DNA of 64,000 nt, taken from Aureococcus anophagefferens. Taxonomy: Eukaryota > Sar > Pelagophyceae > Pelagomonadales > Pelagomonadaceae. This document shows, piece after piece, positions 1-64,000 of this stretch; position 1 is the first letter of the stretch; each line of letters starts with the position of its first letter. A model generated the notes under the pieces. The model made no database searches. It worked only from the letters and a program-made list of their open reading frames with translations, and was not told the origin of the DNA. The DNA is taken from positions 1,915,699 to 1,979,698 of the forward strand of contig NW_008705566.1 in NCBI RefSeq assembly GCF_000186865.1. Direction: 5' to 3'. Position numbers and translations under genes: made by a program.

Positions 1-1
1 C

Positions 2-3000
2 GTGGCACCCTGGGACCCGGACTACGAGCAGTGCACCTGGAAGGAGCCGGGCTTCCCCGACGCGCACGAGCTCGGGCACCCGACGTGCTGCGCCATCTAC
101 GGCGGAAGCTGGCGCCAGGAGGGGGACGAGCCCACCGAGGGCGCCTGCTGCTACGGCGAGTTCATGACGTGGTGCGACTGGGGCACGAACGACTGCCACA
201 CCTACTGCAACGAGCACGCGTCGTTCGAGTGCTGGGACGAGGACGCGTGCGACCAGGACGCGTGCGCGGACTGCCACGACGAGCAGGACTGCTGCGGCGA
301 CAAATTCGTCCCCATCGACGCGGCCAAGTGCGAGTCCTTCGAGGCGTGCAACAGCCTCGAGTACCGCGAGGTTTGGGGCGACCACCACGGCGAGGCCTGC
401 GACGTCGACGAGGGCTGGTGCGGCATGTGCTACGGCACGTGGTGCTACGAGGAGAGCGAGCCGACGACGTGCTACTGGAGCGACGGCGACCTGACCGAGG
501 CCGACTGCGCCGCGCTCGGCGGCGCCTGGGACGAGGACTCCCACTGGCTCTCCTGCGCGCGCGCCGTCGCGCTCACGGGCGACCCGGCCGCCGACGGCGC
601 GGCGTGCTTCGCGCACGTGTCGGACTACGCCGGCGCGCCCCCGGCCGCGGACGCGTGCCCGAGCCCGACCCGCGACGACGACTACATCGTCGCGCCGGCC
701 TACCCGTGGCACGGGACTTGGTGCTCGCGGGGCTGCTACTACACGGCGCCCGTCGAGAGCTGGGACATGTCCTACTGCGGCTACGTGGTACGGGGCCCCG
801 ACTGGGAGTTGGGCGGCGACGTGGATTTCGACGACGAGCTCTGCTCCTTCTCCGCCGCCGAGTCGGAGTGCTCCGGCGCCGTCACCGTGTACACGTGGCC
901 GAACGGCAAGGGCGTCTACGAGCAGATGGCCGTCGCGCCCGCGTACGAGAGCGGCGGCGCGTTCAGGTACTGCACCTTCGCCAGGGCCTCCTGGACCGAG
1001 ACGCGCATGGACTGCGAGGCGGGCGGCTGGTACGACGCGAACGCTCGCGGCGGCGAGGGCGCGTGCCGGGAGACCGACGAGCTGCTCGACGCGGGCGCGT
1101 GCGAGGCCGTCGGCGGCGCGCTCGTGCCGCACGACATCTACTACCGCCCGGGCCGCTTCGGGACCGAGGCCCAGTGCAACGAGGGCGAGTGCAGGGGCTT
1201 CTACGCCGAGGACGAGGCGGGCGAGCTGCGCCACCAGTGGGGCGGCTACACGCGCGAGCAGTGCGCGGCCGCGCCGGGCGAGGCCTGCGACCGGTCCTGC
1301 CAGCGGTGCATGTCGGAGAACGACGAGGCCCTCGACGACGGCCTCTGCTTCAACGCCGCGGGCGTCGTCCAGGTCGGCGAGTCCAAGGCGGACTGCTTCG
1401 CGAACGAGGCGTCCGGCTGGGAGTGGGCCGACTGCGCGTCGCAGGCCACGTACGACGACTGCTACCTCGCGAACGACGCGCGGCCCGAGCTCCAGTGCGC
1501 GATCCGGTGGGACACGTGCACCGACGAGGCCGCGTGCGACGCCGCGGGCACGTGCGACGACCAGTGGTGGAACCGCCGCGAGCTCTGCGGCGACGCCGGC
1601 TGGGCGCACGGCGACACGTGCTGGGCGCACTACGACAACGCGACGACCGTCACGGTCAACGGCACGACGACCACGACCTACGAGTGGATCTACGAGTCCT
1701 GCGACGACTGCAAGCGCCCCAGCGGCGTCTGCGTCGAGGACTTTGGGACCTACGGCTGCGAGCGCTACGCGTGGCACCAGTTCGGGTGCAAGGTCTTCGG
1801 CTCGAACTCTCCCGAGGACTGCGAGGCGCGCGGCAACGGCGCGACGTGGCGGACGCCGTCGGCGACGCGCGCCGAGTGCGAGGCGGCGACGCGCTGCGAG
1901 GAGGAGTGGTACGGCGCGAGCTCCAAGAGCCCGGAGGAGTGCGAGGCCTGCGGCGGCACGCAGGTCCGCGCCTGGCACTGGCACGGCGGCCAGTGGAGCG
2001 GCGCGTACGTGCGCGACCTCACGTGGTTCCCCCGCGTCGAGATGGCGCCGCTGAACGTCGTCACGCCGCGGACGTCGAGCCGCAAGATCGACGCGGAGCT
2101 CGGCCCGCCGCTCATGCGGGCCTTCGCCGCGTCGCAGCGGAGCCAGCTCTACCTCACGCACACGATGTGGTCCGCCGTCGTCATGGAGCTGCTCTGCGAG
2201 TGCGGCGACGCCGACCCCGCCGTCTGCGGCGCCCACTCCGGCGGCGGCGCCGTCGCGGGCAAGGGCACGGGCTTCTGCGGCCTCGAGGAGCCCCTCCAGG
2301 CCGGCTGCGCGTCCGCGATCTTCACCAAGGAGTGCGCCGACGACACGACCCTCGACCGGCGCCTCGCGGCGCCCGCGGCGCCCGCGGCGCGCGCGCTCGC
2401 CGCGGCGTCCGACAAGGCGGCGAAGTACCGCGGCGACTGCACGGAGTTCAAGAGCCGCAGGAAGTGCGCCCGGGCCTCCCCCTCGTGCTCCTGGAGCCAC
2501 CTCAAGGGCAAGTGCAAGCGGAAGCGGGAGAAGTGCCGCGACATCAAGAAGCGCAAGATCTGCAAGAAGAAGAAGTACCACGGCCACTGCCACTGGAGCG
2601 GGAAGAAGGACAAGTGCCGCAAGCCCAAGTGCCGCGAGCTCAAGCACAAGGCGCACTGCAAGGCGCCCACCGGCGAGAACCTCGGCTGCGAGTGGCGCAG
2701 CGGCAGGAAGAAGTGCGTCGACGTGAAGAAGTGCGAGCGCGCGACGCGGAAGAAGGGCTGCCTCAAGGGCAAGAAGCTGAAGAAGCTCGGCTGCGCGTGG
2801 GACGACACAACGCAGACGTGCGCCGCCGGCGGCGCGGGCGAGTTCGGCGAGGGCGGCGGCTTCGACGAGGCGCCGGCCGACGACGCGGACAACGTCGACG
2901 TCGCCTTCTCGTCCATGGGCGCGGGCGAGGTGCCCGGCGCGCGGCGCATGCACGCGGACGGCTGCTGGGAGGCGACGACGCGCGTCGACGCGTACGTCGT

Positions 3001-5371
3001 CGAGAGCGCGGCGGGCGTCGTCGTCGGCCAGCTCGCGGGCGACGGCGTCGGCGTCGAGACGGTCGCGGGCTCCTTCGAGTCCGCCAAGCTCTGCCTGCCG
3101 ACGCGCGCGGACCTCGTCGGCACCGGCGACCTCGCGTTCTCGCGCAAGGCCATCGTCCGCTACGACGCGGCCGCGGCGCCCGCGTTCGCCGTCGTCCTCG
3201 CGGAGGCCGACCTCACGACCGCGACCGCGGCCAAGTTCTGCGGCACGCTCGCCGGCGACGGCGTCTACTTCCCCGCCTACGTCGCCGACGACCTCGACCC
3301 GACCAACGACGCGGCGTGCGCCGCCGGCGGCCTCTCGTTCGGCTCCGTCTGCGTCTGCTACTGCGGCTTCAGCGGCGCCAAGTGCGACGTCGGCTGCGAG
3401 AACTCGTGCAGCATGCAGGGCACCTGCGGCGCCGACCCGGCCGCGCCGAACGCCTGCGCCTGCGCCGAGGGCTACTCGGGCGCCGACTGCGGCGTCGTCG
3501 ACTGCCCCGGCGACGCCGCGGGCCACAAGTGCCACTGGCAGGGCGGCACGTGCCTCGCGACGGGCGCGTGCGAGTGCAACGACGGCTACAGCGGCGCCGC
3601 CTGCGACGTCCAGGCCGTGCGGCGGTCGACGAACGTCGACTTCCCCGAGCGCGCCTACGAGGACGACGGCGAGACGGACACGTCCATCTTCGGCGGCCTC
3701 TACGACATGTCGCCCGCGCCGACGCCCGCGCCCTCGCCGGCGCCGGGCGACCCGACGGCGCGGCCCACGACGCCCCGGCCCTCGGCGGAGCCGACGGCGA
3801 AGCCGACGCCCGCGCCGGGCGACCCGACGCGCCGGCCGACGCGCGAGCCGACGCCCAAGCCCACGTTCGGGCCCAAGCCCACGCCCGAGCCGACGCTCCG
3901 GCCCACGGCCTCGCAAGCGCCGACGGCCTACAAGCCCTGCGCCGACCACGGCATCCAGGTGACGTGCCTCGCCGCGCACATGTGCGAGTGGTCGCTCGCG
4001 ACCGGCTGCTCGGACGTCCCCTGCGGCGAGATCGACTCCCGGAACCGCTGCAAGAGCGCGGGCTGCGCGTGGCACAAACCCGAGGGCGCCGGGGACTGCA
4101 AGGACAACACGAGCGAGAAAGCGTGCAACAAGGACGCGCTCGGCTGCAAGTGGAAGAACGACAAGTGCAAGCCCAAGGGCGACGACGCCGGCGTCTGCGT
4201 CCTGCCGCCGACGCCCCAGCCGACGCTCCGGCCGACGGAGCGCCCGACGCCCGCGCCGGGCAACCCGACGGCCAAGCCGACGACCAGGCCGACGGCCGGG
4301 ACGTGCGAAGACATCACGAAGGCGAGCGTGTGCGAGAACAAGGCCGACTGCACGTGGAAGGCGGACAAGCAAAAGTGCAAGGGCGGCGACATCGGCGGCG
4401 ACGCCGGCGGCGGGAGCTGCAAGGACAACACGAGCGAGAAAGCGTGCAACAGGGACGCGCTCGGCTGCCAGTGGAAGAAGGACAAGTGCAAGGAGTCCAA
4501 GGGCGACGACGCCGGCGGCGGCGGCGACGCCGGCGGCGACGCCGGCGGCGGGAGCTGCAAGGACAACACGAGCGAGAAAGCGTGCAACAGGGACGCGCTC
4601 GGCTGCCAGTGGAAGAAGGACAAGTGCAAGGAGTCCAAGGGCGACGACGCCGGCGACGACGGCGAAACCACCACCACCTCCTCCGGCGGCGACGATGGCG
4701 AACCCACCACCAAGTGCAAGAAGCTCGACAAGGCGGCCTGCAAGTCGAAGGAGAACAAGAAGCGCTGCAAGTACGACGAGAAGAAGGGCAAGTGCAAGGA
4801 CGAGTCCTCCGGCGGCGACGCCGGCGAACCCACCACCAAGTGCAAGAAGCTCGACAAGGCGGCCTGCAAGTCGAAGGAGAACAAGAAGCGCTGCAAGTAC
4901 GACGAGAAGAAGGGCAAGTGCAAGGACGAGTCCTCCGGCGGCGACGCCGGCGAACCCACCACCAAGTGCAAGAAGCTCGACGAGGCGGCCTGCAAATCGA
5001 AGGCGAACAAGAAGCGCTGCAAGTACGACGAGAAGAAGGGCAAGTGCGAGGACAAGAAGGACAAGCCCTCCGGCGGCGGGAGCTGCAAGGACAACACGAG
5101 CGCGAAAGCGTGCAACAGGGACGCGCTCGGCTGCCAGTGGAAAAAGGACAAGTGCAAGGAGTCGAAGAAAAAGGAGGACGCGTGCTCCACGCTCAAGAGC
5201 TCGATCCTGTGCGGCTCGCAGGAGACCTGCAAGTGGATCGGCGCCACGGCCACGACCGACTGCGCCGTCATCCCCGACAAGTCCAGCTGCAAGGCGCAGA
5301 AGAAGGCGGGCTGCAAGTGGTCCGGGGGCCAGTGCAATGCGCCGGCGTCCGAGTGCAAGAGCAAGAAGTAG
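2..5371 (+). CDS. Giant Cys-rich secreted repeat protein, 5' truncated by window edge
   Basis: The frame is open from base 2, so the N terminus lies outside the window; 1,789 residues remain. The first 780 residues are irregular Cys/Trp-rich sequence with regularly spaced cysteines. Residues about 1110-1206 hold EGF-like modules (CVCYCGFSGAKC, CECNDGYSGAAC). Pro/Thr stalks of the PTPAP type lie at about 1236-1311 and 1399-1433. The C-terminal part is Lys/Cys-rich tandem modules: four copies of a CKDNTS-type unit (nt ~4095, 4415, 4553, 5081) and three of a CKKLD-type unit. Everything points to an extracellular, disulfide-rich, cell-surface or mucilage protein; no membrane anchor is seen before the stop. 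Function unknown. The 3' end is copied in inverted orientation next to an assembly gap. Confidence 0.85.
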   Translation: MAPWDPDYEQCTWKEPGFPDAHELGHPTCCAIYGGSWRQEGDEPTEGACCYGEFMTWCDWGTNDCHTYCNEHASFECWDEDACDQDACADCHDEQDCCGDKFVPIDAAKCESFEACNSLEYREVWGDHHGEACDVDEGWCGMCYGTWCYEESEPTTCYWSDGDLTEADCAALGGAWDEDSHWLSCARAVALTGDPAADGAACFAHVSDYAGAPPAADACPSPTRDDDYIVAPAYPWHGTWCSRGCYYTAPVESWDMSYCGYVVRGPDWELGGDVDFDDELCSFSAAESECSGAVTVYTWPNGKGVYEQMAVAPAYESGGAFRYCTFARASWTETRMDCEAGGWYDANARGGEGACRETDELLDAGACEAVGGALVPHDIYYRPGRFGTEAQCNEGECRGFYAEDEAGELRHQWGGYTREQCAAAPGEACDRSCQRCMSENDEALDDGLCFNAAGVVQVGESKADCFANEASGWEWADCASQATYDDCYLANDARPELQCAIRWDTCTDEAACDAAGTCDDQWWNRRELCGDAGWAHGDTCWAHYDNATTVTVNGTTTTTYEWIYESCDDCKRPSGVCVEDFGTYGCERYAWHQFGCKVFGSNSPEDCEARGNGATWRTPSATRAECEAATRCEEEWYGASSKSPEECEACGGTQVRAWHWHGGQWSGAYVRDLTWFPRVEMAPLNVVTPRTSSRKIDAELGPPLMRAFAASQRSQLYLTHTMWSAVVMELLCECGDADPAVCGAHSGGGAVAGKGTGFCGLEEPLQAGCASAIFTKECADDTTLDRRLAAPAAPAARALAAASDKAAKYRGDCTEFKSRRKCARASPSCSWSHLKGKCKRKREKCRDIKKRKICKKKKYHGHCHWSGKKDKCRKPKCRELKHKAHCKAPTGENLGCEWRSGRKKCVDVKKCERATRKKGCLKGKKLKKLGCAWDDTTQTCAAGGAGEFGEGGGFDEAPADDADNVDVAFSSMGAGEVPGARRMHADGCWEATTRVDAYVVESAAGVVVGQLAGDGVGVETVAGSFESAKLCLPTRADLVGTGDLAFSRKAIVRYDAAAAPAFAVVLAEADLTTATAAKFCGTLAGDGVYFPAYVADDLDPTNDAACAAGGLSFGSVCVCYCGFSGAKCDVGCENSCSMQGTCGADPAAPNACACAEGYSGADCGVVDCPGDAAGHKCHWQGGTCLATGACECNDGYSGAACDVQAVRRSTNVDFPERAYEDDGETDTSIFGGLYDMSPAPTPAPSPAPGDPTARPTTPRPSAEPTAKPTPAPGDPTRRPTREPTPKPTFGPKPTPEPTLRPTASQAPTAYKPCADHGIQVTCLAAHMCEWSLATGCSDVPCGEIDSRNRCKSAGCAWHKPEGAGDCKDNTSEKACNKDALGCKWKNDKCKPKGDDAGVCVLPPTPQPTLRPTERPTPAPGNPTAKPTTRPTAGTCEDITKASVCENKADCTWKADKQKCKGGDIGGDAGGGSCKDNTSEKACNRDALGCQWKKDKCKESKGDDAGGGGDAGGDAGGGSCKDNTSEKACNRDALGCQWKKDKCKESKGDDAGDDGETTTTSSGGDDGEPTTKCKKLDKAACKSKENKKRCKYDEKKGKCKDESSGGDAGEPTTKCKKLDKAACKSKENKKRCKYDEKKGKCKDESSGGDAGEPTTKCKKLDEAACKSKANKKRCKYDEKKGKCEDKKDKPSGGGSCKDNTSAKACNRDALGCQWKKDKCKESKKKEDACSTLKSSILCGSQETCKWIGATATTDCAVIPDKSSCKAQKKAGCKWSGGQCNAPASECKSKK
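4700..5072 (+). repeat. 126-bp tandem repeat, three units, inside the Cys-rich gene
   Basis: Units begin at 4700, 4826 and 4952. The first two are nearly identical; the third diverges at its 3' end. Each encodes 42 residues with four cysteines (CKKLDKAACKSK core) and a Gly/Asp/Thr linker. The period is a multiple of three, so copy-number change keeps the frame. Confidence 0.9.
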
Positions 5372-5829
5372 GCGCGCCGCGGCGCCGCCGCGGGCCCATG
5401 CCCCGCGGCGAGCCGACGGAGGCGCCCGCCGCCGCGGGCCCATGCCCCGCGGCGAGCCGGAGGGGGCGCGTCGGACGGCGCCGCGGGCCCATGCCCCGCG
5501 GCGAGCCGCAGACGCGCCCCCTCCGGCTCGCCGCGGGGCATGGGCCCGCGGCGGCGGGCGCCTCCGTCGGCTCGCCGCGGGGCATGGGCCCGCGGCGGCG
5601 CCGCGGCGCGCCTACTTCTTGCTCTTGCACTCGGACGCCGGCGCATTGCACTGGCCCCCGGACCACTTGCAGCCCGCCTTCTTCTGCGCCTTGCAGCTGG
5701 ACTTGTCGGGGATGACGGCGCAGTCGGTCGTGGCCGTGGCGCCGATCCACTTGCAGGTCTCCTGCGAGCCGCACAGGATCGAGCTCTTGAGCGTGGAGCA
5801 CGCGTCCTCCTTTTTCTTCGACTCCTTGC
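5154..5829. repeat. Perfect inverted repeat, 319-bp arms, 38-bp loop, abutting an N gap
   Basis: Arm 1 is 5154-5472 and arm 2 is 5511-5829; position x pairs with 10983 minus x. I checked the 3' UTR part, the stop codon region and the last bases before the gap and found no mismatch. Arm 1 contains the last about 70 codons and stop of the Cys-rich gene, so the minus strand of arm 2 repeats that C terminus. Inside are repeated GC-rich units containing GGGCCCATGCCCCGCGGCGA. Because arm 2 ends exactly at the gap, its true length is unknown. A chimeric or fold-back assembly is the simplest explanation. Confidence 0.9.
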
Positions 5830-5879
5830 NNNNNNNNNNNNNNNNNNNNNNNNNNNNNNNNNNNNNNNNNNNNNNNNNN
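5830..5879. other. Assembly gap of 50 N
   Basis: Fifty consecutive N. The round number suggests a placeholder, not a measured size. Confidence 0.99.
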
Positions 5880-6082
5880 CCCCCCCCCCCCCCCCCACCC
5901 CCCCTCTGAGAGATATGTACCCCCGGGGGGGTCCCGACGCCGCGTTCAGCGCGGCGTCGCTGCCCCGCGCCGACGGCCTCGCCAAGCCGCCGCGGCGCCC
6001 CACCGCGGGCCGAGCCGAACTCGCGCCCGCCACCGGATCGAGGTAACACTACGATCGGAAAAAAGCGCGCGTTCGCCGGCGG
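5880..6082. other. Low-complexity poly-C and intergenic DNA after the gap
   Basis: Seventeen C, one A, then seven C directly follow the gap; homopolymer is a likely reason assembly broke here. No gene is seen in the rest of the interval. Confidence 0.7.
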
Positions 6083-7251
6083 TCAGTCGGCCTTGGCGCC
6101 GCGGAAGGCGCGGGCGATCGACGCGGGCGTGGGGTAGATGAGCGGCACGGCGGCCTCGTACTTGAGGAAGTTGCGGACGCGTTTCGTGTCGCTGGCCATG
6201 CGCGCGTCGATGAGCGGCAGCGTCGCGAGCGTGTCCGGGACGTGGTTCAGGAGGAAGCCGAGGCAGCAGGGGTCCCACGCGCCGCGGTGCGCGAGCGCGA
6301 GCCCCGCGAAGCCGACCCAGAAGAGCTGCTCGCCGAGGTGGTTCGGGTGGCGCGACGCGCGCCAGAGGCCCGCGTCGAGGACGTCGCCGGGCTTGCGCGT
6401 GGCCGCGAAGGCCGCGAGGGCCGCGTCGGCGCGGCGCGCGACCTCGAGGCCGAGGACCGCGAGGGCCGCGGCGGCCGCGTCGGCCGCGCCGAGGCCCGCG
6501 GCGGCCGGCGGCGCGCCCGCGCGGGGCAGGAAGAGCGCCCGGAGCGGGAGCGTGAGGCCGAGGAGCATGCCCTGCTGGGACCCGTAGGCCACGGGCAGGG
6601 ACAGGGGGTACCAGAGCCAGCCGAGCTCCGCGCGGAGGTCGGCCTGGGCGGGAACCGAGTGCGACATTCCCAACTTCAAAGGCTCCGATCTCGGTCGCTT
6701 TCCACTCGTTTCGGCTCATGCTTGGACGAGCGATCATCTCTCGGAGCGCTCTCGACGCGTGGATCCTTTCGCTGGACCAATCGCGCGCGGCACCATCACA
6801 TTGAAGCGACGTTGAATCCCGCGCGGACGTCGGCGAAGCGCCAGTCCTCGCGCGCGCCCGGCGTGTAGCGCTCGCGGCGCCAGTAGTTGCCGCTCAGCCG
6901 CAGGCTCCAGGCGCCGAGGAGCGCCGCCGCCAGGAGCTGGCGCGGCCCGGCGGCGCACGCGAGCGGGTGGCTCGCGTAGTAGCCGTAGACGTAGAGCGGG
7001 ATGAGCGTCCAGTACGGGTCGATGAGCCACGTCGACCGCGCCGCGAGCGAGTGGACCCAGAAGAGCAGGCAGAACGTGGGCCAGTAGACGAGGTTGAGGG
7101 CCACGACGGGCCAGTCCGCGTAGGCCTCGCAGGCCGCCGCGCGCAACGTCTCCGGCGCCGCGGCCGCCGCGCACGCGCCGCGCAGCGCGTAGACGGACAC
7201 CGCGAAGGGCGCGCCGCCGAGGGCGACGGCGGCCCACCTCAGCGCGGCCAT
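6083..7251 (-). CDS. DUF1295 / steroid 5-alpha-reductase C-terminal-like membrane protein
   Basis: Two exons, 7251-6835 and 6643-6083 (stop), joined in phase 0 to give 325 residues. The product is a multi-pass membrane protein: N-terminal hydrophobic helices, the motif WLIDPYWTLIPL, then LSGNYWRRERYTPGAREDWR, and after the intron GWLWYPLSLPVAYGSQQG and HPNHLGEQLFW. The HPNHLGE segment and the RRxRY...EDWR pattern are typical of DUF1295 proteins, relatives of steroid 5-alpha-reductases and isoprenylcysteine methyltransferases, which use NADPH or SAM on lipid substrates. The substrate cannot be told here. The intron (6644-6834) is a family-A introner with GC-AG ends. A small ORF ends only 5 bp upstream of this ATG on the same strand. 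Confidence 0.82.
6644..6826 (-). mobile_element. Introner element family A, copy 1 (antisense to host gene's usual orientation)
   Basis: The element lies between imperfect 8-bp target duplications (plus strand AGGTCGGC at 6636-6643, ACGTCGGC at 6827-6834). Its ends are short inverted repeats (CTGGGCGGGA / TCCCGCGCGG). On the gene strand the intron begins with GC of the duplicated target and ends with CCCAG from the element. The inner sequence, starting with CATTCCCAACTTCAAAGGCT, is shared with the copies at 8205, 30617 and 31312. This copy is inverted relative to its gene compared with the other three, yet still gives a clean open frame when removed. Confidence 0.9.
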
Positions 7252-7256
7252 GGGTC

Positions 7257-7481
7257 TTATTTAGCCGGCGCGATGGCGCCGCCGGAGAGGAAGAAGAGGT
7301 TCACCTCGCTCAGCTTCCAGGTCGCGGCCCCGGACGGCGCGCGCAGCGACGTCTTCGCCTCGTGCCACGCGATGAACTCGGGCGGCGCCGGCTCGTCGTT
7401 GTTGAGCACCGTGCCGTCGGCCGACAGCGTGTGGTGGCAGGCGATCTTGTAGTCGACCTCCGCGTCCTTCTTCGGCGGCAT
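7257..7481 (-). CDS. Small acidic-basic hypothetical protein, 74 aa, just upstream of the DUF1295 gene
   Basis: The ORF encodes 74 residues beginning MPPKKDAEVDYKIACHH. It has a mixed, protein-like composition, unlike the Ala/Arg/Pro-rich shadows usual in this DNA, and a short hydrophobic C-terminal patch (LSEVNLFFLSGG). Its stop codon ends 5 bp before the ATG of the DUF1295 gene on the same strand, and its start is 60 bp from the divergent carboxypeptidase gene. The ATG context is weak (T at -3), which would allow leaky scanning to the next ORF. No family recognised. It may be a real microprotein, an upstream ORF on a dicistronic mRNA, or chance. Confidence 0.45.
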   Translation of the reverse strand: MPPKKDAEVDYKIACHHTLSADGTVLNNDEPAPPEFIAWHEAKTSLRAPSGAATWKLSEVNLFFLSGGAIAPAK

Positions 7482-7541
7482 CTAGAGGCGCGCGCACGAG
7501 GACATCGTCGTCCGCAAAAGCGTGCAATCGCAGGCGAAGCG

Positions 7542-9904
7542 ATGGCGGCCCTCTGGCTGCGGCTGGCGGCCCTCCTGGGCCTGGGCGACCTCCTGGCGAC
7601 GTCCCGGGGCAAGCGCTACGCCGACGTGTCCTACGACCGCATGTACGACGACATCCAGGCGCTGGCCAAAGCCCACCCGCGCTTCGTGCGCGTCTTCCTC
7701 GCGTCGGACGCCTACCGGGGCCAGTACGGCGCGGGCGTCGCGGGGACCTGCGGGTCGAAGCACCGGAGCTGCGAGCACGTCGTCGTCGTCGTGTCCGACT
7801 TTGGGAGCCTGCCCGCGGCGGCGCGCGGCGCGGGCACGGCCGCGGGCGAGCGCGGCGGGGGCGCGGCGCCGCGGTCGAACGCGAGCGCGCGCGCGGAGGT
7901 CTTCCTGAGCGGCGCGCTCCACGGCGACGAGCGCGTCGGCCCGCTGTCGACCTTCGCGTTCCTGCGGCTCCTCGCCGTCGGCGCGTCCTGCGCGGCCGAC
8001 GGCGTCATCGACCCGGAGCGGTGCGCGGCGGCGGGCCCCGGCGAGCGCGCGAGCCTCGGCGCGGGCGCGGCGGGCGCCGCGCGGCTCCGCTGGCTCGGTC
8101 TCCTGGCGCGGAAGCGGGTCCTCTACGCCATGCCCATGACGAACCCCTGGGGCTTCGCGCACGCGAGCCGGTCCGAGGTCAAGGTCGACACGAACCGCGA
8201 CTTCTAGGGCAGCAAAAGAGAGCGAAATTCCCAACTTCAAAGGCTCCGATCTCTGCCGTTTTCCACTCGTTTCGGCTGACTTTTGGACGAGCGATCATCT
8301 CTCGGAACAGTCTCGAAGCGTGGATGCTTTTTCCGGAACGCGCGCGCGCGGAACACTCACGTTGAAGCGACGTTGAATCACCCTTTTGCTGCCCAGGCGA
8401 CTTCGCGATCGACACGGCGCCGTCCGCGTGCGCCAAGTCCGCGACGGGCCGCGTCGTCAACGAGCTCTTCCGGCGCCACGTCTTCCAGGTCGGCGTGACC
8501 TTCCACGGCGGCATGGAGGCCATCGCCTACGAGTGGGGCGCGCCGAGCCACAACCGGCCGCCGCCGCCGGGCGCCGCGGGCGTCGCGGCGCCCAGGGTCC
8601 GCGTGCCCCGCGGGGCCCACGGCGCCCGCGGGCGGCGGCTCCTGCGGGGCCCGGGCGACGACGACCACGCGCGGGACCTCCGGGCCGCCGCGGACGCGGA
8701 CATCTCGCCCGACGACGCGTCGCAACGGGCCGTCGCCGCGGCCATGGCCGCCGTCGGCGGCGCCTTCGACGGGGGCAAGCCCTACCGCCACAGCCGCATG
8801 AACTCCATCGTCTACCCCGTCCACGGCGGCATGGAGGACTGGGCCTACGCGGCCTCGTGGGACAAGCCGCTCGCCGTCCCCGGCGGCTGCGCCGCGCCGG
8901 GCTACGACCGGGCGCGGACCGCGTCCTACGACGACGCGTCGAACCGCTGCTTCATGGTGCTGGTCGAGACGTCCAACGCCAAGGCGGGCCCGCCGCGGCT
9001 CTTCGGCGGCGACGGCGCGCTCTTCGACCCGGCCGCCGCGGGCGACGACGGCGGCCACGTGCCGCGCAACGTGCGGCTCGCCCTGCTGGCTCTGGACGTC
9101 GCCGAGCCCTATGCGTATTGGACCGAGGGCCACGCGCGCGCGCCGGACCCGAACCTCGCCTGCGGCGACGGCGGCCGCGGCGACGCGCCGGACGACGTCG
9201 TCGCGACGGCCGCGCGCCGCGGCGCCGCGGAGCTCGTCGCGGCCTTCGCCGTCGGCGGCGCGCTGGCCGTCGACGGCCAGGAGACGTTCTGGGGCTGCTA
9301 CGACGCCGCCGCGGCCCGAGCGGCGACGTGCCGCGGCGCCGAGGCGCTCGCGGCGTCGGCGGCGGGCCGCGGCGCCGACGCGGCGCCGTCGCCCGCGCGC
9401 TGGGGCCTCGGCGACGTCGCCGACGCGCTCGGCGCCAACGCCGGCGCCGTGCGACTTGCGCGCCTCGACCTCGCCGCCGCGCGCGCGAAATGCGGCGACC
9501 GCGGCAAGGCCTGGCTCGTGGCGGGCGTCGCCGTCGACGGCGGCTGGGGCGCGGCGCCGGAGCGGGCCCAGCCGCCGGGCCTGCCGCCGCAGACGCACCT
9601 CGCGCGCGCGCGCACGGACGCGTCCTGGCGCAAGCTCGGCCACGACGGCCGCGCCGTCCTCGGGCGAAGGCTCTGGTTCGCGCCGCCGCTCGTCGTCGAC
9701 CTCGCCGGCCGCGACGAGAAGCCCCGGCGCCGGCCCCTGTCGCTGAGCGCCTTCCCGACGTCAAAGCCCGCGGAGCCCGCCGCCGACGCCGCGCTCCGCG
9801 GCCAGTTCGCCGCCGCCGCGGCCGGCGTCGCCGTCCTCTCCGTCGCCGTCGCCGCGCTCCGCCGCCGGAAGCGCGCGGCCGCGCGAAGCCCGTCGTCGCC
9901 CTAG
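7542..9904 (+). CDS. M14-family zinc carboxypeptidase, membrane-anchored
   Basis: Two exons, 7542-8196 and 8397-9904, give 720 residues. A hydrophobic N terminus (MAALWLRLAALLGLG) looks like a signal peptide. The metal motif HxxE is in GALHGDERVGP (H127, E130); the substrate-binding Asn-Arg pair is NRDF, restored exactly at the splice junction; the third zinc ligand is in VTFHGGMEAIAYEWG. M14 enzymes remove C-terminal residues from peptides. Near the C terminus a hydrophobic helix (AAAAAGVAVLSVAVAALRRRK) followed by basic residues suggests a type I membrane protein with an extracellular or luminal enzyme. I did not locate the catalytic Glu with certainty in the long second exon. The gene ends 31 bp from the convergent MFS gene. 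Confidence 0.88.
8205..8396 (+). mobile_element. Introner element family A, copy 2, with perfect 8-bp target duplication
   Basis: GCGACTTC at 8197-8204 is repeated at 8397-8404. Between them lies a 192-bp element with inverted ends TAGGGCAGCAAAAG and CTTTTGCTGCCCAG (13 of 14 match). The intron is 8197-8396: its 5' GC is the first two bases of the target copy, and its 3' AG is the last two bases of the element. Removing it restores the exact pre-insertion codons for the NRDF motif. This is the clearest copy in the window. Confidence 0.96.
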
Positions 9905-9935
9905 TAGGTTTTCGCTATTTAAGTCGCCTCGTATT

Positions 9936-11298
9936 CTACGTCTCCTTGTCCTTCTCCTCCGCCGCGTCGGCGGCGGCGGGCGGCGGCGCGGCGGACAGCG
10001 CCAGGACCAGTAAGGCGTCGATGGTCGCGCAGCAAAGAGCAACGGCGACCACGCCGCCGTAGCTCAGGATCGTCGTCGCGAGGAGCGGCGCGACGACGCG
10101 CGCGCCGCTGAACAAGCCGTGTTCAAGTCCCATGAGGCTGCCTTGCTCGGAGGGCTTCACGAGGCCTACGAAGCACGACGGTGGCGATGTCTCATTGTTC
10201 TTCCCCGTCAAAATCTCTCGAAATCGTCATCGCCACAGGACGCCGCGCGAGGCCCGTGGTCTGCGTCGTCAGCGACGTCGCCAAGACGTGCGCCGCGCAC
10301 GCGTGGCAGACGGAGGCGCCGACGACGGCGGCCGCGAGGCCCGGGCCCGCGGACCCGGCCGCGATGGCCGCCGCGAACAAACCGCCGAGCGCGAGGACGA
10401 GCGCGCCGCGGACCGCGAGCCCGAGCCTCGCGCAGCCGGGCGCGCCGACGCGCGCGACGAGCGGCGCCATCGCGAAGGCGCCGAGCGCCGCGACGGCGAC
10501 GGACGACGCGGACATGGACAGGCCCAGAGCGGAGGCGTCGAGGCCGACGCGCTGCGTGAGCACGAGCGGCGCCGCCGTGGAGTGCATCGACGCCGCGACG
10601 GAGCCGACGACCTTGACGGCGAGGAGCGGCCGCACGGCCGGCCGCCGCGCGATCTCCAGCGTCTTCGCCAGCGACGCGCGGCCGCCCGCCGTCGCGCCCG
10701 CGGGCGCCGCCGCCGCGCCGGGGAGGAGGAGCGAGAGCGCCGCCGAGAGCAGGCTCCCGGCGACGGCGAGGCGCGCGCCGCGGTAGAGGTCCCCGCGCGC
10801 GCCGAACCAGCCGCCGAGCGTCGGGCCGATCGTCGCGCCGATCGTGTAGGCCGTCGTGAGCCGGCCGAGCGCCGCCGCGCGCGCCGCCGGGTCGCCGGAC
10901 GCCGTCGCGCTCGCGACGCAGGCTTGCGCGACGAGGAAGCCGTGCTGCAGCGCCGCCGCGAGCTTGGACAGGAAGAGGTGCCGCACGGACGTCGCCGAGG
11001 CCAGCGCGCCGTAGGACGCGGCCGACGCCGCGAAGACGACGACGGAGCACGCGCGCGCGCCGACGGCGTCGAGCAGCGCGCCGACGACGGGGCTGCCGAT
11101 GGTCTGCACGAAGGAGAAGAAGGACTGGAGTCGGCCGTAGGTCCTGGCGACCTCCGCGCCGTCGGCGCCCTCGCTGAGGCTCTTGACGAGGAAGGGCTCG
11201 ACCGGGCGCTGGAGCTGGTAGCACACGGCGTAGAGCGTGACGTTGAGCAGCACAAGCCAGACCGCCGTGCTCTCGGAGACGACGCGTGACGCCGCCAT
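9936..11298 (-). CDS. Major facilitator superfamily transporter
   Basis: Exons 11298-10254 and 10165-9936 join in phase 1 to give 424 residues. About eleven to twelve hydrophobic helices are visible, with MFS-type short loops such as RTYGRLQSFFSFVQTIGSPV near the start and GPTLGGWFGARGDL mid-protein. The C-terminal half continues across the intron (TTG joined to LVKPSEQGSLMGLEHGL). This glycine-rich layout resembles the TetA/SLC46-like drug or solute MFS branch, with an N terminus like organic-ion MFS proteins; the substrate is unknown. The intron (10166-10253) is a family-B introner with GC-AG ends. The start is the first ATG of the open frame and begins with a plausible cytosolic leader. 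Confidence 0.85.
10166..10245 (-). mobile_element. Introner element family B, copy 1
   Basis: The 80-bp element has flanking target copies on the gene strand GCCTCGCG and GCCTCGTG (7 of 8). It begins CGGCGTCCTG and ends CTTCGTAG, with the sub-terminal inverted motif GTGGCGATG. The intron starts with GC of the target and ends with the element's TAG. The same skeleton (GCGTCCTG...CGATTTTCGAGAG...CG[T/G]TAG-type end) occurs at 21208, 47694 and 48771. Confidence 0.88.
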
Positions 11299-11469
11299 TG
11301 TCCTGGCGTAATGCGTCGCGAGGCGCGCGAGGCTGCGGCGCAGACGATGACGAGCGCCACCGAGTGCGCCACCCTTGCCGTTGTGGCTTTTTGGGCGAGC
11401 CTCGAAGGCTCCTTGAAAACTTCACGCTGAAGGTTTTCGTGCGTGCGCCATGGGAGAAACGATAGATGC

Positions 11470-12330
11470 TTAGCGCGCCTTCGCCTTGCGGCGCGCGGCG
11501 GCGTTCTTGGAGAGGACCTCGCCGAGGACCGCGCAGCAGAAGGCGGCGAACGCGAGCTGGACGCCGAGGGACTCGAGGTCGTGGAGTGCGTGGTGGGAGA
11601 CGACGTGGCCGCCGCGGCAGTAGTCGGCGTGGGCGACGACGACGACGGCGTGGACGAGGGCGTCGAGGGCGTCGCAGAGCGCCGCGAGATAGAAGAGGAG
11701 CGTCGTCGACGGCCGCCGCGTCTCGGCCCACTCGCGGCCGGCCCGCCGCCAGTCCGCGTGGCACATGTGGGACACGAGGTAGAGGCCGCAGGCCGGCACG
11801 ACGACGCGCAGGCCCTTGGTGAGCTCGAAGCCGACGCCGGGCAGCGCGGAGACCAACGCGTCGACGGACGCGGGCTCGAAGTAGAGCGCGCGAGCGCCGC
11901 CGACGGCCGACGCCGCCGGCGCGGCGGCGCGGCGGCGGAAGAGCCGCGCGAGGAGGCCCGCGCGCCGCGGCGCCTCCCGCGCCCTGGCGAGCCGCTTGAG
12001 GCGCAGCGCGTCCGCCGCGCGCGACAGGCAGTTCTCGCCGACGAGCATCGCGTGCTCGAGGCAGGCGAAGCCGACCTTCTCCTTGAAGCGGTGCGCCGCC
12101 TCGTGCTCCGCGTCGTGTCCGATGAGCGCGCGAAAAGTCGACGTGATCTGGGCCCGCGTCGACTTGCGCTTGAGCTTGGCCCAGTGCTTGCTGCCTTTGG
12201 TTGCGGCGCCGGCGTCGCCGCGGCTCTCCGCGGCGGGCTGCTGGCTCTTCGCGGCCGCGCGCTCCTCGACGAGCCTCACGACCGTCGTGAGCGCCGCTGG
12301 CTGCACTTTTGCACCGGCTTGAATGCGCAT
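11470..12330 (-). CDS. Hypothetical protein with C-terminal hydrophobic helices
   Basis: From the ATG at 12330 (MRIQAGAKVQP) the product is 286 residues; the frame is open further upstream, but that part lacks protein-like character. The N-terminal half is basic (HWAKLKRKSTRAQ), and the segment RFKEKVGFACLEHAMLVGE is amphipathic. The last 120 residues have several hydrophobic stretches (LRVVVPACGLYLVSHM, STTLLFYLAALCDALDALVHAVVVV, LGVQLAFAAFCCAVLGEVL) with histidines between them (HADYCRGGHVVSHHALHD). I recognise no family. A membrane location is inferred; the His/Asp-rich loops could bind metal, but this is only a suggestion. Confidence 0.6.
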   Translation of the reverse strand: MRIQAGAKVQPAALTTVVRLVEERAAAKSQQPAAESRGDAGAATKGSKHWAKLKRKSTRAQITSTFRALIGHDAEHEAAHRFKEKVGFACLEHAMLVGENCLSRAADALRLKRLARAREAPRRAGLLARLFRRRAAAPAASAVGGARALYFEPASVDALVSALPGVGFELTKGLRVVVPACGLYLVSHMCHADWRRAGREWAETRRPSTTLLFYLAALCDALDALVHAVVVVAHADYCRGGHVVSHHALHDLESLGVQLAFAAFCCAVLGEVLSKNAAARRKAKAR

Positions 12331-12628
12331 AGTGTACAGAGAGCGACGGTGCGTGGGAATCGTGGGATAACTGCAATGGCGACTGCCGTGATCAGTGTCC
12401 ACCCATTCCCAAGCCCTCGTTGGCGTCGTTGAAGTCGAATGGGCGGCCACTTGGGCGGCCCCCGAGGCGAACGCGAACGCGAACGCGACCGAGGCCTCCG
12501 CCCCTTTCCCCAGGCTAGGCACCAACCTGCACCACCGCTGCAGGGCGCGACCTCGAGGCCGCGGGTGGAAGACGGGGTCCCAGCGAGCACCCGCCGCCCC
12601 GCACCGCGCTGTCCGGCCCCTTACCGCC

Positions 12629-14290
12629 CTAGACGTCGATGATGGCGGCGGTGGCGGCGATGCCGTTGAAGAGGTAGGTGTGGTCGATGGGCGTGTACTG
12701 CTTGGCGAGGACCTTGACGGCCTCCTGGCTCGCGACGCCGCCGACGACGGCGGCGATCGCGTGGAGCTCCGCGGCGCCGAAGCGCGCGATCTCCTTGGCG
12801 TGGGCCTCGGAGAGGACGCCGTCGAAGGCGTCGGCGCAGTCGGCCTCCGTGACGAAGGCGCGGAGCTCGTCCGCGACGGCGGCGGCGTCCGCCGCGAGGT
12901 CCGCGCCGTCCGCGCCCGGCCACGCGCCGCGCTTGACGAAGAAGCGGTCCGCCGCGCGGAGCGCCGCGTACCAGACCACGGGCGCCTGGGCCTTCTCGCG
13001 CGCGTCGTCCGTCTCGAAGAGCGCCGTCGCGGCCTCGCCTAAATTCGGCGCGGCGAGCTCGTCCGCGAGCGACCGCGTCGCGACGAGCTTGACGTCGCGG
13101 ACGTGCTTGCAGACGAGGGCGAGCGCCGCGGCCTCGTCGGCCGTCGGCGGCGCGCCCGTCGCCTCGGCGAGCTTCGCGGCGAAGATCGCGAGGCACGCCG
13201 CGCGGTCGGCGTCCGCGCGCGCCGCGTAGAGCTTCTGGAGGGCCACGAAGGACGCCGTGTCCGCGTGCATGTCCGGCACGGCGCCGCTCAACGGCGGCAG
13301 GCCGCCGTGGGCGTCCATGAAGGCGGCGACGCTCGCGACGGCGACGTGCGTCGCCGACGGCGGCGCGGCGGGCGCGGCCTCGGAGCCGACGGAGCCGCGG
13401 CGGCCCTCGGACGGCGCGTCCGGCGCGGCCCGGGCGTCGTCGATCCAGGCCTGGGCCTCCCAGGGCAGCTCGCGGGGGTCCGCCCAGCAGCGGTACGCCT
13501 CGTTGGACGCCTCCTCGATGTTCATTTCCGGCACCTTCGACGGCAGCTCTCGCGCGGCGCCCGCGACCAGCGCCCGGAACTCGTCCTTCTCCGCGCGCGT
13601 CTTCGGCGACGCGCCGCCGTGGCTCACGCGCCAGGCCTTGGCGAGCTTCGCGAGCACGAGCACGTAGGGCGCGTGCGCGTGGTCCGCGTCGGCCATGCCG
13701 TCGAGATCGAGCGCGTCGGCCGCGGCCTCGAGCTCGGGGAACGGCGCCGCCAACCGGAGGTCCCAGGCGACGTTGTCCGGCTTCGACTCGACGACCTCGA
13801 GGCGCCGCACCTGGAGCCGCACGACGCCCAAAAGGCCGTAGGCGCGGATCGCGATGAGCGGCACGTTGTTCGCCCAGCAGCGCTCGCCGAGCGCCTGGAG
13901 CGCCGCGGGCTCGAGCTGCGCGGCGATGACCAGGGAAAAGCCGCTCGCGACGAAGTCGGGCTCCGCCGCGACGACCTCCTCGGGCCGGGCGACGCGGTGG
14001 AAGCCCTCGACGTCGGGGTTGAGCTCCTTGAGGAGCTCGGCCGTCGCCGCCGCGCGCGGCCGGCCCACGTCCTCGGGCCGCACGAAGAAGTTGTTGCCCA
14101 GGTCCGCCTCACTCACCGTCGCGCCGTCGACGACCGTGAAGCGCCCGACGCCGGGCAGCACGAGGTTCTTGAGCGTCTCCGTGCCCGCGGGGCCCGCGCC
14201 GAGCAGCAGCACGTGGCTCTCGGCGAGCGCGCGCTGGCCGTTCGCGCCCCAGAGCCGCAGCTGGCGGTCGTACTTGTTGTCCGTGGCCAT
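12629..14290 (-). CDS. NAE1: NEDD8-activating enzyme E1 regulatory subunit (APPBP1/NAE1/AXR1)
   Basis: The 553-residue single-exon product starts MATDNKYDRQLRLWG, the diagnostic opening of ubiquitin-like E1 proteins. A Rossmann ATP-binding fold follows (VLLLGAGPAGTETLKNLVLP, about residue 27), then the VVDGATV strand and LGNNFF. The C-terminal adenylation half ends EAVKVLAKQYTPIDHTYLFNG, as in APPBP1. Length matches the family (about 530-550). With UBA3 it activates NEDD8 for cullin neddylation in nucleus and cytosol; this subunit lacks the catalytic cysteine domain. The Ala/Asp-rich middle (GADGADLAADAAAVADELR) is a lineage-specific stretch. The OTU deubiquitinase gene lies 179 bp upstream on the same strand. 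Confidence 0.93.
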   Translation of the reverse strand: MATDNKYDRQLRLWGANGQRALAESHVLLLGAGPAGTETLKNLVLPGVGRFTVVDGATVSEADLGNNFFVRPEDVGRPRAAATAELLKELNPDVEGFHRVARPEEVVAAEPDFVASGFSLVIAAQLEPAALQALGERCWANNVPLIAIRAYGLLGVVRLQVRRLEVVESKPDNVAWDLRLAAPFPELEAAADALDLDGMADADHAHAPYVLVLAKLAKAWRVSHGGASPKTRAEKDEFRALVAGAARELPSKVPEMNIEEASNEAYRCWADPRELPWEAQAWIDDARAAPDAPSEGRRGSVGSEAAPAAPPSATHVAVASVAAFMDAHGGLPPLSGAVPDMHADTASFVALQKLYAARADADRAACLAIFAAKLAEATGAPPTADEAAALALVCKHVRDVKLVATRSLADELAAPNLGEAATALFETDDAREKAQAPVVWYAALRAADRFFVKRGAWPGADGADLAADAAAVADELRAFVTEADCADAFDGVLSEAHAKEIARFGAAELHAIAAVVGGVASQEAVKVLAKQYTPIDHTYLFNGIAATAAIIDV

Positions 14291-14469
14291 GATGACGCTG
14301 TGTCCTTGGGCGCCGGCGGCGGCGTTGGCGGTGGCGGCTGGTCCTTGGACGCCGGCGGCGCAGTCAGTCTCGAGAGCTCGAGCCTTCGGCGAGCCGCACA
14401 GCGAAGTTGGTCGTGAAGGTAAGTGTGAAGGCACCTTGCAGCCTCCTTGCGCAAGCCTCAGGTGTTTAT

Positions 14470-15675
14470 TTAAGCCACGTCGACGGCCGCGACGTAGTGG
14501 CACTCCGAGTGGAAGCCGACCCAGATCTCGGAGACGGCGGCGCGGTCGTCCGCGGGCTCGATGCGGAGCTCGAAGTTGTCCGCGTGCGTCGTGACGAGGA
14601 GCACGCGGCAGCGGAACGCGTCGGCGCAGGCCTGGAGCGTGTTCTGGTCGCCCCAGGAGCGGTCGTCGGCGAGCGCGCGGAGGTAGGCTTCGACGTCGTC
14701 GCCGACGTCGAGCGTGCACAAATCGCCGTCCGCGTTGGACGCGTAGACCTCGCAGTCGTGGAACGGCGGGCGCCGCGCGTCGAGCGCGGCGAGCGCCTGG
14801 CGCCGCACGAGCGCGTGGTGGCTCTCCGTGCCCCAGAGGCCGTGGGCGACGGCGCGGAACTGGCACGCGCCGTCGCCTCTCACGTCGAAGATGCGCTTGC
14901 CGTGCGCCGCGAGGCGCGCCGCGAGCAGGTCCCGGCCCGTGCGGAGCGTCGCCACTCCCGGCGGGTCCGGCAGGCGCCGCCGCCGCCGCCGCGCGCCGCC
15001 GAAGGCGCGGAACCCGAGCCGCAGGATCTCGCCGCCGCCGCAGCCCGCGGCGTCGCGCCGCCGGTCGCGCCGCCGGCGCCGGTCCTCGGCCGGCGCCCCC
15101 GCCGCGCGCGGCGCGTCGTCCCCGAGCGACGCGGCGTAGGGGTCCGCGGCGCGCCGCGCGGCGTCGAGGCGCCGCGCGTCGCGCGCGTAGTCGCCGAGGA
15201 CGCGCTCGAGCGCGCGCGTGCAGTCGCGGCCGCCGCCGTCGCTCGCGAGCGCGGCGGCGACGGCCTCGAGCGTCCGCGCGTTGAGCGCCGCGAGGCCCCG
15301 GCTCCGGTCCGCCGCGGCGTCCTCCGCGCGGAACCGCCGGCGCCGCTGCTCGGCCTCCTTGGACGCCTCGTAGGCCGCGGACTCGGCCTTGGCCGCCGCG
15401 AGCTCGTCCGCGTCCGTCGTCCGCCGGACGGCCGCCGCGCGCGCGGCCTCGGCGCGCGACGCGGCGATGGCCTCTTGCAGCTCGCGCGGGTCCGTCGTCT
15501 GCCGCACCGCGGCGCGCCGCGCGACGCGCGGCGCGTCCGCGTCGCGCGGCGCGTCCGCGTGCACGACGGTGCCGAGCTCGACGCTGGACGACTCCTCGGA
15601 GACCTCGCTCTCCGAGACCTCGTCGAAGCCCAGCGCCTCGACATCTTCGGGCAGCAGGTCGAGCACGCGAACCAT
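14470..15675 (-). CDS. OTU-family deubiquitinase with UIM-like motifs
   Basis: The 401-residue protein has an acidic N terminus, two ubiquitin-interacting-motif-like helices (ELQEAIAASRAEAAR near residue 65 and AYEASKEAEQ near residue 100), a long Arg/Ala-rich linker, and a C-terminal OTU domain. The OTU signature is FDVRGDGACQFRAVAHGLWG, with catalytic Asp and Cys near residue 268; RSWGDQNTLQACADAF is the middle motif, and SECHYVAA near the C terminus supplies the catalytic His. OTU enzymes are cysteine proteases that cleave ubiquitin chains. The UIM-like helices would give chain recognition; that is inference from spacing and the A-xxx-S pattern. No introns are needed. Confidence 0.9.
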   Translation of the reverse strand: MVRVLDLLPEDVEALGFDEVSESEVSEESSSVELGTVVHADAPRDADAPRVARRAAVRQTTDPRELQEAIAASRAEAARAAAVRRTTDADELAAAKAESAAYEASKEAEQRRRRFRAEDAAADRSRGLAALNARTLEAVAAALASDGGGRDCTRALERVLGDYARDARRLDAARRAADPYAASLGDDAPRAAGAPAEDRRRRRDRRRDAAGCGGGEILRLGFRAFGGARRRRRRLPDPPGVATLRTGRDLLAARLAAHGKRIFDVRGDGACQFRAVAHGLWGTESHHALVRRQALAALDARRPPFHDCEVYASNADGDLCTLDVGDDVEAYLRALADDRSWGDQNTLQACADAFRCRVLLVTTHADNFELRIEPADDRAAVSEIWVGFHSECHYVAAVDVA

Positions 15676-15828
15676 GGCTCGTGGTCGTCACAGCGCGGCG
15701 GCAAATAGCACTAAATCCCAGCAGAGCGTTCCATTGCGCTTCCCCAAAATTGCCACAAGAAAATGGGCATGATGTCAATTGCATGATGTGCTACTAGAGC
15801 TGAATCATCGGCGCCAGCGAGACGAGAG

Positions 15829-16807
15829 ATGCTGCCCGAGTCGCCCGTCGCCGACGAGGACGACGCGCTCATGAGCGGCAGCCCGAAGTCGACGCTGGAG
15901 ACGACGGCGAGCGGCGCCGACGCCGCGACGCCCGTGCCGCGCACCTTCTTCTCGCTGCTGGCCGTCTACGTGGCGCCGCTGAGCTGGGCCCTGCTCAGGG
16001 AGGGCGTGTACACGGCGGACCGCCAGGACCTGCCGGCCTACCTGTCGCCCTACGCGACGGTCGAGGGCCTCGTCGCCTGGCTCGGTGTCAACGTCGCGCT
16101 CTACGGCGCGCAGCGCGCCGTCGCCGCGAGGCGCGGCTGGAAGATGAACGAGAAGCACGCCGCGACGCACAAGGAGGACCTGCTGCGCATGTGCGTGCTG
16201 AGCGGGCTGCTCTTCCTCGCCGGCCGCGTCGGCGCGCGCGTCGCGGCGGACCCCTTTGTCTTCTTCGCGTGGCTCGCGTTCTTCACCTTCGGCTACGGCG
16301 TCCTCTTCGAGCTCCTGCGCCACGCGAACATCGAGCTCACGCGCGACTGCGTGCGCGCGGCGCCGGCGTCCCGCGAAAACCCGTTTCCTCCTTCCCCCGG
16401 CGGACGGGGCCCTCGGCGCAGGCAACGTGCACACGCTCGCGCTCATGGCGTTCACGGCGTCCATCGTCGGCGGCCTGCTGGCGAACCACCTCGCGCTCGC
16501 CGCCGCGCGGAACGCGACCCGGGCGCCGGGCGACGCGCCCTTCTCCGCGGCCCAGGCGCTCGGCCTCGCGGCGTTCGTCGTCGGCGGGCACGGGCTGCTC
16601 GTCGTGGCCCCCGGGGACACGGCCGCGCACTTCCACCACTGGTACACGGGCTTCGTCGGCTCCTGCTTCTGCGTCTTCGACTCCGATGTGTCCCAGATCG
16701 CCCACGCCATGCTCCTCGGCATCTACCTCCACGGCGCCGCGCTCTTCGGCGTCGAGCGGTGCTTCTACCCGGCGGACCACGGCCACGACGCGAGGCTGCC
16801 CCTCTAA
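15829..16807 (+). CDS. Unknown multi-pass membrane protein with HHWY motif; one small intron
   Basis: The first exon (MLPESPVADEDDALMSG) and the second are in different frames, and a GC-AG intron at 16373-16421 (49 bp, pyrimidine-rich before the AG) joins them in phase 1 to give 309 residues. An upstream GC in the same region (the GCGCGG after GTGC) would also keep frame, so the exact donor is uncertain. The protein has about six hydrophobic helices and the motifs AHFHHWYTGFVGS and IAHAMLLGIYLHGAALFGVE. Similar His-His-Trp-Tyr membrane proteins seem widespread in stramenopiles, but I know no function. The His-rich motif between helices could bind metal or haem; that is speculation. Confidence 0.7.
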
Positions 16808-16965
16808 TGTACAGTTGTGTGTCCTCGGTTCTGCTGTGGCGATCGGACGCTCTTCCGCACCACGGCGTGGGGCGCTTCAACATGCCTTCAAGTATGGTTT
16901 TTAAAAAGTCTGGCCGTCCTTCAGGCCGCCCTGTTGGAGCGCCACCGCGACGTCTCGTCGCGCCG

Positions 16966-17721
16966 ATGAGCGCGGCGAAGCCGCCGCGGCGCGTCGGCTT
17001 CGACCGGCCCTTGACGACGAACCAGGTCGCGTCGTGGGTCGGCAACGCGCTGGCGACGGGCCTGTTCTACGGCCTGGTGAGCTTCGTCCTACTGCGGCAG
17101 CGCAAGCGGTGCGACGAGGGCGCGCTGGCCTACGCCGTGCTCCCGCACGCGTTCTGCGTCTGCGTGGGCCTCTGCTGCTGGCTCTTCCTCGAGACGCACC
17201 CGCCGACGGAGCCGAGCTGCTTCTCGAAGTTCCTGCCGGAGACGGAGCGGTGGACGAAGGCGCGCTACTGCCGCGAGCACAAGAGCGTCGTCGCGGGCCT
17301 GGACCACTTCTGCACCTGGCTCAACGTGAGCGTCGGCCGCTCCAACTACGTGCCCTTCTTCGCCGTCGCGGCGTTCGGCACGGCCCAGTACGCGGTCGCC
17401 GCCGGCGGGCACCCGGCGTCCCGGGAGCTTCGAGAGAGTGTTCGAAAACGACGCACCCTTTTAGGCGCCTGCGCCTTCGTCGTCGCGAGCTGTCGAGGCT
17501 CGCTCCACGCGGCGGCGATCGTCCTCTTCGGCGCGTGCGGCGTCGCGTCGCTGTGCATCTTCCTCGCGTACGCGAGCCTCTTCGCGTTCCACGCCTACCT
17601 CGCGGTCCTCGGCATGGGCACCTACGACTGGATCCTCGCGCAGCGCGCGGAGCCGCCGAAACCCGCGACGGAGCTCGTGGCCAAGGGCGCGCGCGTCGCG
17701 CAGGAGGAGGACGCGGCCTAA
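16966..17721 (+). CDS. DHHC-type protein S-acyltransferase with DHFC in place of DHHC
   Basis: The 251-residue protein has four hydrophobic helices, the usual topology. The Cys-rich domain between helices 2 and 3 reads KARYCREHKSVVAGLDHFC then TWLNVSVGRSNYVPFF. The catalytic cysteine (C116) and first His (H114) are present, but the second His is Phe (D113-H114-F115-C116), and several zinc-ligand cysteines of the canonical domain are missing. Yeast Akr1 uses DHYC and is active, so activity is possible. A Thr-Trp-Leu-Asn block after the motif and an NY pair match the family. The segment 17405-17464 could be an in-frame 60-bp GC-AG intron, because removing it shortens an odd charged loop; unproven. 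The next gene is convergent, 20 bp away. Confidence 0.8.
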   Translation: MSAAKPPRRVGFDRPLTTNQVASWVGNALATGLFYGLVSFVLLRQRKRCDEGALAYAVLPHAFCVCVGLCCWLFLETHPPTEPSCFSKFLPETERWTKARYCREHKSVVAGLDHFCTWLNVSVGRSNYVPFFAVAAFGTAQYAVAAGGHPASRELRESVRKRRTLLGACAFVVASCRGSLHAAAIVLFGACGVASLCIFLAYASLFAFHAYLAVLGMGTYDWILAQRAEPPKPATELVAKGARVAQEEDAA

Positions 17722-17741
17722 CGCGGCGGAGTTACCGGGGC

Positions 17742-19316
17742 CTAGGCGCGGTCGTGGCCGTGGTCGTGGTGGCCGTGGCCGTGGTCGTGGGCGCCGTGGT
17801 CCGCGCGGTGGACGTGGACGTGGCGCTTCGCGCCGCTCTCGTCGAGGGCCTTGGCCTGCTGGGGCGTGTGCTCGTGGGGGTGGTCGCCGCGGCCGTGGTC
17901 GTGGTCGTGGACGTGGTAGAGCGCGGCCCAGGCGGCGAAGAGCGCGAGCGCGAGGCCGACGAAGAGCGCGCTCAGCGCCGCGAGCGCGCCGAAGTCGCGC
18001 GGGTCGTGGAAGAAGCAGAGCGTCACGAGCGCGAGCAGCAGCTCGTTGCCGCCGCAGAGCGCCGCCTCGACGCCCTGGCAGGCGCCGCGGTCGCGCTCGT
18101 CGACCAGCAGCTGCTGGAGCTCGAGGTAGCCCACGTCGTAGGCGTAGAGCCCCGCGCGGCTCAGCACGACGGCCGCCATGAACGCGGCGAGCCCCGGGAC
18201 CGCGCCGGGCCCGTAGGCCGCGGCGAGCGCCGCGGCGGCCCCGACGGCGGCGCAGCACTGGAAGCCGAGGGCCCAAAAGGACGCGGACCGCAGGGCGACG
18301 ACGCGCGCGGCCGCCTGGGCGCCGGGCGCGTCGCCGGCCCGCTTCGCGACGCCGTCGGCCGCTTTCCCGAACGCGTAGATGCCGCCGATGCCCGCGAAGG
18401 CGCCGAGCGTCCGGAAGACGGCGATGGCCCGCGGGTCGACGCCGCGCGTCGCGAGGAAGGCCGTGAGCACGGGGCCGTGGGGGGCGAGCGCCGTGAAGAA
18501 GAGGCAGCCGAAGGACCCCGTCAGCAGCGCCGTGCCGCCCGGCTGGCGCCAGCACCGCGCCCACGCGCCGCCGCCGTGTTCCGCGGCCGCGTCTTCCGGC
18601 GGCGGCGGCGTCCGCAGCGCCGCGTTCCGGCGGTAGAGGCCGTCGAGGATGAGCTGCGCGGGGAGCTCGCCGGCCGCCGCGAGGCCCCCGACGACGCCCG
18701 CGCCGACGACGGGCCCGAGGGACGAGATCGCCGTCGCGCCCAGAAACGGCCCTAGAATCTCGCCGACCTGGGCCGCGTTCGACAGGGCCACCGTCGTCTT
18801 CGACAGCGCGCCGCCCAGCGCCTCCCCCTCGAAGAGCGCGGGCGCCCAGTCCTTCTTCGGCCCGCCGCGCGTGACGACGCCGCCGAGCGCCTCGACGGAC
18901 GCGCCGCCGAGCGCCAGCGCGAGCCAGTTCCGGAAGCCCGCCGTGTCCTCCGACGCCATGCTCAGCACGGCGCCGACGCTGCAGGCCGTCCCCGCGACCT
19001 GGAACGCGCGCGACACGCGCGCGGCGAAGAGGCGGTCCTGTCCGTCGGCCCATTTGCCGATGCGCGGCGAGAAGAGGGTCGTCGCGAGCGTCACGGCCAG
19101 CGCCAGCGCCGCGGGCGCCCGCAGGGACAGCTCGTCGCCGCCCCAGACGCCCAGGAGGGCCAGCGGCAAAGCGAACTCCCAGGCCCGCGACACGACGGTC
19201 GTGATGGCCTCGCAGGCGACGAGCCACTTGCCTTCGACCTCGTACGTCGGGAGGGCGTCGTCGGTGATGGCCGAGTATTGGATGGTCGTCGACGACTGGA
19301 GGTGCGAGGAGTCCAT
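17742..19316 (-). CDS. Ferroportin-like (SLC40) metal exporter with histidine-rich tail
   Basis: The 524-residue protein has about eleven hydrophobic helices. The N-terminal half contains VSRAWEFALPLALLGVWG and FSPRIGKWADGQDR, matching the ferroportin RMWEFAVGLFL and FG..GxWID segments. The C-terminal half has GYLELQQLLVDERDRGACQG and DPRDFGALAALSALFVG, like the ferroportin Q..VPE.ERG..GG and PxxFGxLxxIS blocks. Ferroportins export Fe(II) and related divalent metals. After the last helix, residues about 467-524 are a His/Asp-rich tail (HVHDHDHGRGDHPHEH and HDHGHGHHDHGHD), like metal-binding loops of ZIP/CDF zinc carriers and unusual for ferroportin. Iron versus zinc, cobalt or nickel cannot be decided. 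Confidence 0.85.
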   Translation of the reverse strand: MDSSHLQSSTTIQYSAITDDALPTYEVEGKWLVACEAITTVVSRAWEFALPLALLGVWGGDELSLRAPAALALAVTLATTLFSPRIGKWADGQDRLFAARVSRAFQVAGTACSVGAVLSMASEDTAGFRNWLALALGGASVEALGGVVTRGGPKKDWAPALFEGEALGGALSKTTVALSNAAQVGEILGPFLGATAISSLGPVVGAGVVGGLAAAGELPAQLILDGLYRRNAALRTPPPPEDAAAEHGGGAWARCWRQPGGTALLTGSFGCLFFTALAPHGPVLTAFLATRGVDPRAIAVFRTLGAFAGIGGIYAFGKAADGVAKRAGDAPGAQAAARVVALRSASFWALGFQCCAAVGAAAALAAAYGPGAVPGLAAFMAAVVLSRAGLYAYDVGYLELQQLLVDERDRGACQGVEAALCGGNELLLALVTLCFFHDPRDFGALAALSALFVGLALALFAAWAALYHVHDHDHGRGDHPHEHTPQQAKALDESGAKRHVHVHRADHGAHDHGHGHHDHGHDRA

Positions 19317-19463
19317 GGCGTTTTAAGACAGCTTCTCGGGCTCCATGCTCCTCTGCCACAGATCCGCGGCGCTCGAAAAGAAGCCCGTGGAGCCATCGCC
19401 CGGCGCCGCCCGGACTCGTCCCCGCGCTCGCGCGTCGTTACCGCCCCCGCACGCGCCGCTCCA

Positions 19464-20804
19464 TCAGGAGAAGCCCGAGTCGGCGTAGGCCGGCGCCTTG
19501 TCCTCGATGACGACGGCGACGCCCGTGCGCCGGCGGTCCTCCTCGAAGACGGACGCGACCTTCGAGGGCGCGCCGACCTCCTTCTTGGAGAAGGAGGAGC
19601 GGCGGTACTTCTCCTTGAAGATGCCCGTGTTCTCGAGGCCCATGTGGTGGCACTTGAGGAGCTTGTAGATGGCGAAGATGGTCAGCGCGACGCCGGCGAC
19701 GCCCGCGCCGGCCTGCGCGCCCGAGGACAGGATGCCCGCGCGCGAGTTGTAGGACGAGTCGTCGTCGTCGTCGTCCTCCTGCGGCTCCTCGGGGAAGCCC
19801 TGCCAGTCCGGCCGCTCGCGCTTCGTCGGCTCGGGGCTCGGCGCGAAGCCCGACGAGCAGCACGGGCACAGCCGCCGCTTCGCCTCGGCCGCGAGGCCGC
19901 AGAAGCCCGCGACGGCGGCGTCGGGCCCCCGGCCGAAGCAGTTGCCGTTGTTCGTGTTCACGTAGGGCGCCATGGCGTTGCCGTTGACCCAGCCGCCCGC
20001 GCACGCGTCGCCGCCGCGCGCCGCGACCATCGCCGCGACCTCGCCCCACTCGTCGACGCGGTCCCGCGCGGCGTCGGCCTCGTCGTCGTGGCAGGCTCTG
20101 TGGTCCCGCGCGCAGGTCTCGCTGCAGGACTCGGCGGCCGCGCCCAGGAGCCAGCCGATCGCCGCGCACTTGACCGTGGGCTCGGGCGTGACGTAGACCG
20201 TGGGCCGCAGGTGCGTCGTCGGCGACCGCGACGGCGCCGGGACGGGGACGTGCGTCGGCGCGGCGCTCGTCGGGGTCACCGTGGGGCCGTAGGACGGGCT
20301 CGCCGTCGGCGCGGTCGGCGCGTACGACGGCGAAGCGGACGGCGCGGTGGGCGCGTAGGACGGCGCGCCGGACGGCGCGGTGGGCGCGTAGGTGCCCATG
20401 GCCGTCGGCGGCGCGCTCGGGGCCTTCGACGGCGCCGCGCCGCCGGTGCAGCAGGCGCAGACGCGCCGCTTCGACCCCTTGGGCGTCGCGCCGCAGCTGT
20501 AGGCGCCGCCGTCGGCCATGGGCGAACACGCGCCGTTGGCGTTGAAGAAGGGCGCGAAGTCGGCGTCCTTGGCCTCCGTCGCGTCGCAGGTGACGTTGAC
20601 GGCGGCGAAGACGTCCTCGTCCGCCGCGAGCGCGAGCGCGTCGGCGTCGCAGGTGGCGTTGTGGTGCCCGGCGCAGGTCGTCGTGCACGACGCGCCCTCG
20701 TCGCCCGCCGCCCAGACCGCGAGGCCGCAGCCCTCGAGGTACGCGCCCCCGGTGGGCGCCGCGCCGAGGGCGACGGCGAACGCCAGCGACCACCGACGCG
20801 CCAT
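19464..20804 (-). CDS. Type I membrane protein with two Cys-rich modules and a PTAPS stalk
   Basis: 446 residues. A signal peptide (MARRWSLAFAVALGAAPTGG) is followed by a Cys-rich module (CGLAVWAAGDEGASCTTTC ... CACCTG), a stalk of APTAPS-type repeats, a second copy of the module (IGWLLGAAAESCSETC ... CPCCSSG), an acidic stretch with six Asp, one membrane helix (AGAGVAGVALTIFAIYKLLK) and a 60-residue basic cytosolic tail. The two modules share the W-x(4-6)-G-x-SC-xxTC spacing and a terminal CxCC, so they are duplicates. This looks like a surface receptor or adhesion protein. Function and ligand are unknown. Confidence 0.82.
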   Translation of the reverse strand: MARRWSLAFAVALGAAPTGGAYLEGCGLAVWAAGDEGASCTTTCAGHHNATCDADALALAADEDVFAAVNVTCDATEAKDADFAPFFNANGACSPMADGGAYSCGATPKGSKRRVCACCTGGAAPSKAPSAPPTAMGTYAPTAPSGAPSYAPTAPSASPSYAPTAPTASPSYGPTVTPTSAAPTHVPVPAPSRSPTTHLRPTVYVTPEPTVKCAAIGWLLGAAAESCSETCARDHRACHDDEADAARDRVDEWGEVAAMVAARGGDACAGGWVNGNAMAPYVNTNNGNCFGRGPDAAVAGFCGLAAEAKRRLCPCCSSGFAPSPEPTKRERPDWQGFPEEPQEDDDDDDSSYNSRAGILSSGAQAGAGVAGVALTIFAIYKLLKCHHMGLENTGIFKEKYRRSSFSKKEVGAPSKVASVFEEDRRRTGVAVVIEDKAPAYADSGFS

Positions 20805-21110
20805 GGATGCGGAACGACTTCGCCTGTTCAGACGCAGCCCCCGGCGTTTCAGACGCAGAGCTTTTTTAGGAGGGGGATGTTGCCGTGGATAAGTCCGTGG
20901 ATACGCCCGGCCCCGGGTGTTGCCGTAGCAGCCGGGGACGTCGTAGGTGCCCACCGGAGCCGTACTGTGTCGCGCCCAGCCCCGGACGCGCCGCCGGAGT
21001 CCGCCACCCGACTCGGGCCAGCTGGGAACTTCCGAGGTACACGTGTTATCGGGGGATCGCGCGACGGTCGCGCGGGCGCGGCGCCTCGCGCCGTCCGAAG
21101 GCTGCTCGCT
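20805..21110. other. Intergenic, about 305 bp
   Basis: Upstream region of the Cys-rich membrane protein and 3' flank of the plastid basic protein. I see no gene, tRNA or clear repeat. Confidence 0.6.
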
Positions 21111-21634
21111 CTAGAGCACGCCGAGGTCGAGCGTCTCCTGCTGGACGCCGCCCGTAGCGAGGAACAGCTTGGACATGAACGTGGCCTCGCGCCCCTTCTC
21201 CTTGGCCCTACGAAGCATTTTCGTTGTTTCCCGGTCAAAAACCTCTCGAAAGTCGTCACGGCTGCAGGACGCTGAGTTGCGCACGACTGGGCCTTGAGCG
21301 TCAACTTCTTGCGGCTCAAGCTCTTCTTCTTGCCGCCCGCGCCCCGCTGGGCCGGCGCCGCGCCACGCTTGAACTTCCGCATGTTCTCCTGCGACGCGGG
21401 GAGGAATGTTTGCAAGGGATTTGAGGGTTGTGGCGCGCGCGCATCCAGAGTCTCGAGGACACTGATCCTGACCTGGTTGCGCTGACGCTTCTCCTTCTTC
21501 GTGTTCCGCCGGCACGCCTCGAGCGCGACGAGTGAGTCCGTCGTCTGAGCGACGAGCGACGAGGGCATGTGCTTGGGCGCGACGAACGCGCTCACCGACG
21601 CCGCGGCGAGGATGAGGTACGCGACAGCCTTCAT
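21111..21634 (-). CDS. Small basic plastid-targeted protein, three exons
   Basis: Exons 21634-21473, 21388-21285 and 21207-21111 give 120 residues. The N terminus, MKAVAYLILAAASVSAFVAP, is a textbook heterokont bipartite plastid presequence: signal peptide then an ASAFAP-like site with Phe at the cleavage point. The mature part is strongly basic (RRNTKKEKRQRNQENMRKFK, GGKKKSLSRKKLTLK), suggesting RNA or ribosome binding in the stroma; I cannot assign it to a known ribosomal protein. Intron 1 (84 bp, GT-AG) is in frame and would be readable if retained; the retained peptide is unlike its surroundings. Intron 2 (21208-21284) contains a family-B introner copy. Confidence 0.72.
21208..21274 (-). 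mobile_element. Introner element family B, copy 2, degraded
   Basis: 67 bp, gene strand beginning CAGCGTCCTGCAGCCGTGAC and ending CTTCGTAG. Unlike the other copies, the flanks (GCGCAACT and GGCCAAGG) do not form a target duplication, and the intron donor (GTGCGC at 21284) lies 10 bp upstream of the element. This may be an older copy whose donor has shifted. Confidence 0.75.
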
Positions 21635-22315
21635 GGTAACCTGCGGGGCGGAGCGGGTCGGGGAGGCGCTCGGGAGGCGCGGCGGCGGGTCGGCGGCTCC
21701 CCTGTCGTCCGATCGGGCGTTCCGCGCGCGGCCCCACGGAGCGGCGACGACTAGTGATGGCTTCTGCGGCCCGCCAAGTCAGTTGCGGCCCGGGCCGATC
21801 CTAAGACCGTCGGCGGGAGCGCGACCGCCTCGGCAGGCGCGCAGAAGAGCGTTGCGGGCAAAAACTCGGTCGCCGAAGCGCCGAAGCAGCTTAGACGACC
21901 GCGTTTTTGCCCGCGCGTGCTGCACCACGTCGTCCGCCGTCCACCCGTGAGGCTCCGCCGCGCAAACGGCCCCTCTGACGCGCTCCCCACACGCGAAGGA
22001 CGCCGCCAAGCACGTCGCTGGTGCTTCAATCCCCGGGCGTCACAACAGAGGCGGCCGATCTGGACCGCGTTCGCCTGGGGTATTTTTACGCAGAGGATGA
22101 AGGCCTGGATGATGGATGTCGCGCATGACACCCATGGGCAGCCCGTCGCGCGTGCTCCTCGTGCTGGCCTGAGTCGCCGGGCACCCTCAGGCGCTGCGAT
22201 TGGCCCTCGGGTGGGCCCCAGCTCGCGGGCGTCGACGTCGTCGCACCTAGCCCTACTGGGATCCCTAGTTGGACTAGGGAGAGCGGCATGGCGCTAGCCC
22301 TGCCCTAAAAAGCCC
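21635..22315. other. Intergenic, 681 bp, no gene seen
   Basis: Less GC-rich than its neighbours. There is a small inverted repeat near 22251-22279 (CCCTACTGGGATCCCTAG facing CTAGGG). A TTCAATCCCC string at 22026 recalls a tRNA T-arm, but no cloverleaf can be drawn. The divergent upstream regions of two genes lie here. Confidence 0.6.
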
Positions 22316-24301
22316 ATGGGCGCCCGCAAAAAAAACAAGCAGCCCCGGGGCGGCGTCGCGCCGTCGTGGCGCAAGGCGAACATCCAGGTGCACAAGGAGC
22401 ACAGCTACCAGCTCGGCGAGGAGTGGCAGCGCTTTTTCAAGCTCCTCTTGCGCTACCGCCAGGCCCACGGGACCTTCGCCGTGGGCGACGTCGGCGGCGA
22501 GTTCGCGGGCCTCGGCGCCTGGGCGCGGAGGCAGCGGCGCCAGCGCGACCGGGGCACGCTGTCGCTGCCCGCGCGCGCGCGGCTCGAGGGCTGCGGCTTC
22601 CTGCGGCCCGGCGGCGGCGGCGACGAGGAGGCGCCGCCGCCGGCCGCGGCGGGGCCGGAGGCGGCGTCCTCGCCGTCGAAGCAGCGCGACGCGCGGCCGC
22701 CGACCTGCGGCACGGCCCTGCGCCTCGAGCGCCTCGCGCGCGTCACCGCGGGCGAGGAGCGCGCGCGGCGGCGCGGCGACGCGGCGGACGTCCGCTTCGG
22801 CGCGGCCGACTTCGCGGCGCCGAAGCGCGGCAGCCGGCGGGCGTCGCGCGAAGCCCGGACGCCGCGGGCGTCGCGGGAGTCGGGCGAGCACCCGCGGGAG
22901 CCGGGCGATCGACCGGGCCAGCGCCTCTCGCGCGAGTCCGGCAATCGACCGAGCCAGCGCCTCTCGCGCGAGTCGGGCGATCGACCGAGCCAGCGCCTCT
23001 CGCGCGAGTCGGGCGACAGCCGGCCGTCGACGACGCGCTTCGAAAACGACATGCCCGCGGACAGCCGCCCGTCGACGCGCTTCGAGGACGACGCGCGGCC
23101 CGGCCGGTCGTCGCGGGGCGACGCCGTCCCCGACAGCCGCCCGTCGACGCGGTTCGAGGACGACGCGCGGCCCGCGCGGTCGTCGCGCGGCGACGCGCCC
23201 TCGGACAGCCGGCCGTCGACGCGCGTCGAGGGCGACGCCGGCGCCGCGAGCCGCCCGCCCACGGGCGTCGACAGCCGGCCGTCGACGACGCGGCCCAAGT
23301 CCGTGCGCTTCGACGTGCGGACGAAGGTCTCCGAGGCGTCGGAGGCGTCCGCGGGCGCCGTCGCGCGCGCGTGCGCGTGGTGCGGCGGCGCCGACGACGT
23401 GCGCGAGCTCGTGGGCACGCGGCTCTGCGCGGCCTGCGCGCGCGCGGCGACGCCGGCCGTCAAGCAGTCGGCCGCGTCGCTCGCGCTGACCGAGGCGACC
23501 GCGGCGCACGTCGAGGTGCCCGAGGACTCCATCGCGGGCCACAGCGCGTCCTGCGCCTTCGCGATCCGGCCCCTCGGGACCGTGAAACTGCCGACCATCG
23601 GCCCGCGGGTCAGCGGCCCGCCCCGGCCCGAGCCCTTCCGCATCGAGACGCCGTCGAAGATCCGGCGCCTCCGGTCCCGTAGGCGGCGGCGCAAGGCCGA
23701 GGCCGCCGCGCGCGCGGAGGCCGCCGAGGACGCGGCGCGCGCCGAGGCCGCGGCGCTCGCCGCGGCGCCCGTCCGCGAGCGCACGCCGCCGCCCGTGCGG
23801 AGCGTGCTCGCGCGCTTCGCGCGCGACGGCGTCCTCACGCTGCTCCAGATCCAGACGCACCTCTCCGGGCCGCGGCGCGACCTCGTCCACTGGCTCTGCG
23901 ACGACAAGCTCGCGAACCTGCGGAAGCACGCGGACTACCGCGACGGCGCCGTGAAGCTCGACGACCTCGAGCGCGCGGTCGACCACTTCGACCAGGAGCA
24001 GAAGAAGGCCGCGCTCAACGCGCGCGCCGCCAAGGCCCTCGAGGCGCTCTGGGGCGTCGGCGACGCCGCCGGCGACGACGCCGGCGACAAGTGGGTCCGC
24101 GAGGCGCGCCACGGCTGGCGCCAGGCGGCCCAGGGCGCCAAGGTCCGCTCCTGGACGCCGCGCCGCGACCGCGCGCTCGCCGTCGACGGCCTCGTCCACC
24201 ACGACGAGCAGGCCGACGCCCTCGACCACTCCCTCTCCGAGGCGACCCTCGCCGACGGCAAGATCCGCGCGCGGGGGAGGCGGGAGACGCGGCTGTTTTA
24301 A
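22316..24301 (+). CDS. Helicase-associated-domain protein with DSRPSTRFEDD repeats and zinc-knuckle-like motif
   Basis: 661 residues. Residues about 35-100 match the helicase-associated (HA) repeat fold: WQRFFKLLLRYRQAHGTFAV then LGAWARRQRRQRDRGTLSL and a final CGF. Such HA domains are numerous in stramenopiles and often occur without a helicase, as here. The middle has three copies of a 12-residue GDRPSQRLSRES unit, then four DSRPSTRFEDDARP-like units. A CAWCGG ... CAACAR pair could bind one zinc ion. The C-terminal 200 residues are Ala/Arg-rich then contain a conserved-looking block, VLTLLQIQTHLSGPRRDLVH. Nucleic-acid binding is a reasonable guess; function unknown. Confidence 0.75.
   Translation: MGARKKNKQPRGGVAPSWRKANIQVHKEHSYQLGEEWQRFFKLLLRYRQAHGTFAVGDVGGEFAGLGAWARRQRRQRDRGTLSLPARARLEGCGFLRPGGGGDEEAPPPAAAGPEAASSPSKQRDARPPTCGTALRLERLARVTAGEERARRRGDAADVRFGAADFAAPKRGSRRASREARTPRASRESGEHPREPGDRPGQRLSRESGNRPSQRLSRESGDRPSQRLSRESGDSRPSTTRFENDMPADSRPSTRFEDDARPGRSSRGDAVPDSRPSTRFEDDARPARSSRGDAPSDSRPSTRVEGDAGAASRPPTGVDSRPSTTRPKSVRFDVRTKVSEASEASAGAVARACAWCGGADDVRELVGTRLCAACARAATPAVKQSAASLALTEATAAHVEVPEDSIAGHSASCAFAIRPLGTVKLPTIGPRVSGPPRPEPFRIETPSKIRRLRSRRRRRKAEAAARAEAAEDAARAEAAALAAAPVRERTPPPVRSVLARFARDGVLTLLQIQTHLSGPRRDLVHWLCDDKLANLRKHADYRDGAVKLDDLERAVDHFDQEQKKAALNARAAKALEALWGVGDAAGDDAGDKWVREARHGWRQAAQGAKVRSWTPRRDRALAVDGLVHHDEQADALDHSLSEATLADGKIRARGRRETRLF
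22905..23012 (+). repeat. 36-bp tandem repeat, three units, in the HA-domain gene
   Basis: Units start at 22905, 22941 and 22977; each encodes twelve residues (GDRPSQRLSRES type). Two to four base differences separate the units. Confidence 0.9.
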
Positions 24302-24401
24302 CGGAGGATGTTGTGTGCCCGGAGAGCGACGTCGTTTTCAGCGATTTCTCGCCACAGGTTCGGGTCACAAGGGTGAGGGCGCGCCAAAACAAAGTAGACG
24401 C

Positions 24402-26681
24402 TTACGGGTTCGGCGGCGAATCGCCGCCCGCCCCCGCGCCGTCGTCGTCGCCCGCGTCGACCGGCGGGAGCTGCGCGCGGCACACCGGGCACTCCGTCTT
24501 CAGGTCCATCCACTGGCCCAGGCAGACGTCGTGGAAGACGTGGTCGCAGGGCGTCACGAGGTGGTGCGCCCCGTCGCAGGCGACGTCGCCCATGCAGATG
24601 GGGCACTCGAGGTTCGCGTCGTCGCCCTTGACGAGGTGCGCGATGGGCCGCCGGTAGTCGTAGGGCTTCGGGATCAGCGCCGCGGGCACGAAGCAGCGCG
24701 CGCCGTAGTGCTGCTGGAGCTTCAACAGCCCGACCTGGACGCCCTGCCAGGCCACGAGCACCAGCGCGAAGGCCGCCCTCGCGCCGTAGGTCGGCGCGCC
24801 CGGCGACGGCACGACGAGCACGCGGGGCAGGCCGTCCGGGTCGCAGAGGCAGTAGAGCGGCAGGAGCAGGCGGCTCGCGGCCATGCCGTAGAGGTAGGCG
24901 TCGCAGACGGGCTCGCGCGCGTTGAGCTTCGCGTTGCGGAAAATCTGCGGCACCCAGAACGAGTACGCGGCGACGACGACGACGCGCGCGTCGTCGCGCG
25001 CGGCGTAGAGGACGAGCAGCGCCGCGAAGAGGGCGCCGTAGAAGCGCGCGTGGAGGTACGCGAGCTCGCGGCGCGCGCCCCAGCCGTCGCTCAGCGACCG
25101 CTGGGGGTCGTGCGCCTGGAAGACCAATAGCAGATAACGCATCTCGACGACGCAGAAGACGACGAGCTTGAAGAAGGCGACCGTGGCGAAGGACGCGAAG
25201 AGCGCGTTCACCGCCGCGCACAGCAACAGGTTCGCGACGCAGAGCACCGCGTCCAGCAGCGCCTGCATGGACACGGACAGCAGCGACACGCGCGCCGCGA
25301 CGGTCTGCGTCCGGCAGAAGTGGACCTGCTTGAAGAGGGCGAAGATCTGCGCGAGGCAGACGGCGGTCATGAGCGTCGAGTACCACGCGCCCTGGCTCCG
25401 CGCCGCGTCCCAGGCGACGCGCGTCGCCGTCGCCTCGACGTCGAGGCGGAAGCCGCAGCCCGGCGACCGCACGACGCCCGCGAGCGTCGTCACGAAGGGC
25501 GTCGACTTGCGGTAGTGCCGGATGGCCCTCTTCGCCGCCTTGTCGTCGGACGCGACGAGGTCCACGTGGAGCGCGCACTTGCCGTCGCGCCAGAGCGTCG
25601 ACGTGAACGGCGAGCTCGGGTAGGCGAACGCCGCGTCCGGGGGCAGGCGCAGGGGCGTGCGCGGCGGCAGGGCGTCGGCCCGGGACACGACCGTGGACGC
25701 CGACGGGTCCTTGGCCTCGGCGTCCTTCTTCGTGGACTCCCGCGCGAGCACGAGGTCGTACGCGTGGTCGTCGGCGAAGAACGCGTCGGGCAACGGCCGC
25801 GACGACACGACCGTGCGCGCCCTGTCGCCGAGGCGCCGGCGCAGGTTGTCGAGGGCCGCCGCGAGCGTGTCGTCGTCGACGGCGTCCGCGAGGCGCGGGT
25901 GGTCGCGGCGGAGGCGCGCCGCGAGGCGCCGGTGGCCGGCGCCGCCGGCGTCGCCGCGGCCGGGGGGCTCGTCGGCGGCGGCGCGCGGGCCGGCGCGCGG
26001 GCCGTCGCGGCGCCGCGCGCCGTCCTTGCGCGGGGGGCCGTCGCGGCGCCGCCGGCCCGCCCGGCCGCGGTCGCTTCCCGGCGCCGCGGCGCCCGCGGTC
26101 GCGTTCCGACCGGACGCGTTCCGCCGCTCGAGGTCGACGCCGGCCTCCGTGGGCTCGCCGACGTTGCCGAGGAGCGCCGCGGTGCGCGCGCCGTGGAAGT
26201 AGACGCCGAAGGCCGACGCGAAGATGTCGCGGCGGCCGCGCGCGCCGCCGGGCGGCGCCGACAGCGACACCAACGCGCGGACGAGCGAGATGGACTCGAG
26301 CTCCTCGAGGCGGAACATGTCCATCTGCACGACGGCGCGGCCCGTGTCGCCGCCGAGGCGGGCCTCCCGGTTGTCCGCCGGCGCCGTCCCGTTGCCGAAG
26401 CTCCACGACCCGCGGTACAAGCCCGTCACGTTCTGCGGCCGCCGCGCGCCGCCGCCGACGGCGCCGTCGAGCCACGTCGGCGCCCGCTGCCGCCGCAGCG
26501 CCGCGGCCTCGGCCTCGGCCCGCGCGCGCGCGACGGCGGCCTCCTGCTCGCGCCGCGGGTCCCGCGGGTCCATGAGCAGGAGCATGAGGCAGATGAAGAC
26601 GCCCGTCTGGAAGACGCGCTGCCGCTGCGCGAGCGCCTCGTGCGGCACCGCGTTCGGGTCCATGTGGTTCGGCAGGAGCAT
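24402..26681 (-). CDS. Transmembrane RING-H2 E3 ubiquitin ligase, Tul1/FLY-like
   Basis: 759 residues from MLLPNHMDPNAVPHEALAQR, with an N-terminal signal anchor, a lumenal region of about 350 residues with NxT/NxS sites (TGLYRGSWSF block), seven or so helices, and a C-terminal RING (ECPICMGDVACDGAHH, CDHVFHDVCLGQWM, ECPVCRAQLPP). The loop motifs YSFWVPQIFRNAKLN, GMAASRLLLPLYCLC, and KPYDYRRPIAHL are specific to Tul1 of yeast and FLYING SAUCER proteins of plants, Golgi/endosomal E3 ligases for membrane-protein quality control (the yeast Dsc complex). An Arg/Asp-rich insert at about 180-240 is lineage-specific. Divergent with the SPIRAL1-like gene, 192 bp between ATGs. Confidence 0.9.
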   Translation of the reverse strand: MLLPNHMDPNAVPHEALAQRQRVFQTGVFICLMLLLMDPRDPRREQEAAVARARAEAEAAALRRQRAPTWLDGAVGGGARRPQNVTGLYRGSWSFGNGTAPADNREARLGGDTGRAVVQMDMFRLEELESISLVRALVSLSAPPGGARGRRDIFASAFGVYFHGARTAALLGNVGEPTEAGVDLERRNASGRNATAGAAAPGSDRGRAGRRRRDGPPRKDGARRRDGPRAGPRAAADEPPGRGDAGGAGHRRLAARLRRDHPRLADAVDDDTLAAALDNLRRRLGDRARTVVSSRPLPDAFFADDHAYDLVLARESTKKDAEAKDPSASTVVSRADALPPRTPLRLPPDAAFAYPSSPFTSTLWRDGKCALHVDLVASDDKAAKRAIRHYRKSTPFVTTLAGVVRSPGCGFRLDVEATATRVAWDAARSQGAWYSTLMTAVCLAQIFALFKQVHFCRTQTVAARVSLLSVSMQALLDAVLCVANLLLCAAVNALFASFATVAFFKLVVFCVVEMRYLLLVFQAHDPQRSLSDGWGARRELAYLHARFYGALFAALLVLYAARDDARVVVVAAYSFWVPQIFRNAKLNAREPVCDAYLYGMAASRLLLPLYCLCDPDGLPRVLVVPSPGAPTYGARAAFALVLVAWQGVQVGLLKLQQHYGARCFVPAALIPKPYDYRRPIAHLVKGDDANLECPICMGDVACDGAHHLVTPCDHVFHDVCLGQWMDLKTECPVCRAQLPPVDAGDDDGAGAGGDSPPNP

Positions 26682-26873
26682 CGCAGGCGGCGCGGAGGCG
26701 GACGGCCGCGGAGGCGGACGGCGGCGTCGGCGGCGGAGGCGGACGGCGTCGTCGGCGGCGGCGTCGATGCGCTCTCCTTTGCGGCAGTCCGCGGTGATGC
26801 TGCCGTGGGCCGAGCCGACGCTGCCCTTGTCGTTGCGGATCCCGAAAGCTCTCCGGCGCCGCACAACGCAACG

Positions 26874-27662
26874 ATGCAGCACATCATGTCCCACGAGGGC
26901 AACGACTCGCGCTTCCCCCTGCGCCAGAACAACGTGAGCCAGCTCGGCCGCGACGGGAAGATGCAGTTCGGCGCCTCGGCGGCGCTCCGCAACGGCTCGT
27001 CGAGCGCCTACGCCAACGGCGCGAACCAGAACTGCGGCAACGTGATCACGGACCGGTCGACGACGCGCCTCCACGCGCCGCCCGGCGGGCGCTCGAGCAT
27101 CTGCTTCGGCGACGACAGCGCGCCGCTCCCGGCGCAGCCCCGGCACCACCGCGGGCAGCCGCGCGACGACTCGCGCCGCGAGCAGCCCCGGCTCCAGCAG
27201 CCGCGCGAGGAGCCCTACGCCCACGGCTCCGAGTCCTACGCCCACGGCTCCAGCGCCGCGGTCCGCCACGGCTCGAGCAACGCCTTCGCCAACGGCGCCA
27301 ACCAGAACTGCGGCAACGTCCTCACCGATCGATCGTCGACGCGGTTGCACGCGCCGCCGGGCGGCGGCTCGTCGTTCTCCCTGGGCTGGGGCGGCGCGGA
27401 CGACCGCTTCGCCGACACCCGCCGCGCACCGGCGCGCGCGCCGGCGCGCGACTACCAGCCGCCGGCGCGGGAGTCGGCGTACCAGCCCGCGCCGTACCGC
27501 CAGCCCAAGGCCGACGACTACGCCTTCGGCGCGAACGCGAGGCATGGATCCAACGCCTACGCCAACGGCGCGAACCAGAACTGCGGCAACTTCATCACGG
27601 ACCGGTCCACGACGCGCCTCCACGCGCCGCCGGGCGGCCGGTCGAGCATCTCCTTCGGCTGA
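26874..27662 (+). CDS. SPIRAL1-like protein with three copies of the conserved motif
   Basis: 262 residues beginning MQHIMSHEGNDSRF. Residues about 40-79, 131-171 and 223-262 are three copies of one block: NGANQNCGN, then x-TDRSTTRLHAPPGG, then SS-x-S-[FL]-G. Plant SPIRAL1/SP1L proteins, cortical-microtubule-binding proteins that guide anisotropic growth, end with QNxGNFLTDRPSTKVHAAPG and GGSS; the match is direct. Plant members have one such C-terminal motif plus a short N-terminal GGGQSSLGYLFG, so three full copies is unusual. The linkers are Arg/Gln/Pro-rich and disordered. HN1/Jupiter proteins share a PPGG(G/R)SS element and are the alternative family. Confidence 0.82.
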   Translation: MQHIMSHEGNDSRFPLRQNNVSQLGRDGKMQFGASAALRNGSSSAYANGANQNCGNVITDRSTTRLHAPPGGRSSICFGDDSAPLPAQPRHHRGQPRDDSRREQPRLQQPREEPYAHGSESYAHGSSAAVRHGSSNAFANGANQNCGNVLTDRSSTRLHAPPGGGSSFSLGWGGADDRFADTRRAPARAPARDYQPPARESAYQPAPYRQPKADDYAFGANARHGSNAYANGANQNCGNFITDRSTTRLHAPPGGRSSISFG

Positions 27663-27931
27663 GGTGTCCGGAATTGTCGCCGACCCTCGACGCGTCGAGG
27701 CGCCGCGCTTTTCTTTGCGCTGGCTGCCCCGCGTCGGAAGGGAGTCCGTCCCTTCTCTAACTCGCTCGTTTCGCAATCGGCCTTTTCCTTCCTTTTCCGG
27801 CCTATGAGATCGTTGCAGATTGTTGAAGTGCAACTTGACGTTTTGGCCAGCGACGCCGTCGCACGCCGCAAAAGCACACCAGCAACGCCGTCGCACCACC
27901 GCCGCCGCAGCACCACCAAGCACGCGCAGCG

Positions 27932-28438
27932 ATGGCTCTCCTCCGCAAGCTCGTCCTCATCGCGCTGGCGTCTTGCGCGAGCGCGCTGAACCCGGCCATC
28001 AAGTTCGCCGGCGTCGGCATGCAGGCCCTCAAGCCCATCTTCTCGCTCGAGACGAAGTTGCAAGCGCTCGTGCTCGGCAAGATCGGCGGCGTCGACGTCG
28101 ACGACGTCAAATCGGAGCTCGACGCCGTCGGGAAGACGCCGTGCGTCATCTACAGCTACGGCCTGTCGCCCTTCTCCACCGAGGCGATCGCGCTCCTCGA
28201 GGAGACGGGCTGCACCTTCGAGAACCGGCAGCTCGGCCTCGAGTGGTTCCTCCTCGGGCCGCGCGCCTCCGTGTTCCGCGCGGAGCTCGAGACCATGACG
28301 GGCCAGTCGTCGCTGCCGCACGTCTTCATCGGCGGCAAGTCCGTCGGCGGCCTCTCGAGCGGCACGCCGGGCCTGGCCGCGCTCCAGGAGTCCGGCGAGC
28401 TCACGACCATGCTCAAGCAGGCCAAGGCGCTGCGGTAG
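27932..28438 (+). CDS. Glutaredoxin-fold protein without active-site cysteines, secretory/plastid leader
   Basis: 168 residues. An N-terminal hydrophobic leader (MALLRKLVLIALASCASAL) gives a signal peptide; the following LNPAI might be a plastid-type site with Leu instead of Phe, which is weak. The core matches monothiol/dithiol glutaredoxins: TPCVIYSYGLSPFSTEA at the redox site, then SSLPHVFIGGKSVGG for the cis-proline and glutathione-binding loop. Where glutaredoxins have CPYC or CGFS this one has S79-P80-F81-S82, so neither catalytic cysteine is present. A Cys-less Grx could still bind glutathione or a partner, but thiol-disulfide exchange is not expected. Confidence 0.82.
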   Translation: MALLRKLVLIALASCASALNPAIKFAGVGMQALKPIFSLETKLQALVLGKIGGVDVDDVKSELDAVGKTPCVIYSYGLSPFSTEAIALLEETGCTFENRQLGLEWFLLGPRASVFRAELETMTGQSSLPHVFIGGKSVGGLSSGTPGLAALQESGELTTMLKQAKALR

Positions 28439-28711
28439 ATGCGGGCGTGTGTAAGACTGGATCGTGCATTTCATGCTACTCCGCAGTAAGCCATTCCGAT
28501 GATGTCCGGACGCGTCGCGGCTTTTGTTGCGCATCATGCTGGGGCGATACAGGGCTCTCATCGCCCCCGCGCTCCGGCCATATTGCGCGTCGCTTTCTTT
28601 GGTACGCGGCAGGGTTTGTCGTGGGGGGTTCTGCTTGAAGCTATGTTGCCGTCAAGTCGCACTTTCAACCCTGGGACCTCTCTGCGCCTGGCGCCCGCCC
28701 CGCGCGCAACG

Positions 28712-30298
28712 ATGCAGACCAACAAGCGCCAGCTCACGATGATGGAGATGATGACGCGCAAGCGCGACGGCGTCGGCGCCGCGCCGCGCGCGGCCCCGGG
28801 GCCGCCGCAGCCCGACGCGCTCGACGAGAAGCTCGCCGCCGCGAACCGCGTCTTCTTCGGCCACGGGTCCTTCCGGCCCGGCCAGCAGCGGGCGATCCGC
28901 GGCGCGCTGCACGGCCGCGACGTCGTCGTCGTGCTGCCGACGGGCGGCGGCAAGAGCCTCTGCTACCAGCTTCCCGCGCTGCTCACGCCGGGCGTGACGA
29001 TCGTCGTGAGCCCGCTGCTGAGCCTCATCGAGGACCAGGTGTCGGCGCTGCTCGGCGCGGCCTGCGGCGGCATCCCCGCGGCGCACCTGACGAGCGGCAC
29101 GAAGGAGGCCGCGTCGCGGTCCGTGCTCCACGAGCTGCACAAGGCGGGCGAGGGCCGCGGCGAGTTGGGCCTCAAGCTCCTCTACGTGACGCCCGAGCGC
29201 CTCGCGGCGTCGCCGACCTTCGGCGAGTGTCTGGCGAAGCTCCACCGGCGCCGGCTGCTCGCGCGGTTCGTCGTCGACGAGGCGCACTGCGTCTCCGAGT
29301 GGGGCCACGACTTCCGGCCCGACTACCGCAAGCTGGGGAACCTGCGGCGGTCCTACCCCGGCGTGCCCTTCATGGCCCTGACGGCGACGGCGACGCCGGC
29401 CTGCGAGGCGGACCTGCGCAAGTCGCTGAAGATCGCGCCCGACGCGCTCGCGCACCGCACGTCGTCGGACCGGCCGAATCTGCACTTCGCCGTCGAGGAC
29501 TACAGCGAGGGCGACGCGAACGACGTCCGCGAGGCCGTCGTCGACTTCGTGAAGCGGCGCCCGGGCCAGTGCGGCATCGTCTACTGCATGACGCAGGCCG
29601 ACGCGGAGGCGTGCGCGGACCTGCTCTCGGAGCGCTGCGACGACGTGAAGGCGGCGCACTACCACGCGGGCCTGAGCCCCCTCAACCGGCGCGTGACCCA
29701 GGCCGCGTGGCAGGCGGGCCAGGTCCACGTCGTCTGCGCGACCATCGCCTACGGCATGGGCATCGACAAGGCCGACGTCCGCTACGTCGTCCACGCGTCG
29801 CTCGCCAAGTCGCTCGAGGGCTACTACCAGGAGGCGGGCCGCGCGGGCCGCGACGGCGCGCCGAGCCTCTGCGCGCTCTACTACCGGCGCCAGGACGTCG
29901 CGAAGATCCGGAAGCTCGTGACGGGCTTCGGGCGCATGAAGCGGCGCGGGCCGCGGCTCCAGCGCGACCTCGACAAGCTCGACGACATGGTCAGGTACTG
30001 CGAGACGCCGCGGAGCTGCTGCCGCCGGCAGCGGCTCGTCGGCCACTTCGGCGCGGACCCGGGGCCGGGCAACGGCGACCGGCCCTGCTGCGACCTCTGC
30101 GACCGCCGCGCGGGCGCCGCGGCGCCGCCGCGCGCCGCGCCCGCGGCGCCGCGGCGCGGCCCGCCGCCCGTGCCGGGCCGCGCGCGGGGCCCGCCGCCGG
30201 TTCGCGCGCCGAAGCCCGCGGACGTCGTCGACCTCCTCGGCGGCTTCTCGAGCGACGAGGAGGTCGCCTACCCGACGCGGAAGCGGCGCGCGCGCTAA
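28712..30298 (+). CDS. RecQ-family DNA helicase
   Basis: 528 residues. All superfamily-2 motifs are present: FGHGSFRPGQQRAIRGAL (motif 0), LPTGGGKSLCYQLPALL (Walker A, about 75), FVVDEAHCVSEWGHDFRP (DEAH, about 186), MALTATATP, GIVYCMTQ, IAYGMGIDKADVRYVVH and QEAGRAGRDG (about 372). After it comes the zinc domain (CETPRSCC ... CCDLCD), but no winged helix or HRDC is recognised; the last 60 residues are Ala/Pro/Arg-rich. It unwinds DNA 3' to 5' in replication-fork and recombination repair. The short layout is like RECQL5 or RecQ1. The N terminus KRQLTMMEMM weakly resembles a PCNA-binding PIP box with Met for the aromatics. Confidence 0.92.
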   Translation: MQTNKRQLTMMEMMTRKRDGVGAAPRAAPGPPQPDALDEKLAAANRVFFGHGSFRPGQQRAIRGALHGRDVVVVLPTGGGKSLCYQLPALLTPGVTIVVSPLLSLIEDQVSALLGAACGGIPAAHLTSGTKEAASRSVLHELHKAGEGRGELGLKLLYVTPERLAASPTFGECLAKLHRRRLLARFVVDEAHCVSEWGHDFRPDYRKLGNLRRSYPGVPFMALTATATPACEADLRKSLKIAPDALAHRTSSDRPNLHFAVEDYSEGDANDVREAVVDFVKRRPGQCGIVYCMTQADAEACADLLSERCDDVKAAHYHAGLSPLNRRVTQAAWQAGQVHVVCATIAYGMGIDKADVRYVVHASLAKSLEGYYQEAGRAGRDGAPSLCALYYRRQDVAKIRKLVTGFGRMKRRGPRLQRDLDKLDDMVRYCETPRSCCRRQRLVGHFGADPGPGNGDRPCCDLCDRRAGAAAPPRAAPAAPRRGPPPVPGRARGPPPVRAPKPADVVDLLGGFSSDEEVAYPTRKRRAR

Positions 30299-30322
30299 AC
30301 GCGGAAGCGGCGCGCGCGCTAG
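30275..30322 (+). repeat. 24-bp direct tandem duplication over the RecQ stop codon
   Basis: ACGCGGAAGCGGCGCGCGCG plus CTAA (30275-30298) is followed directly by the same unit ending CTAG (30299-30322). A recent tandem duplication has given the gene a second in-frame stop. Confidence 0.92.
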
Positions 30323-30369
30323 AGGGTCACGGCGGTTAGAAAAGCGCGCGGGGCTCGACCGTGTGCGCC

Positions 30370-32465
30370 CTACTTCATCTGGAGGATGCCCGAGGCGATG
30401 AGCTTCTCGATCTTGGCCTTCATGAGCGGGTCCTGGAGCGCGCGCTGGCCGGCCATCTGGTCGCCGCCGGAGAGGTTGTTGATGACGTCGCGGACCATGG
30501 GGTCCTGGAGGATGGCCTGGATCTCCGGGTCGGCCATGGCGTGCTGCGCGCGCTCCTGGTCGCTGCCCGACGCGGAGTTGATCGCGTGCGTCGTCTTCGC
30601 GAGGCCCTGCTTGCACCTGGGCAGGAAAAGAGAGATTCAAGTTCGCTTCAACATGAGCGTTCCGCGCGCGCGCGTCCCGGAAGAAAGCATCCATGCTTCG
30701 AGACCGTTCCGAGAGATGATCGCTGGTCCAAAAATCAGCCGAAACGAGTGGGAAACGGCCGAGATAGGAGCCTTTGAAGTTGGGAATTTCGCTCTCTTTT
30801 CCTGCCCTGCCCTGCACGCGGCGTTCGCGGGCTCGAGGGCCAGGCCCTTCTTGTACGACTCCAGGGCCTTGTGGTACTCCTTCATGAGGAACTCGAGGTC
30901 GCCCTTCTTCGCGATGGCCTTGACGTAGGACGGGTCCAGATCGAGCGCCTTCTCGCACGCCTGCTTCGCCGCCGCGAAGTTGCCGAGCTTCGTGAGCGCC
31001 GCGGCGAGGTTGTTGTTGTAGGCCGGGTTCTTCGGGTCGCGCTTGATGGCCTCCTCGTAGTGGGGGATGGACTCGGCGAACTTGCCCTCGCGGAACTTGA
31101 CGTTGCCCTCCTCCTTGGCCGCCAAAGCCTTCTCGGGGTCGACGTACGCGGCCGTCTTCGCCTTCTTGATGTCCATCTCGAGGTTCTTGATGAGGCGCTC
31201 CGTGGCCTTGTCGCGGTACTCGACCTGGGCCGACGCGAAGTACTCGAGGCCCCCCGGGAGGTCGCCCTGCTTGACGCGGGCCTTGCCCATGCGGACGTAG
31301 ATCTTGTGCACCTGGGCGGGACAAGGGTGATTCAACGTCGCTTCAACGCGAGTGTTCCGCGCGCGCGCGTTACGGGAAAAGCATCCACGCTTCGAGACCG
31401 TTCCAAGAGATGATCGCTCGTCCAAAAATCAGCCGAAACGAGTGGAAAATGGCCGAGATCGGAGCCTTTGAAGTTGGGAATGTCGCTCTCTTGTCCTGCC
31501 CTGTTGTGCACGAGCTCGTAGTCCGCGCGGTGGTCGCGGCCGACGCGGATGGCCTCCGCGCCCTCGGCGACGACGGCGTCGTAGTCCTTCTTCTCGAAGT
31601 GGACGGCGCACTTGTTGTTCCGGTACGTGACGTCCGTCGGGTCCGCGGCGATCGCGGCGTCGTAGTGCTCGAGCGCGTCGTCGAACTGCTTGGCCTTGTA
31701 GCACGCGTTGCCCTTGGCCTTGTGGGCCAGGGCGACCTGCTTCGCCTCGAAGGCCTGCTGCTCCTCGGGCGTGCGCTCGACCTCGGGCTCGGGCTCGGGC
31801 GCGGGCGCGGGCGCGGGCGGCGGGCTCGGCGCGGGCGCGGCCGCGGACGCGCCCGCGGCCGGGTCGGCGGGGTCGAACTGGTCCGGCGTCGAGATGTTGA
31901 TGCCCAGCGCGAAGCTCAGCACCTCCTGCATGTCGGGGTCCTGGAACATGGTCGACATCATCTGCTGCGGGTTCGCCTGGAGCATGCGGAGCTTCATCAT
32001 GAAATTTTCGTCGCCGAGCTTGTGGCGGAGCGTCGGGTGCTGCGCGAGCCTGGGGATGAGGTCCGGGCCCAGCGCCGCGCCGAAGGGGTTGTTCGCCGCC
32101 GACTGGGCCGCGCCCTTGGCCTTGTTCACGTCGACGACGCCCTGCTTGAGCGCGGCGTCGCCCGGCGCGACGGCGAGGCCCGCCTGGTACGCGGCGTCGG
32201 CCTCGTCGTACTTCTTCATGGCGTGCAGCGCCGCGCCCTTGCGCGAGTAGCCCTTGGCCCACGTCGGGCTCAGCTTGATGCACATGTCCGCGTCGGCCAG
32301 CGCCTTGGCCGGGTCGCCCTTGCTCATGAAGGCCGCCGCGCGGTTGCTGTAGTAGGTGTGCTGCGTGCCGTCGAGGCCGATGGCCGTCGTGTAGTGGGCG
32401 ATGGCGCCGTCGAAGTCCTTCGCCTGGAGGCACTTGTTGCCCGCGGCCTTCGCCTCGTCGGCCAT
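30370..32465 (-). CDS. STI1: Hsp70-Hsp90 organising protein Hop/STI1
   Basis: Three exons (32465-31512, 31311-30818, 30616-30370) give 564 residues, the family's size. TPR1 is at about 3-115 (MADEAKAAGNKCLQAKDFDG), DP1 at about 125-190 (NPFGAALGPDLIPRLAQHPT, MMSTMFQDPDMQEVL), TPR2A at about 250-365, TPR2B at about 385-490 (EEGNVKFREGKFAESIPHYE) and the DP2 tail (DPEIQAILQDPMVRDVINNL ... GILQMK). It bridges Hsp70 and Hsp90 in the cytosol during client transfer. The Ala/Pro/Glu linker after DP1 replaces the charged linker of animals. Both introns are family-A introners with GT-AG ends. Divergent from the F-box/SET gene with 141 bp between. Confidence 0.95.
30617..30809 (-). mobile_element. Introner element family A, copy 3
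   Basis: Element of 193 bp with inverted ends CTGGGCAGGAAAAG and CTTTTCCTGCCCTG. Flanks GCTTGCAC (30609-30616) and CCCTGCAC (30810-30817) match at 6 of 8. The intron on the gene strand is 30817-30617, starting GTGCAG in the target copy and ending CCCAG in the element. Confidence 0.92.
31312..31503 (-). mobile_element. Introner element family A, copy 4, with perfect 8-bp target duplication
   Basis: TTGTGCAC at 31304-31311 is repeated at 31504-31511. The 192-bp element has ends CTGGGCGGGACAAG and CTTGTCCTGCCCTG. The intron (31511-31312 on the gene strand) begins GT in the duplicated target and ends CCCAG in the element, joining DYEL to VHKIYVRMG. High identity to copy 3 in the same gene suggests recent spread. 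Confidence 0.95.
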
Positions 32466-32606
32466 GGTGTCTGCGAGGCGACTCGCTGCGGGCGAATCCC
32501 GTCGATCGAACTCCGGCGGCTTGCGCGATGATGCGCTTCCGCGCGATTGGGTTGATGGTGAACCGGGCTGCTCGTCGATGGTGACCTCGAGAAGGCTGTA
32601 AAGGGC

Positions 32607-34292
32607 ATGTCCTTCAAGGCCTGGCTGGCGCAGCAGCCGGCGCGCGCTGCGCCAGTGCCAGCAATCACGGCACAAGCGCCAGCAGCCGCGGCGCCGGCGC
32701 CGGCAGCCGCGGCGCCAACGCCGGCAACTCCAGTAGCGCCGGCACCAACACAGCATGCGCCTCCACTTTCGTTCAAGGAATTCCTGAAGCGCCGCGCGAG
32801 TGGCAAGCTCGAAGTGCAGCAGCCGCGCGCGGCGCCGGAGGATGACGCCGGCACCGCAGCGCCGGCATCGCAGCAGGAAGACGCCGCCGCGCCGGAACCG
32901 CGGGACGATTCCGCCGCGCCGGAACCGGCTGACGACGCCGCCGTCTCGGGGGACGAGCACGCGGCGACGCCGGAACCGCCGGAGGCCGCCTCGGAGCCGA
33001 TCGACGATGACGCCTCGCGCTACGCAATCATCTACACACACGACGCGTGGCGCGTGCGACGGCGGCGGCGGCCGTTCTGGCGCTGGGTCTTTCGCTGCGT
33101 CGGCGACTGCCCGCGCGCCGCCGAGGGACCCGTCGTCGCGGTCGCCACGACGGCCGAGGCCTGGCGCGAGAAGCGGGCCGTCGACGCGGCGCCCGCGGCT
33201 GTCCGCGAGGGGCGGCCGCAGGCGTCGGGGCTGGCGTCGCTGCCGGCGCCGCTCGTCGCCCTCGTCGTGCTCGCGGCGGCCGAGCGCCAACCTCAGGATT
33301 TCCTAGGGGCAGACGCGCTATCGGTGACCTGTCGCTGGCTCCACGGCACCCTGGACGAGGACTGCTGGCGCCACGTCGTCGAGCGCGACCACGGCGGCGC
33401 GGTGGGCGCCGCGGCGCTCGCAGTCCTTCTCTCGCTGCCGCCGCCGCGCGGCGACGACAACGGGCCCGTGCCCGCGTTCCTCCGCGACGGCGCGGCGCCC
33501 GTAGCCCCGGGGCCGGCGGCGGCGGCCGACGCGTCGGCGTGCGACCCGTCGACGCGGTCGTCGACGAGCTGGTCCATGCCCGGCGGCGTCCTCGCGCGCG
33601 GCGACGCCGTCGAGGGCGAGCGGCGGCCGCCGATACGGCTCGTCGCGACGGAGGACGGCGTCGCCGCCGTCGTCGGCGTCGCCGTCCGCGCCGGCGCGCT
33701 GATCGGCGACCTCGCGGGCGAGCTCAGCGCCCGGGAGCCGTTCCGGCCCGATCCCGGAGCGCCGAACGCCGCGGCCGACGAGCACGCGGCCCGGGCCGGT
33801 GGGATCCTCGGCGGGGGCATCGCGTCGCTGCTCCGCGATCCGACGCTCCGGCGGTTCTTCGGCGACCGCGGCGAGGTCTACATTGACTGCTTCGACCGCC
33901 GGGCGGCGCACGAGGAGCGAAATTCGCAGTGGCTGCTCAGCGGCGTTACCAAGGGGAACGCGCTCTTGCGGAACGTCCGTCACGCGAACGATCCGGGCGC
34001 GCCCACCGCGGCGACGGCGGCCCCCGAGATCAGAATGACGGCCGAGCGGCACCCGCTCGTCGCGCTGCGAGCCACGCGCGACCTCGTCCCGAACGAGGAG
34101 GTCGTCTGGAACAACCTCCAGGTCATGTCGGGGCCCGTCGTGCAGCAGGCCGCGCGCGACGAGCCCGAGTCCGTGCGCGAGACCCACACGCGGCCCCAGA
34201 CGAACGAGCTCGGGCGCCTCTTCGGCGCGATCGTCGAGGTCAACAAGCGCGTCGTGCGCCGCCAAGGGACGCACATATTGTACGCGTATTAG
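32607..34292 (+). CDS. F-box-like protein with C-terminal SET-like domain
   Basis: 561 residues. An Ala/Pro-rich N terminus (MSFKAWLAQQP repeated as LSFKEFLKRRASG) leads to an F-box-like segment at about 208-260 (LPAPLVALVVLAAAERQPQD, SVTCRWLHGTLDEDCWRHVV). Residues about 342-505 look like a SET domain: VVGVAVRAGALIGDLAGEL, then GNALLRNVRHANDPGAP (in place of GNxxRFxNHSCxPN), then LRATRDLVPNEEVVWNN (in place of RDIxxGEELTxDY). SET domains methylate lysines using SAM. The NHSC motif is RHAND, so activity is doubtful. An F-box with SET would couple SCF binding to a methyl-transferase fold; I know no well-studied example. Both domain calls rest on pattern only. Confidence 0.65.
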   Translation: MSFKAWLAQQPARAAPVPAITAQAPAAAAPAPAAAAPTPATPVAPAPTQHAPPLSFKEFLKRRASGKLEVQQPRAAPEDDAGTAAPASQQEDAAAPEPRDDSAAPEPADDAAVSGDEHAATPEPPEAASEPIDDDASRYAIIYTHDAWRVRRRRRPFWRWVFRCVGDCPRAAEGPVVAVATTAEAWREKRAVDAAPAAVREGRPQASGLASLPAPLVALVVLAAAERQPQDFLGADALSVTCRWLHGTLDEDCWRHVVERDHGGAVGAAALAVLLSLPPPRGDDNGPVPAFLRDGAAPVAPGPAAAADASACDPSTRSSTSWSMPGGVLARGDAVEGERRPPIRLVATEDGVAAVVGVAVRAGALIGDLAGELSAREPFRPDPGAPNAAADEHAARAGGILGGGIASLLRDPTLRRFFGDRGEVYIDCFDRRAAHEERNSQWLLSGVTKGNALLRNVRHANDPGAPTAATAAPEIRMTAERHPLVALRATRDLVPNEEVVWNNLQVMSGPVVQQAARDEPESVRETHTRPQTNELGRLFGAIVEVNKRVVRRQGTHILYAY

Positions 34293-35020
34293 AGGCGGGC
34301 CTAGGGGCTTTCGCTCAGGCGGTTTTGAGCCCGGAGTCGCCCCCCCCTCGGAATCCGCCACTAGATCTATCCCGCCTTAATTGCGGTGTTCCGAGAGACG
34401 GAAAAACAGGCGGAATCGAAGGCGGATTCCGGGTTGACTCACCTGAACGGTTCAGACTCTCACGTCGACCTACGCGCCGGGTTTGCTTGCCCGAGCGGAC
34501 TCTTGCCGCGGGCCTGGGAGTACAGCCCGCGGTGGCCGGCGCCGGCCTCGGTAGAGAAGCGCGGCGGCGGCGGGTTGAGCTCGAGGAGCACGGCTGGGAG
34601 TATGTCCATCGAAATGGGGAGGGCTCTCGCGGGGAGAGTGCGGAGGGAAGATCGTCGAGATCCGTGTGCGACACACTGCCATCCCGAGGGGTTGCCGCTC
34701 CGGGCCGGTCGACGCCCGAGGACGCGGGAGGTTGTGGCTCTGGATCCGTCGGGCCCGGCCCGGTTTCGGGACCCGTCCGCGCCCGGGAGCCCGCGATCGC
34801 GCCGGCGTAGTACGTTACGGGGCGCCGCGGCCCCGGCTTGGGAGACTTGAACTATTAATTAGATTTGGGGCGCACGTTGGGACGACCTGCGTCGCGCCCG
34901 TGGCGGGGGGTAGCTCAACCCCCCCCCCCCCCCCCCCCGCGCGGGGACCACGACCGGACCTCCTCATCGCGTGTTGGCGCAGGGGGCGCTCCGACCCGGC
35001 CCTCGCGAAGCGTGGCGCCC
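34293..35020. other. Intergenic, 728 bp, with a 20-C homopolymer
   Basis: Convergent interval between the F-box/SET and armadillo genes. A run of twenty C is at 34919-34938, followed by GCGCGGGG. The reading frames here are Arg/Pro/Gly-rich shadows. No RNA gene is recognised. Confidence 0.65.
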
Positions 35021-38000
35021 TTACTCGGCGGAGCGCGGCGGGTGGCTCGAGTCCGCGGACCCCGGCGGGGGCGTCGACGCCATGGAGTCGTCGTGGTCGT
35101 GGTGGTGGCCGTGCTTCTTGTGCTTCTTGTGGCTCGTGTCGACGTCGTGGCCCGACTCGGACGCGAGGTTGAGGATGCGCTGGTGCTCGTCGACGCGGAC
35201 GGCCGGCGGCGCGAGGTCGGGCCGCTCGGGGAGCTTGGGGAAGGCGATGGGGATGATGTCGTCGGCGGCGAAGGCGTCGTCGCCGCCGATCGTGTCCTGC
35301 TGGACCGCGACGTCCATGAACGTCTCCACGAGCGCCGGGGGCGTCACGTTCTCGAGCATCGTGTTGCCGCGCTCCTGCTCCGCGAGGCCCGCGGACCGCC
35401 GCGGCGGGAGCGTGTCCGCGCAGGCCTTGGAGGCCATCTTTCGCAGGGCCTGCGTCGCGAAGGCCTCGTGGTGCTCGCGGCTCACGGAGAACCAGTCCGG
35501 CTCCGGCGGCCGCTGGCGGAGCAGGTTGCCGTCGTCCTCGGGGATCTTCAGCAGCTCGGCGACGCTCGCGTGCTTGCCCATGCCCGACGCGCCGAGGATC
35601 GTGCGCACCTTGCCGGACATGGCGCGCGTCACGGCCTTGGGCTGGATCGTCACGGACGACGCGAGCGACGCGTCCTCGCCCTCGAGGCCCGCGATCTCGA
35701 GGCCGTCGCCCAGCAGCCCGTGGTCACCGCCGCCCTCGCCCAGCAGCCCGTGGTGGTCCAACCCGTGGCCGCCGTGGGACTCGTGGCCCGGCTCCAGCGC
35801 GTCGCCCTCGCGCTTGAGCTGCCGCTTCGACGGGCTCGCGGCCGCGGACGCGGCCGACGCGGTCGCGAGCGACGCGATGGGGATGCCGCCGTCCTCCGCG
35901 GGGCCGAAGGTGATGCCCAGCAGCGCCGCGACGTCGCCGGGCTGCACGTCCGTGTGGCTGCTCAGGTTGCTCAGCGCCACGGAGCACCAGTTCTGCGTCG
36001 TCTCGTTCGAGAAGTGCTCCGCCATGTGGACGAGCGCGTGCACCGCGCCCTGCTCCACCATGGCCTCGCGCGCGTTCGCCGCCTTGCAGAAGCTCAGGTT
36101 GCACAGCGCCGCGGCGGCGCACTGGCGCGCGGGGCCCCGGCACGCGGGGACGAGCGCGGCGACGCGCGCGACCGCGCCGTCGGCGATGAGCTGCTCGCGG
36201 TGCCGCGCCGAGTACAGCGTCAGGTGGAACAGCGTCGTCAGGATGCGCCAGGTGCCGTGGCGGTCGTCGGCGACGCCCGGCTCGCCCGTCAGCACGAGCG
36301 CCGCCTCGCCCGCGCCGTCCTCGAGCAGGTCCGTCGCGAGCCGCTCCGTCCGCGCGAGGTTCGCGAGCGCGACGGCCGCGTCCGGCGCCACGGGCGCCCG
36401 CTCCGCCGCCGTGACGCCCTCGCCGCAGATCTGCTCCACGACGAGCATGGCGCCGCCGTCGCCGACGATCTCCGGCTGGACCTCGTCGCAGAACGTGAAC
36501 TGCTGGATCGCGGCGACGCACATGCGCGGCACGTCGCGGAAGAGCTCCGGCAGGCTCCCGTTGCGCCGCCGGCCCGCGACGTGGCGGCCTAAGATCACCA
36601 GCGCCGTGACGGCGCGCTGGGACACGATGGCCGGCACCTCGTCGTGGGACGACGCGAGGTAGAGCAGCCCGCGCGCGAGCGCGTCCGCGAGCTCGTCGCG
36701 CGTCGCCGCGTCCCGGAGGCACACGGACACGAGCGCCGTCGCCGCGCCGGCCTTGACCAGGGGCGCCCGCAGCTCCTCGTGGATGGCCAGGCACGTGATC
36801 GCGCGCACGGCGACCATGGCCACGTCCGCGCCGTGCGACATGATGAGGTGCACGGGCACGGGCGCGACGCCGTCGTTGACGAGGCGCCGGATCTCGTAGG
36901 GGTCGCCGCGCGCGCCCAGCGCGGCGAGGGCGTGGGCCGACGCCAGCGCCGCGTCGTCGTCGCCCTGGATGGCCAGCACCTTGACGACGTTGAGCCCGCC
37001 CGTCCGCACGGCCTCGGGCGCCGACTCGCCGTGCGTCAGCAGCGAGCACACCGCGAGCCCCGCCGTGAGCCGCGTCGACCGCGTCCGCGAGCGGAGGAGC
37101 GTGTACATGCCGTGGAGCACCTTGTTCTTCGCCTCCACGAGCACGCGCCGCCCGCAGGACCGGTCCGCGACCGCCGCGAAGAGCGCGCCGACGAGCGCGA
37201 GCGTCGGCTCGTCGTCCTGGGCCGCGAGCAGCGCGAAGGCGTGGACGAAGCCCATGTTCGGCTGCAGCGCCCGCAGCCCGCCGCCACCGGGCTCCTTCTT
37301 CTTCTTCGCGTCGTCGGCGGCGACGGACGCGCGCCGGGCCTCGCGCTCGCGCGCCTCGATGGCCGCCTCGAGCAGGTACGTCAGCGTCGGCGGCGTGCAG
37401 ATGTTCCAGAAGGCCTGGGCGCAGCAGCGCCGCGTCGGCACGGCGTTCTGCGGCGTGTCCGCCGCGCACGCCAGATTGCAGAGGCACCGCGCGATGTCGT
37501 TCTGCATGTCCTCCGAGTAGGACTCGCTGAGCCGCGCGAGCGCGCTGACGATGCCCTGCTCGACGAGCTGGCAGCGCCGCGTCTCGTTGTTGTCCGAGGA
37601 GATGTTGCAGAGCGTCGTCGCGCAGCGCCGCGTCGTGATCGTCTCCACGACGCTCGTCAGGTTCGACTGGCACGTGAGGCAGATCTCGAGCACGGCCCCG
37701 AGCGCCCCCGCCTCCTGGAGCTGGGCGCGCGCCTCGGGCTCGAAGCTCAGCGACGCCAGCGCCGCGCAGCAGCCGCCGACCAGGGCGCCGTTGCACGCCT
37801 CGACCCACTCGCCCGCGAAGCCGCCCGTGAAGCCGTGGAGGTCCGTGTCCTCGTGCGTGTGGCGAATCAACACGCGCGCCACGTCCGTGATGGGGCTCCA
37901 CATGCCGCCCTCCGTGAAGGCGTCGCGCACGGACCGCGAGAACGCGATGTTCGCGAGCGCCGTCGCGCAGCTCGCCTGGACGCTCAGGATGCCGCTCTTG

Positions 38001-40363
38001 AGCATCTTCGTCAGCGCCTTCAGGGCGCCGTCGTCCACGAGCCGCTTCAGCGCCGACGGCGACACGGCGACCGTCAGGTTGCAGAGCGCGTGGGACACGC
38101 AGCCGAGCACGCGCTCCTTGAGCGGGTCCTCGGCCTCGAGCAGGCCCCGCATGACGTTCTTCCGGTCGCCCGCGGCGACGTCGTCGGACCCGTGGACGGC
38201 CATGGCCACCTCGAGGCACTCCGGCAGGTCGACCATGGCGCTGCCCACGCCGACGTCCACGACGATGCGCTCCGTGTGCTCGCCGAGCGTCATGTAGTAG
38301 AGGCCGAGCGCCAGCGCCTCGATGGCCGCCGGGTCCGTGTACGCGGCCTCCGGGCACGCCTCGCCCGCGGACGCCAGGGACCGCATGAGGTTGATGACGG
38401 GCGTCAGCGCCTTGCCCGTGAGCATGGGGCCGTGCGACTCGGGCTCGTCCAAAATCTGCGCGAGCGCGCGCGCCCAGCCGCGCCGCGTCTTCACGTCGTT
38501 GACGCGCGCGAGGGCGATGATCACGTCCGCGACGACGATGCCGCTCATGACCACGCTGCTGCGGTTCGCGCTGTCCACGGAGCCGTCGTCGACGGCGCCC
38601 GCCTGGTCCCCGTCGTCGAAGGACCCGCCGCGCGCCGTCGCGCCGGGGTCGAACGCCGGGTCGTACTTCGTGAGCGACCGGCCCGCGATGCCCAGCGCCG
38701 TGCGCCGCCCGCGCCGCCGGCCGCCGGGCGCGGGGTCGTAGGTCCGCGCGACGACGCCGGCGACGGACCCCGGCCGCCGCGTCATGTTGAGCAGCGCCTC
38801 CGTGAGCGGCTGCGTCGCGGACGCCAAACCCCGGCAGTGGAGCGCGACGGCGCGCGCGGTCTCGAGGCCGCCGTCGTTGACGAGGCGCTGGCGGCTCGAC
38901 ACGTCCCGCGTCAGCTTCGACAGCGTCGCTGATATCGCGCTGAGGAGCTCCGGGTCCTCGTCGTTCGCGAGGAGCGCGAGCGCGGGCACCGCGCCGCGCG
39001 CGACCATGTCCGACCGGCACGCGCGCGCGGACGCCAGGTTGTGGAGGCAGGCGGACACGGAGTTGCGCAGCCGCGAGTCGAAGGGGAACTTGCGGCTCAC
39101 GGCGTCGCTCACGGCGTCGGCCTGGACGATCGTCGCGAGCGTCTGGAGCGCGCCCGCCTCGAGGAGCCGGCTCCGCAGCTTGAAGAACACGGACGCGTTG
39201 CAGCACGCGCCCACGGCGACCTGGCGCGCGTCCATGGCCGGCGTGAGCGGGATGGCGCAGACGGCCTTGATCACCGTGTCGAGGCCGTCGTAGGGCTCCG
39301 CGACCGTCGTCAGGTTGTAGAGCGCCTGCACGCAGTAGGGCGCGGCCGTCCGCGGGCCGTGCGCCAGGGTCAGCCGGCACGCGGGCACCATGCCGTCGCC
39401 CACGAGCGACGCCTCGCCGCCGGCGCAGCACGACAGGTTCGCGAGCGTCCGCGCGCAGTGCAGCGCGACGCGGAGCCCGGACGTCTCGCGCTTGTCCTCG
39501 CGCGAGCCCTTGCGGTGGATCCGCCCGCTCTCCATGCGGCCCGAGATGAGCGCGTTGCGCTTCGACGTCGCCGACGGCAGCGACGTCGCGAGCTGGAGCA
39601 CCGCGACCATGACGCCCGACGCCAACAGCGCCTGGAGGTGGTCGCGGCGCCGCGTGAGGTTCGACAGCGCGACCGCGCACGCGCAGCGGATGCGGTCGTC
39701 GTCGATGGACGCCAGGCCGCAGAGCGCGACGACGGCGCCCTCCTCGAGCAGGTAGCCGACGTTGCCCTCGCGCTTGCAGTAGTTGCGCAGCGTCACCGCG
39801 AGCTGCTGCCGCTGCGTCATGTCCTCGGGCTCGGACTCGTCGTCGCTGGAGACGGCCTCGATGTCGTGGCCCTCGAGCTCGGCCTGCGTCGAGCTCTCGG
39901 CGCCCAACTTCATGAGCTCGTCGGCGGCCTCGCGGCTCATGGGCCGCGAGTCGTGGCTGCCGCGCTCGAGCGAGTCGGAGTCGTCGTCGTGGTCGTCCAT
40001 GTCCATGGTCATCGTGTCCACGGCCTCGGACGTCTCCTTCGACGTCGTGATGCGGCTCTTGTAGAGGACGCCGTCGTAGGACTTGGGCGCGCTCGAGAAG
40101 ATGTCGCCGCAGATCTTGTTCTTGAAGACGTTCTTGACCTTCATGAGCGCGGTCATGTCGATGACGGAGTTGCGCTGCATGCGCTCGTCCTCCTCCTCGG
40201 CCTCCTTGGCCTCCTTGGCCCGCTTGCGGATCTCCGGCAGCTTGTCGCCGCCATCCTTGGACCCGTTCGTCAGCTCGTCCTCGGCGTAGCGCAGGAGGAA
40301 GTCCTTGTCCGTGTTCGCCTTGTTGAGCAGCGACCCGCGGAAGAGGTAGCGCTCCTGCGGCAT
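35021..40363 (-). CDS. Giant armadillo-repeat protein, 1,780 aa, single exon
   Basis: After an acidic N-terminal 180 residues (KRAKEAKEAEEEDERMQRNS; MDMDDHDDDSDSLERGSHDS), armadillo-type repeats run to about residue 1650. Recurrent helix-3 motifs such as CACAVALSNLTRRRDHLQAL, LHCARTLANLSCCAGGEA, VSHALCNLTVAVSPSAL, and CAAALCNLSFCKAANARE mark at least fifteen repeats separated by variable inserts. The C terminus is disordered with His/Asp stretches (DTSHKKHKKHGHHHDHD). Armadillo solenoids are protein-binding scaffolds; the closest family could not be named. No kinase, RING or membrane segment is seen. The minus-strand call is supported by dense repeat structure; a long antisense shadow frame (35724-40466) is rejected. 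Confidence 0.9.
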   Translation of the reverse strand: MPQERYLFRGSLLNKANTDKDFLLRYAEDELTNGSKDGGDKLPEIRKRAKEAKEAEEEDERMQRNSVIDMTALMKVKNVFKNKICGDIFSSAPKSYDGVLYKSRITTSKETSEAVDTMTMDMDDHDDDSDSLERGSHDSRPMSREAADELMKLGAESSTQAELEGHDIEAVSSDDESEPEDMTQRQQLAVTLRNYCKREGNVGYLLEEGAVVALCGLASIDDDRIRCACAVALSNLTRRRDHLQALLASGVMVAVLQLATSLPSATSKRNALISGRMESGRIHRKGSREDKRETSGLRVALHCARTLANLSCCAGGEASLVGDGMVPACRLTLAHGPRTAAPYCVQALYNLTTVAEPYDGLDTVIKAVCAIPLTPAMDARQVAVGACCNASVFFKLRSRLLEAGALQTLATIVQADAVSDAVSRKFPFDSRLRNSVSACLHNLASARACRSDMVARGAVPALALLANDEDPELLSAISATLSKLTRDVSSRQRLVNDGGLETARAVALHCRGLASATQPLTEALLNMTRRPGSVAGVVARTYDPAPGGRRRGRRTALGIAGRSLTKYDPAFDPGATARGGSFDDGDQAGAVDDGSVDSANRSSVVMSGIVVADVIIALARVNDVKTRRGWARALAQILDEPESHGPMLTGKALTPVINLMRSLASAGEACPEAAYTDPAAIEALALGLYYMTLGEHTERIVVDVGVGSAMVDLPECLEVAMAVHGSDDVAAGDRKNVMRGLLEAEDPLKERVLGCVSHALCNLTVAVSPSALKRLVDDGALKALTKMLKSGILSVQASCATALANIAFSRSVRDAFTEGGMWSPITDVARVLIRHTHEDTDLHGFTGGFAGEWVEACNGALVGGCCAALASLSFEPEARAQLQEAGALGAVLEICLTCQSNLTSVVETITTRRCATTLCNISSDNNETRRCQLVEQGIVSALARLSESYSEDMQNDIARCLCNLACAADTPQNAVPTRRCCAQAFWNICTPPTLTYLLEAAIEAREREARRASVAADDAKKKKEPGGGGLRALQPNMGFVHAFALLAAQDDEPTLALVGALFAAVADRSCGRRVLVEAKNKVLHGMYTLLRSRTRSTRLTAGLAVCSLLTHGESAPEAVRTGGLNVVKVLAIQGDDDAALASAHALAALGARGDPYEIRRLVNDGVAPVPVHLIMSHGADVAMVAVRAITCLAIHEELRAPLVKAGAATALVSVCLRDAATRDELADALARGLLYLASSHDEVPAIVSQRAVTALVILGRHVAGRRRNGSLPELFRDVPRMCVAAIQQFTFCDEVQPEIVGDGGAMLVVEQICGEGVTAAERAPVAPDAAVALANLARTERLATDLLEDGAGEAALVLTGEPGVADDRHGTWRILTTLFHLTLYSARHREQLIADGAVARVAALVPACRGPARQCAAAALCNLSFCKAANAREAMVEQGAVHALVHMAEHFSNETTQNWCSVALSNLSSHTDVQPGDVAALLGITFGPAEDGGIPIASLATASAASAAASPSKRQLKREGDALEPGHESHGGHGLDHHGLLGEGGGDHGLLGDGLEIAGLEGEDASLASSVTIQPKAVTRAMSGKVRTILGASGMGKHASVAELLKIPEDDGNLLRQRPPEPDWFSVSREHHEAFATQALRKMASKACADTLPPRRSAGLAEQERGNTMLENVTPPALVETFMDVAVQQDTIGGDDAFAADDIIPIAFPKLPERPDLAPPAVRVDEHQRILNLASESGHDVDTSHKKHKKHGHHHDHDDSMASTPPPGSADSSHPPRSAE

Positions 40364-40591
40364 GGTTTCGTCGGTTCCGTCGCGCGCGGCGGGCGGCGAC
40401 GGGAGCGGCGGCGACGGCCCCGGAGCGCGGCCCGAGCGGCCCGCCGACGACGCGGCCGGGCAGCACCTATGCCCGCTCTACCCGTCCCGATCGAGGGCGC
40501 TGTCGGGTTGTTTGATACCTGACGGCAATAAACTTTTATTGATATCTAACTTTGAACATTGGGCTGCCCCGACCGCGATCGATCGTCTGGC

Positions 40592-41047
40592 ATGAGCGCC
40601 GGCCAAATAGCCGCCAAGGAGGCCTCAAAGGCCGCCCAGAAGGAGAAGGAGCTCGCCGCCTTCGCGAAGAAGCAGGCCCAGCGGGATAAAGTCTGGCAAC
40701 AGGGTGCCAAAGACACGAGCAAGCAGGAGGAAGCGACTGCCAAGAGCGAGGAAAAGGTACGCACGTGCTCGAGCTCGAAGTCCGACGAACGCGGCAACAG
40801 GCGAAGGCCAAGGCCGAGAAGGACAAGCTCCTCGCGGCCGAGGGCGGCGCGCCGTCCGGCGGAGGTGCGCCGCGCGCGTCGCCGTCGCCGTCGTCGGACG
40901 CGGCGCGCCGCCGCAGGCAAGGTCATGAAGAAGTGCAAGGAGTGCAAGCAGATGTACAACATCAACAGCAAGAAGGGCTGCGAGAACTGCACGGCGCTGC
41001 TCTTCGGCGGCGCGGCGCCCGGCGGGAAGAAGGGTAAGAAGAAGTGA
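40592..41047 (+). CDS. Small Lso2/CCDC124-like protein with C-terminal CxxC pairs; two tiny introns
   Basis: Exons 40592-40756, 40801-40864 and 40917-41047 give 119 residues. Introns of 44 bp (GTACGC...CAACAG) and 52 bp (GTGCGC...CCGCAG) are both GT-AG and both needed to keep the frame from MSAGQIAAKEASKAAQKEKE to the C-terminal KKCKECKQMYNINSKKGCEN. The N-terminal charged helix with a WQQGAK element followed by KSEEKAKAKAEKDKLLAAEG resembles the first half of Lso2/CCDC124, which binds idle ribosomes near the decoding centre. The C-terminal CxxC...CxxC-like cluster (CKEC ... CENC) could bind zinc and is not part of Lso2. The call is tentative. It ends 6 bp from a convergent gene. Confidence 0.7.
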   Translation: MSAGQIAAKEASKAAQKEKELAAFAKKQAQRDKVWQQGAKDTSKQEEATAKSEEKVRTCSSSKSDERGNRRRPRPRRTSSSRPRAARRPAEVRRARRRRRRRTRRAAAGKVMKKCKECKQMYNINSKKGCENCTALLFGGAAPGGKKGKKK

Positions 41048-41053
41048 TTCAAG

Positions 41054-42226
41054 TTAGTCCGGGAGCAAAGCCGCCGCGAGCGCGCGCGCGCGGTCGCGGA
41101 CGTCGCGGGCCATGTCGGCGACGTCGCGGAGCGCGGCGGCGCGGTCCGCGGCGGGCGCGTCGACGACGGCCCGGAGCCCCGCGAGCGCATCGGCGCGTGC
41201 GGCGCCCGGCGCGCGCGGCGCGAGGCCGAGGTAGGCGAGGCCCGCGTCCGTCGCCCGGGCCTCGACGGCCGCGCCGTCGAGGGCCTCGACGACGCCCAGG
41301 GCCCGCGCCGCCTCGCGCCGCAGGCGGTCCGCCGCGCCGGCGCGCCGGTGGAGGCACGCGTGGCGCAGGAAGGGCGCGTCGCCGAGCGCGAGGCCCCGGA
41401 GCGCCGCGTGCGCGCCCGCCGCCGCGCCGGCGCCGCGGAGCGCGGCCTGGAGCGCGCCCTCCCAGGTGAGCGGCGCGTGGACGTCGACGCCGAAGGACAC
41501 GTGGACGGAGAGCGCGTCGCCCGCGTTCTCGCAGCAGTGGGGCGCGCCCCGGGGCACGTAGAGCGCGCCGCCGGCGGCGAGGTCGACGGCGCGCTCGCCG
41601 CCGTACGCGGCGTCCGCGCGCGCCGTCGCCCGCTCGCGCGCCGGGGGCGGCACGTAGCCATCGGCCTCGCGCAGGCACCAGCGCTTGGCGCCCGCGAGCT
41701 GCACTGCGAAGACGCAGTGGCGGTCGACGTGGGGCCTCGCGGCGCTCGCGCCCGGCGGCGTGACGTAGACGTTCGCCTGCGCCGGCAGCCCGAGGAAGTC
41801 CTGCACGGCGAAGCACGCGGCGGCGAGGCGCCGGCTCCGGAGCTCGGCGTGGCGGATCGTCACGCTGTAGCCCCCGGCGAGCGCGGCGCGCGCGGCCGCG
41901 GCCGCGCCGCCGGCCGCGACGGCGCCCGCGTAGCGCTCCCAGGCCGGCGGCGCCCAGCGGCCGAGCTCGTAGTCGACGCCGCGCCGCGGCGGCCCGCCCT
42001 CGGGCGCGCCGGCCTCGCAGCCCGCGACGGACGCGCTCGCGTCGAGGAGGTCGAGGACCGCGGCGACGTCGAACGCCGCCGCGGCGCCGGGCTCGGACGC
42101 GCAGCGGCCGGACTCGAAAACGCCGTCGAGGAAGTCGGGGCGGCGCAGGAGGCGCGCGAGCGCGGCGAAGGCCGCGTCCGCGTCGAGCGCCGCGAGCGCC
42201 GCGTCGCCGTCGAGCAGCGCGGCCAT
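41054..42226 (-). CDS. JmjC/cupin-4 oxygenase, ribosomal-oxygenase-like
   Basis: 390 residues. The Fe(II)/2-oxoglutarate site is H-x-D in RPHVDRHCVFAVQLAGAKRW (about residue 164) and the distal His in LYVPRGAPHCCENAGDALSV (about 229). The flanking pattern (VYVTPPGASAARPHVD; a VQL.G.K.W block; LY.PRG..H) is that of cupin_4/MINA53/NO66-type ribosomal oxygenases, which hydroxylate ribosomal proteins or histones. The C-terminal 120 residues are helical and Ala/Arg-rich, where family members have a winged-helix domain. The start at 42226 has a good context (ACCATGG). A micro-ORF ends 2 bp upstream. Confidence 0.83.
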   Translation of the reverse strand: MAALLDGDAALAALDADAAFAALARLLRRPDFLDGVFESGRCASEPGAAAAFDVAAVLDLLDASASVAGCEAGAPEGGPPRRGVDYELGRWAPPAWERYAGAVAAGGAAAAARAALAGGYSVTIRHAELRSRRLAAACFAVQDFLGLPAQANVYVTPPGASAARPHVDRHCVFAVQLAGAKRWCLREADGYVPPPARERATARADAAYGGERAVDLAAGGALYVPRGAPHCCENAGDALSVHVSFGVDVHAPLTWEGALQAALRGAGAAAGAHAALRGLALGDAPFLRHACLHRRAGAADRLRREAARALGVVEALDGAAVEARATDAGLAYLGLAPRAPGAARADALAGLRAVVDAPAADRAAALRDVADMARDVRDRARALAAALLPD

Positions 42227-42228
42227 GG

Positions 42229-42399
42229 TCAGAGGCGCCGACCTTCGTAGAGCGACAGGTTGCGGAGCTTGAGGCGCTGCGCCAGCTTGTAGCACAGCAC
42301 GCCGATCGCGGCCATCCAGAGCTCGAACTTGTACACGGTCAGCGCCGCCTCGGCGGCGGACGCGCTGATCGCCGCGGCCTCGTCGATGAGCACGACCAT
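42229..42399 (-). CDS. 56-aa putative membrane microprotein just upstream of the JmjC gene
   Basis: From ATG at 42399 (AATATGG, A at -3) the product is MVVLIDEAAAISASAAEAAL, then TVYKFELWMAAIGVLCYKLA with one amphipathic/hydrophobic helix, ending KLRNLSLYEGRRL. Its composition is like a real small membrane protein. The stop is only 2 bp before the JmjC ATG on the same strand, so the two would be dicistronic or the micro-ORF is a regulatory uORF. No family is recognised. Confidence 0.4.
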   Translation of the reverse strand: MVVLIDEAAAISASAAEAALTVYKFELWMAAIGVLCYKLAQRLKLRNLSLYEGRRL

Positions 42400-42744
42400 A
42401 TTTTGGCAATCAGGCGGACAGTGCTCGCACGACCCGTGGTGGCGCGCGCGCGGCCGGGCTTGGTCCAGCAGCGGCGCGGCGCGTCGTCGCGCGCGGCGGC
42501 GGCGGGCGGCTGGGGGCGGGCGACAGCACGTTGCCGCAGCACCATCAGCACCGGGGCGAACCTTGCACCTGCGTGTCGCTTCGACGCCGGCTCCAAGCGC
42601 AAGCACAAACGTCTAAAAGCTTGCGACGCGCCGGGGGCACGCGCGCCCCGGTCCGGAGCCGCCCGCGCCGCCGCGCCGCGCCTCGGCTCCTCGCATCGCG
42701 CCGCCGCCCGGACGAAATCAGCGGAGACTGCGACGGCGGGCGTC
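42400..42744. other. Divergent intergenic region, 345 bp
   Basis: Upstream DNA shared by the micro-ORF/JmjC unit (minus) and the BAHD-like gene (plus). No motif stands out beyond GC-rich stretches. Confidence 0.55.
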
Positions 42745-44226
42745 ATGATCCAGTGCCTCGCCTTCGGTGAGGGCTACGTCGACTACTTCGACGAGGGGAC
42801 CGTGGAGCTCGCGACCTGCGGCATCAGCGAGGCGACGAACGCCGTCATCGCGCCCGGGCCGCAGGAGAGCCGCGGCGACCTGCCGGCGCAGGTCGTGGAT
42901 TTCGCGTGGTTCTTCGAGGACGTCGCGTCGCCCGACACGTTCGCGGACCGCATCTACCGGAGCCTCCAGCGCACGCTGCGGGCCTTCCCCGAGGCCGAGG
43001 GCCGGTGCGTGCGCACGCCGGAGTCGTGGCAGATCAAATGCTGCAACCACGGCGTGCCGTTCTCGCGCGTGCTCAACTTCGGCCTCGACCTCGAGCAGCA
43101 GCGGCACAAGCCCGCGGCCGGCCACCTCTTCGACCGCGTCGACGGCGACCGCGTGCTCGGCGGCGACGAGCCCCTCCTGCGCGTGAAGCTGACGCTCTTC
43201 GGGGCGCGGGGCTACTGCCTCGCGCTCAGCGCGAGCCGCGCGCTCTGCGACGCGCACGGGCTTTTGGCCCTGTTCACGCGGGCCTGGAGCTCGAACGAGC
43301 GCGCGGCGATCTGCCCGGCGCCGTCCCACGACAGAGACTGCGTGCCCCTGAGCCGCGCGGCGCCCCACGACGACGTGAGGCGCCTCGTCGAGACGCTCGT
43401 GCCGCCGCCGGCGTCGATCTACGGCACGCTCGCGCGGTCCTTCTTCTTCGGCGCGCCGGCGCCCAAGGTCGAGACGCTCCTGCGCCTGTCCTTCAGCCAG
43501 GCGGACGTGGAGCGGCTGAAGCGCGACACGGTCGGCGGCGCGGTGCCGAAGGTGTCGACGAACGACGTGCTCGTGGCCCACGCGGCCCACGTCGTCGCGC
43601 TGCTCCTCGAGGGGGGCATCCCGGGCCGCGACGCCGGCGACGCCCTCCACTGCTACTGCGCCCTGGACCTGCGCAAGTACGCGGACGACCCGCGGCTCGC
43701 GAACCGCGCGTTCTGCAACGCCGTCGCGTCGCTGCGCCTCGCGTCCATGCCCCTGCCCTCGGGCGCGGCGGCGGCCAAGGCCCTCGCGCGCGACCTGCGG
43801 ACGACCCTCGAGTCGCTGTCGCCCGACGCCGCGCGGCACCTCCGCGCGGCCTACGACCGGCTCCCGCCGGGCTCCGCGGTGCAGGGCCCCGCGATGGTCT
43901 GCACGAACTGGCTCAAGCTCCCGGCGAACGAGGTCGGCTTCAACGGCGAGACCGCGGCGTCCTACGGCCTGGGCCTCTCCTACTGGAGGGACGCGGCGGA
44001 GATGATGGCCAAGACCGCGGCGACGCGCAACGTCGTCGCCGTCTGCGCCTTCTCGCGCAACTGCGAGGACGCGTCGGGGGCCTCCATCTACGCCGACATC
44101 CTCCTCCCGACGGGCGGCAAGGACGACTCCGCCATCAAGGTCCACAGCCTCGCGGACAACGCGAGGCTCCACCCGCTCCTCCGCCTCAAGCTCGCCGCGG
44201 GGCCCGCGTTCATCGACGTCAGCTGA
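42745..44226 (+). CDS. BAHD (HXXXD) acyltransferase-fold protein with Arg in place of catalytic His
   Basis: 493 residues from MIQCLAFGEGYVDYFDEG. BAHD-like landmarks occur in order: LALSASRALCDAHGLLALFT (the HxxxDG site), VSTNDVLVAHAAHVVALL (as STNDVLTA), LDLRKYADDPRLANRAFCNA (as VDxRxRxxP...GN), and NWLKLPANEVGFNGETAASY (as SW.RF...DFGWGKP). BAHD enzymes move acyl groups from CoA to alcohols or amines, mostly in plants and fungi. Here the HxxxD is R165-x-x-x-D169, so the base is missing, and the C-terminal DFGWG is GFNGE. It may be non-catalytic or use another base. Homologous BAHD-like proteins are found in stramenopiles, but this one is diverged. Confidence 0.75.
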   Translation: MIQCLAFGEGYVDYFDEGTVELATCGISEATNAVIAPGPQESRGDLPAQVVDFAWFFEDVASPDTFADRIYRSLQRTLRAFPEAEGRCVRTPESWQIKCCNHGVPFSRVLNFGLDLEQQRHKPAAGHLFDRVDGDRVLGGDEPLLRVKLTLFGARGYCLALSASRALCDAHGLLALFTRAWSSNERAAICPAPSHDRDCVPLSRAAPHDDVRRLVETLVPPPASIYGTLARSFFFGAPAPKVETLLRLSFSQADVERLKRDTVGGAVPKVSTNDVLVAHAAHVVALLLEGGIPGRDAGDALHCYCALDLRKYADDPRLANRAFCNAVASLRLASMPLPSGAAAAKALARDLRTTLESLSPDAARHLRAAYDRLPPGSAVQGPAMVCTNWLKLPANEVGFNGETAASYGLGLSYWRDAAEMMAKTAATRNVVAVCAFSRNCEDASGASIYADILLPTGGKDDSAIKVHSLADNARLHPLLRLKLAAGPAFIDVS

Positions 44227-44375
44227 GCTCGATCTCCGCCCGCCCGCGCCTCGATCTCCGCCGCGGCCTAGTCTCTCTTTCCGTCGAGCGCGCGCCGGCT
44301 TCCGAGTCTCTCTCTCTCTCATCGTGGCGGCGTCACTGGCGACCAGAGCTGAAATCCAAAAAGTGTGTTGGGAGC

Positions 44376-46100
44376 ATGATGTGGGGCTGCGTGCGCCACC
44401 TCCTCGCCCTGGCCGCGTGCGCCCGGGCGACGATCTACGAGAACCGGGCGGCGGCGGAGACCATGCTCCACGACGAGCTCTTCCGCGACCCCGTGAGCTC
44501 CGCCGTCACGGGCCTCGACGTCTACGACCCCAACGTCGCGCCGTCGCCCCGCGGGGGGCTCGTGGTGAAGGTGGGCTTCCACGTGCTGAACATCATGGTC
44601 GACAGCGACGACCTGAGCGCGCGCGTCTCGGGCTGGATGCAGCGGAACTGGGTCGACGAGCGGCTCTCGTGGAACACGTCGGAGTACCGCTACTACGACG
44701 ACGACGGCGCCGCGCGGCCCCTCGCGACGCTGACGCGGCCCTTCGGGTACTGGCGCCCGGACCTCGAGCTCTACGAGGCCGTCGCCGAGGCCGAGCGCAT
44801 CGACGGCGTCGCCCACGTCGGCAGCGACGGCTTCGCGCAGTGGAGCAACCCGGAGATGTTCACGTTCCGCATCAAGCTCGTCACGAAGGACTTCCCCTAC
44901 GACCGCCAGACGCTGCGCTTCACGCTGGGCGCCACGGGGTCGCGGCCCGAGAAGCAGGACCTGGAGTGGATCGACCACATCGGCGTCGACGTGTCGTCGC
45001 TCGACAAGCTCAACGACTGGACCGTCAAGTCCGCGAGCTGGGGCCGCGAGGTGGGCAGTCACTACAGCTCCTACGCCGTGCCCTACCTCACGGCGGCCAT
45101 CGAGATCCGGCGCGAGAGCCACTTCTACATCCGCACCATCGTCATGCCGAACATCGTCATCACGGCCATGGGCCTCGTGGCCCAGGCGATCATCGGCTGG
45201 TCGCGGTCGTCGGAGATCGCCGCGTTCGCGGCGGACGTGGGCTACACCGTGGCGCTCACGCTGACGGCCCAGAACCTGTTCACGGCGGACCTGCTCCCGC
45301 GGCAGCGCGACCCGACCTACGCGGAGCTGTCGTTCGTCGTCTCGCTCGTCGTCACGTGCGTGTCGACGCTGCTGAGCGTCATGCGCTTCCACTACTACCG
45401 CAAGCGCGACAGCGAGAAGGACGGCGCCGCGGCGCCGCCGGAGCCCGAGGGGCCGCCCCGGCCCCTGAGCAAGCGCGAGATGCTCAACCACCTCAAGGGC
45501 AGCGTCCACAGCGAGTCCTACGACATCGCCGAGTACCCGTTCGCGCGCTTCGTCTGGGACCTGAGCTGCATCCCGACGGTGTCGGCGGTCTACGTGTTCC
45601 TCATGCGCCACTACGCGGAGAAGCGCAGCGCGTCGGACGCGGAGCTCAAGGCCCTGGACAGCTACCTGTCGCCGCTGCTCATCATCGTCATGCTCGTGTC
45701 CGCGTTCGACATCTGGGCCTCGAGGAAGACCATCCACACCTGGCTCCGGGGGCTGTACCGGGCCTGGATGGCGCTGGAGCTCGAGGAGGAGAAGGTCGTC
45801 GAGATCGTCAAGCGCCACTCTTCGAAGGCCGAACCGCCGAACCGCGACAAGGGCCTCGGCGACCACCTCCGCGTGCTCGAGGACCACCTCACGACGCTCC
45901 GGGCCCACTTCGGCGCCGACCGGAGCGCGTCGTCGCCGACCTTGTCGCCGGCGGGCCGCGCGGCCGACGTCGAGCGCGGCCTCGCGCTCGAGCGGCCCGC
46001 GGCCGTCGCCGCGGGCGACGACTTCGCCGCCTGCTCCTGGGCGGCCGCGGCCGACGCGCCGCCGGACGCCACGCTCCGCCAGCGCCCCCTCCACGTCTAA
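44376..46100 (+). CDS. Pentameric ligand-gated ion channel (Cys-loop receptor family) without the Cys loop
   Basis: 574 residues. A short signal peptide (MMWGCVRHLLALAACARAT) precedes a beta-sandwich extracellular domain with the family marks WVDERLSWNTSEY, FGYWRPDLELYEAV, GFAQWSNPEMFTFRIKL and DFPYDRQTLRFTLG. In animals the segment FPxDxQ lies between two cysteines; here both are absent, as in bacterial GLIC/ELIC. Then four membrane helices follow from FYIRTIVMPNIVITAMGLVA (M1), the pore-lining M2 (VGYTVALTLTAQNLFTADLL), M3 (LSFVVSLVVTCVSTLL) and M4 (LIIVMLVSAFDIW), with a long M3-M4 cytosolic loop. It is a cation or anion channel gated by an unknown ligand. Rare in algae. Confidence 0.85.
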   Translation: MMWGCVRHLLALAACARATIYENRAAAETMLHDELFRDPVSSAVTGLDVYDPNVAPSPRGGLVVKVGFHVLNIMVDSDDLSARVSGWMQRNWVDERLSWNTSEYRYYDDDGAARPLATLTRPFGYWRPDLELYEAVAEAERIDGVAHVGSDGFAQWSNPEMFTFRIKLVTKDFPYDRQTLRFTLGATGSRPEKQDLEWIDHIGVDVSSLDKLNDWTVKSASWGREVGSHYSSYAVPYLTAAIEIRRESHFYIRTIVMPNIVITAMGLVAQAIIGWSRSSEIAAFAADVGYTVALTLTAQNLFTADLLPRQRDPTYAELSFVVSLVVTCVSTLLSVMRFHYYRKRDSEKDGAAAPPEPEGPPRPLSKREMLNHLKGSVHSESYDIAEYPFARFVWDLSCIPTVSAVYVFLMRHYAEKRSASDAELKALDSYLSPLLIIVMLVSAFDIWASRKTIHTWLRGLYRAWMALELEEEKVVEIVKRHSSKAEPPNRDKGLGDHLRVLEDHLTTLRAHFGADRSASSPTLSPAGRAADVERGLALERPAAVAAGDDFAACSWAAAADAPPDATLRQRPLHV

Positions 46101-46112
46101 GAAAGAAGCGCC

Positions 46113-47270
46113 TTACGACGCCAGGCGCGAGACGTCCTCGTAGTCGACGCCGCGCCGCGCGAGGCCCCGGCGCGGGCCCGACTCGACCTCGACGGCGACG
46201 CTGAAGTCGTCGACGTCGATGGCGACGAGCGTGGCGACGAGGCCCCGGCCGACGCCGTTGAGGATCTTGACGCGCTTGCCGACGGCGGGGATGACGGTCT
46301 CGAGGTCGTCCTGGTCGAGCTGGAGCTCGTCGCCGCTGTCGTTCATGCGGACCACGGCGACGAAGTCGTCCACGAGACGCAGCACGGTGCCCTTCTTCTT
46401 GTAGTAGGCGCCGTCGGCGACCTTGCGGTTCACGCACTTGACGACGATGTCCGCGTGGAGCCAGTGGTCGAGCTTCGGCTCGTCCGGCGGCGTTTTCGAC
46501 GATTGGCCTTGCATGAGCTCGTCGAGCATCGACGGCTTCTTGGCCGCCGCCGCGGGCGCGGCCTCCTCGGGCGAGTCGCCGCGGAAGGCCGCGGCGCGCG
46601 CGTTCGGCCGCGCGCCCGACGCGCCGCCGCGCACGAAGCCGCTCGGCGCGGCCTGGACGTCGACGCGGACGACGTCGCCCGCGGACCGCTCGGACATGTC
46701 GCCCGCCTCGGGCGCGGCGTCGCCGCCGCCGCCGGCCTTGACGCGTCTTTTAATCTCGAGGCGCTGGCGCTCCTCGTCGTCCATGTCGTGCTTGCGCTTC
46801 TTCGCCAGCGCCGCCTGGCGCGCGAGCGCCGCGGGGTCGCGGTCGATCCACGCGACGAACCAGCCCTTTTCGGTCTCGTCGACGAGCGCCTGGCCGCTCT
46901 TGCCCAGATACTTGACGAAGTTCGTCAGCGTCTCCCACTTGGTCGCGTTCATGTGGACGTGGTGCTTGTCGGCGATGTACTCCTGGTAGACGACGTTCGC
47001 GTGCACGCGCTTGGTGCCGTGGCGCCGGCTCAGCGTCTCGACGTAGTTCGCCTCGAACTCCGTGGAGTAGTTGTGCATGACGGCGTTGGGGTTCTCGGCG
47101 AAGATGCGCATCTGCCGCAGGTGGCCGTCGGACGTCTGGTGGCACTTGAAGCCGTTCTCGTCGCGGCACGCCTTCTGGCACATCTCGCAGTACCAGCGCA
47201 GCTTCGTGAGGCCCTTGGCCTTGATGCGGTTGCTGATGGCCTTGGGGCTGAAGAAATCGTGCTTCGGCAT
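46113..47270 (-). CDS. KIN17: DNA/RNA-binding protein KIN17
   Basis: 385 residues starting MPKHDFFSPKAISNRIKAKG, identical in style to KIN17 starts. Residues 26-51 are the C2H2 finger (RWYCEMCQKACRDENGFKCH then TSDGH). The winged-helix domain follows (HANVVYQEYIADKHHVHMNA, WETLTNFVKYLG), and a C-terminal SH3-like tandem/KOW domain (GTVLRLVDDFVAVVRMNDSG; VKILNGVGRGLVATLVAIDV). KIN17 acts in DNA-damage response, replication and splicing in the nucleus. The middle is shortened and Ala-rich relative to human. The 3' end lies 12 bp from the channel gene, so their transcripts overlap. Confidence 0.94.
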   Translation of the reverse strand: MPKHDFFSPKAISNRIKAKGLTKLRWYCEMCQKACRDENGFKCHQTSDGHLRQMRIFAENPNAVMHNYSTEFEANYVETLSRRHGTKRVHANVVYQEYIADKHHVHMNATKWETLTNFVKYLGKSGQALVDETEKGWFVAWIDRDPAALARQAALAKKRKHDMDDEERQRLEIKRRVKAGGGGDAAPEAGDMSERSAGDVVRVDVQAAPSGFVRGGASGARPNARAAAFRGDSPEEAAPAAAAKKPSMLDELMQGQSSKTPPDEPKLDHWLHADIVVKCVNRKVADGAYYKKKGTVLRLVDDFVAVVRMNDSGDELQLDQDDLETVIPAVGKRVKILNGVGRGLVATLVAIDVDDFSVAVEVESGPRRGLARRGVDYEDVSRLAS

Positions 47271-47460
47271 GCTTTCTGTGTGTGTGTTGTGTGTGTGGTC
47301 GCCGGTGCGCGCGCGCGCGACGCGACGCTCCCGTGGGCGCCGAGCTCGGCCGTCCGTTCTTCAGCACCAACCCCAACTCTGGGTTCAAATCGGCCGGAGC
47401 TTGATGATGAGGTCCAAATTTTACCATTGGACGACGCGCTGCCCCGATCGACCACCAACG

Positions 47461-47948
47461 ATGTTGTAGCCTTGTTGTTTCGCCTCGTCTCCCTCGCGGG
47501 CACCGCCGCCGCCTTCGGGTCGTACTCGTCGACGTCCTGCGACACGACGGGCGGCGCGTCGTCCTGCCCCTGCGTCGGCAAGTCCGCCGACGAAGTGACG
47601 GAGGGCACGTGGATGGAGGACGCGCCCCTGATCGGTGACTACCGCGGCGCCTGGGACGGCGATTTTGATTATTGCTCCGGGGGCGGCGACTCCCAGCGTC
47701 CTGCGGCCGTGACGATTTTCGAGAGACTTTGACAAATCCACGAAAAATCGTCACCGACGCGTTCGGTAGGCGACTCCTTCGGCGCGGACTGGTGCGCCGA
47801 CGACTGGTGCTACGTCGACCCGGACGACTGCGACAAGGACACGTACCCGTCGACGTACTTCAACGAGACCGCCTACTTCGCCTACGGCACCTGCGACACG
47901 ACCTTCTGCGGCAACGACTGGGTCGGCCAGGGCGTCGAGTGCGACTAG
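47461..47948 (+). CDS. Small Cys-rich secreted protein with WCYVD motif; 5' end unresolved
   Basis: A hydrophobic leader (VVALLFRLVSLAGTAAAFG) and Cys-rich body (SYSSTSCDTTGG, CPCVGKS) in exon 1 join through a family-B introner (47686-47769) to WCADDWCYVDPDDCDK, STYF and FAYGTCDTTFCG, ending at 47946-47948. The WCYVDP...C...S.YF...Y.TC pattern is a small extracellular module common in stramenopiles and dinoflagellates. No in-frame ATG exists before the leader: the nearest ATG (47461) is one base out of frame and meets TAG at once. A 5' intron, an indel error or an alternative start could explain this. Coordinates of the start are therefore a guess. Confidence 0.6.
47694..47769 (+). mobile_element. 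Introner element family B, copy 3, with perfect 8-bp target duplication
   Basis: GCGACTCC at 47686-47693 is repeated at 47770-47777. The 76-bp element begins CAGCGTCCTGCGG and ends TTCGGTAG; near both ends an inverted GTGACGAT/ATCGTCAC pair is visible. The intron is 47686-47769, GC-AG. Confidence 0.95.
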
Positions 47949-48583
47949 GGAGCCTCGTCTCCCCGCCCTCTCCTCCTTCCCCGCGAACCGCGCGCCTCGC
48001 CTTGCCCGCCCCTTCTTCTCAGGCTGGATGTACCGCCCCTCTTTTTGCTCTCTCGGCCCGCCCTGGCCACGTAATTGACTTCATAATTGGCCGCGTGTGC
48101 AAGATGCACCCGGCGTTGCACTGCACTTTCGCCCCACCGTGACTTTTGTGAGCCGCACAGCTCAGGAGGCCGGCAGTGAACCACCCCACGACACCAAGCA
48201 CCACTACCCTACCCACCCTGAGTCGCGACTTGCTCAAAATGAGTGGTCAAAACAGCTGCAACATGGGATCAACGAAGCCTGTGAACCACCCGTTCTGGCC
48301 GATCGGCAGCTGGAGGGCTGCTCGGCCATGACCTCCACACGGTCGAAATTTATGATCGAGCGTCAAAACCACCAGTTTGCTCAAGCTCGAGATCAAAACT
48401 GGTCGATAGAGCCAAAACAAGCATATTTCCGGTGGATTCGAGTGGTCTCCAGCGGCCCCAGGGGTACCACCCCCACCACCACCACCACTACCTCACCCCA
48501 TTCTCAGAGCACTCATCTCAGATCAGCATGACAGTGGTTAAGGTTGTTGCATACCTCTTGGCACAGCTGACAAAACCTTCGGG
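47949..48583. other. Intergenic, 635 bp, AT-richer, with CCA repeats
   Basis: Composition is clearly less GC-rich than the genes. A (CCA/ACC)n tract is near 48466-48492. There is no gene, tRNA or hairpin I can support. It contains the 5' flank of the Rieske gene and 3' flank of the small Cys-rich gene. Confidence 0.6.
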
Positions 48584-50405
48584 ATGATTATGGCGCCATT
48601 TTCCAAAGCTATTGCGGCTCTCGTCGCAACAACCTGGGCGTGGAGCCCTGCGCGGCGCGTCCCGCGCCTGCGTCTGCGCGCTGCCGCCGTCGAGGCGCCG
48701 ACGCCATCGGACGCGGCGTTCCTCGATGAACCGCACAAGGAGAGCATCGAGTGGCAGGACACGTGATGCGCAGCGTCCTGCGGCCTTGACGATGTTCGAG
48801 AGCTTTTGACCGGGGAAGCGACGACGAATCGTCACCGGCGCACTCGGTAGGTGGTACGCGGTCTGCTTCAGCGCCGAGCTCTCGTCCAAAAAACCCTTCA
48901 AGGCGTCGCTCTTCGAGACGCCCCTGGTGCTCTTCCGCGACGCCTTCGACGGCGGCGCGCGGTGCCTCGCGGACGAGTGCCCGCACCGCCTCGCGCCGCT
49001 CTCGGAGGGCCGGCTCGTCGACGCCGACGGGACGACGCGCGTCGAGTGCTCGTACCACGGCTGGCAGTTCGAGGGCAGGTGCGGCTCGTGCGCGCTCCTG
49101 CCGCAGCTCGACGAGGCGGCCCTCGCGGAGCGCAAGTACGAGAACTGGGGCGCGCGCTACGGCGCGCGGATGCACGCCGTCGCCGAGCGCCAGGGCATCG
49201 TCTTCGTCTGGCTCCGGGCCGGCGCGGCGCCGTCGTCGGAGCCGCCCGTCGTGCCCAACTTCGAGGAGGCGGGGTGGATCTACGAGCAGGACTACGCGCG
49301 CGACCTGCCCTACGACTACACGACCTTGGTCGAGAACGTCATCGACCCGAGCCACGTGCCCGTGTCCCACCACGGCACGTCGCAGGGGGACCGCGCGCTC
49401 GCGCGGCCCCTGCCGCTCACGGTCAAGGACCGCGGCTCCGGCGGGTCCGTCGCGGCGGCGCTGAGCCTCGCGGGCGAGGTCACGGTGCCGCTCCACGGGT
49501 CGTCGCGACTGGGCTTCGCGCGGACGACGGCGACGCAGACGGTGCGGTTCGAGGCGCCGAGCCGCCTGAGCTACGAGTTCGAGCTCCCGGGCGGGAAGCG
49601 CGCCATCGCGCTCTTCTACGCCGTGCCCGTCGCGCGGGGCAAGAGCCGCGTGCTCGTGCGCCGGGGCCGCGACTTCAACACGGAGGCCAAGATGACGCGC
49701 GCGGCGCTCGTCGCCAAGCACCTCGAGAACAACGTCGTCTTCGACCAGGACCTGGCCTTCCTCCGGGGCCAGGAGGAGCGGCTCCAGGCCTACAAGGCCG
49801 ACGGCCACGGCGGCGCGTGGCGCGACGAGTACGTCGTGCCGTCCAGCGCGGACCGCTTCGTCGTCAACTACCGGAAGAAGCTCGACGGCCTCGCGGCGAC
49901 GATGCCCTGGCGCACGGCGCCGGCGCCGCTGGCGCCCCTGCCCCGGCGCGAGCTCCTGGACCGCTACGAGCAGCACACCAAGGGCTGCGCGGTCTGCTCG
50001 TCGGCGCTCGCGGAGACGCGCGCGCTCGCCAAGGCCGCGCGCGGCGCGCGCAACGTCGCGGCCTTCGCCTTGCTCTGCCGCGCGGCGGCGGCGGGGCCCG
50101 CGGCGCCCTTCTCCCTCGCCGTCTCCGCGGCGGCCGCCGCCTTCGGCGGCGCGCTCCTCCGGAGCGACGTCGTCGGCCCGACCGTCGCCGCGGCGCCGAA
50201 CGCGCTCGCGGCGCCGCCCCTCGTCTTCGCCGCGCTCCACCTCGTCGCGGCGGCGGCGGGGCTCCCGCGCGTCGCGGGCGCGCTCGCGACCGCGTCCGCC
50301 GCGGCGCTCGCGGCGACCGCGGCGCTCGCGGCGCGCAAATTCGCCGCGCTCGAGGCCCGCTTCATCTACACCGAGGAGGCCAAGGCCCTCCAGCACGCGC
50401 CCTAG
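48584..50405 (+). CDS. PAO/TIC55-type Rieske non-haem iron oxygenase, plastid-targeted
   Basis: Exons 48584-48762 and 48851-50405 give 577 residues. The N terminus (MIMAPFSKAIAALVATTWAW then SPARR) looks like a heterokont plastid presequence with Trp at the cleavage site. The Rieske [2Fe-2S] ligands are CPHRLAPLSEG (about 103) and CSYHGWQFEGRCG (about 125). The mononuclear iron site is NVIDPSHVPVSHHG (about 221). Near residue 438 a CAVC (in HTKGCAVCSSAL) is the CxxC typical of the PAO/PTC52/TIC55 group, followed by two membrane helices. Relatives oxidise chlorophyll catabolites or carotenoid and protochlorophyllide-type substrates at plastid membranes. The exact substrate is unknown. The single intron is a family-B introner. 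Confidence 0.9.
48771..48850 (+). mobile_element. Introner element family B, copy 4
   Basis: GTGATGCG (48763-48770) and GTGGTACG (48851-48858) are target copies matching at 6 of 8. The 80-bp element begins CAGCGTCCTGCGG and ends CTCGGTAG. The intron 48763-48850 is GT-AG and 88 bp, the same length as copy 1; it joins EWQDT to WYAVCFSAE. Confidence 0.92.
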
Positions 50406-50483
50406 CCCCGCGTTCTTTTTGTACATAGTGTGTTCTTTTTACGAAGCGAGGCGAGTTACGAAGAAGCGCGAAGAGAAAGCCGG

Positions 50484-51416
50484 CTAGTGCGCGAAGCGGC
50501 AGGAGGTACCGCGCGTGCACTCGCCCTTCTGGAAGGCGTAGCAAACCCCGGCCTTGGCGCCGCCCTTGCCCTTGCCCTTGCCCTTGCCGCCGCCGCGGCC
50601 GCGGCCCTTGCCGCCGCCGCCGCGGCCGCCGCCGGCCGAGTGCTCGAACTTGCACGAGTCGCCGCGCGTGCACTCGCCGCGCTGGAAGGCGTAGCAGACG
50701 CCGAAGCCGCCCTTGCCGCGGCCGCCGCCGGCGCCGCGGCCGCCGCCGGAGGCGCCGCCGTGGTCGAACTTGCACGAGTCGCCGCGCGTGCACTCGCCGC
50801 GCTGGAACGCGTAGCACACGTTCGACCGCTCGCCGCCCTTGCCGCCCTTGCCGCCGCCCTTCTTGGCCGCGCGGCACTCCTTGCAGCGCACGGGCGTCCC
50901 GTCGAAGCCCTTCTCCTTGAAGAACTCCTGCTCGCCGGCCGTGAAGACGAACTTGGCCGAGCAGTCGCGGCACGCGACGACGACGTCGCCCTCCTCGCAC
51001 GCCGGGTCCTCCTCCTCCTCCTCCTCGCTGTCGGCGGCGTCTTCGGCGGCGCCGGCGGCGTCTTCGGCGGCGTCGGCGATGGCGGCGGCTTCTTTGGCCT
51101 CGGCGGCGTCATCCTCGTCGTCCTCGTCGTCCTCGTCGTCCTCGTCGTCCTCGTTGTCTTCCTCTTCAGCGCTCTCGTCGGCGTCCTCGCCTGCAACGCT
51201 GTCGTCGTCGGCGACGAAGCCCTCGTCGGCGACGTCGTCCTCGTCTTCAGCGGGCGCCCGTGCAGGCTCTGCTGCAGGTGCAGGCGCAGCCAGCTCCTCC
51301 TCGCTGTCCGACAGCACTTCGAGCGGCTTCTCCAGCACTTCGAGCTTCGGCGCTGGCTTCTCGATCTTCTGGCGCTTCACATTCGTGACCTTTTGCATCT
51401 TCTTCTGTTTCACCAT
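50484..51416 (-). CDS. Zinc-ribbon plus three CCCH-finger nucleic-acid-binding protein
   Basis: 310 residues. A basic start (MVKQKKMQKVTNVKRQK) is followed by about 90 residues of Glu/Asp with DED repeats. Then a zinc ribbon (VACRDCSAKFVFTAGEQEFF then RCKECRAAK; the CxDCxxxFxFTxGEQxF pattern) and three near-identical CCCH fingers (CYAFQRGECTRGDSCKFDH, at about 204, 247 and 290) separated by Gly/Lys/Arg linkers. CCCH fingers of this CYxFQxGxCxxGxxCxFxH type bind single-stranded RNA or act in mRNA processing. The near identity of the three fingers points to recent duplication. The DNA of the acidic part is a GTCCTC-like microsatellite. Confidence 0.88.
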   Translation of the reverse strand: MVKQKKMQKVTNVKRQKIEKPAPKLEVLEKPLEVLSDSEEELAAPAPAAEPARAPAEDEDDVADEGFVADDDSVAGEDADESAEEEDNEDDEDDEDDEDDEDDAAEAKEAAAIADAAEDAAGAAEDAADSEEEEEEDPACEEGDVVVACRDCSAKFVFTAGEQEFFKEKGFDGTPVRCKECRAAKKGGGKGGKGGERSNVCYAFQRGECTRGDSCKFDHGGASGGGRGAGGGRGKGGFGVCYAFQRGECTRGDSCKFEHSAGGGRGGGGKGRGRGGGKGKGKGKGGAKAGVCYAFQKGECTRGTSCRFAH

Positions 51417-51838
51417 GGTTTGGCAATGGCAGCGGCGATGAGGCAGTCCAGGCTTGACAATGGATTGTCGCCCGAAAAAACTTCGGGTCGTTGCAACTTG
51501 CAGCCTTGTTGCAGTCCTCAAGTGGTCGACGACTCGCCCGCGCCCGCCGCATAGCCGTGCGCTCGACGATAGGAGCGCGTGCATCATCAGATGCTCGCTC
51601 GAAAGAGCCCAGGGCGCGCGTCGCGCGACGCCGGCGGCCGCGCGACCGACTCGGAGCGGCCGTGGCCGCGCTCGCGGCCGCAACCGCGACGCATCATACA
51701 CGAGCCGCCGAACAACGAGCGCACGCCGCACCACGCGCTACCCCAGAGCACGAGAGAGAGAGAGAGCGTTCGAGAGAAACTAGGCTCGGCCGCGCGCGCG
51801 CCTCGGCGCGCGACCTCGGGTCGGCGGGGTCGGGATGC
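51417..51838. other. Intergenic, 422 bp
   Basis: Upstream of the CCCH gene and 3' flank of the eL6 gene. A GAGAGAGAGAGAG tract is near 51755. No gene is seen. Confidence 0.6.
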
Positions 51839-52426
51839 CTAGAAGATCATCTCGTGGGGCTTCATGCCCTTGGTGAGCGTGAACAGGGCGCCCAGGTAGG
51901 CCTTGAGCATGGGCGTCTTGTCGACGGCCTTGACGAGCGCGGCGTCGAGCGTCGCCTGGTCCTTCTTCCGCTCGTCCGACAGCTCGGGCGCGGGCGCGGC
52001 GGCGTCGGCGGCGAAGAAGTCGCCCTCGGCGTCCTTCTTGGCCTTGGGCGCCGGCGCGCGCTTGAAGTAGGCGTCGTTCAGCTTCGCGTCGACCTTGACG
52101 CCCGCCATGTCGACCTTGGTCGACGTCGCGATGACGTAGGCCGGGTTCACGCGCTTGATGGGCACGCCGTTGACGGAGAAGGGGCCGGAGACGAGGAGGA
52201 GGCCGCTGTCGAGGGCCTTGAGCAGCACGACGCGCTTGCCGCGGAAGCGGCCCGCGAGGAGGATGAGCACCGCGCCGGGCTGGAGGCTCGCGCGGAGCTT
52301 CGCCGGCTTCTGCGCGTGGGGCGCGCCCTTCTTCGCGACGACGTCGTAGGCCGGGTAGAACCGGGCCTCGCGGGCCTCGCCCTTGGCGCGGGCACCCTTC
52401 TTGGCGGCTTTCTTCGCGGGCGCCAT
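51839..52426 (-). CDS. RPL6: 60S ribosomal protein eL6
   Basis: 195 residues from [17 protein letters not shown]. The conserved block is [60 protein letters not shown], and the C-terminal [19 protein letters not shown], all diagnostic of eL6. Length is typical of fungal and algal versions. It is a structural component of the large ribosomal subunit. The ATG at 52426 was chosen because the open frame upstream lacks eL6 homology. Confidence 0.95.
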
Positions 52427-52935
52427 CGGAGACCTACGGATCGGGAGCGGATCGGGTCGGCCGCCGCGGTAATTGTGTTCCCCGTCTTCGCGCGACGTCT
52501 TCAGCTCCAGACTCTCTGCGCGCGGCGGCCCCAGCAGCGTGCGGCGGGGCCCGGCGGTCAGTCGTACGGCGACGGGCGGCGCCGCGGCGCCGCGCGTCGT
52601 CTCGCAGAGCGCGACGAGCAGCTCGCCTCGCTGAAAACGGCGAGGCGGCGGCGGCGTCGTCTCCGCTGCCGTAAGTCTGATCTCCGCACCACCGCCGCGC
52701 CGCGAACGTCGACTCTCTCCCGTGAACCCGCGCGCTTCATAGGACGCAGTCGCCATACTCGATCGACAAGCGGCGAGCAGAGCTGAGGCCGTCGCCGACT
52801 TGTCAATCCCGCCGGGGGTCGTCAATCTTTTGTCCGCTAGGATTTACGGAGAGCCTCTGGGCAGGCTCGGCTCTCCCGGCACCTCGTGTTGGACGGCGCC
52901 GGCGACGCGAGCTCTCGACCGCGGCGCTCGGCAGC
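52427..52935. other. Divergent intergenic region, 509 bp
   Basis: Shared upstream region of eL6 (minus) and V-ATPase subunit A (plus). No TATA-like box or repeat stands out; 5' UTR introns cannot be excluded. Confidence 0.5.
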
Positions 52936-54068
52936 ATGGCCGACTGGGACGACGTGAAAGAGTCGGACTATGGCTACATCCACCGCGTGTCCGGCCCGCT
53001 CGTCATCGCTGAAAAAATGAGCGGCGCGGCCATGCGCGCACGCAGCGCAACACCATCTCTTTCGCCGCGAGAAACGCGCGGTACCATTCACCCCGCGTCG
53101 CTCTTAGGTACGAGCTCGTGCGCGTGGGCTACATGAAGCTGGTCGGGGAGATCATCAAGCTCGAGGGCGACACGGCGTCGCTCCAGGTCTACGAGGACAC
53201 GAGTGGCCTCTGCGTCGGCGACCCCGTGCTGCGGACGCGGAAGCCCCTGAGCGTGGGCCTGGGCCCGGGCATCATGGGCGAGATCTTCGACGGCATCCAG
53301 CGGCCCCTGGAGACCATCGGGTCGAAGACGGGCGACGTCTTCATCCCGCGCGGCGTCGACGTGCCGCCGCTCAACGAGAGCAAGCTCTGGGAGTTCACGC
53401 CGTCCAAGGCCTTCCGCGAGGGGAGCCTCATCACGGGCGGCGACATCTTCGGCTCCGTCTACGAGAACGAGCTCGTCACGTCCCACAAGATCATGTGCCC
53501 GCCGAACGTCTACGGCAAGGTCGTCAAGGTCTACGGCGACAGCGCCGACGGCAAGGATTCCTACAGTATCAGCGACACGGTGCTCGAGGTCTACAACGAG
53601 CACACGCACCAGACCCACGAGCTGAAGTTGGCCCACTTCTGGCCCGTGCGCCGCGCGCGGCCCATCGTGCAGAAGATGCCGGGCAACCAGGCCCTGACGA
53701 CGGGCCTCCGCGTCGTCGACGCGATCTTCCCGTCGGTGCTCGGCGGCACGTGCGCGGTGCCCGGCGCCTTCGGCTGCGGCAAGACGGTCATCTCCCAGTC
53801 CATCTCCAAGTTCTCCAACAGCGACGCGGTCATCTACGTCGGCTGCGGCGAGCGGGGCAACGAGATGGCGGAGGTGCTGTGCGACTTCCCGGAGCTCACG
53901 ACGACGATCGACGGCAAGGAGGTGGGCATCATGAAGCGCACGGCCCTGGTCGCGAACACGTCGAACATGCCCGTGGCCGCGCGCGAGGCGTCGATCTACA
54001 CGGGCATCACGCTAGCCGAGTACTTCCGCGACATGGGCATGAACGTGTCGATGATGGCCGACTCGACG

Positions 54069-54100
<32 letters not shown>

Positions 54101-54866
54101 GGGGCGCCTCGGCGAGATGCCCGCGGACTCGGGCTACCCCGCGTACCTCGGCGCGCGCCTGGCCGCGTTCTACGAGCGCGCGGGCCGCGCGGAGTGCCTC
54201 GGGTCGCCGCGCCGCGAGGGCACGGTGACGGTCATCGGCGCCGTGTCGCCGCCGGGCGGCGACTTCAGCGACCCCGTGACCGCGGCGACGCTGTCCATCG
54301 TCCAGGTCTTCTGGGGTCTGGACAAGAAGCTCGCCCAGCGCAAGCACTTCCCGTCGCTCAACTGGCTCATCTCCTACACCAAGTACATGCGCGTTTTGGA
54401 GCCCTTCTTCAACGACTTCGACGCGTCCTACGGCGCGACGCGGAACCGCGCGCGCGAGATCCTCCAGCAGGAGGACTCGCTCTCCGAGATCGTCCAGCTC
54501 GTCGGCAAGGAGTCGCTCTCGGAGGACCAGAAGGTCGTCATGGAGGTCGCGAAGATCATCCGCGAGGACTTTCTCCAGCAGAACGCCTTCACGGACTACG
54601 ACTTCACGTGCCCGCTGACGAAATCCGTGGGCATGCTCAAGTGCATCATCGCCTTCTACGACCACTGCCAGAAGGCCATCGCCGACTCGCCGCCCGACGC
54701 CAAGGTCACCTGGGCCATGATCAAGACCGCCCAGGCGGCCATCATCCAGAAGGTCGTCGACACGAAGTTCGTCGACCCCAAGGACCCCGACGACAAGATC
54801 TCCGCCTTCTACGACGCCCTCGTCGCGGAGATCGACTCCGCGTTCCAGACCATGCTCGACGTCTAG
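52936..54866 (+). CDS. ATP6V1A: V-type H+-ATPase catalytic subunit A
   Basis: Exons 52936-53033 and 53108-54866 give 618 residues, the expected size. The intron (53034-53107, 74 bp) has GC-AG ends; it splits the Met codon of SGAAM-YELVRVG, a block conserved in all V-ATPase A subunits, so the junction is firm. Further motifs: [16 protein letters not shown], the P-loop [12 protein letters not shown] (about 251), [10 protein letters not shown], and [20 protein letters not shown]. It hydrolyses ATP in the V1 head to pump protons into vacuoles and endosomes. This intron is not an introner: no target duplication or family sequence. Confidence 0.97.
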
Positions 54867-54893
54867 GGTCGGGCCCTTTGGGCCGCGCTACGG

Positions 54894-54974
54894 CCGGCCG
54901 CGGCCCCGCCTTCCGGTAAACAGTGCACTACGACGCTCCGAGTTTGGGCTCCGGCCGCGGCCCCGCCTTCCGGT
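54894..54974 (+). repeat. 24-bp direct repeat pair in the intergenic region
   Basis: CCGGCCGCGGCCCCGCCTTC plus CGGT occurs at 54894-54917 and 54951-54974, in the 3' flank shared by two convergent genes. Function is unknown; perhaps a 3'-end signal or a slip duplication. Confidence 0.85.
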
Positions 54975-54989
54975 TTCACACACTCCATT

Positions 54990-56017
54990 TTAGACGGGCG
55001 CCACGAACGGCGCGAAGCCCCACCGCCGCTTGAGGTCGCCGATGCTCACCCTGCCCGCGGCGGCGGCGCCGTCGGCCGCAGCACGCGCGCCCGACGCGAC
55101 GCGGTCCGCCGCGTCGACGGCGCCGATGTAGCGCGGGTCCACCTTCTCGGAGCGGGGCTGCCAGCGCACGTCCGCCGACAGCCGCACTCGGTCCGTGAGG
55201 TTCGCCGTCGACATGTGCAACAGCCCGAGCCCGAAGACGACGGCGTCGCCCGCTTCGTAGGTCGCGCAGGCGCGCCACGTGGCGTCGGGCGCGAAGCGGG
55301 CCGAAATCTCCAACGGGTCCTCCGTGAACCAGCCCGAGCCCTGCAAGCCGTCGCGCTCGACGTCCATGGCGCCGTAGGTCGCGTGGAGTTTCCGGAAGGG
55401 GCCGTTCGGGTCGTGCGATCCTTCGAGCATGGCGAGGCCGCCGAGGTCGAGCGGCGTTTCGTCGCCGAGGGGGATCCAGCAGGTCATCAGCCTTTCGGTC
55501 CCGCGTCCCATGTAGACCCGATCGAGGTGGCACCCCGTAGCGACGCCGCGCGGCACCCCGCGGAGCCATTTGTAGTCGAGCGTCAGCGCCGACTCGCCAA
55601 AGAACCGCTCGAAAAAGCGCGCCGCCCGCGGCGCCGCGAGCACGCGCAGCATGGCGTCGCTGTGCGTGAGCTCGTTGCGGCCCTCGGTGAAGGGGACGCA
55701 GCCCGCGCCGCAGCCGGGCAGCAGCGTGTCGCTCGTCGGCTCGACGACGTCGCCGCGCGCGTCGTAGGCGCGCAGCACCGTGCGCCGCGCGGCGAGCACG
55801 TCGTCCCTCGGGATGAGGCCCCGGAGCACGACGAAGCCGTCGGTGGCCAGCTTGCGGCGCGCCTCCTCGAGGAAGGCGTCGGACTCGACGTCGCTTGCGT
55901 CCACTGGTGCTGCGGGAAGGATGCGCACGACGCCGGCGGCGGCGGGTGCTGCATCGAAGACGGCGGCGCGCGCGCCCAGCCGCAGCGGAGGCTGCCCATC
56001 AGCTTCGACGTGCCCAT
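54990..56017 (-). CDS. Phytanoyl-CoA dioxygenase (PhyH)-like Fe(II)/2-oxoglutarate oxygenase
   Basis: The catalytic part is clear: DGFVVLRGLIPRDDVLAARR, then the HxD of ATGCHLDRVYMGRG, WIPLGDETPLDLGGLAMLEG, and the distal His with Arg in LLHMSTANLTDRVRLSADVR. PhyH enzymes hydroxylate lipids, sterols or amino acids. The N terminus is uncertain because the coding frame has no in-frame ATG. A start at 56017 (MGTSKLM) plus a GC-AG intron at 55995-55910 gives an in-frame 313-residue protein, but this is a model. Divergent with the methyltransferase, 100 bp apart. Seems one of several PhyH genes expected in this lineage. Confidence 0.78.
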
Positions 56018-56117
56018 GCGACAGCGGGGCAGCCTTCTCGCTCGAGTCTCGAATGCCATGCTCGGCGACTGCAAGGAGACCATCAATGTGAACCTCAAAA
56101 ACGATGTAGACGAAACG

Positions 56118-57593
56118 ATGGGGAGCCGCTTCCGCGTCGCCATAGCGGCAGCCTGGTGCTGCGCCGTCGCCAGCACCGCGCGGGAGTACGTGTGCGACGC
56201 GGCGCTGACGATCGACTACGACGGCGTCGCCGTGTCGCTCAACTACGAAGGCTGGGTCGACCTCGACGACCCGATAGCACCGGCGGAGCTCTCGCCGGAG
56301 ACGCTCTCGTCCGTCTGCGGCGCCGTCGCGGCGCGGGATCCGCGCTGCGCGCCGCGCATCCGACCCATGGTCATGGCGGAGATCGCGCGCGCGGCGACGG
56401 CGCGCGCGGCCGCGGCGCGCGACCGCCGCGTCGCGCGCGACCTCGAGCTCCTCGTCGGCGACGCGTCGCTGGACGGCTCGCGGACGCTGCGCCGCGCCCT
56501 CGCCGTCCGCGGCGGCGCCGACCGCGTCGCGCTCTTCGGCGGCGGCGCGGCGAACGCGGGCGCGGCCGCGCTCGCCGCCTTCGCCGGCGTCGCCGTCGCG
56601 TTCGCGACCGGCTGCCCGGCCGGCGTCGTGCGCTTCTACCGAGGCCGTGCGACCTGCGGCGTGCCGGAGAACGCCACGCTCGTCTTCGTGACGGACTGCG
56701 CGGGCGTCGACGCCGCCGCGATCGCCGCGCTCGCGGCCCGCGGCGCGGCCGTCGCCGCGGACGGCGCCGACGCCTGCGCGGCGCGCCTCCCGACGGGCCC
56801 GGACGTCTACCGCGACGCGGACCTCGCCTTCGCGCCGCCGCGCGCGAAACAGCGCGCGGAGGCGCGCGCCTACGTCACGGGCGGCGGCGCCTGGTCCGCC
56901 GACGGCCATCTCGGCGCGGAGCACGGCCTCAACTTCGACGAGCCCCTCGCGGCCTTCGTCGCGGCCCTGCGGCCGCGAAACCTCTTCGAGTTCGGCAGCG
57001 GCCTGGGCATGTACGTCGACTACGCGTGCCGGTGCGGCGCCGACGCCGCGGTCGGCGTCGAGCCGGGGGACATGCACGGCTTCGACGGGGCGATCGCGGC
57101 GTCGGCCTGCGCGTCCTACGTCGCCCTGGACGCGTCGGCCCCGGGCGGGCCGGCGGCGCTGCGCCGGGCGCTCGCGGGCGCCCACGACGTCTGTCTGACG
57201 GTCGAGGTCTTCGAGCACGTCCGCGCGGACGCGCACGGCCCGCTCCTCGACGTCCTCCGCGACGTCTGCGCGGGCTCCCTCGTCTTCTCCGCGTCGTCGG
57301 ACGTCAACGACCAGGGCCACGTCGCGCCGCGGCCCCAGGGCGAGTGGCGCGCGCTCGTCGAGGCCCGCGGCTTCCGCTACCTCGACGCGACGACGGCGTG
57401 GCTCCGCGCCCGGCTCCCGCCGCGCAACGTCGCGCACCGGGCCAACGTCATGGTCTTCGCCGCGGCGGGGACGCGCATCGCCGACGGCGACCTCCCCGAG
57501 GCACACCTGCCCTTCCCGCCCGTCGACGGCGGCGAGGAGGCCCGGGCCGCCGCGCTCTGGCCCGGGCTCGCCGCCGCGGCGCGACGAGTCTAG
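56118..57593 (+). CDS. Secreted or lumenal class I SAM methyltransferase-like protein
   Basis: 491 residues. The leader MGSRFRVAIAAAWCCAVAST is a signal peptide. The N-terminal 250 residues include a second Rossmann-like region (RVALFGGGAANAGAAALAAF) of unknown role. The SAM site is LFEFGSGLGMYVDYACRCGA (about 290), followed by VGVEPGDM and an acidic/aromatic motif CLTVEVFEHVRADAHGPLLD at the usual motif-IV position. EVFEHV-type methyltransferases modify small molecules or lipids. The two half-domains suggest a fusion or a duplicated fold. Substrate unknown. Gene ends 76 bp from the next convergent gene. Confidence 0.78.
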   Translation: MGSRFRVAIAAAWCCAVASTAREYVCDAALTIDYDGVAVSLNYEGWVDLDDPIAPAELSPETLSSVCGAVAARDPRCAPRIRPMVMAEIARAATARAAAARDRRVARDLELLVGDASLDGSRTLRRALAVRGGADRVALFGGGAANAGAAALAAFAGVAVAFATGCPAGVVRFYRGRATCGVPENATLVFVTDCAGVDAAAIAALAARGAAVAADGADACAARLPTGPDVYRDADLAFAPPRAKQRAEARAYVTGGGAWSADGHLGAEHGLNFDEPLAAFVAALRPRNLFEFGSGLGMYVDYACRCGADAAVGVEPGDMHGFDGAIAASACASYVALDASAPGGPAALRRALAGAHDVCLTVEVFEHVRADAHGPLLDVLRDVCAGSLVFSASSDVNDQGHVAPRPQGEWRALVEARGFRYLDATTAWLRARLPPRNVAHRANVMVFAAAGTRIADGDLPEAHLPFPPVDGGEEARAAALWPGLAAAARRV

Positions 57594-57669
57594 CCGGATT
57601 ACGACGCGGCTACCGCGCGTCGACGGGGGGCACAACAGTGAGCACAGGGGGGCGGAGTTCGGCGGGGGC

Positions 57670-58575
57670 CTAGACCTCGTTCTTGTACTCCTCGAGCTTG
57701 GCGATGGCGCCGGTCTCGAGGAACTCGTCGATCTTCGCGGCGGACGACTTGCCGATGCCCGGGAGCTTGGCGGCCTGCTTGCCCGACGTGATCTCGTCCG
57801 TCGTCTCGGCGAGCGCCTTCGCGACCTTCTTGTACGCGGCGCCCTTCATGCGCTCGCCCTTCTTGAACTCGAACTCGGCGAGCTCCGCGAAGGCGGACGC
57901 GAGGGCGCCGTTGCCCTCGGCGGCGCAGTCCACGGCCTTCTTGACGCCCCAGAGCTTCTCCGCGGCGGCCATCGCCGCGGCGACGTCGAGCGTCCCGTCG
58001 GGCGTCAGCAGGTCGCGGCAGATGGGGCCGAGCTGCTGGCGCGCGGCGTCGAGCTCGGGCACGTTGGCGCCCCGGGCCTTGCAGCGGCCCGCGAGCTCCT
58101 CGGCGATGGCCCGGAGGTCGCCCATGGCGACGCCCGACCGCGTCTCGGCTTCGACGGGCGGGAGCGACGGCTTCGCCTTCTTGGGCGTCGGCGCCTTGGC
58201 GTCGCCGCCCTCGGCCTCGCGCTTCGGCGCCTTCTCTTTCTTCGGCGGCTTCGGCGGCCAGTCGACGTCGGGGTCGTGGAAGTCCGAGATCATCTTGGCG
58301 ACGAGCGCCTGGTCCTCGGGCCGGACGTCGTCCCAGCCCGCGAGGTCGTCGGACGACTCGACGAACTTGGACGTCTTGCGCATGCCCTTCATCATCTGGA
58401 AGAAGGGGATCAGCTTGTGCCAGCCGCACATGTCGATGGGCTCGCTGCCGTCGCCGCGGTCCATCTGCGTGATCTTCCCGATGCGCAGCTCGCCCTTGGG
58501 GATCTTCTCCTTGCTCTTCTTGCACGTCGCCGCGCCGCTCTTGGCGTACTCGATGGTGTAGCGGCAGGCCGACAT
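57670..58575 (-). CDS. PARP-type zinc-finger protein fused to a DNA polymerase beta-type HhH lyase domain
   Basis: 301 residues. The N terminus (YTIEYAKSGAATCKKSKEKI, KGELRIGK) matches the zf-PARP finger of PARP1/DNA ligase III, but its second Cys is Ser (CKKS) and the HxxC end reads WHKLIPFF, so zinc binding is doubtful. A Lys/Pro linker leads to the C-terminal pol-beta 8-kDa domain: NGALASAFAELAEFEFKKGE, then KLPGIGKSSAAKIDEFLETG. The last Lys aligns with the Schiff-base Lys72 of human pol beta; Lys68 is Ser but its neighbour is Lys. No polymerase domain follows. A nick-sensing AP-lyase is a plausible role in base-excision repair; this is inference. Confidence 0.85.
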   Translation of the reverse strand: MSACRYTIEYAKSGAATCKKSKEKIPKGELRIGKITQMDRGDGSEPIDMCGWHKLIPFFQMMKGMRKTSKFVESSDDLAGWDDVRPEDQALVAKMISDFHDPDVDWPPKPPKKEKAPKREAEGGDAKAPTPKKAKPSLPPVEAETRSGVAMGDLRAIAEELAGRCKARGANVPELDAARQQLGPICRDLLTPDGTLDVAAAMAAAEKLWGVKKAVDCAAEGNGALASAFAELAEFEFKKGERMKGAAYKKVAKALAETTDEITSGKQAAKLPGIGKSSAAKIDEFLETGAIAKLEEYKNEV

Positions 58576-58746
58576 GGTCGTCTCCGGTGGCGGTGGGCGG
58601 GCGGGGTGGCGCGCGCAGGCGTGGACAGGCACGCGGAAGCACCGAAGCAGCTTTTGAACAGCGAGCCGAACCGGCGCCGCCGGCGGACGGCGTCGGCCAG
58701 GTGCGTCGTCGCGCGCCAGCACTGGCCCGGAAGGAAAGCCGAATCC

Positions 58747-58820
58747 TTACGCGTCGCTCTGCTGGCTCGACTGGAGCTTGAAGTCCTCGGACATCATGAG
58801 GTCCTCCTCGGACATCATGA

Positions 58821-58855
<35 letters not shown>

Positions 58856-60036
58856 AGGCGCGGCGCGGGGCCGAGGTCGACGCGGTGCGTCGCCTTCTCC
58901 CGCGCGCCCGGCTCCGGCGAGTCCGGCGCCGGGCGGAGGCTGTCGTCGTCGGCGTAGGACAGTGCGTCCTTGTCCGGCGAGTCGACGCGCTTGAAGAGCG
59001 TCGGCTTCTCCGGCGGCGGCCCCTTCACGGGCGAGAAGGACACGTCGGAGACGTCGTCCGCGACGTCGTCGTCGAGGAGTAGGTTCCCGCGGGGCGAGTT
59101 TGATTTTGACGACGCGCCGTCGCGCACCTTGTGCCAGCGCGCGTCGTAGCCGAGCGCCGCGAGGCGGCCGCGGAGCGCCTCGACGGACGCGAGGATCCGA
59201 GTTTGGCGCCGCGCGACCCACGCGCCGTCGCTCCGGAGCTTCCGCCGGAACGCCGTCGCGACCTTGGCCCAGCCGGGGCTCTTGGCGGCGATGGGGCCGT
59301 CGCGCTTTTTGCCGGAGAAGGCTTCCACGGCGGCCCGGAGGCGCACGAGCTTGAGCGCGCGCTTCGCCACCGGCGGCGGCGCGCCGAAGAGCCGGTCGTG
59401 CTCCGCGCTCGTCGCCTTGGCGTTGCGGAAGGGGCCGGGCGTCCAGCCCGCCTTCGGCGGCCGCCAGTCCAGGGACTTGGGGTGTTTTGCGGGTTCCGCG
59501 ACGAGGACGTAGGACCCCTTTTCCGGTTTTCCGAGGCGGTCGTGGCGCCGCCGCGTCGCGACGCGGTCGACCTTGGCGACGCGCGCCGCGACGGCGGCTT
59601 TCTTCGCGCGCTCCGCCGCGTCCGCGGCCTCGGCGGCGGCGCGGCGCCGCGCGGCCTCGCGCGTCGCGAGGCGCGCGGCCTTGGCCTTGTCGTACCAGGG
59701 CAGCGCGTCGGGCCGCGGCCGCGCGGCCGCGCGCTTCGCGGCCTCGGCCTTGCGCGTCTGGTCGCGCTTGTAGGCGGCGATGCGCCGCTTCGCTGACGCC
59801 ACGGGGTCGAGGTCGCCCGCGTCGCCCCGCGCCGCGCGCGCCGCCGCCGCCGCCTCGGCCTCGCGCGCCGCGGCGGCCTCGGCGTCCTTGGCGGCCTTGT
59901 ACTTGGCGCGCTGGCAGCGCGTCGCCGCGTGCCGCGCCGCCTCGAGCGCCGCGTTGAAGGCGCTGCGTTTGTGGTCGCCGCGCCAGACCGTGTGTTTCTG
60001 GAACTCGTCCTGCCGCTCCCCGAAGGTTGCGATCAT
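58747..60036 (-). CDS. Basic coiled-coil protein with acidic tail
   Basis: 429 residues from MIATFGERQDEFQKHTVWRG. Residues about 30-170 are Ala/Arg/Lys-rich heptad-like helix (AKYKAAKDAEAAAAREAEAA), then mixed sequence (GKPEKGSYVLVAEPAKHPKS, LDWRPPKAGWTPGPF), and an acidic tail with nine Asp followed by repeated LMMSEEDLMMSED. The recognisable central block suggests a conserved protein, but I cannot name it; candidates are cytoskeletal or centrosomal proteins. Divergent from the proteasome gene with only 73 bp between. Confidence 0.65.
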
Positions 60037-60109
60037 CGTGTTGGCTGCCGCAAACCGGAAGGGCAGCGTTTTTGTTGCCCTGCAAGATGAGCAATTTTTT
60101 GAGGCAATA

Positions 60110-60802
60110 ATGGGCGCCGCGCGACACCTCATCGCGCTGGCCCTGCTGCTCCGGCAGACGCGCGCCACGACGCTCGCCGGCGTCGTCTTCGAGCACGGCG
60201 TCGTGCTCGGCGCGGACTCGCGGGCGACGACGGGGTCCATCATCGCCGACTCGTCCTGCGACAAGCTCCACCCGCTCTGCGGCAACTGCTGGGCCGGCGG
60301 CTGCGGCACGGCGGCGGACGCCGACGAGCTGACGCGCCACGTGGCGCTCGACATCCGCCTGCGGGGCCTGCGCGCGGCGACGACGGCGATCGCGGCGCCC
60401 GCGGCCGTCGACGTCGCGACGGTCGACGAGGCGCGGGGCCTGCTGCGGCGGCGGCTCAAGTCGTCGCGGCTCCAGTGCGGCTTCGTGCTCGGCGGCGTCG
60501 ACGCGACCGGCCCCAAGCTCTACCGCGTGGAGCCCGACGGCGCGACGGCGTCGTCGAAGTACGCGGCCATGGGCAGCGGCCAGTTCGGCGCGATCGCGCG
60601 CATCGAGGCCGCGCGCCACGCGCCGACGGCGTCCCGCGACGACGCCATCGGCGTCGTGCGCTGCGCCATCGAGGCGGGCATCGCCTGCGACACGGGGTCC
60701 GGCGGCGAGGTCCACCTCGTCGTCATCGAGCCCGGCGACGCCGGGGCCGTCGTCGCGACGCGGCTCCAGTTCGAAGCGCGGCCGCCGGCCCGGGGGAGGT
60801 GA
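60110..60802 (+). CDS. 20S proteasome beta subunit, beta-2 (trypsin-like) type
   Basis: 230 residues. A short hydrophobic propeptide (MGAARHLIALALLLRQTRA) ends before the catalytic TTLAGVVFEHGVVLGAD. With T1 at residue 20, D17 (GADSRA) and K33 (SSCDKLHPLC) fall at the right distances and Gly45 (AGGCGTAAD) is conserved, which gives the trypsin-like S1 pocket of beta-2. Later motifs LVLGGVDxTGPxLY-like (FVLGGVDATGPKLYRVEPDG) and MGSGQFGAIA confirm family. Compared with human PSMB7, the C-terminal tail that wraps around beta-3 is missing; the propeptide looks like a signal anchor, unlike the typical one. Could be a diverged paralogue. Confidence 0.9.
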   Translation: MGAARHLIALALLLRQTRATTLAGVVFEHGVVLGADSRATTGSIIADSSCDKLHPLCGNCWAGGCGTAADADELTRHVALDIRLRGLRAATTAIAAPAAVDVATVDEARGLLRRRLKSSRLQCGFVLGGVDATGPKLYRVEPDGATASSKYAAMGSGQFGAIARIEAARHAPTASRDDAIGVVRCAIEAGIACDTGSGGEVHLVVIEPGDAGAVVATRLQFEARPPARGR

Positions 60803-60825
60803 CTAATCTAGGTGACTAATTCGAC

Positions 60826-61794
60826 TTAGGAGCTGTGCAGGTTGCGCCGGAGGCGACGAAAAAGACCCGGGGAAAAGAGGATGGCGCCAGCGATAGCGAT
60901 CTTCTTGGCGAGCGGCCCGAAAAAGCAGTAGAGGCAGAGGCACGGGCCGAGAGTGAAAGCAGCCGACAGGAGCCAAGCTAGGTGGGGAGCTTCGCAGAGC
61001 ATCAGCTTCCGACGCGAGGCGTGATCGTTGGCGTGCGCGCGCACGCAGAAGCGGAAGTGCTCCGCGGCGGCGACAAGGTCGTGGTCCTCGAGGCGGATGT
61101 CGCCCGCGTTGTAATGCGCGGTCGAGGCTTCCTGCAAGTTCTCGCCGAAGCCCGTAATGGCGTCGTCGAAGGCCGCCAGCGCTTCGGTGCGGCGGCCCAG
61201 CATTTTCAGGACGACGCCCTTCATCACCATGGCCCCGGCGTTCGTCGGCTTCTTGCCCAGCGCCACGTCGAAGAGGTCGACCGCCCGCCCGCAGTCGCTC
61301 GGCGACCCGCGCAGCATCAGGGCCCGCGCCGCGTTGTATTCCAAGAGGCCCGCGTTGCTGCCCCCTTCCCCGTCCCCGAGGCCCGCAACGATCATCTGCT
61401 CGAAGAGCGCGATGCCGCCGTCGACGTCGCCCTCGTCGACGAGGCACCGCGCCTTCATGTGCATTGCGCGCGGGTGGCCCAGCGCGAGCGCCTCGTCGAG
61501 CGCCGCCTTGGCTTCGCCGGCGCGCCCCCGCTCCAAGAGCCGCTCGAAGCGCGTCACGAGCGCGTTGCCGCGTTCGTTCGTCGACGTGCCCTTGTGGGGC
61601 GCCTTCCGCGCGCGCCGCCGCTGCGCGCAATCGCGCTTGTGCGCCTTCCAGTGCGCCTTCTGGCACTTAAATCCACAATACCGGTCCACCATGCACCCCC
61701 GGCACCAGCGCAGGTTTTTCGGGTGGAATCCCTTCCCGCAGCCGCTGCAGATCGCCAAATTCGACGCCTTGGTGAACGCAGGAGGGTTGGACAT
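60826..61794 (-). CDS. MYND-finger protein with TPR/Sel1-like repeats and C-terminal membrane helices
   Basis: 322 residues. The MYND finger is at about 16-56 (CSGCGKGFHPKNLRWCRGCM, DRYCGFKCQKAHWKAHKRDC): all cysteines and the His of the C4-C2HC pattern are in place. Then helical repeats (EAKAALDEALALGHPRAMHM, VDGGIALFEQMIVAG, RAVDLFDVALGKKPTNAGAM, EALAAFDDAITGFGENL) resemble TPR/Sel1. The C terminus has one or two hydrophobic helices (LAWLLSAAFTLGPCLCLYCF; IAIAGAILFSPGLF). MYND-Sel1 proteins are numerous in stramenopiles; roles are unknown, probably adaptors. It ends 23 bp from the convergent proteasome gene. Confidence 0.86.
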   Translation of the reverse strand: MSNPPAFTKASNLAICSGCGKGFHPKNLRWCRGCMVDRYCGFKCQKAHWKAHKRDCAQRRRARKAPHKGTSTNERGNALVTRFERLLERGRAGEAKAALDEALALGHPRAMHMKARCLVDEGDVDGGIALFEQMIVAGLGDGEGGSNAGLLEYNAARALMLRGSPSDCGRAVDLFDVALGKKPTNAGAMVMKGVVLKMLGRRTEALAAFDDAITGFGENLQEASTAHYNAGDIRLEDHDLVAAAEHFRFCVRAHANDHASRRKLMLCEAPHLAWLLSAAFTLGPCLCLYCFFGPLAKKIAIAGAILFSPGLFRRLRRNLHSS

Positions 61795-61984
61795 CTTCTC
61801 GAGTGCTCCGCTGATCTGTGAAGGTGATTCGAACGAGGCCCGGCTGTCCGGCGCACGCGACGCAGCCCTCAGAGCAGGGGGTCAAGGCCTAGGCCAAGGG
61901 GATCTTCAAGTATCCCCGTGCCTAGGCCCCCAGCTTTTGATTGAGGGAAAGATGCCAGATTCAACACTTGGGCGGGTATGGAGG

Positions 61985-62064
61985 GCTCATTTTGAGCGCT
62001 TTGCATCGCAGTCGTAGCAGCCATCTAGCTCATTTTGAGCGCTTTGAGTGCAGTCGTAGCAGCC
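61985..62064 (+). repeat. Direct duplication (about 38 bp) just upstream of the HhH gene
   Basis: GCTCATTTTGAGCGCTTTG followed by CAGTCGTAGCAGCC occurs at 61985-62022 and 62028-62064, 18 bp before the next ATG. Each copy contains a small palindrome (TCATTTTGAGCGC). An upstream promoter-like element is possible. The 61885-61935 region also holds inverted CCTAGGC boxes. Confidence 0.8.
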
Positions 62065-62081
62065 TCGCACCACCAAAACCA

Positions 62082-62727
62082 ATGGGCCTCATCGACGCCG
62101 TCGACGCCGGCGCCTGCGCCGCCCTGTGGCGCTCCGACGATCCGAAGCTCTACAGCGCGGCGCTCGCGTCCCTCGAAGCGAAGCAAGCGACGAAAAAGAC
62201 CAAGTACGGCGACCTCAACAAGCTCCACGCCAAGTGGGTCGCGCTCGAGAAGACGCTGCGCAAGAACGGCGAGCTCACCAAAAAAGAGCTCCAGACGGTC
62301 ATGTCGTTCAAGCTCACGCGCGGCAAGATGCGGCCGCTGATGCGCTTCGTCGACGCCGCGGACGACGGCGCCGTGCGCTCGGCGTCGCGCGCCGCGCTCC
62401 GCGCTCGCGGCGGCGTCATCGTCCGCGGACTGCGGCGCGGCCTTCGGGAGCATGTCCCTGCCCGGCGTCGGCGTCGCGACGGTGTCGGTGATCTTCGCCG
62501 CCGCGGACCCGCGCTTCGCGATCATGAGCGACGCCGCGCTCGAGGCCTGCTGCGGCGCGCCGGCGCACAAGAAGACTTATGGGTTGGACGAGTACCGCGC
62601 GCTGCTCGACGCGCTCGAGGCCAAGGCGGCAACACTCGGCCCTGACTGGTCGCCGCGGTCCGTGGAGATCGCGCTCTACGCCGCGAGCCTCGTCGCCGGC
62701 CCGAAGAAGCGGAAGCGCGAAGAGTAA
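62082..62727 (+). pseudogene. HhH-containing conserved protein split by an apparent one-base frameshift
   Basis: Frame 1 gives MGLIDAVDAGACAALWRSDD through LTRGKMRPLMRFVDAADDGA and SASRAALRA. Frame 2 continues DCGAAFGSMSLPGVGVATVS, FAIMSDAALEACCGAP to the stop. The LTRGKxRP block, the helix-hairpin-helix LPGVGVATVSVIFAA and SDEALE-type block form one conserved eukaryotic family of unknown role. Between the parts the frame shifts by one near 62398-62410 in a GC run. A GC-AG intron of 55 bp could be drawn but would delete the conserved residues before LPGVG, so a sequencing error or inactivating indel is the better reading. Confidence 0.65.
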
Positions 62728-62757
62728 GCGATATTACGCGCCTCGGAGGAAAATCGC

Positions 62758-64000
62758 CTAGTGGTGGTGGAAGCCGCCGGGGAAGCCGCCGGGGAAGCCG
62801 CCGCCGCCGGGGAAGCCGCCGCGCATGCCGCCCTGCGCGGCCTGCTGCTTCGCCATCTCGATTTTCTGCTCGACCTCCTCGCGGTCGTGGCCCTGGTCCC
62901 AGAGTTTCTTGCGCTGCGGGTCCGTGAGGAACTCGTAGGCGTCGTTGATCTTCTTGAACTGGACCTCGGCCTTGCTCTTCTCCTCGTCGCTCTTCGTCGA
63001 GAACCGGTCCGGGTGCCACTTGAGCGCGGCCTTCTTGTAGGCCTTCTTCATCTCCTGCTCCGACGAATTTTCGTCCAAATCCGGGCCGACCTCGGCGTAC
63101 AGGTTCGGCCGGTTCGCCTTCTTGAGCAGGAACTGCGCCTCCTTGTACTTGCCGACGACGGCGCGGTCCTGCTTCGTCTCCGGGATGGCCTCGAGGCACT
63201 GCTCGAGGAGGTTGATGGCGTCCTGGTAGCGGCCCAGGCCCTGGAGCGCCTCGGCGCCGAGGAGGAACGCCGACTTGGAGCCCGGCGACGCGTGGTAGAG
63301 CGCCGCGGACGCGTCCGAGTGGCACTTGCGCCAGCACGCCTTCAGCGACGCGTTCTTCTCGTCGCCCGTGGGCTGGCGCTTCGCCTTCAACGCGAGGAGC
63401 TGGTAGGCCTTGGCGCGGCGCACGTGCATGGACGCGAGGAGCTTCTTGTCGTCCTCGTCGATGCCGATGCCCTCCGTCGCCGCCTTCACCGCGGCGTCGT
63501 AGTCGCCCTTGTTGATCGCCGCCTCGACGTCGCCCTTGACGCGCTCCGCGTCCTTCGTGCCCCGCCGGAGCTTCTTGAGCTTCGTCTTGAGCGCGTCGTC
63601 GTCGGGGTCCATCTGGAGGCACGCGGACACGTGCGCGGCCGCCTTGTCGCGGTCGCCCACCGCGACCAAGGCGTCCGCGCGCGTCGTGTGCGCCTCCACG
63701 AGGTCCTGGCCCCGGAGCCGCTTCGACGCCAGGGCCTGCATGGCCTCGCGCGAGCCGTCGTCGTACTCCTTGAGCCGCACGTGGCATTTCGCGAGCGCGA
63801 GGCGGAGGAGCGGGTCGTCGGTGACGCCGCACTCGTCCCGGAGCTTGAGGAAGCAGCGCTTGCCCCGGGAGAACTCGCCGCGGCCCACGGCCTCGTCGCC
63901 GGCGCCGCGGAGCTCGAGGTACTGGCCCGCCTCGCTCCGCTTCTTCTTGAGCCCCGCGTCGCCCGTCGACTCGAACGCTCGCTCCGCGACGGCCGCGGCC
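62758..64000 (-). CDS. TPR-DnaJ co-chaperone (DNAJC7/DNAJC3-like), 5' truncated by window edge
   Basis: At least 414 residues; the frame stays open to base 64000. TPR helices cover most of the protein (TTRADALVAVGDRDKAAAHV, ALQGLGRYQDAINLLEQCLE). The J domain begins NLYAEVGPDLDENSSEQEMK and has the HPD motif in ALKWHPDRFSTKSDEEKSK, then FKKINDAYEFLTDPQRKKLW. The tail is Gly/Phe/Pro-rich and ends HHH. TPR-J proteins stimulate Hsp70 ATPase and bind Hsp70/Hsp90 tails, complementing the Hop gene at 30.4 kb. DNAJC7 is the nearest match by TPR-then-J layout; DNAJC3 is lumenal and cannot be excluded without the N terminus. Confidence 0.9.
   Translation of the reverse strand, partial: AAAVAERAFESTGDAGLKKKRSEAGQYLELRGAGDEAVGRGEFSRGKRCFLKLRDECGVTDDPLLRLALAKCHVRLKEYDDGSREAMQALASKRLRGQDLVEAHTTRADALVAVGDRDKAAAHVSACLQMDPDDDALKTKLKKLRRGTKDAERVKGDVEAAINKGDYDAAVKAATEGIGIDEDDKKLLASMHVRRAKAYQLLALKAKRQPTGDEKNASLKACWRKCHSDASAALYHASPGSKSAFLLGAEALQGLGRYQDAINLLEQCLEAIPETKQDRAVVGKYKEAQFLLKKANRPNLYAEVGPDLDENSSEQEMKKAYKKAALKWHPDRFSTKSDEEKSKAEVQFKKINDAYEFLTDPQRKKLWDQGHDREEVEQKIEMAKQQAAQGGMRGGFPGGGGFPGGFPGGFHHH

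Follow-up and report, generated by a model that had tools for sequence, protein, structure and literature searches.

A 192-bp transposon very probably formed the predicted intron of a carboxypeptidase gene in Aureococcus anophagefferens

Where does the predicted intron of an M14 zinc carboxypeptidase gene of Aureococcus anophagefferens come from, when the same eight nucleotides stand at both of its borders? The gene lies in a stretch of 64,000 nucleotides that was analysed as a whole (the window). Joining position 8196 to 8397 yields a single open frame of 720 codons, a 720-aa M14 carboxypeptidase in which the first 438 residues of the spliced protein match Pfam PF00246 (E 6.1e-11). The original prediction held that excision restores the codons for NRDF, and indeed the junction reads ...VDTN-R-DFAIDT..., with the insertion in phase 1. 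The unspliced reading frame ends there because the element's own tip and the first base of its arm make an in-frame TAG (8205-8207). A public protein from ENA (P0002) is 98% identical over the full length of the spliced protein and reads ...VDTNRDFAIDT... uninterrupted across the junction; its source could be either an empty allele or a spliced transcript. The best named match, JL720_9793 of A. anophagefferens (P0003; 92% identity in a best local alignment that spans 41% of the query), is a gene model without this junction that skips the stretch around the introner, perhaps a sign that a GC-AG intron was not recognised. The intron RNA folds no better than its shuffled versions, 58 of 200 of which do equally well or better (z -0.60).

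The borders of the predicted intron have the anatomy of a short DNA transposon (Table 1). The direct repeat GCGACTTC is present on both sides of the element, as had been claimed, and the arms GGGCAGCAAAAG and CTTTTGCTGCCC are complementary at 12 of 12 nt. The ends are also inverted as proposed, but the figure given for them, 13 of 14, does not hold: the outer 14 nt, TAGGGCAGCAAAAG against the reverse-complemented CTGGGCAGCAAAAG, match at 12 of 14 positions in the carboxypeptidase copy because its left tip is TA instead of the CA of most family members, and it is the common CA/CT form that would give 13 of 14. The proposed division of the splice sites is likewise what we find, with GC starting the left target copy and AG ending the element. 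We are confident that a 192-bp non-autonomous DNA transposon inserted in the coding sequence of the carboxypeptidase, thereby forming the predicted intron; the sequence evidence for this lies in the duplication, the arms, the dispersed family, the restoration of the frame and the strand agreement. The element, which we infer to be mobilised by a transposase acting in trans, would have inserted into the coding sequence with an 8-bp staggered cut. The GC that opens the left target copy would then serve as 5' splice site, and the pyrimidine-rich inverted-repeat arm followed by AG at the end of the element would provide the 3' splice site. Splicing of the transcript as drawn would take out one target copy and the element, and therefore leave the original coding sequence.

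Table 1. Features of the carboxypeptidase gene, of its element and of the other family members in the window
Feature	Position	Strand	Remarks
Eroded family relic	6646..6818	+	Aligns at 83% over 173 nt, without one of the arms
Exon 1, M14 zinc carboxypeptidase gene	7542..8196	+	From the spliced frame; ends in phase 1
Predicted intron, 200 nt, GC...AG	8197..8396	+	Frame restored by its removal
Target duplication GCGACTTC, left copy	8197..8204	+	First two bases GC = predicted 5' splice site
Introner element (short non-autonomous DNA transposon), 192 bp, forward body	8205..8396	+	Arms, duplication, family matches
5' tip TA	8205..8206	+	Mostly CA in the family, otherwise often CG
Left terminal inverted repeat arm GGGCAGCAAAAG	8207..8218	+	12 nt
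Right arm CTTTTGCTGCCC	8383..8394	+	Doubles as pyrimidine-rich stretch ahead of the acceptor
3' tip AG	8395..8396	+	Predicted 3' splice site, element-borne
Target duplication GCGACTTC, right copy	8397..8404	+	First bases of exon 2
Exon 2	8397..9904	+	From the spliced frame; stop codon 9902-9904
Third family copy	30617..30809	-	Arms GGGCAGGAAAAG at both ends; target duplication 6/8
Second full family copy	31312..31503	-	Perfect target duplication; tips CA..AG on the - strand

The element belongs to a large family, as emerged from the genome search that the original prediction had proposed as a check (49.05 Mb in 86 contigs). A pattern made of both 12-nt arms has 311 matches, and one made of exact 7-nt arms plus a body marker has 522 (242 + 280); the reversed-pattern control gave 0 for the first, and the control of the second also gave 0. 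The 522 matches correspond to slightly fewer copies for that pattern, since at least one copy was matched twice among the 100 matches listed, and the count leaves out copies with changed arms. A DNA similarity search was scored for the best 40 of 2068 first-look candidates. The original prediction had overlooked that the window holds two more full-length copies and one eroded relic, and that the body is reversed in some copies. The two further window copies lie about 500 bp apart on the same strand, and both arms of the third copy share one base change. The window, with about 69-75% GC around them, also contains low-GC islands (5691-5990, 15621-15880, 48121-48670, 51291-51550 and 61861-62110) whose lowest 160-nt stretch has 44-53% GC; they are possibly other introns or elements, but none yielded an 8-bp duplication with inverted arms. 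Across 12 low-GC stretches of the window outside the family copies, the search for such a duplication gave one weak pair, at 21156-21332.

We fetched 123 loci bearing copies: 8 from the similarity search, 15 from the arm pattern, 60 of the 78 copies with CT..TG tips in the orientation of the body, and 40 further CA..AG copies, every one of them from contigs C1 and C2. Ten of these loci repeated copies already counted, leaving 113, with a forward body in 53 and a reversed one in 60. These were found by similarity or by their tips, which makes an AG end a condition of entry and the set something other than a random sample of the genome. The two copies of the 8-bp target are identical in 98 of the 113, differ at one position in 10, at two in 4, and at six in 1. 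Only two pairs of copies have similar flanks, and the places of insertion are mostly unrelated. GC-AG introns are present in many eukaryotes, which would suit an ordinary old spliceosomal intron whose edges happen to be repeated; yet the hundreds of near-identical copies, the 113 fetched ones having inverted arms, usually a perfect 8-bp duplication and largely unrelated insertion sites, refute that origin, and we give it next to no credence.

If the carboxypeptidase element were instead a recent insertion that is left in the transcript, the gene would be broken in this strain, as the in-frame TAG predicts for an element that stays. Such insertions should occur on both strands. The coding sense of the flanks, with the AG tip taken as 3', was called exon by exon in the other 112 copies by a codon model whose training set was the M14 gene only. 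It calls both exons sense in 104 of the 112 and disagrees between the two in 8; in none does it call both antisense. The frames of the 104 both-sense copies meet exactly in 102 when one target copy is kept, where chance would give one third. When the flanks are joined, 112 of the 113 are in sense with the M14-only model and all 113 after retraining on the flanks, and 111 are free of stops. To escape the tip condition, we fetched 18 more copies outside the CA..AG and CT..TG lists, drawn from 99 distinct copies among the listed matches to the 522-match pattern and compared by eye. All 18 have AG at one end, and read with this AG as 3' their 5' tips are CG in 14 and GC, AA, CC and TC in one each; therefore, the 5' tip can vary, and the AG cannot. 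The body is reversed in two of them, and their spliced flanks are all in sense and stop-free, although L134 and L137 are so by a small margin. By joined flanks, all 131 copies examined (the 113 under the retrained model and the 18) are in sense. An unspliced insertion is hence very improbable. The 8 copies with exons called on opposite strands and the 2 whose frames do not join run counter to the transposon-made intron that we prefer, as do the gene model P0003, the folding of the intron RNA and the failure to find an autonomous partner. The proposal that transposition made the intron is borne out, as far as sequence comparison goes, by copies at mostly unrelated places, by their 8-bp duplications and by the 102 rejoined frames. 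CA and TA tips could be derived from CG by transitions (L126-L143 are the 18 copies, 14 of them with CG).

The donor of these predicted introns comes from the target. Its dinucleotide is GC in 62 of the 113 copies, GT in 49, GA in one and CC in one, so that 111 have GC or GT. Among the 98 copies with perfect duplications, the first target position is always G, and the second is C in 56%, T in 43% and A in 1%; the eighth is C in 49% and the base before the target is C in 59%, against a background of 36%. A palindromic preference of the transposase as the source of the GC/GT donor is weakly supported by these values. The donor rule has no counterpart at the far end of the target, and therefore splicing, more than such a preference, is probably the main filter behind it. 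Insertions are in phases 0, 1 and 2 in 51, 24 and 27 of 102 copies, where 39, 25 and 36% are expected from the GC and GT dinucleotides of the flanks, a bias that is not significant at the 5% level in these 102 copies (chi-square about 5.8 with 2 degrees of freedom, computed by hand).

Across the family the acceptor may stand at either end of the body, and splice polarity would be set by the tip that reads AG; the opposite tip is CA in most copies and CG or something else in a minority. In the orientation of the body, the genome has 356 copies with CA..AG tips and 78 with CT..TG, and no match genome-wide to CT..AG or CA..TG. Oriented so that AG comes last, the 434 copies all have the form CA-core-AG, and the core may run either way; tests of the coding strand cover the fetched copies among them. 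As tips are CA..AG or CT..TG without mixed forms, splice polarity resides in the tips, independently of the orientation of the body. Both arms can present TTTTGCTGCCC before the AG, and therefore a similar acceptor is available in either direction of the body.

How did the body come to be found in both directions? The 188-bp cores of L120 (forward; C2:2221325-2221516) and L082 (reversed; C15:615482-615673) are identical, while L120 has 9 differences from the nearest other fetched forward copy; L057 (reversed) has 2 differences from L013 (forward). The identity of the first pair suggests an inversion between the arms, though it could also result from a mistake in the assembly. The four bases inside the arms (marker arm/other arm) are GGTG/GGTG in 59 of the 113 copies, AGAG/GGTG in 36, AGAG/AGAG in 2, GGTG/AGAG in 1 and something else in 15. 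On the tree, the orientation of the body is strongly clustered (8 changes by parsimony; 200 shuffles averaged 37.7 and never fell below 25). A single clade of reversed copies is not rejected by the AU test when the identical pair is left free (p 0.43), so we claim only one well-marked flip, that of L120 and L082. Tentatively, we regard polarity as written in two bases at the tips and detachable from the 188-bp body. Recombination between arms or template switching would flip the body and leave the tips in place; either orientation would work as an intron, as the pyrimidine tract ahead of AG is the same from both arms; and the elements would survive almost only as sense-strand introns in coding exons. 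A comparable chance, a little short of even, goes to two subfamilies that descend from a symmetric ancestor and acquired the acceptor separately, each at a different tip, the body never having been inverted. Few changes would suffice for this (one base change in each subfamily from a CA..TG ancestor), the AU test tolerates one clade of reversed copies with one set of identical rows left free, and the forward and reversed groups differ in frequency at ten core positions. Against independent gain stand the lack of any CA..TG or CT..AG match, the forward core of L120 that equals a reversed one and is 9 differences away from its nearest forward relative among the fetched copies, and the occurrence of all four combinations of arm bases, two of them rare (2 and 1 copies), as if arms were exchanged.

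Which transposase could move these elements? Target duplications of 8 bp and a CAGGG-type tip are traits of the hAT and P-element families; the elements described here share the duplication length and, in most copies, the tip. The P-element RNase H domain (PF21787) has a single match in the genome, decayed and with three in-frame TAG (C25:178372-178818; the fragment of P-element type is L024 1501-2112, G000:C25:178372), and one 140-aa open stretch of it again matches PF21787 (E 5.5e-8). The 3.4-kb locus of this fragment, which opens with about 1 kb of N, has no match to the arms with up to 2 mismatches, 5 matches with 3 mismatches against 2.4 expected, and one imperfect inverted repeat unlike the arms of the element. 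The MULE (PF10551) and Merlin (PF12762) domains have no match in the genome, in a search that could miss intron-split domains and that matched 3 of 14 and 1 of 14 prokaryote controls, respectively. There were also no genome matches for the hAT dimerisation domain (PF05699) or for KDZ (PF18758), in searches that matched none of their controls either. Neither these domain searches nor the ends around the P-element fragment revealed an autonomous partner in the genome.

Introner elements of A. anophagefferens were reportedly described by Huff, Zilberman and Roy in 2016. The family has the marks of such elements: 1) many near-identical predicted introns at non-homologous places in one genome; 2) terminal inverted repeats with a target duplication of fixed length; 3) one splice site from the element (AG) and the other from the duplicated target (GC or GT); and 4) a coding sequence restored on removal, in the M14 gene as in 102 of 104 copies. 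That the class is already known in A. anophagefferens, as the original prediction stated, agrees with passages of papers citing Huff et al. One passage gives about 210 bp as the characteristic length of introners in this species (PMC9481584), close to the 200 nt of the predicted intron. According to another, the elements always have canonical splice motifs as well as direct and inverted repeats of constant length (PMC7789003), and direct repeats, terminal inverted repeats and splice motifs are found here too. As cited in a passage of PMC10228655, the elements of Huff et al. insert in both orientations, which our copies also do. The legend of Fig. 2B in Gozashti et al. 2022 (PMC9860276) presents an introner of Symbiodinium microadriaticum whose donor comes from the target duplication and whose acceptor is element-borne, the same split as here, with duplications of 4 bp instead of 8. 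That paper's example from Aureococcus sp. family 4 differs: its element supplies both splice sites and lengthens the transcript by 12 bp, whereas nothing is added here. We did not recognise the tip rule in the titles, abstract openings and passages retrieved by full-text searches, a comparison that covers literature other than the primary 2016 description. The tip rule and the presence of one identical core in both orientations may be the only new points.

The carboxypeptidase gene would provide a clean and fairly recent case of a transposon making a new intron without altering the protein, and the genome has several hundred comparable copies. The tip rule would allow a simple test of the requirements for turning a transposon into an intron: an AG that faces the coding direction and a target that starts with GC or GT.
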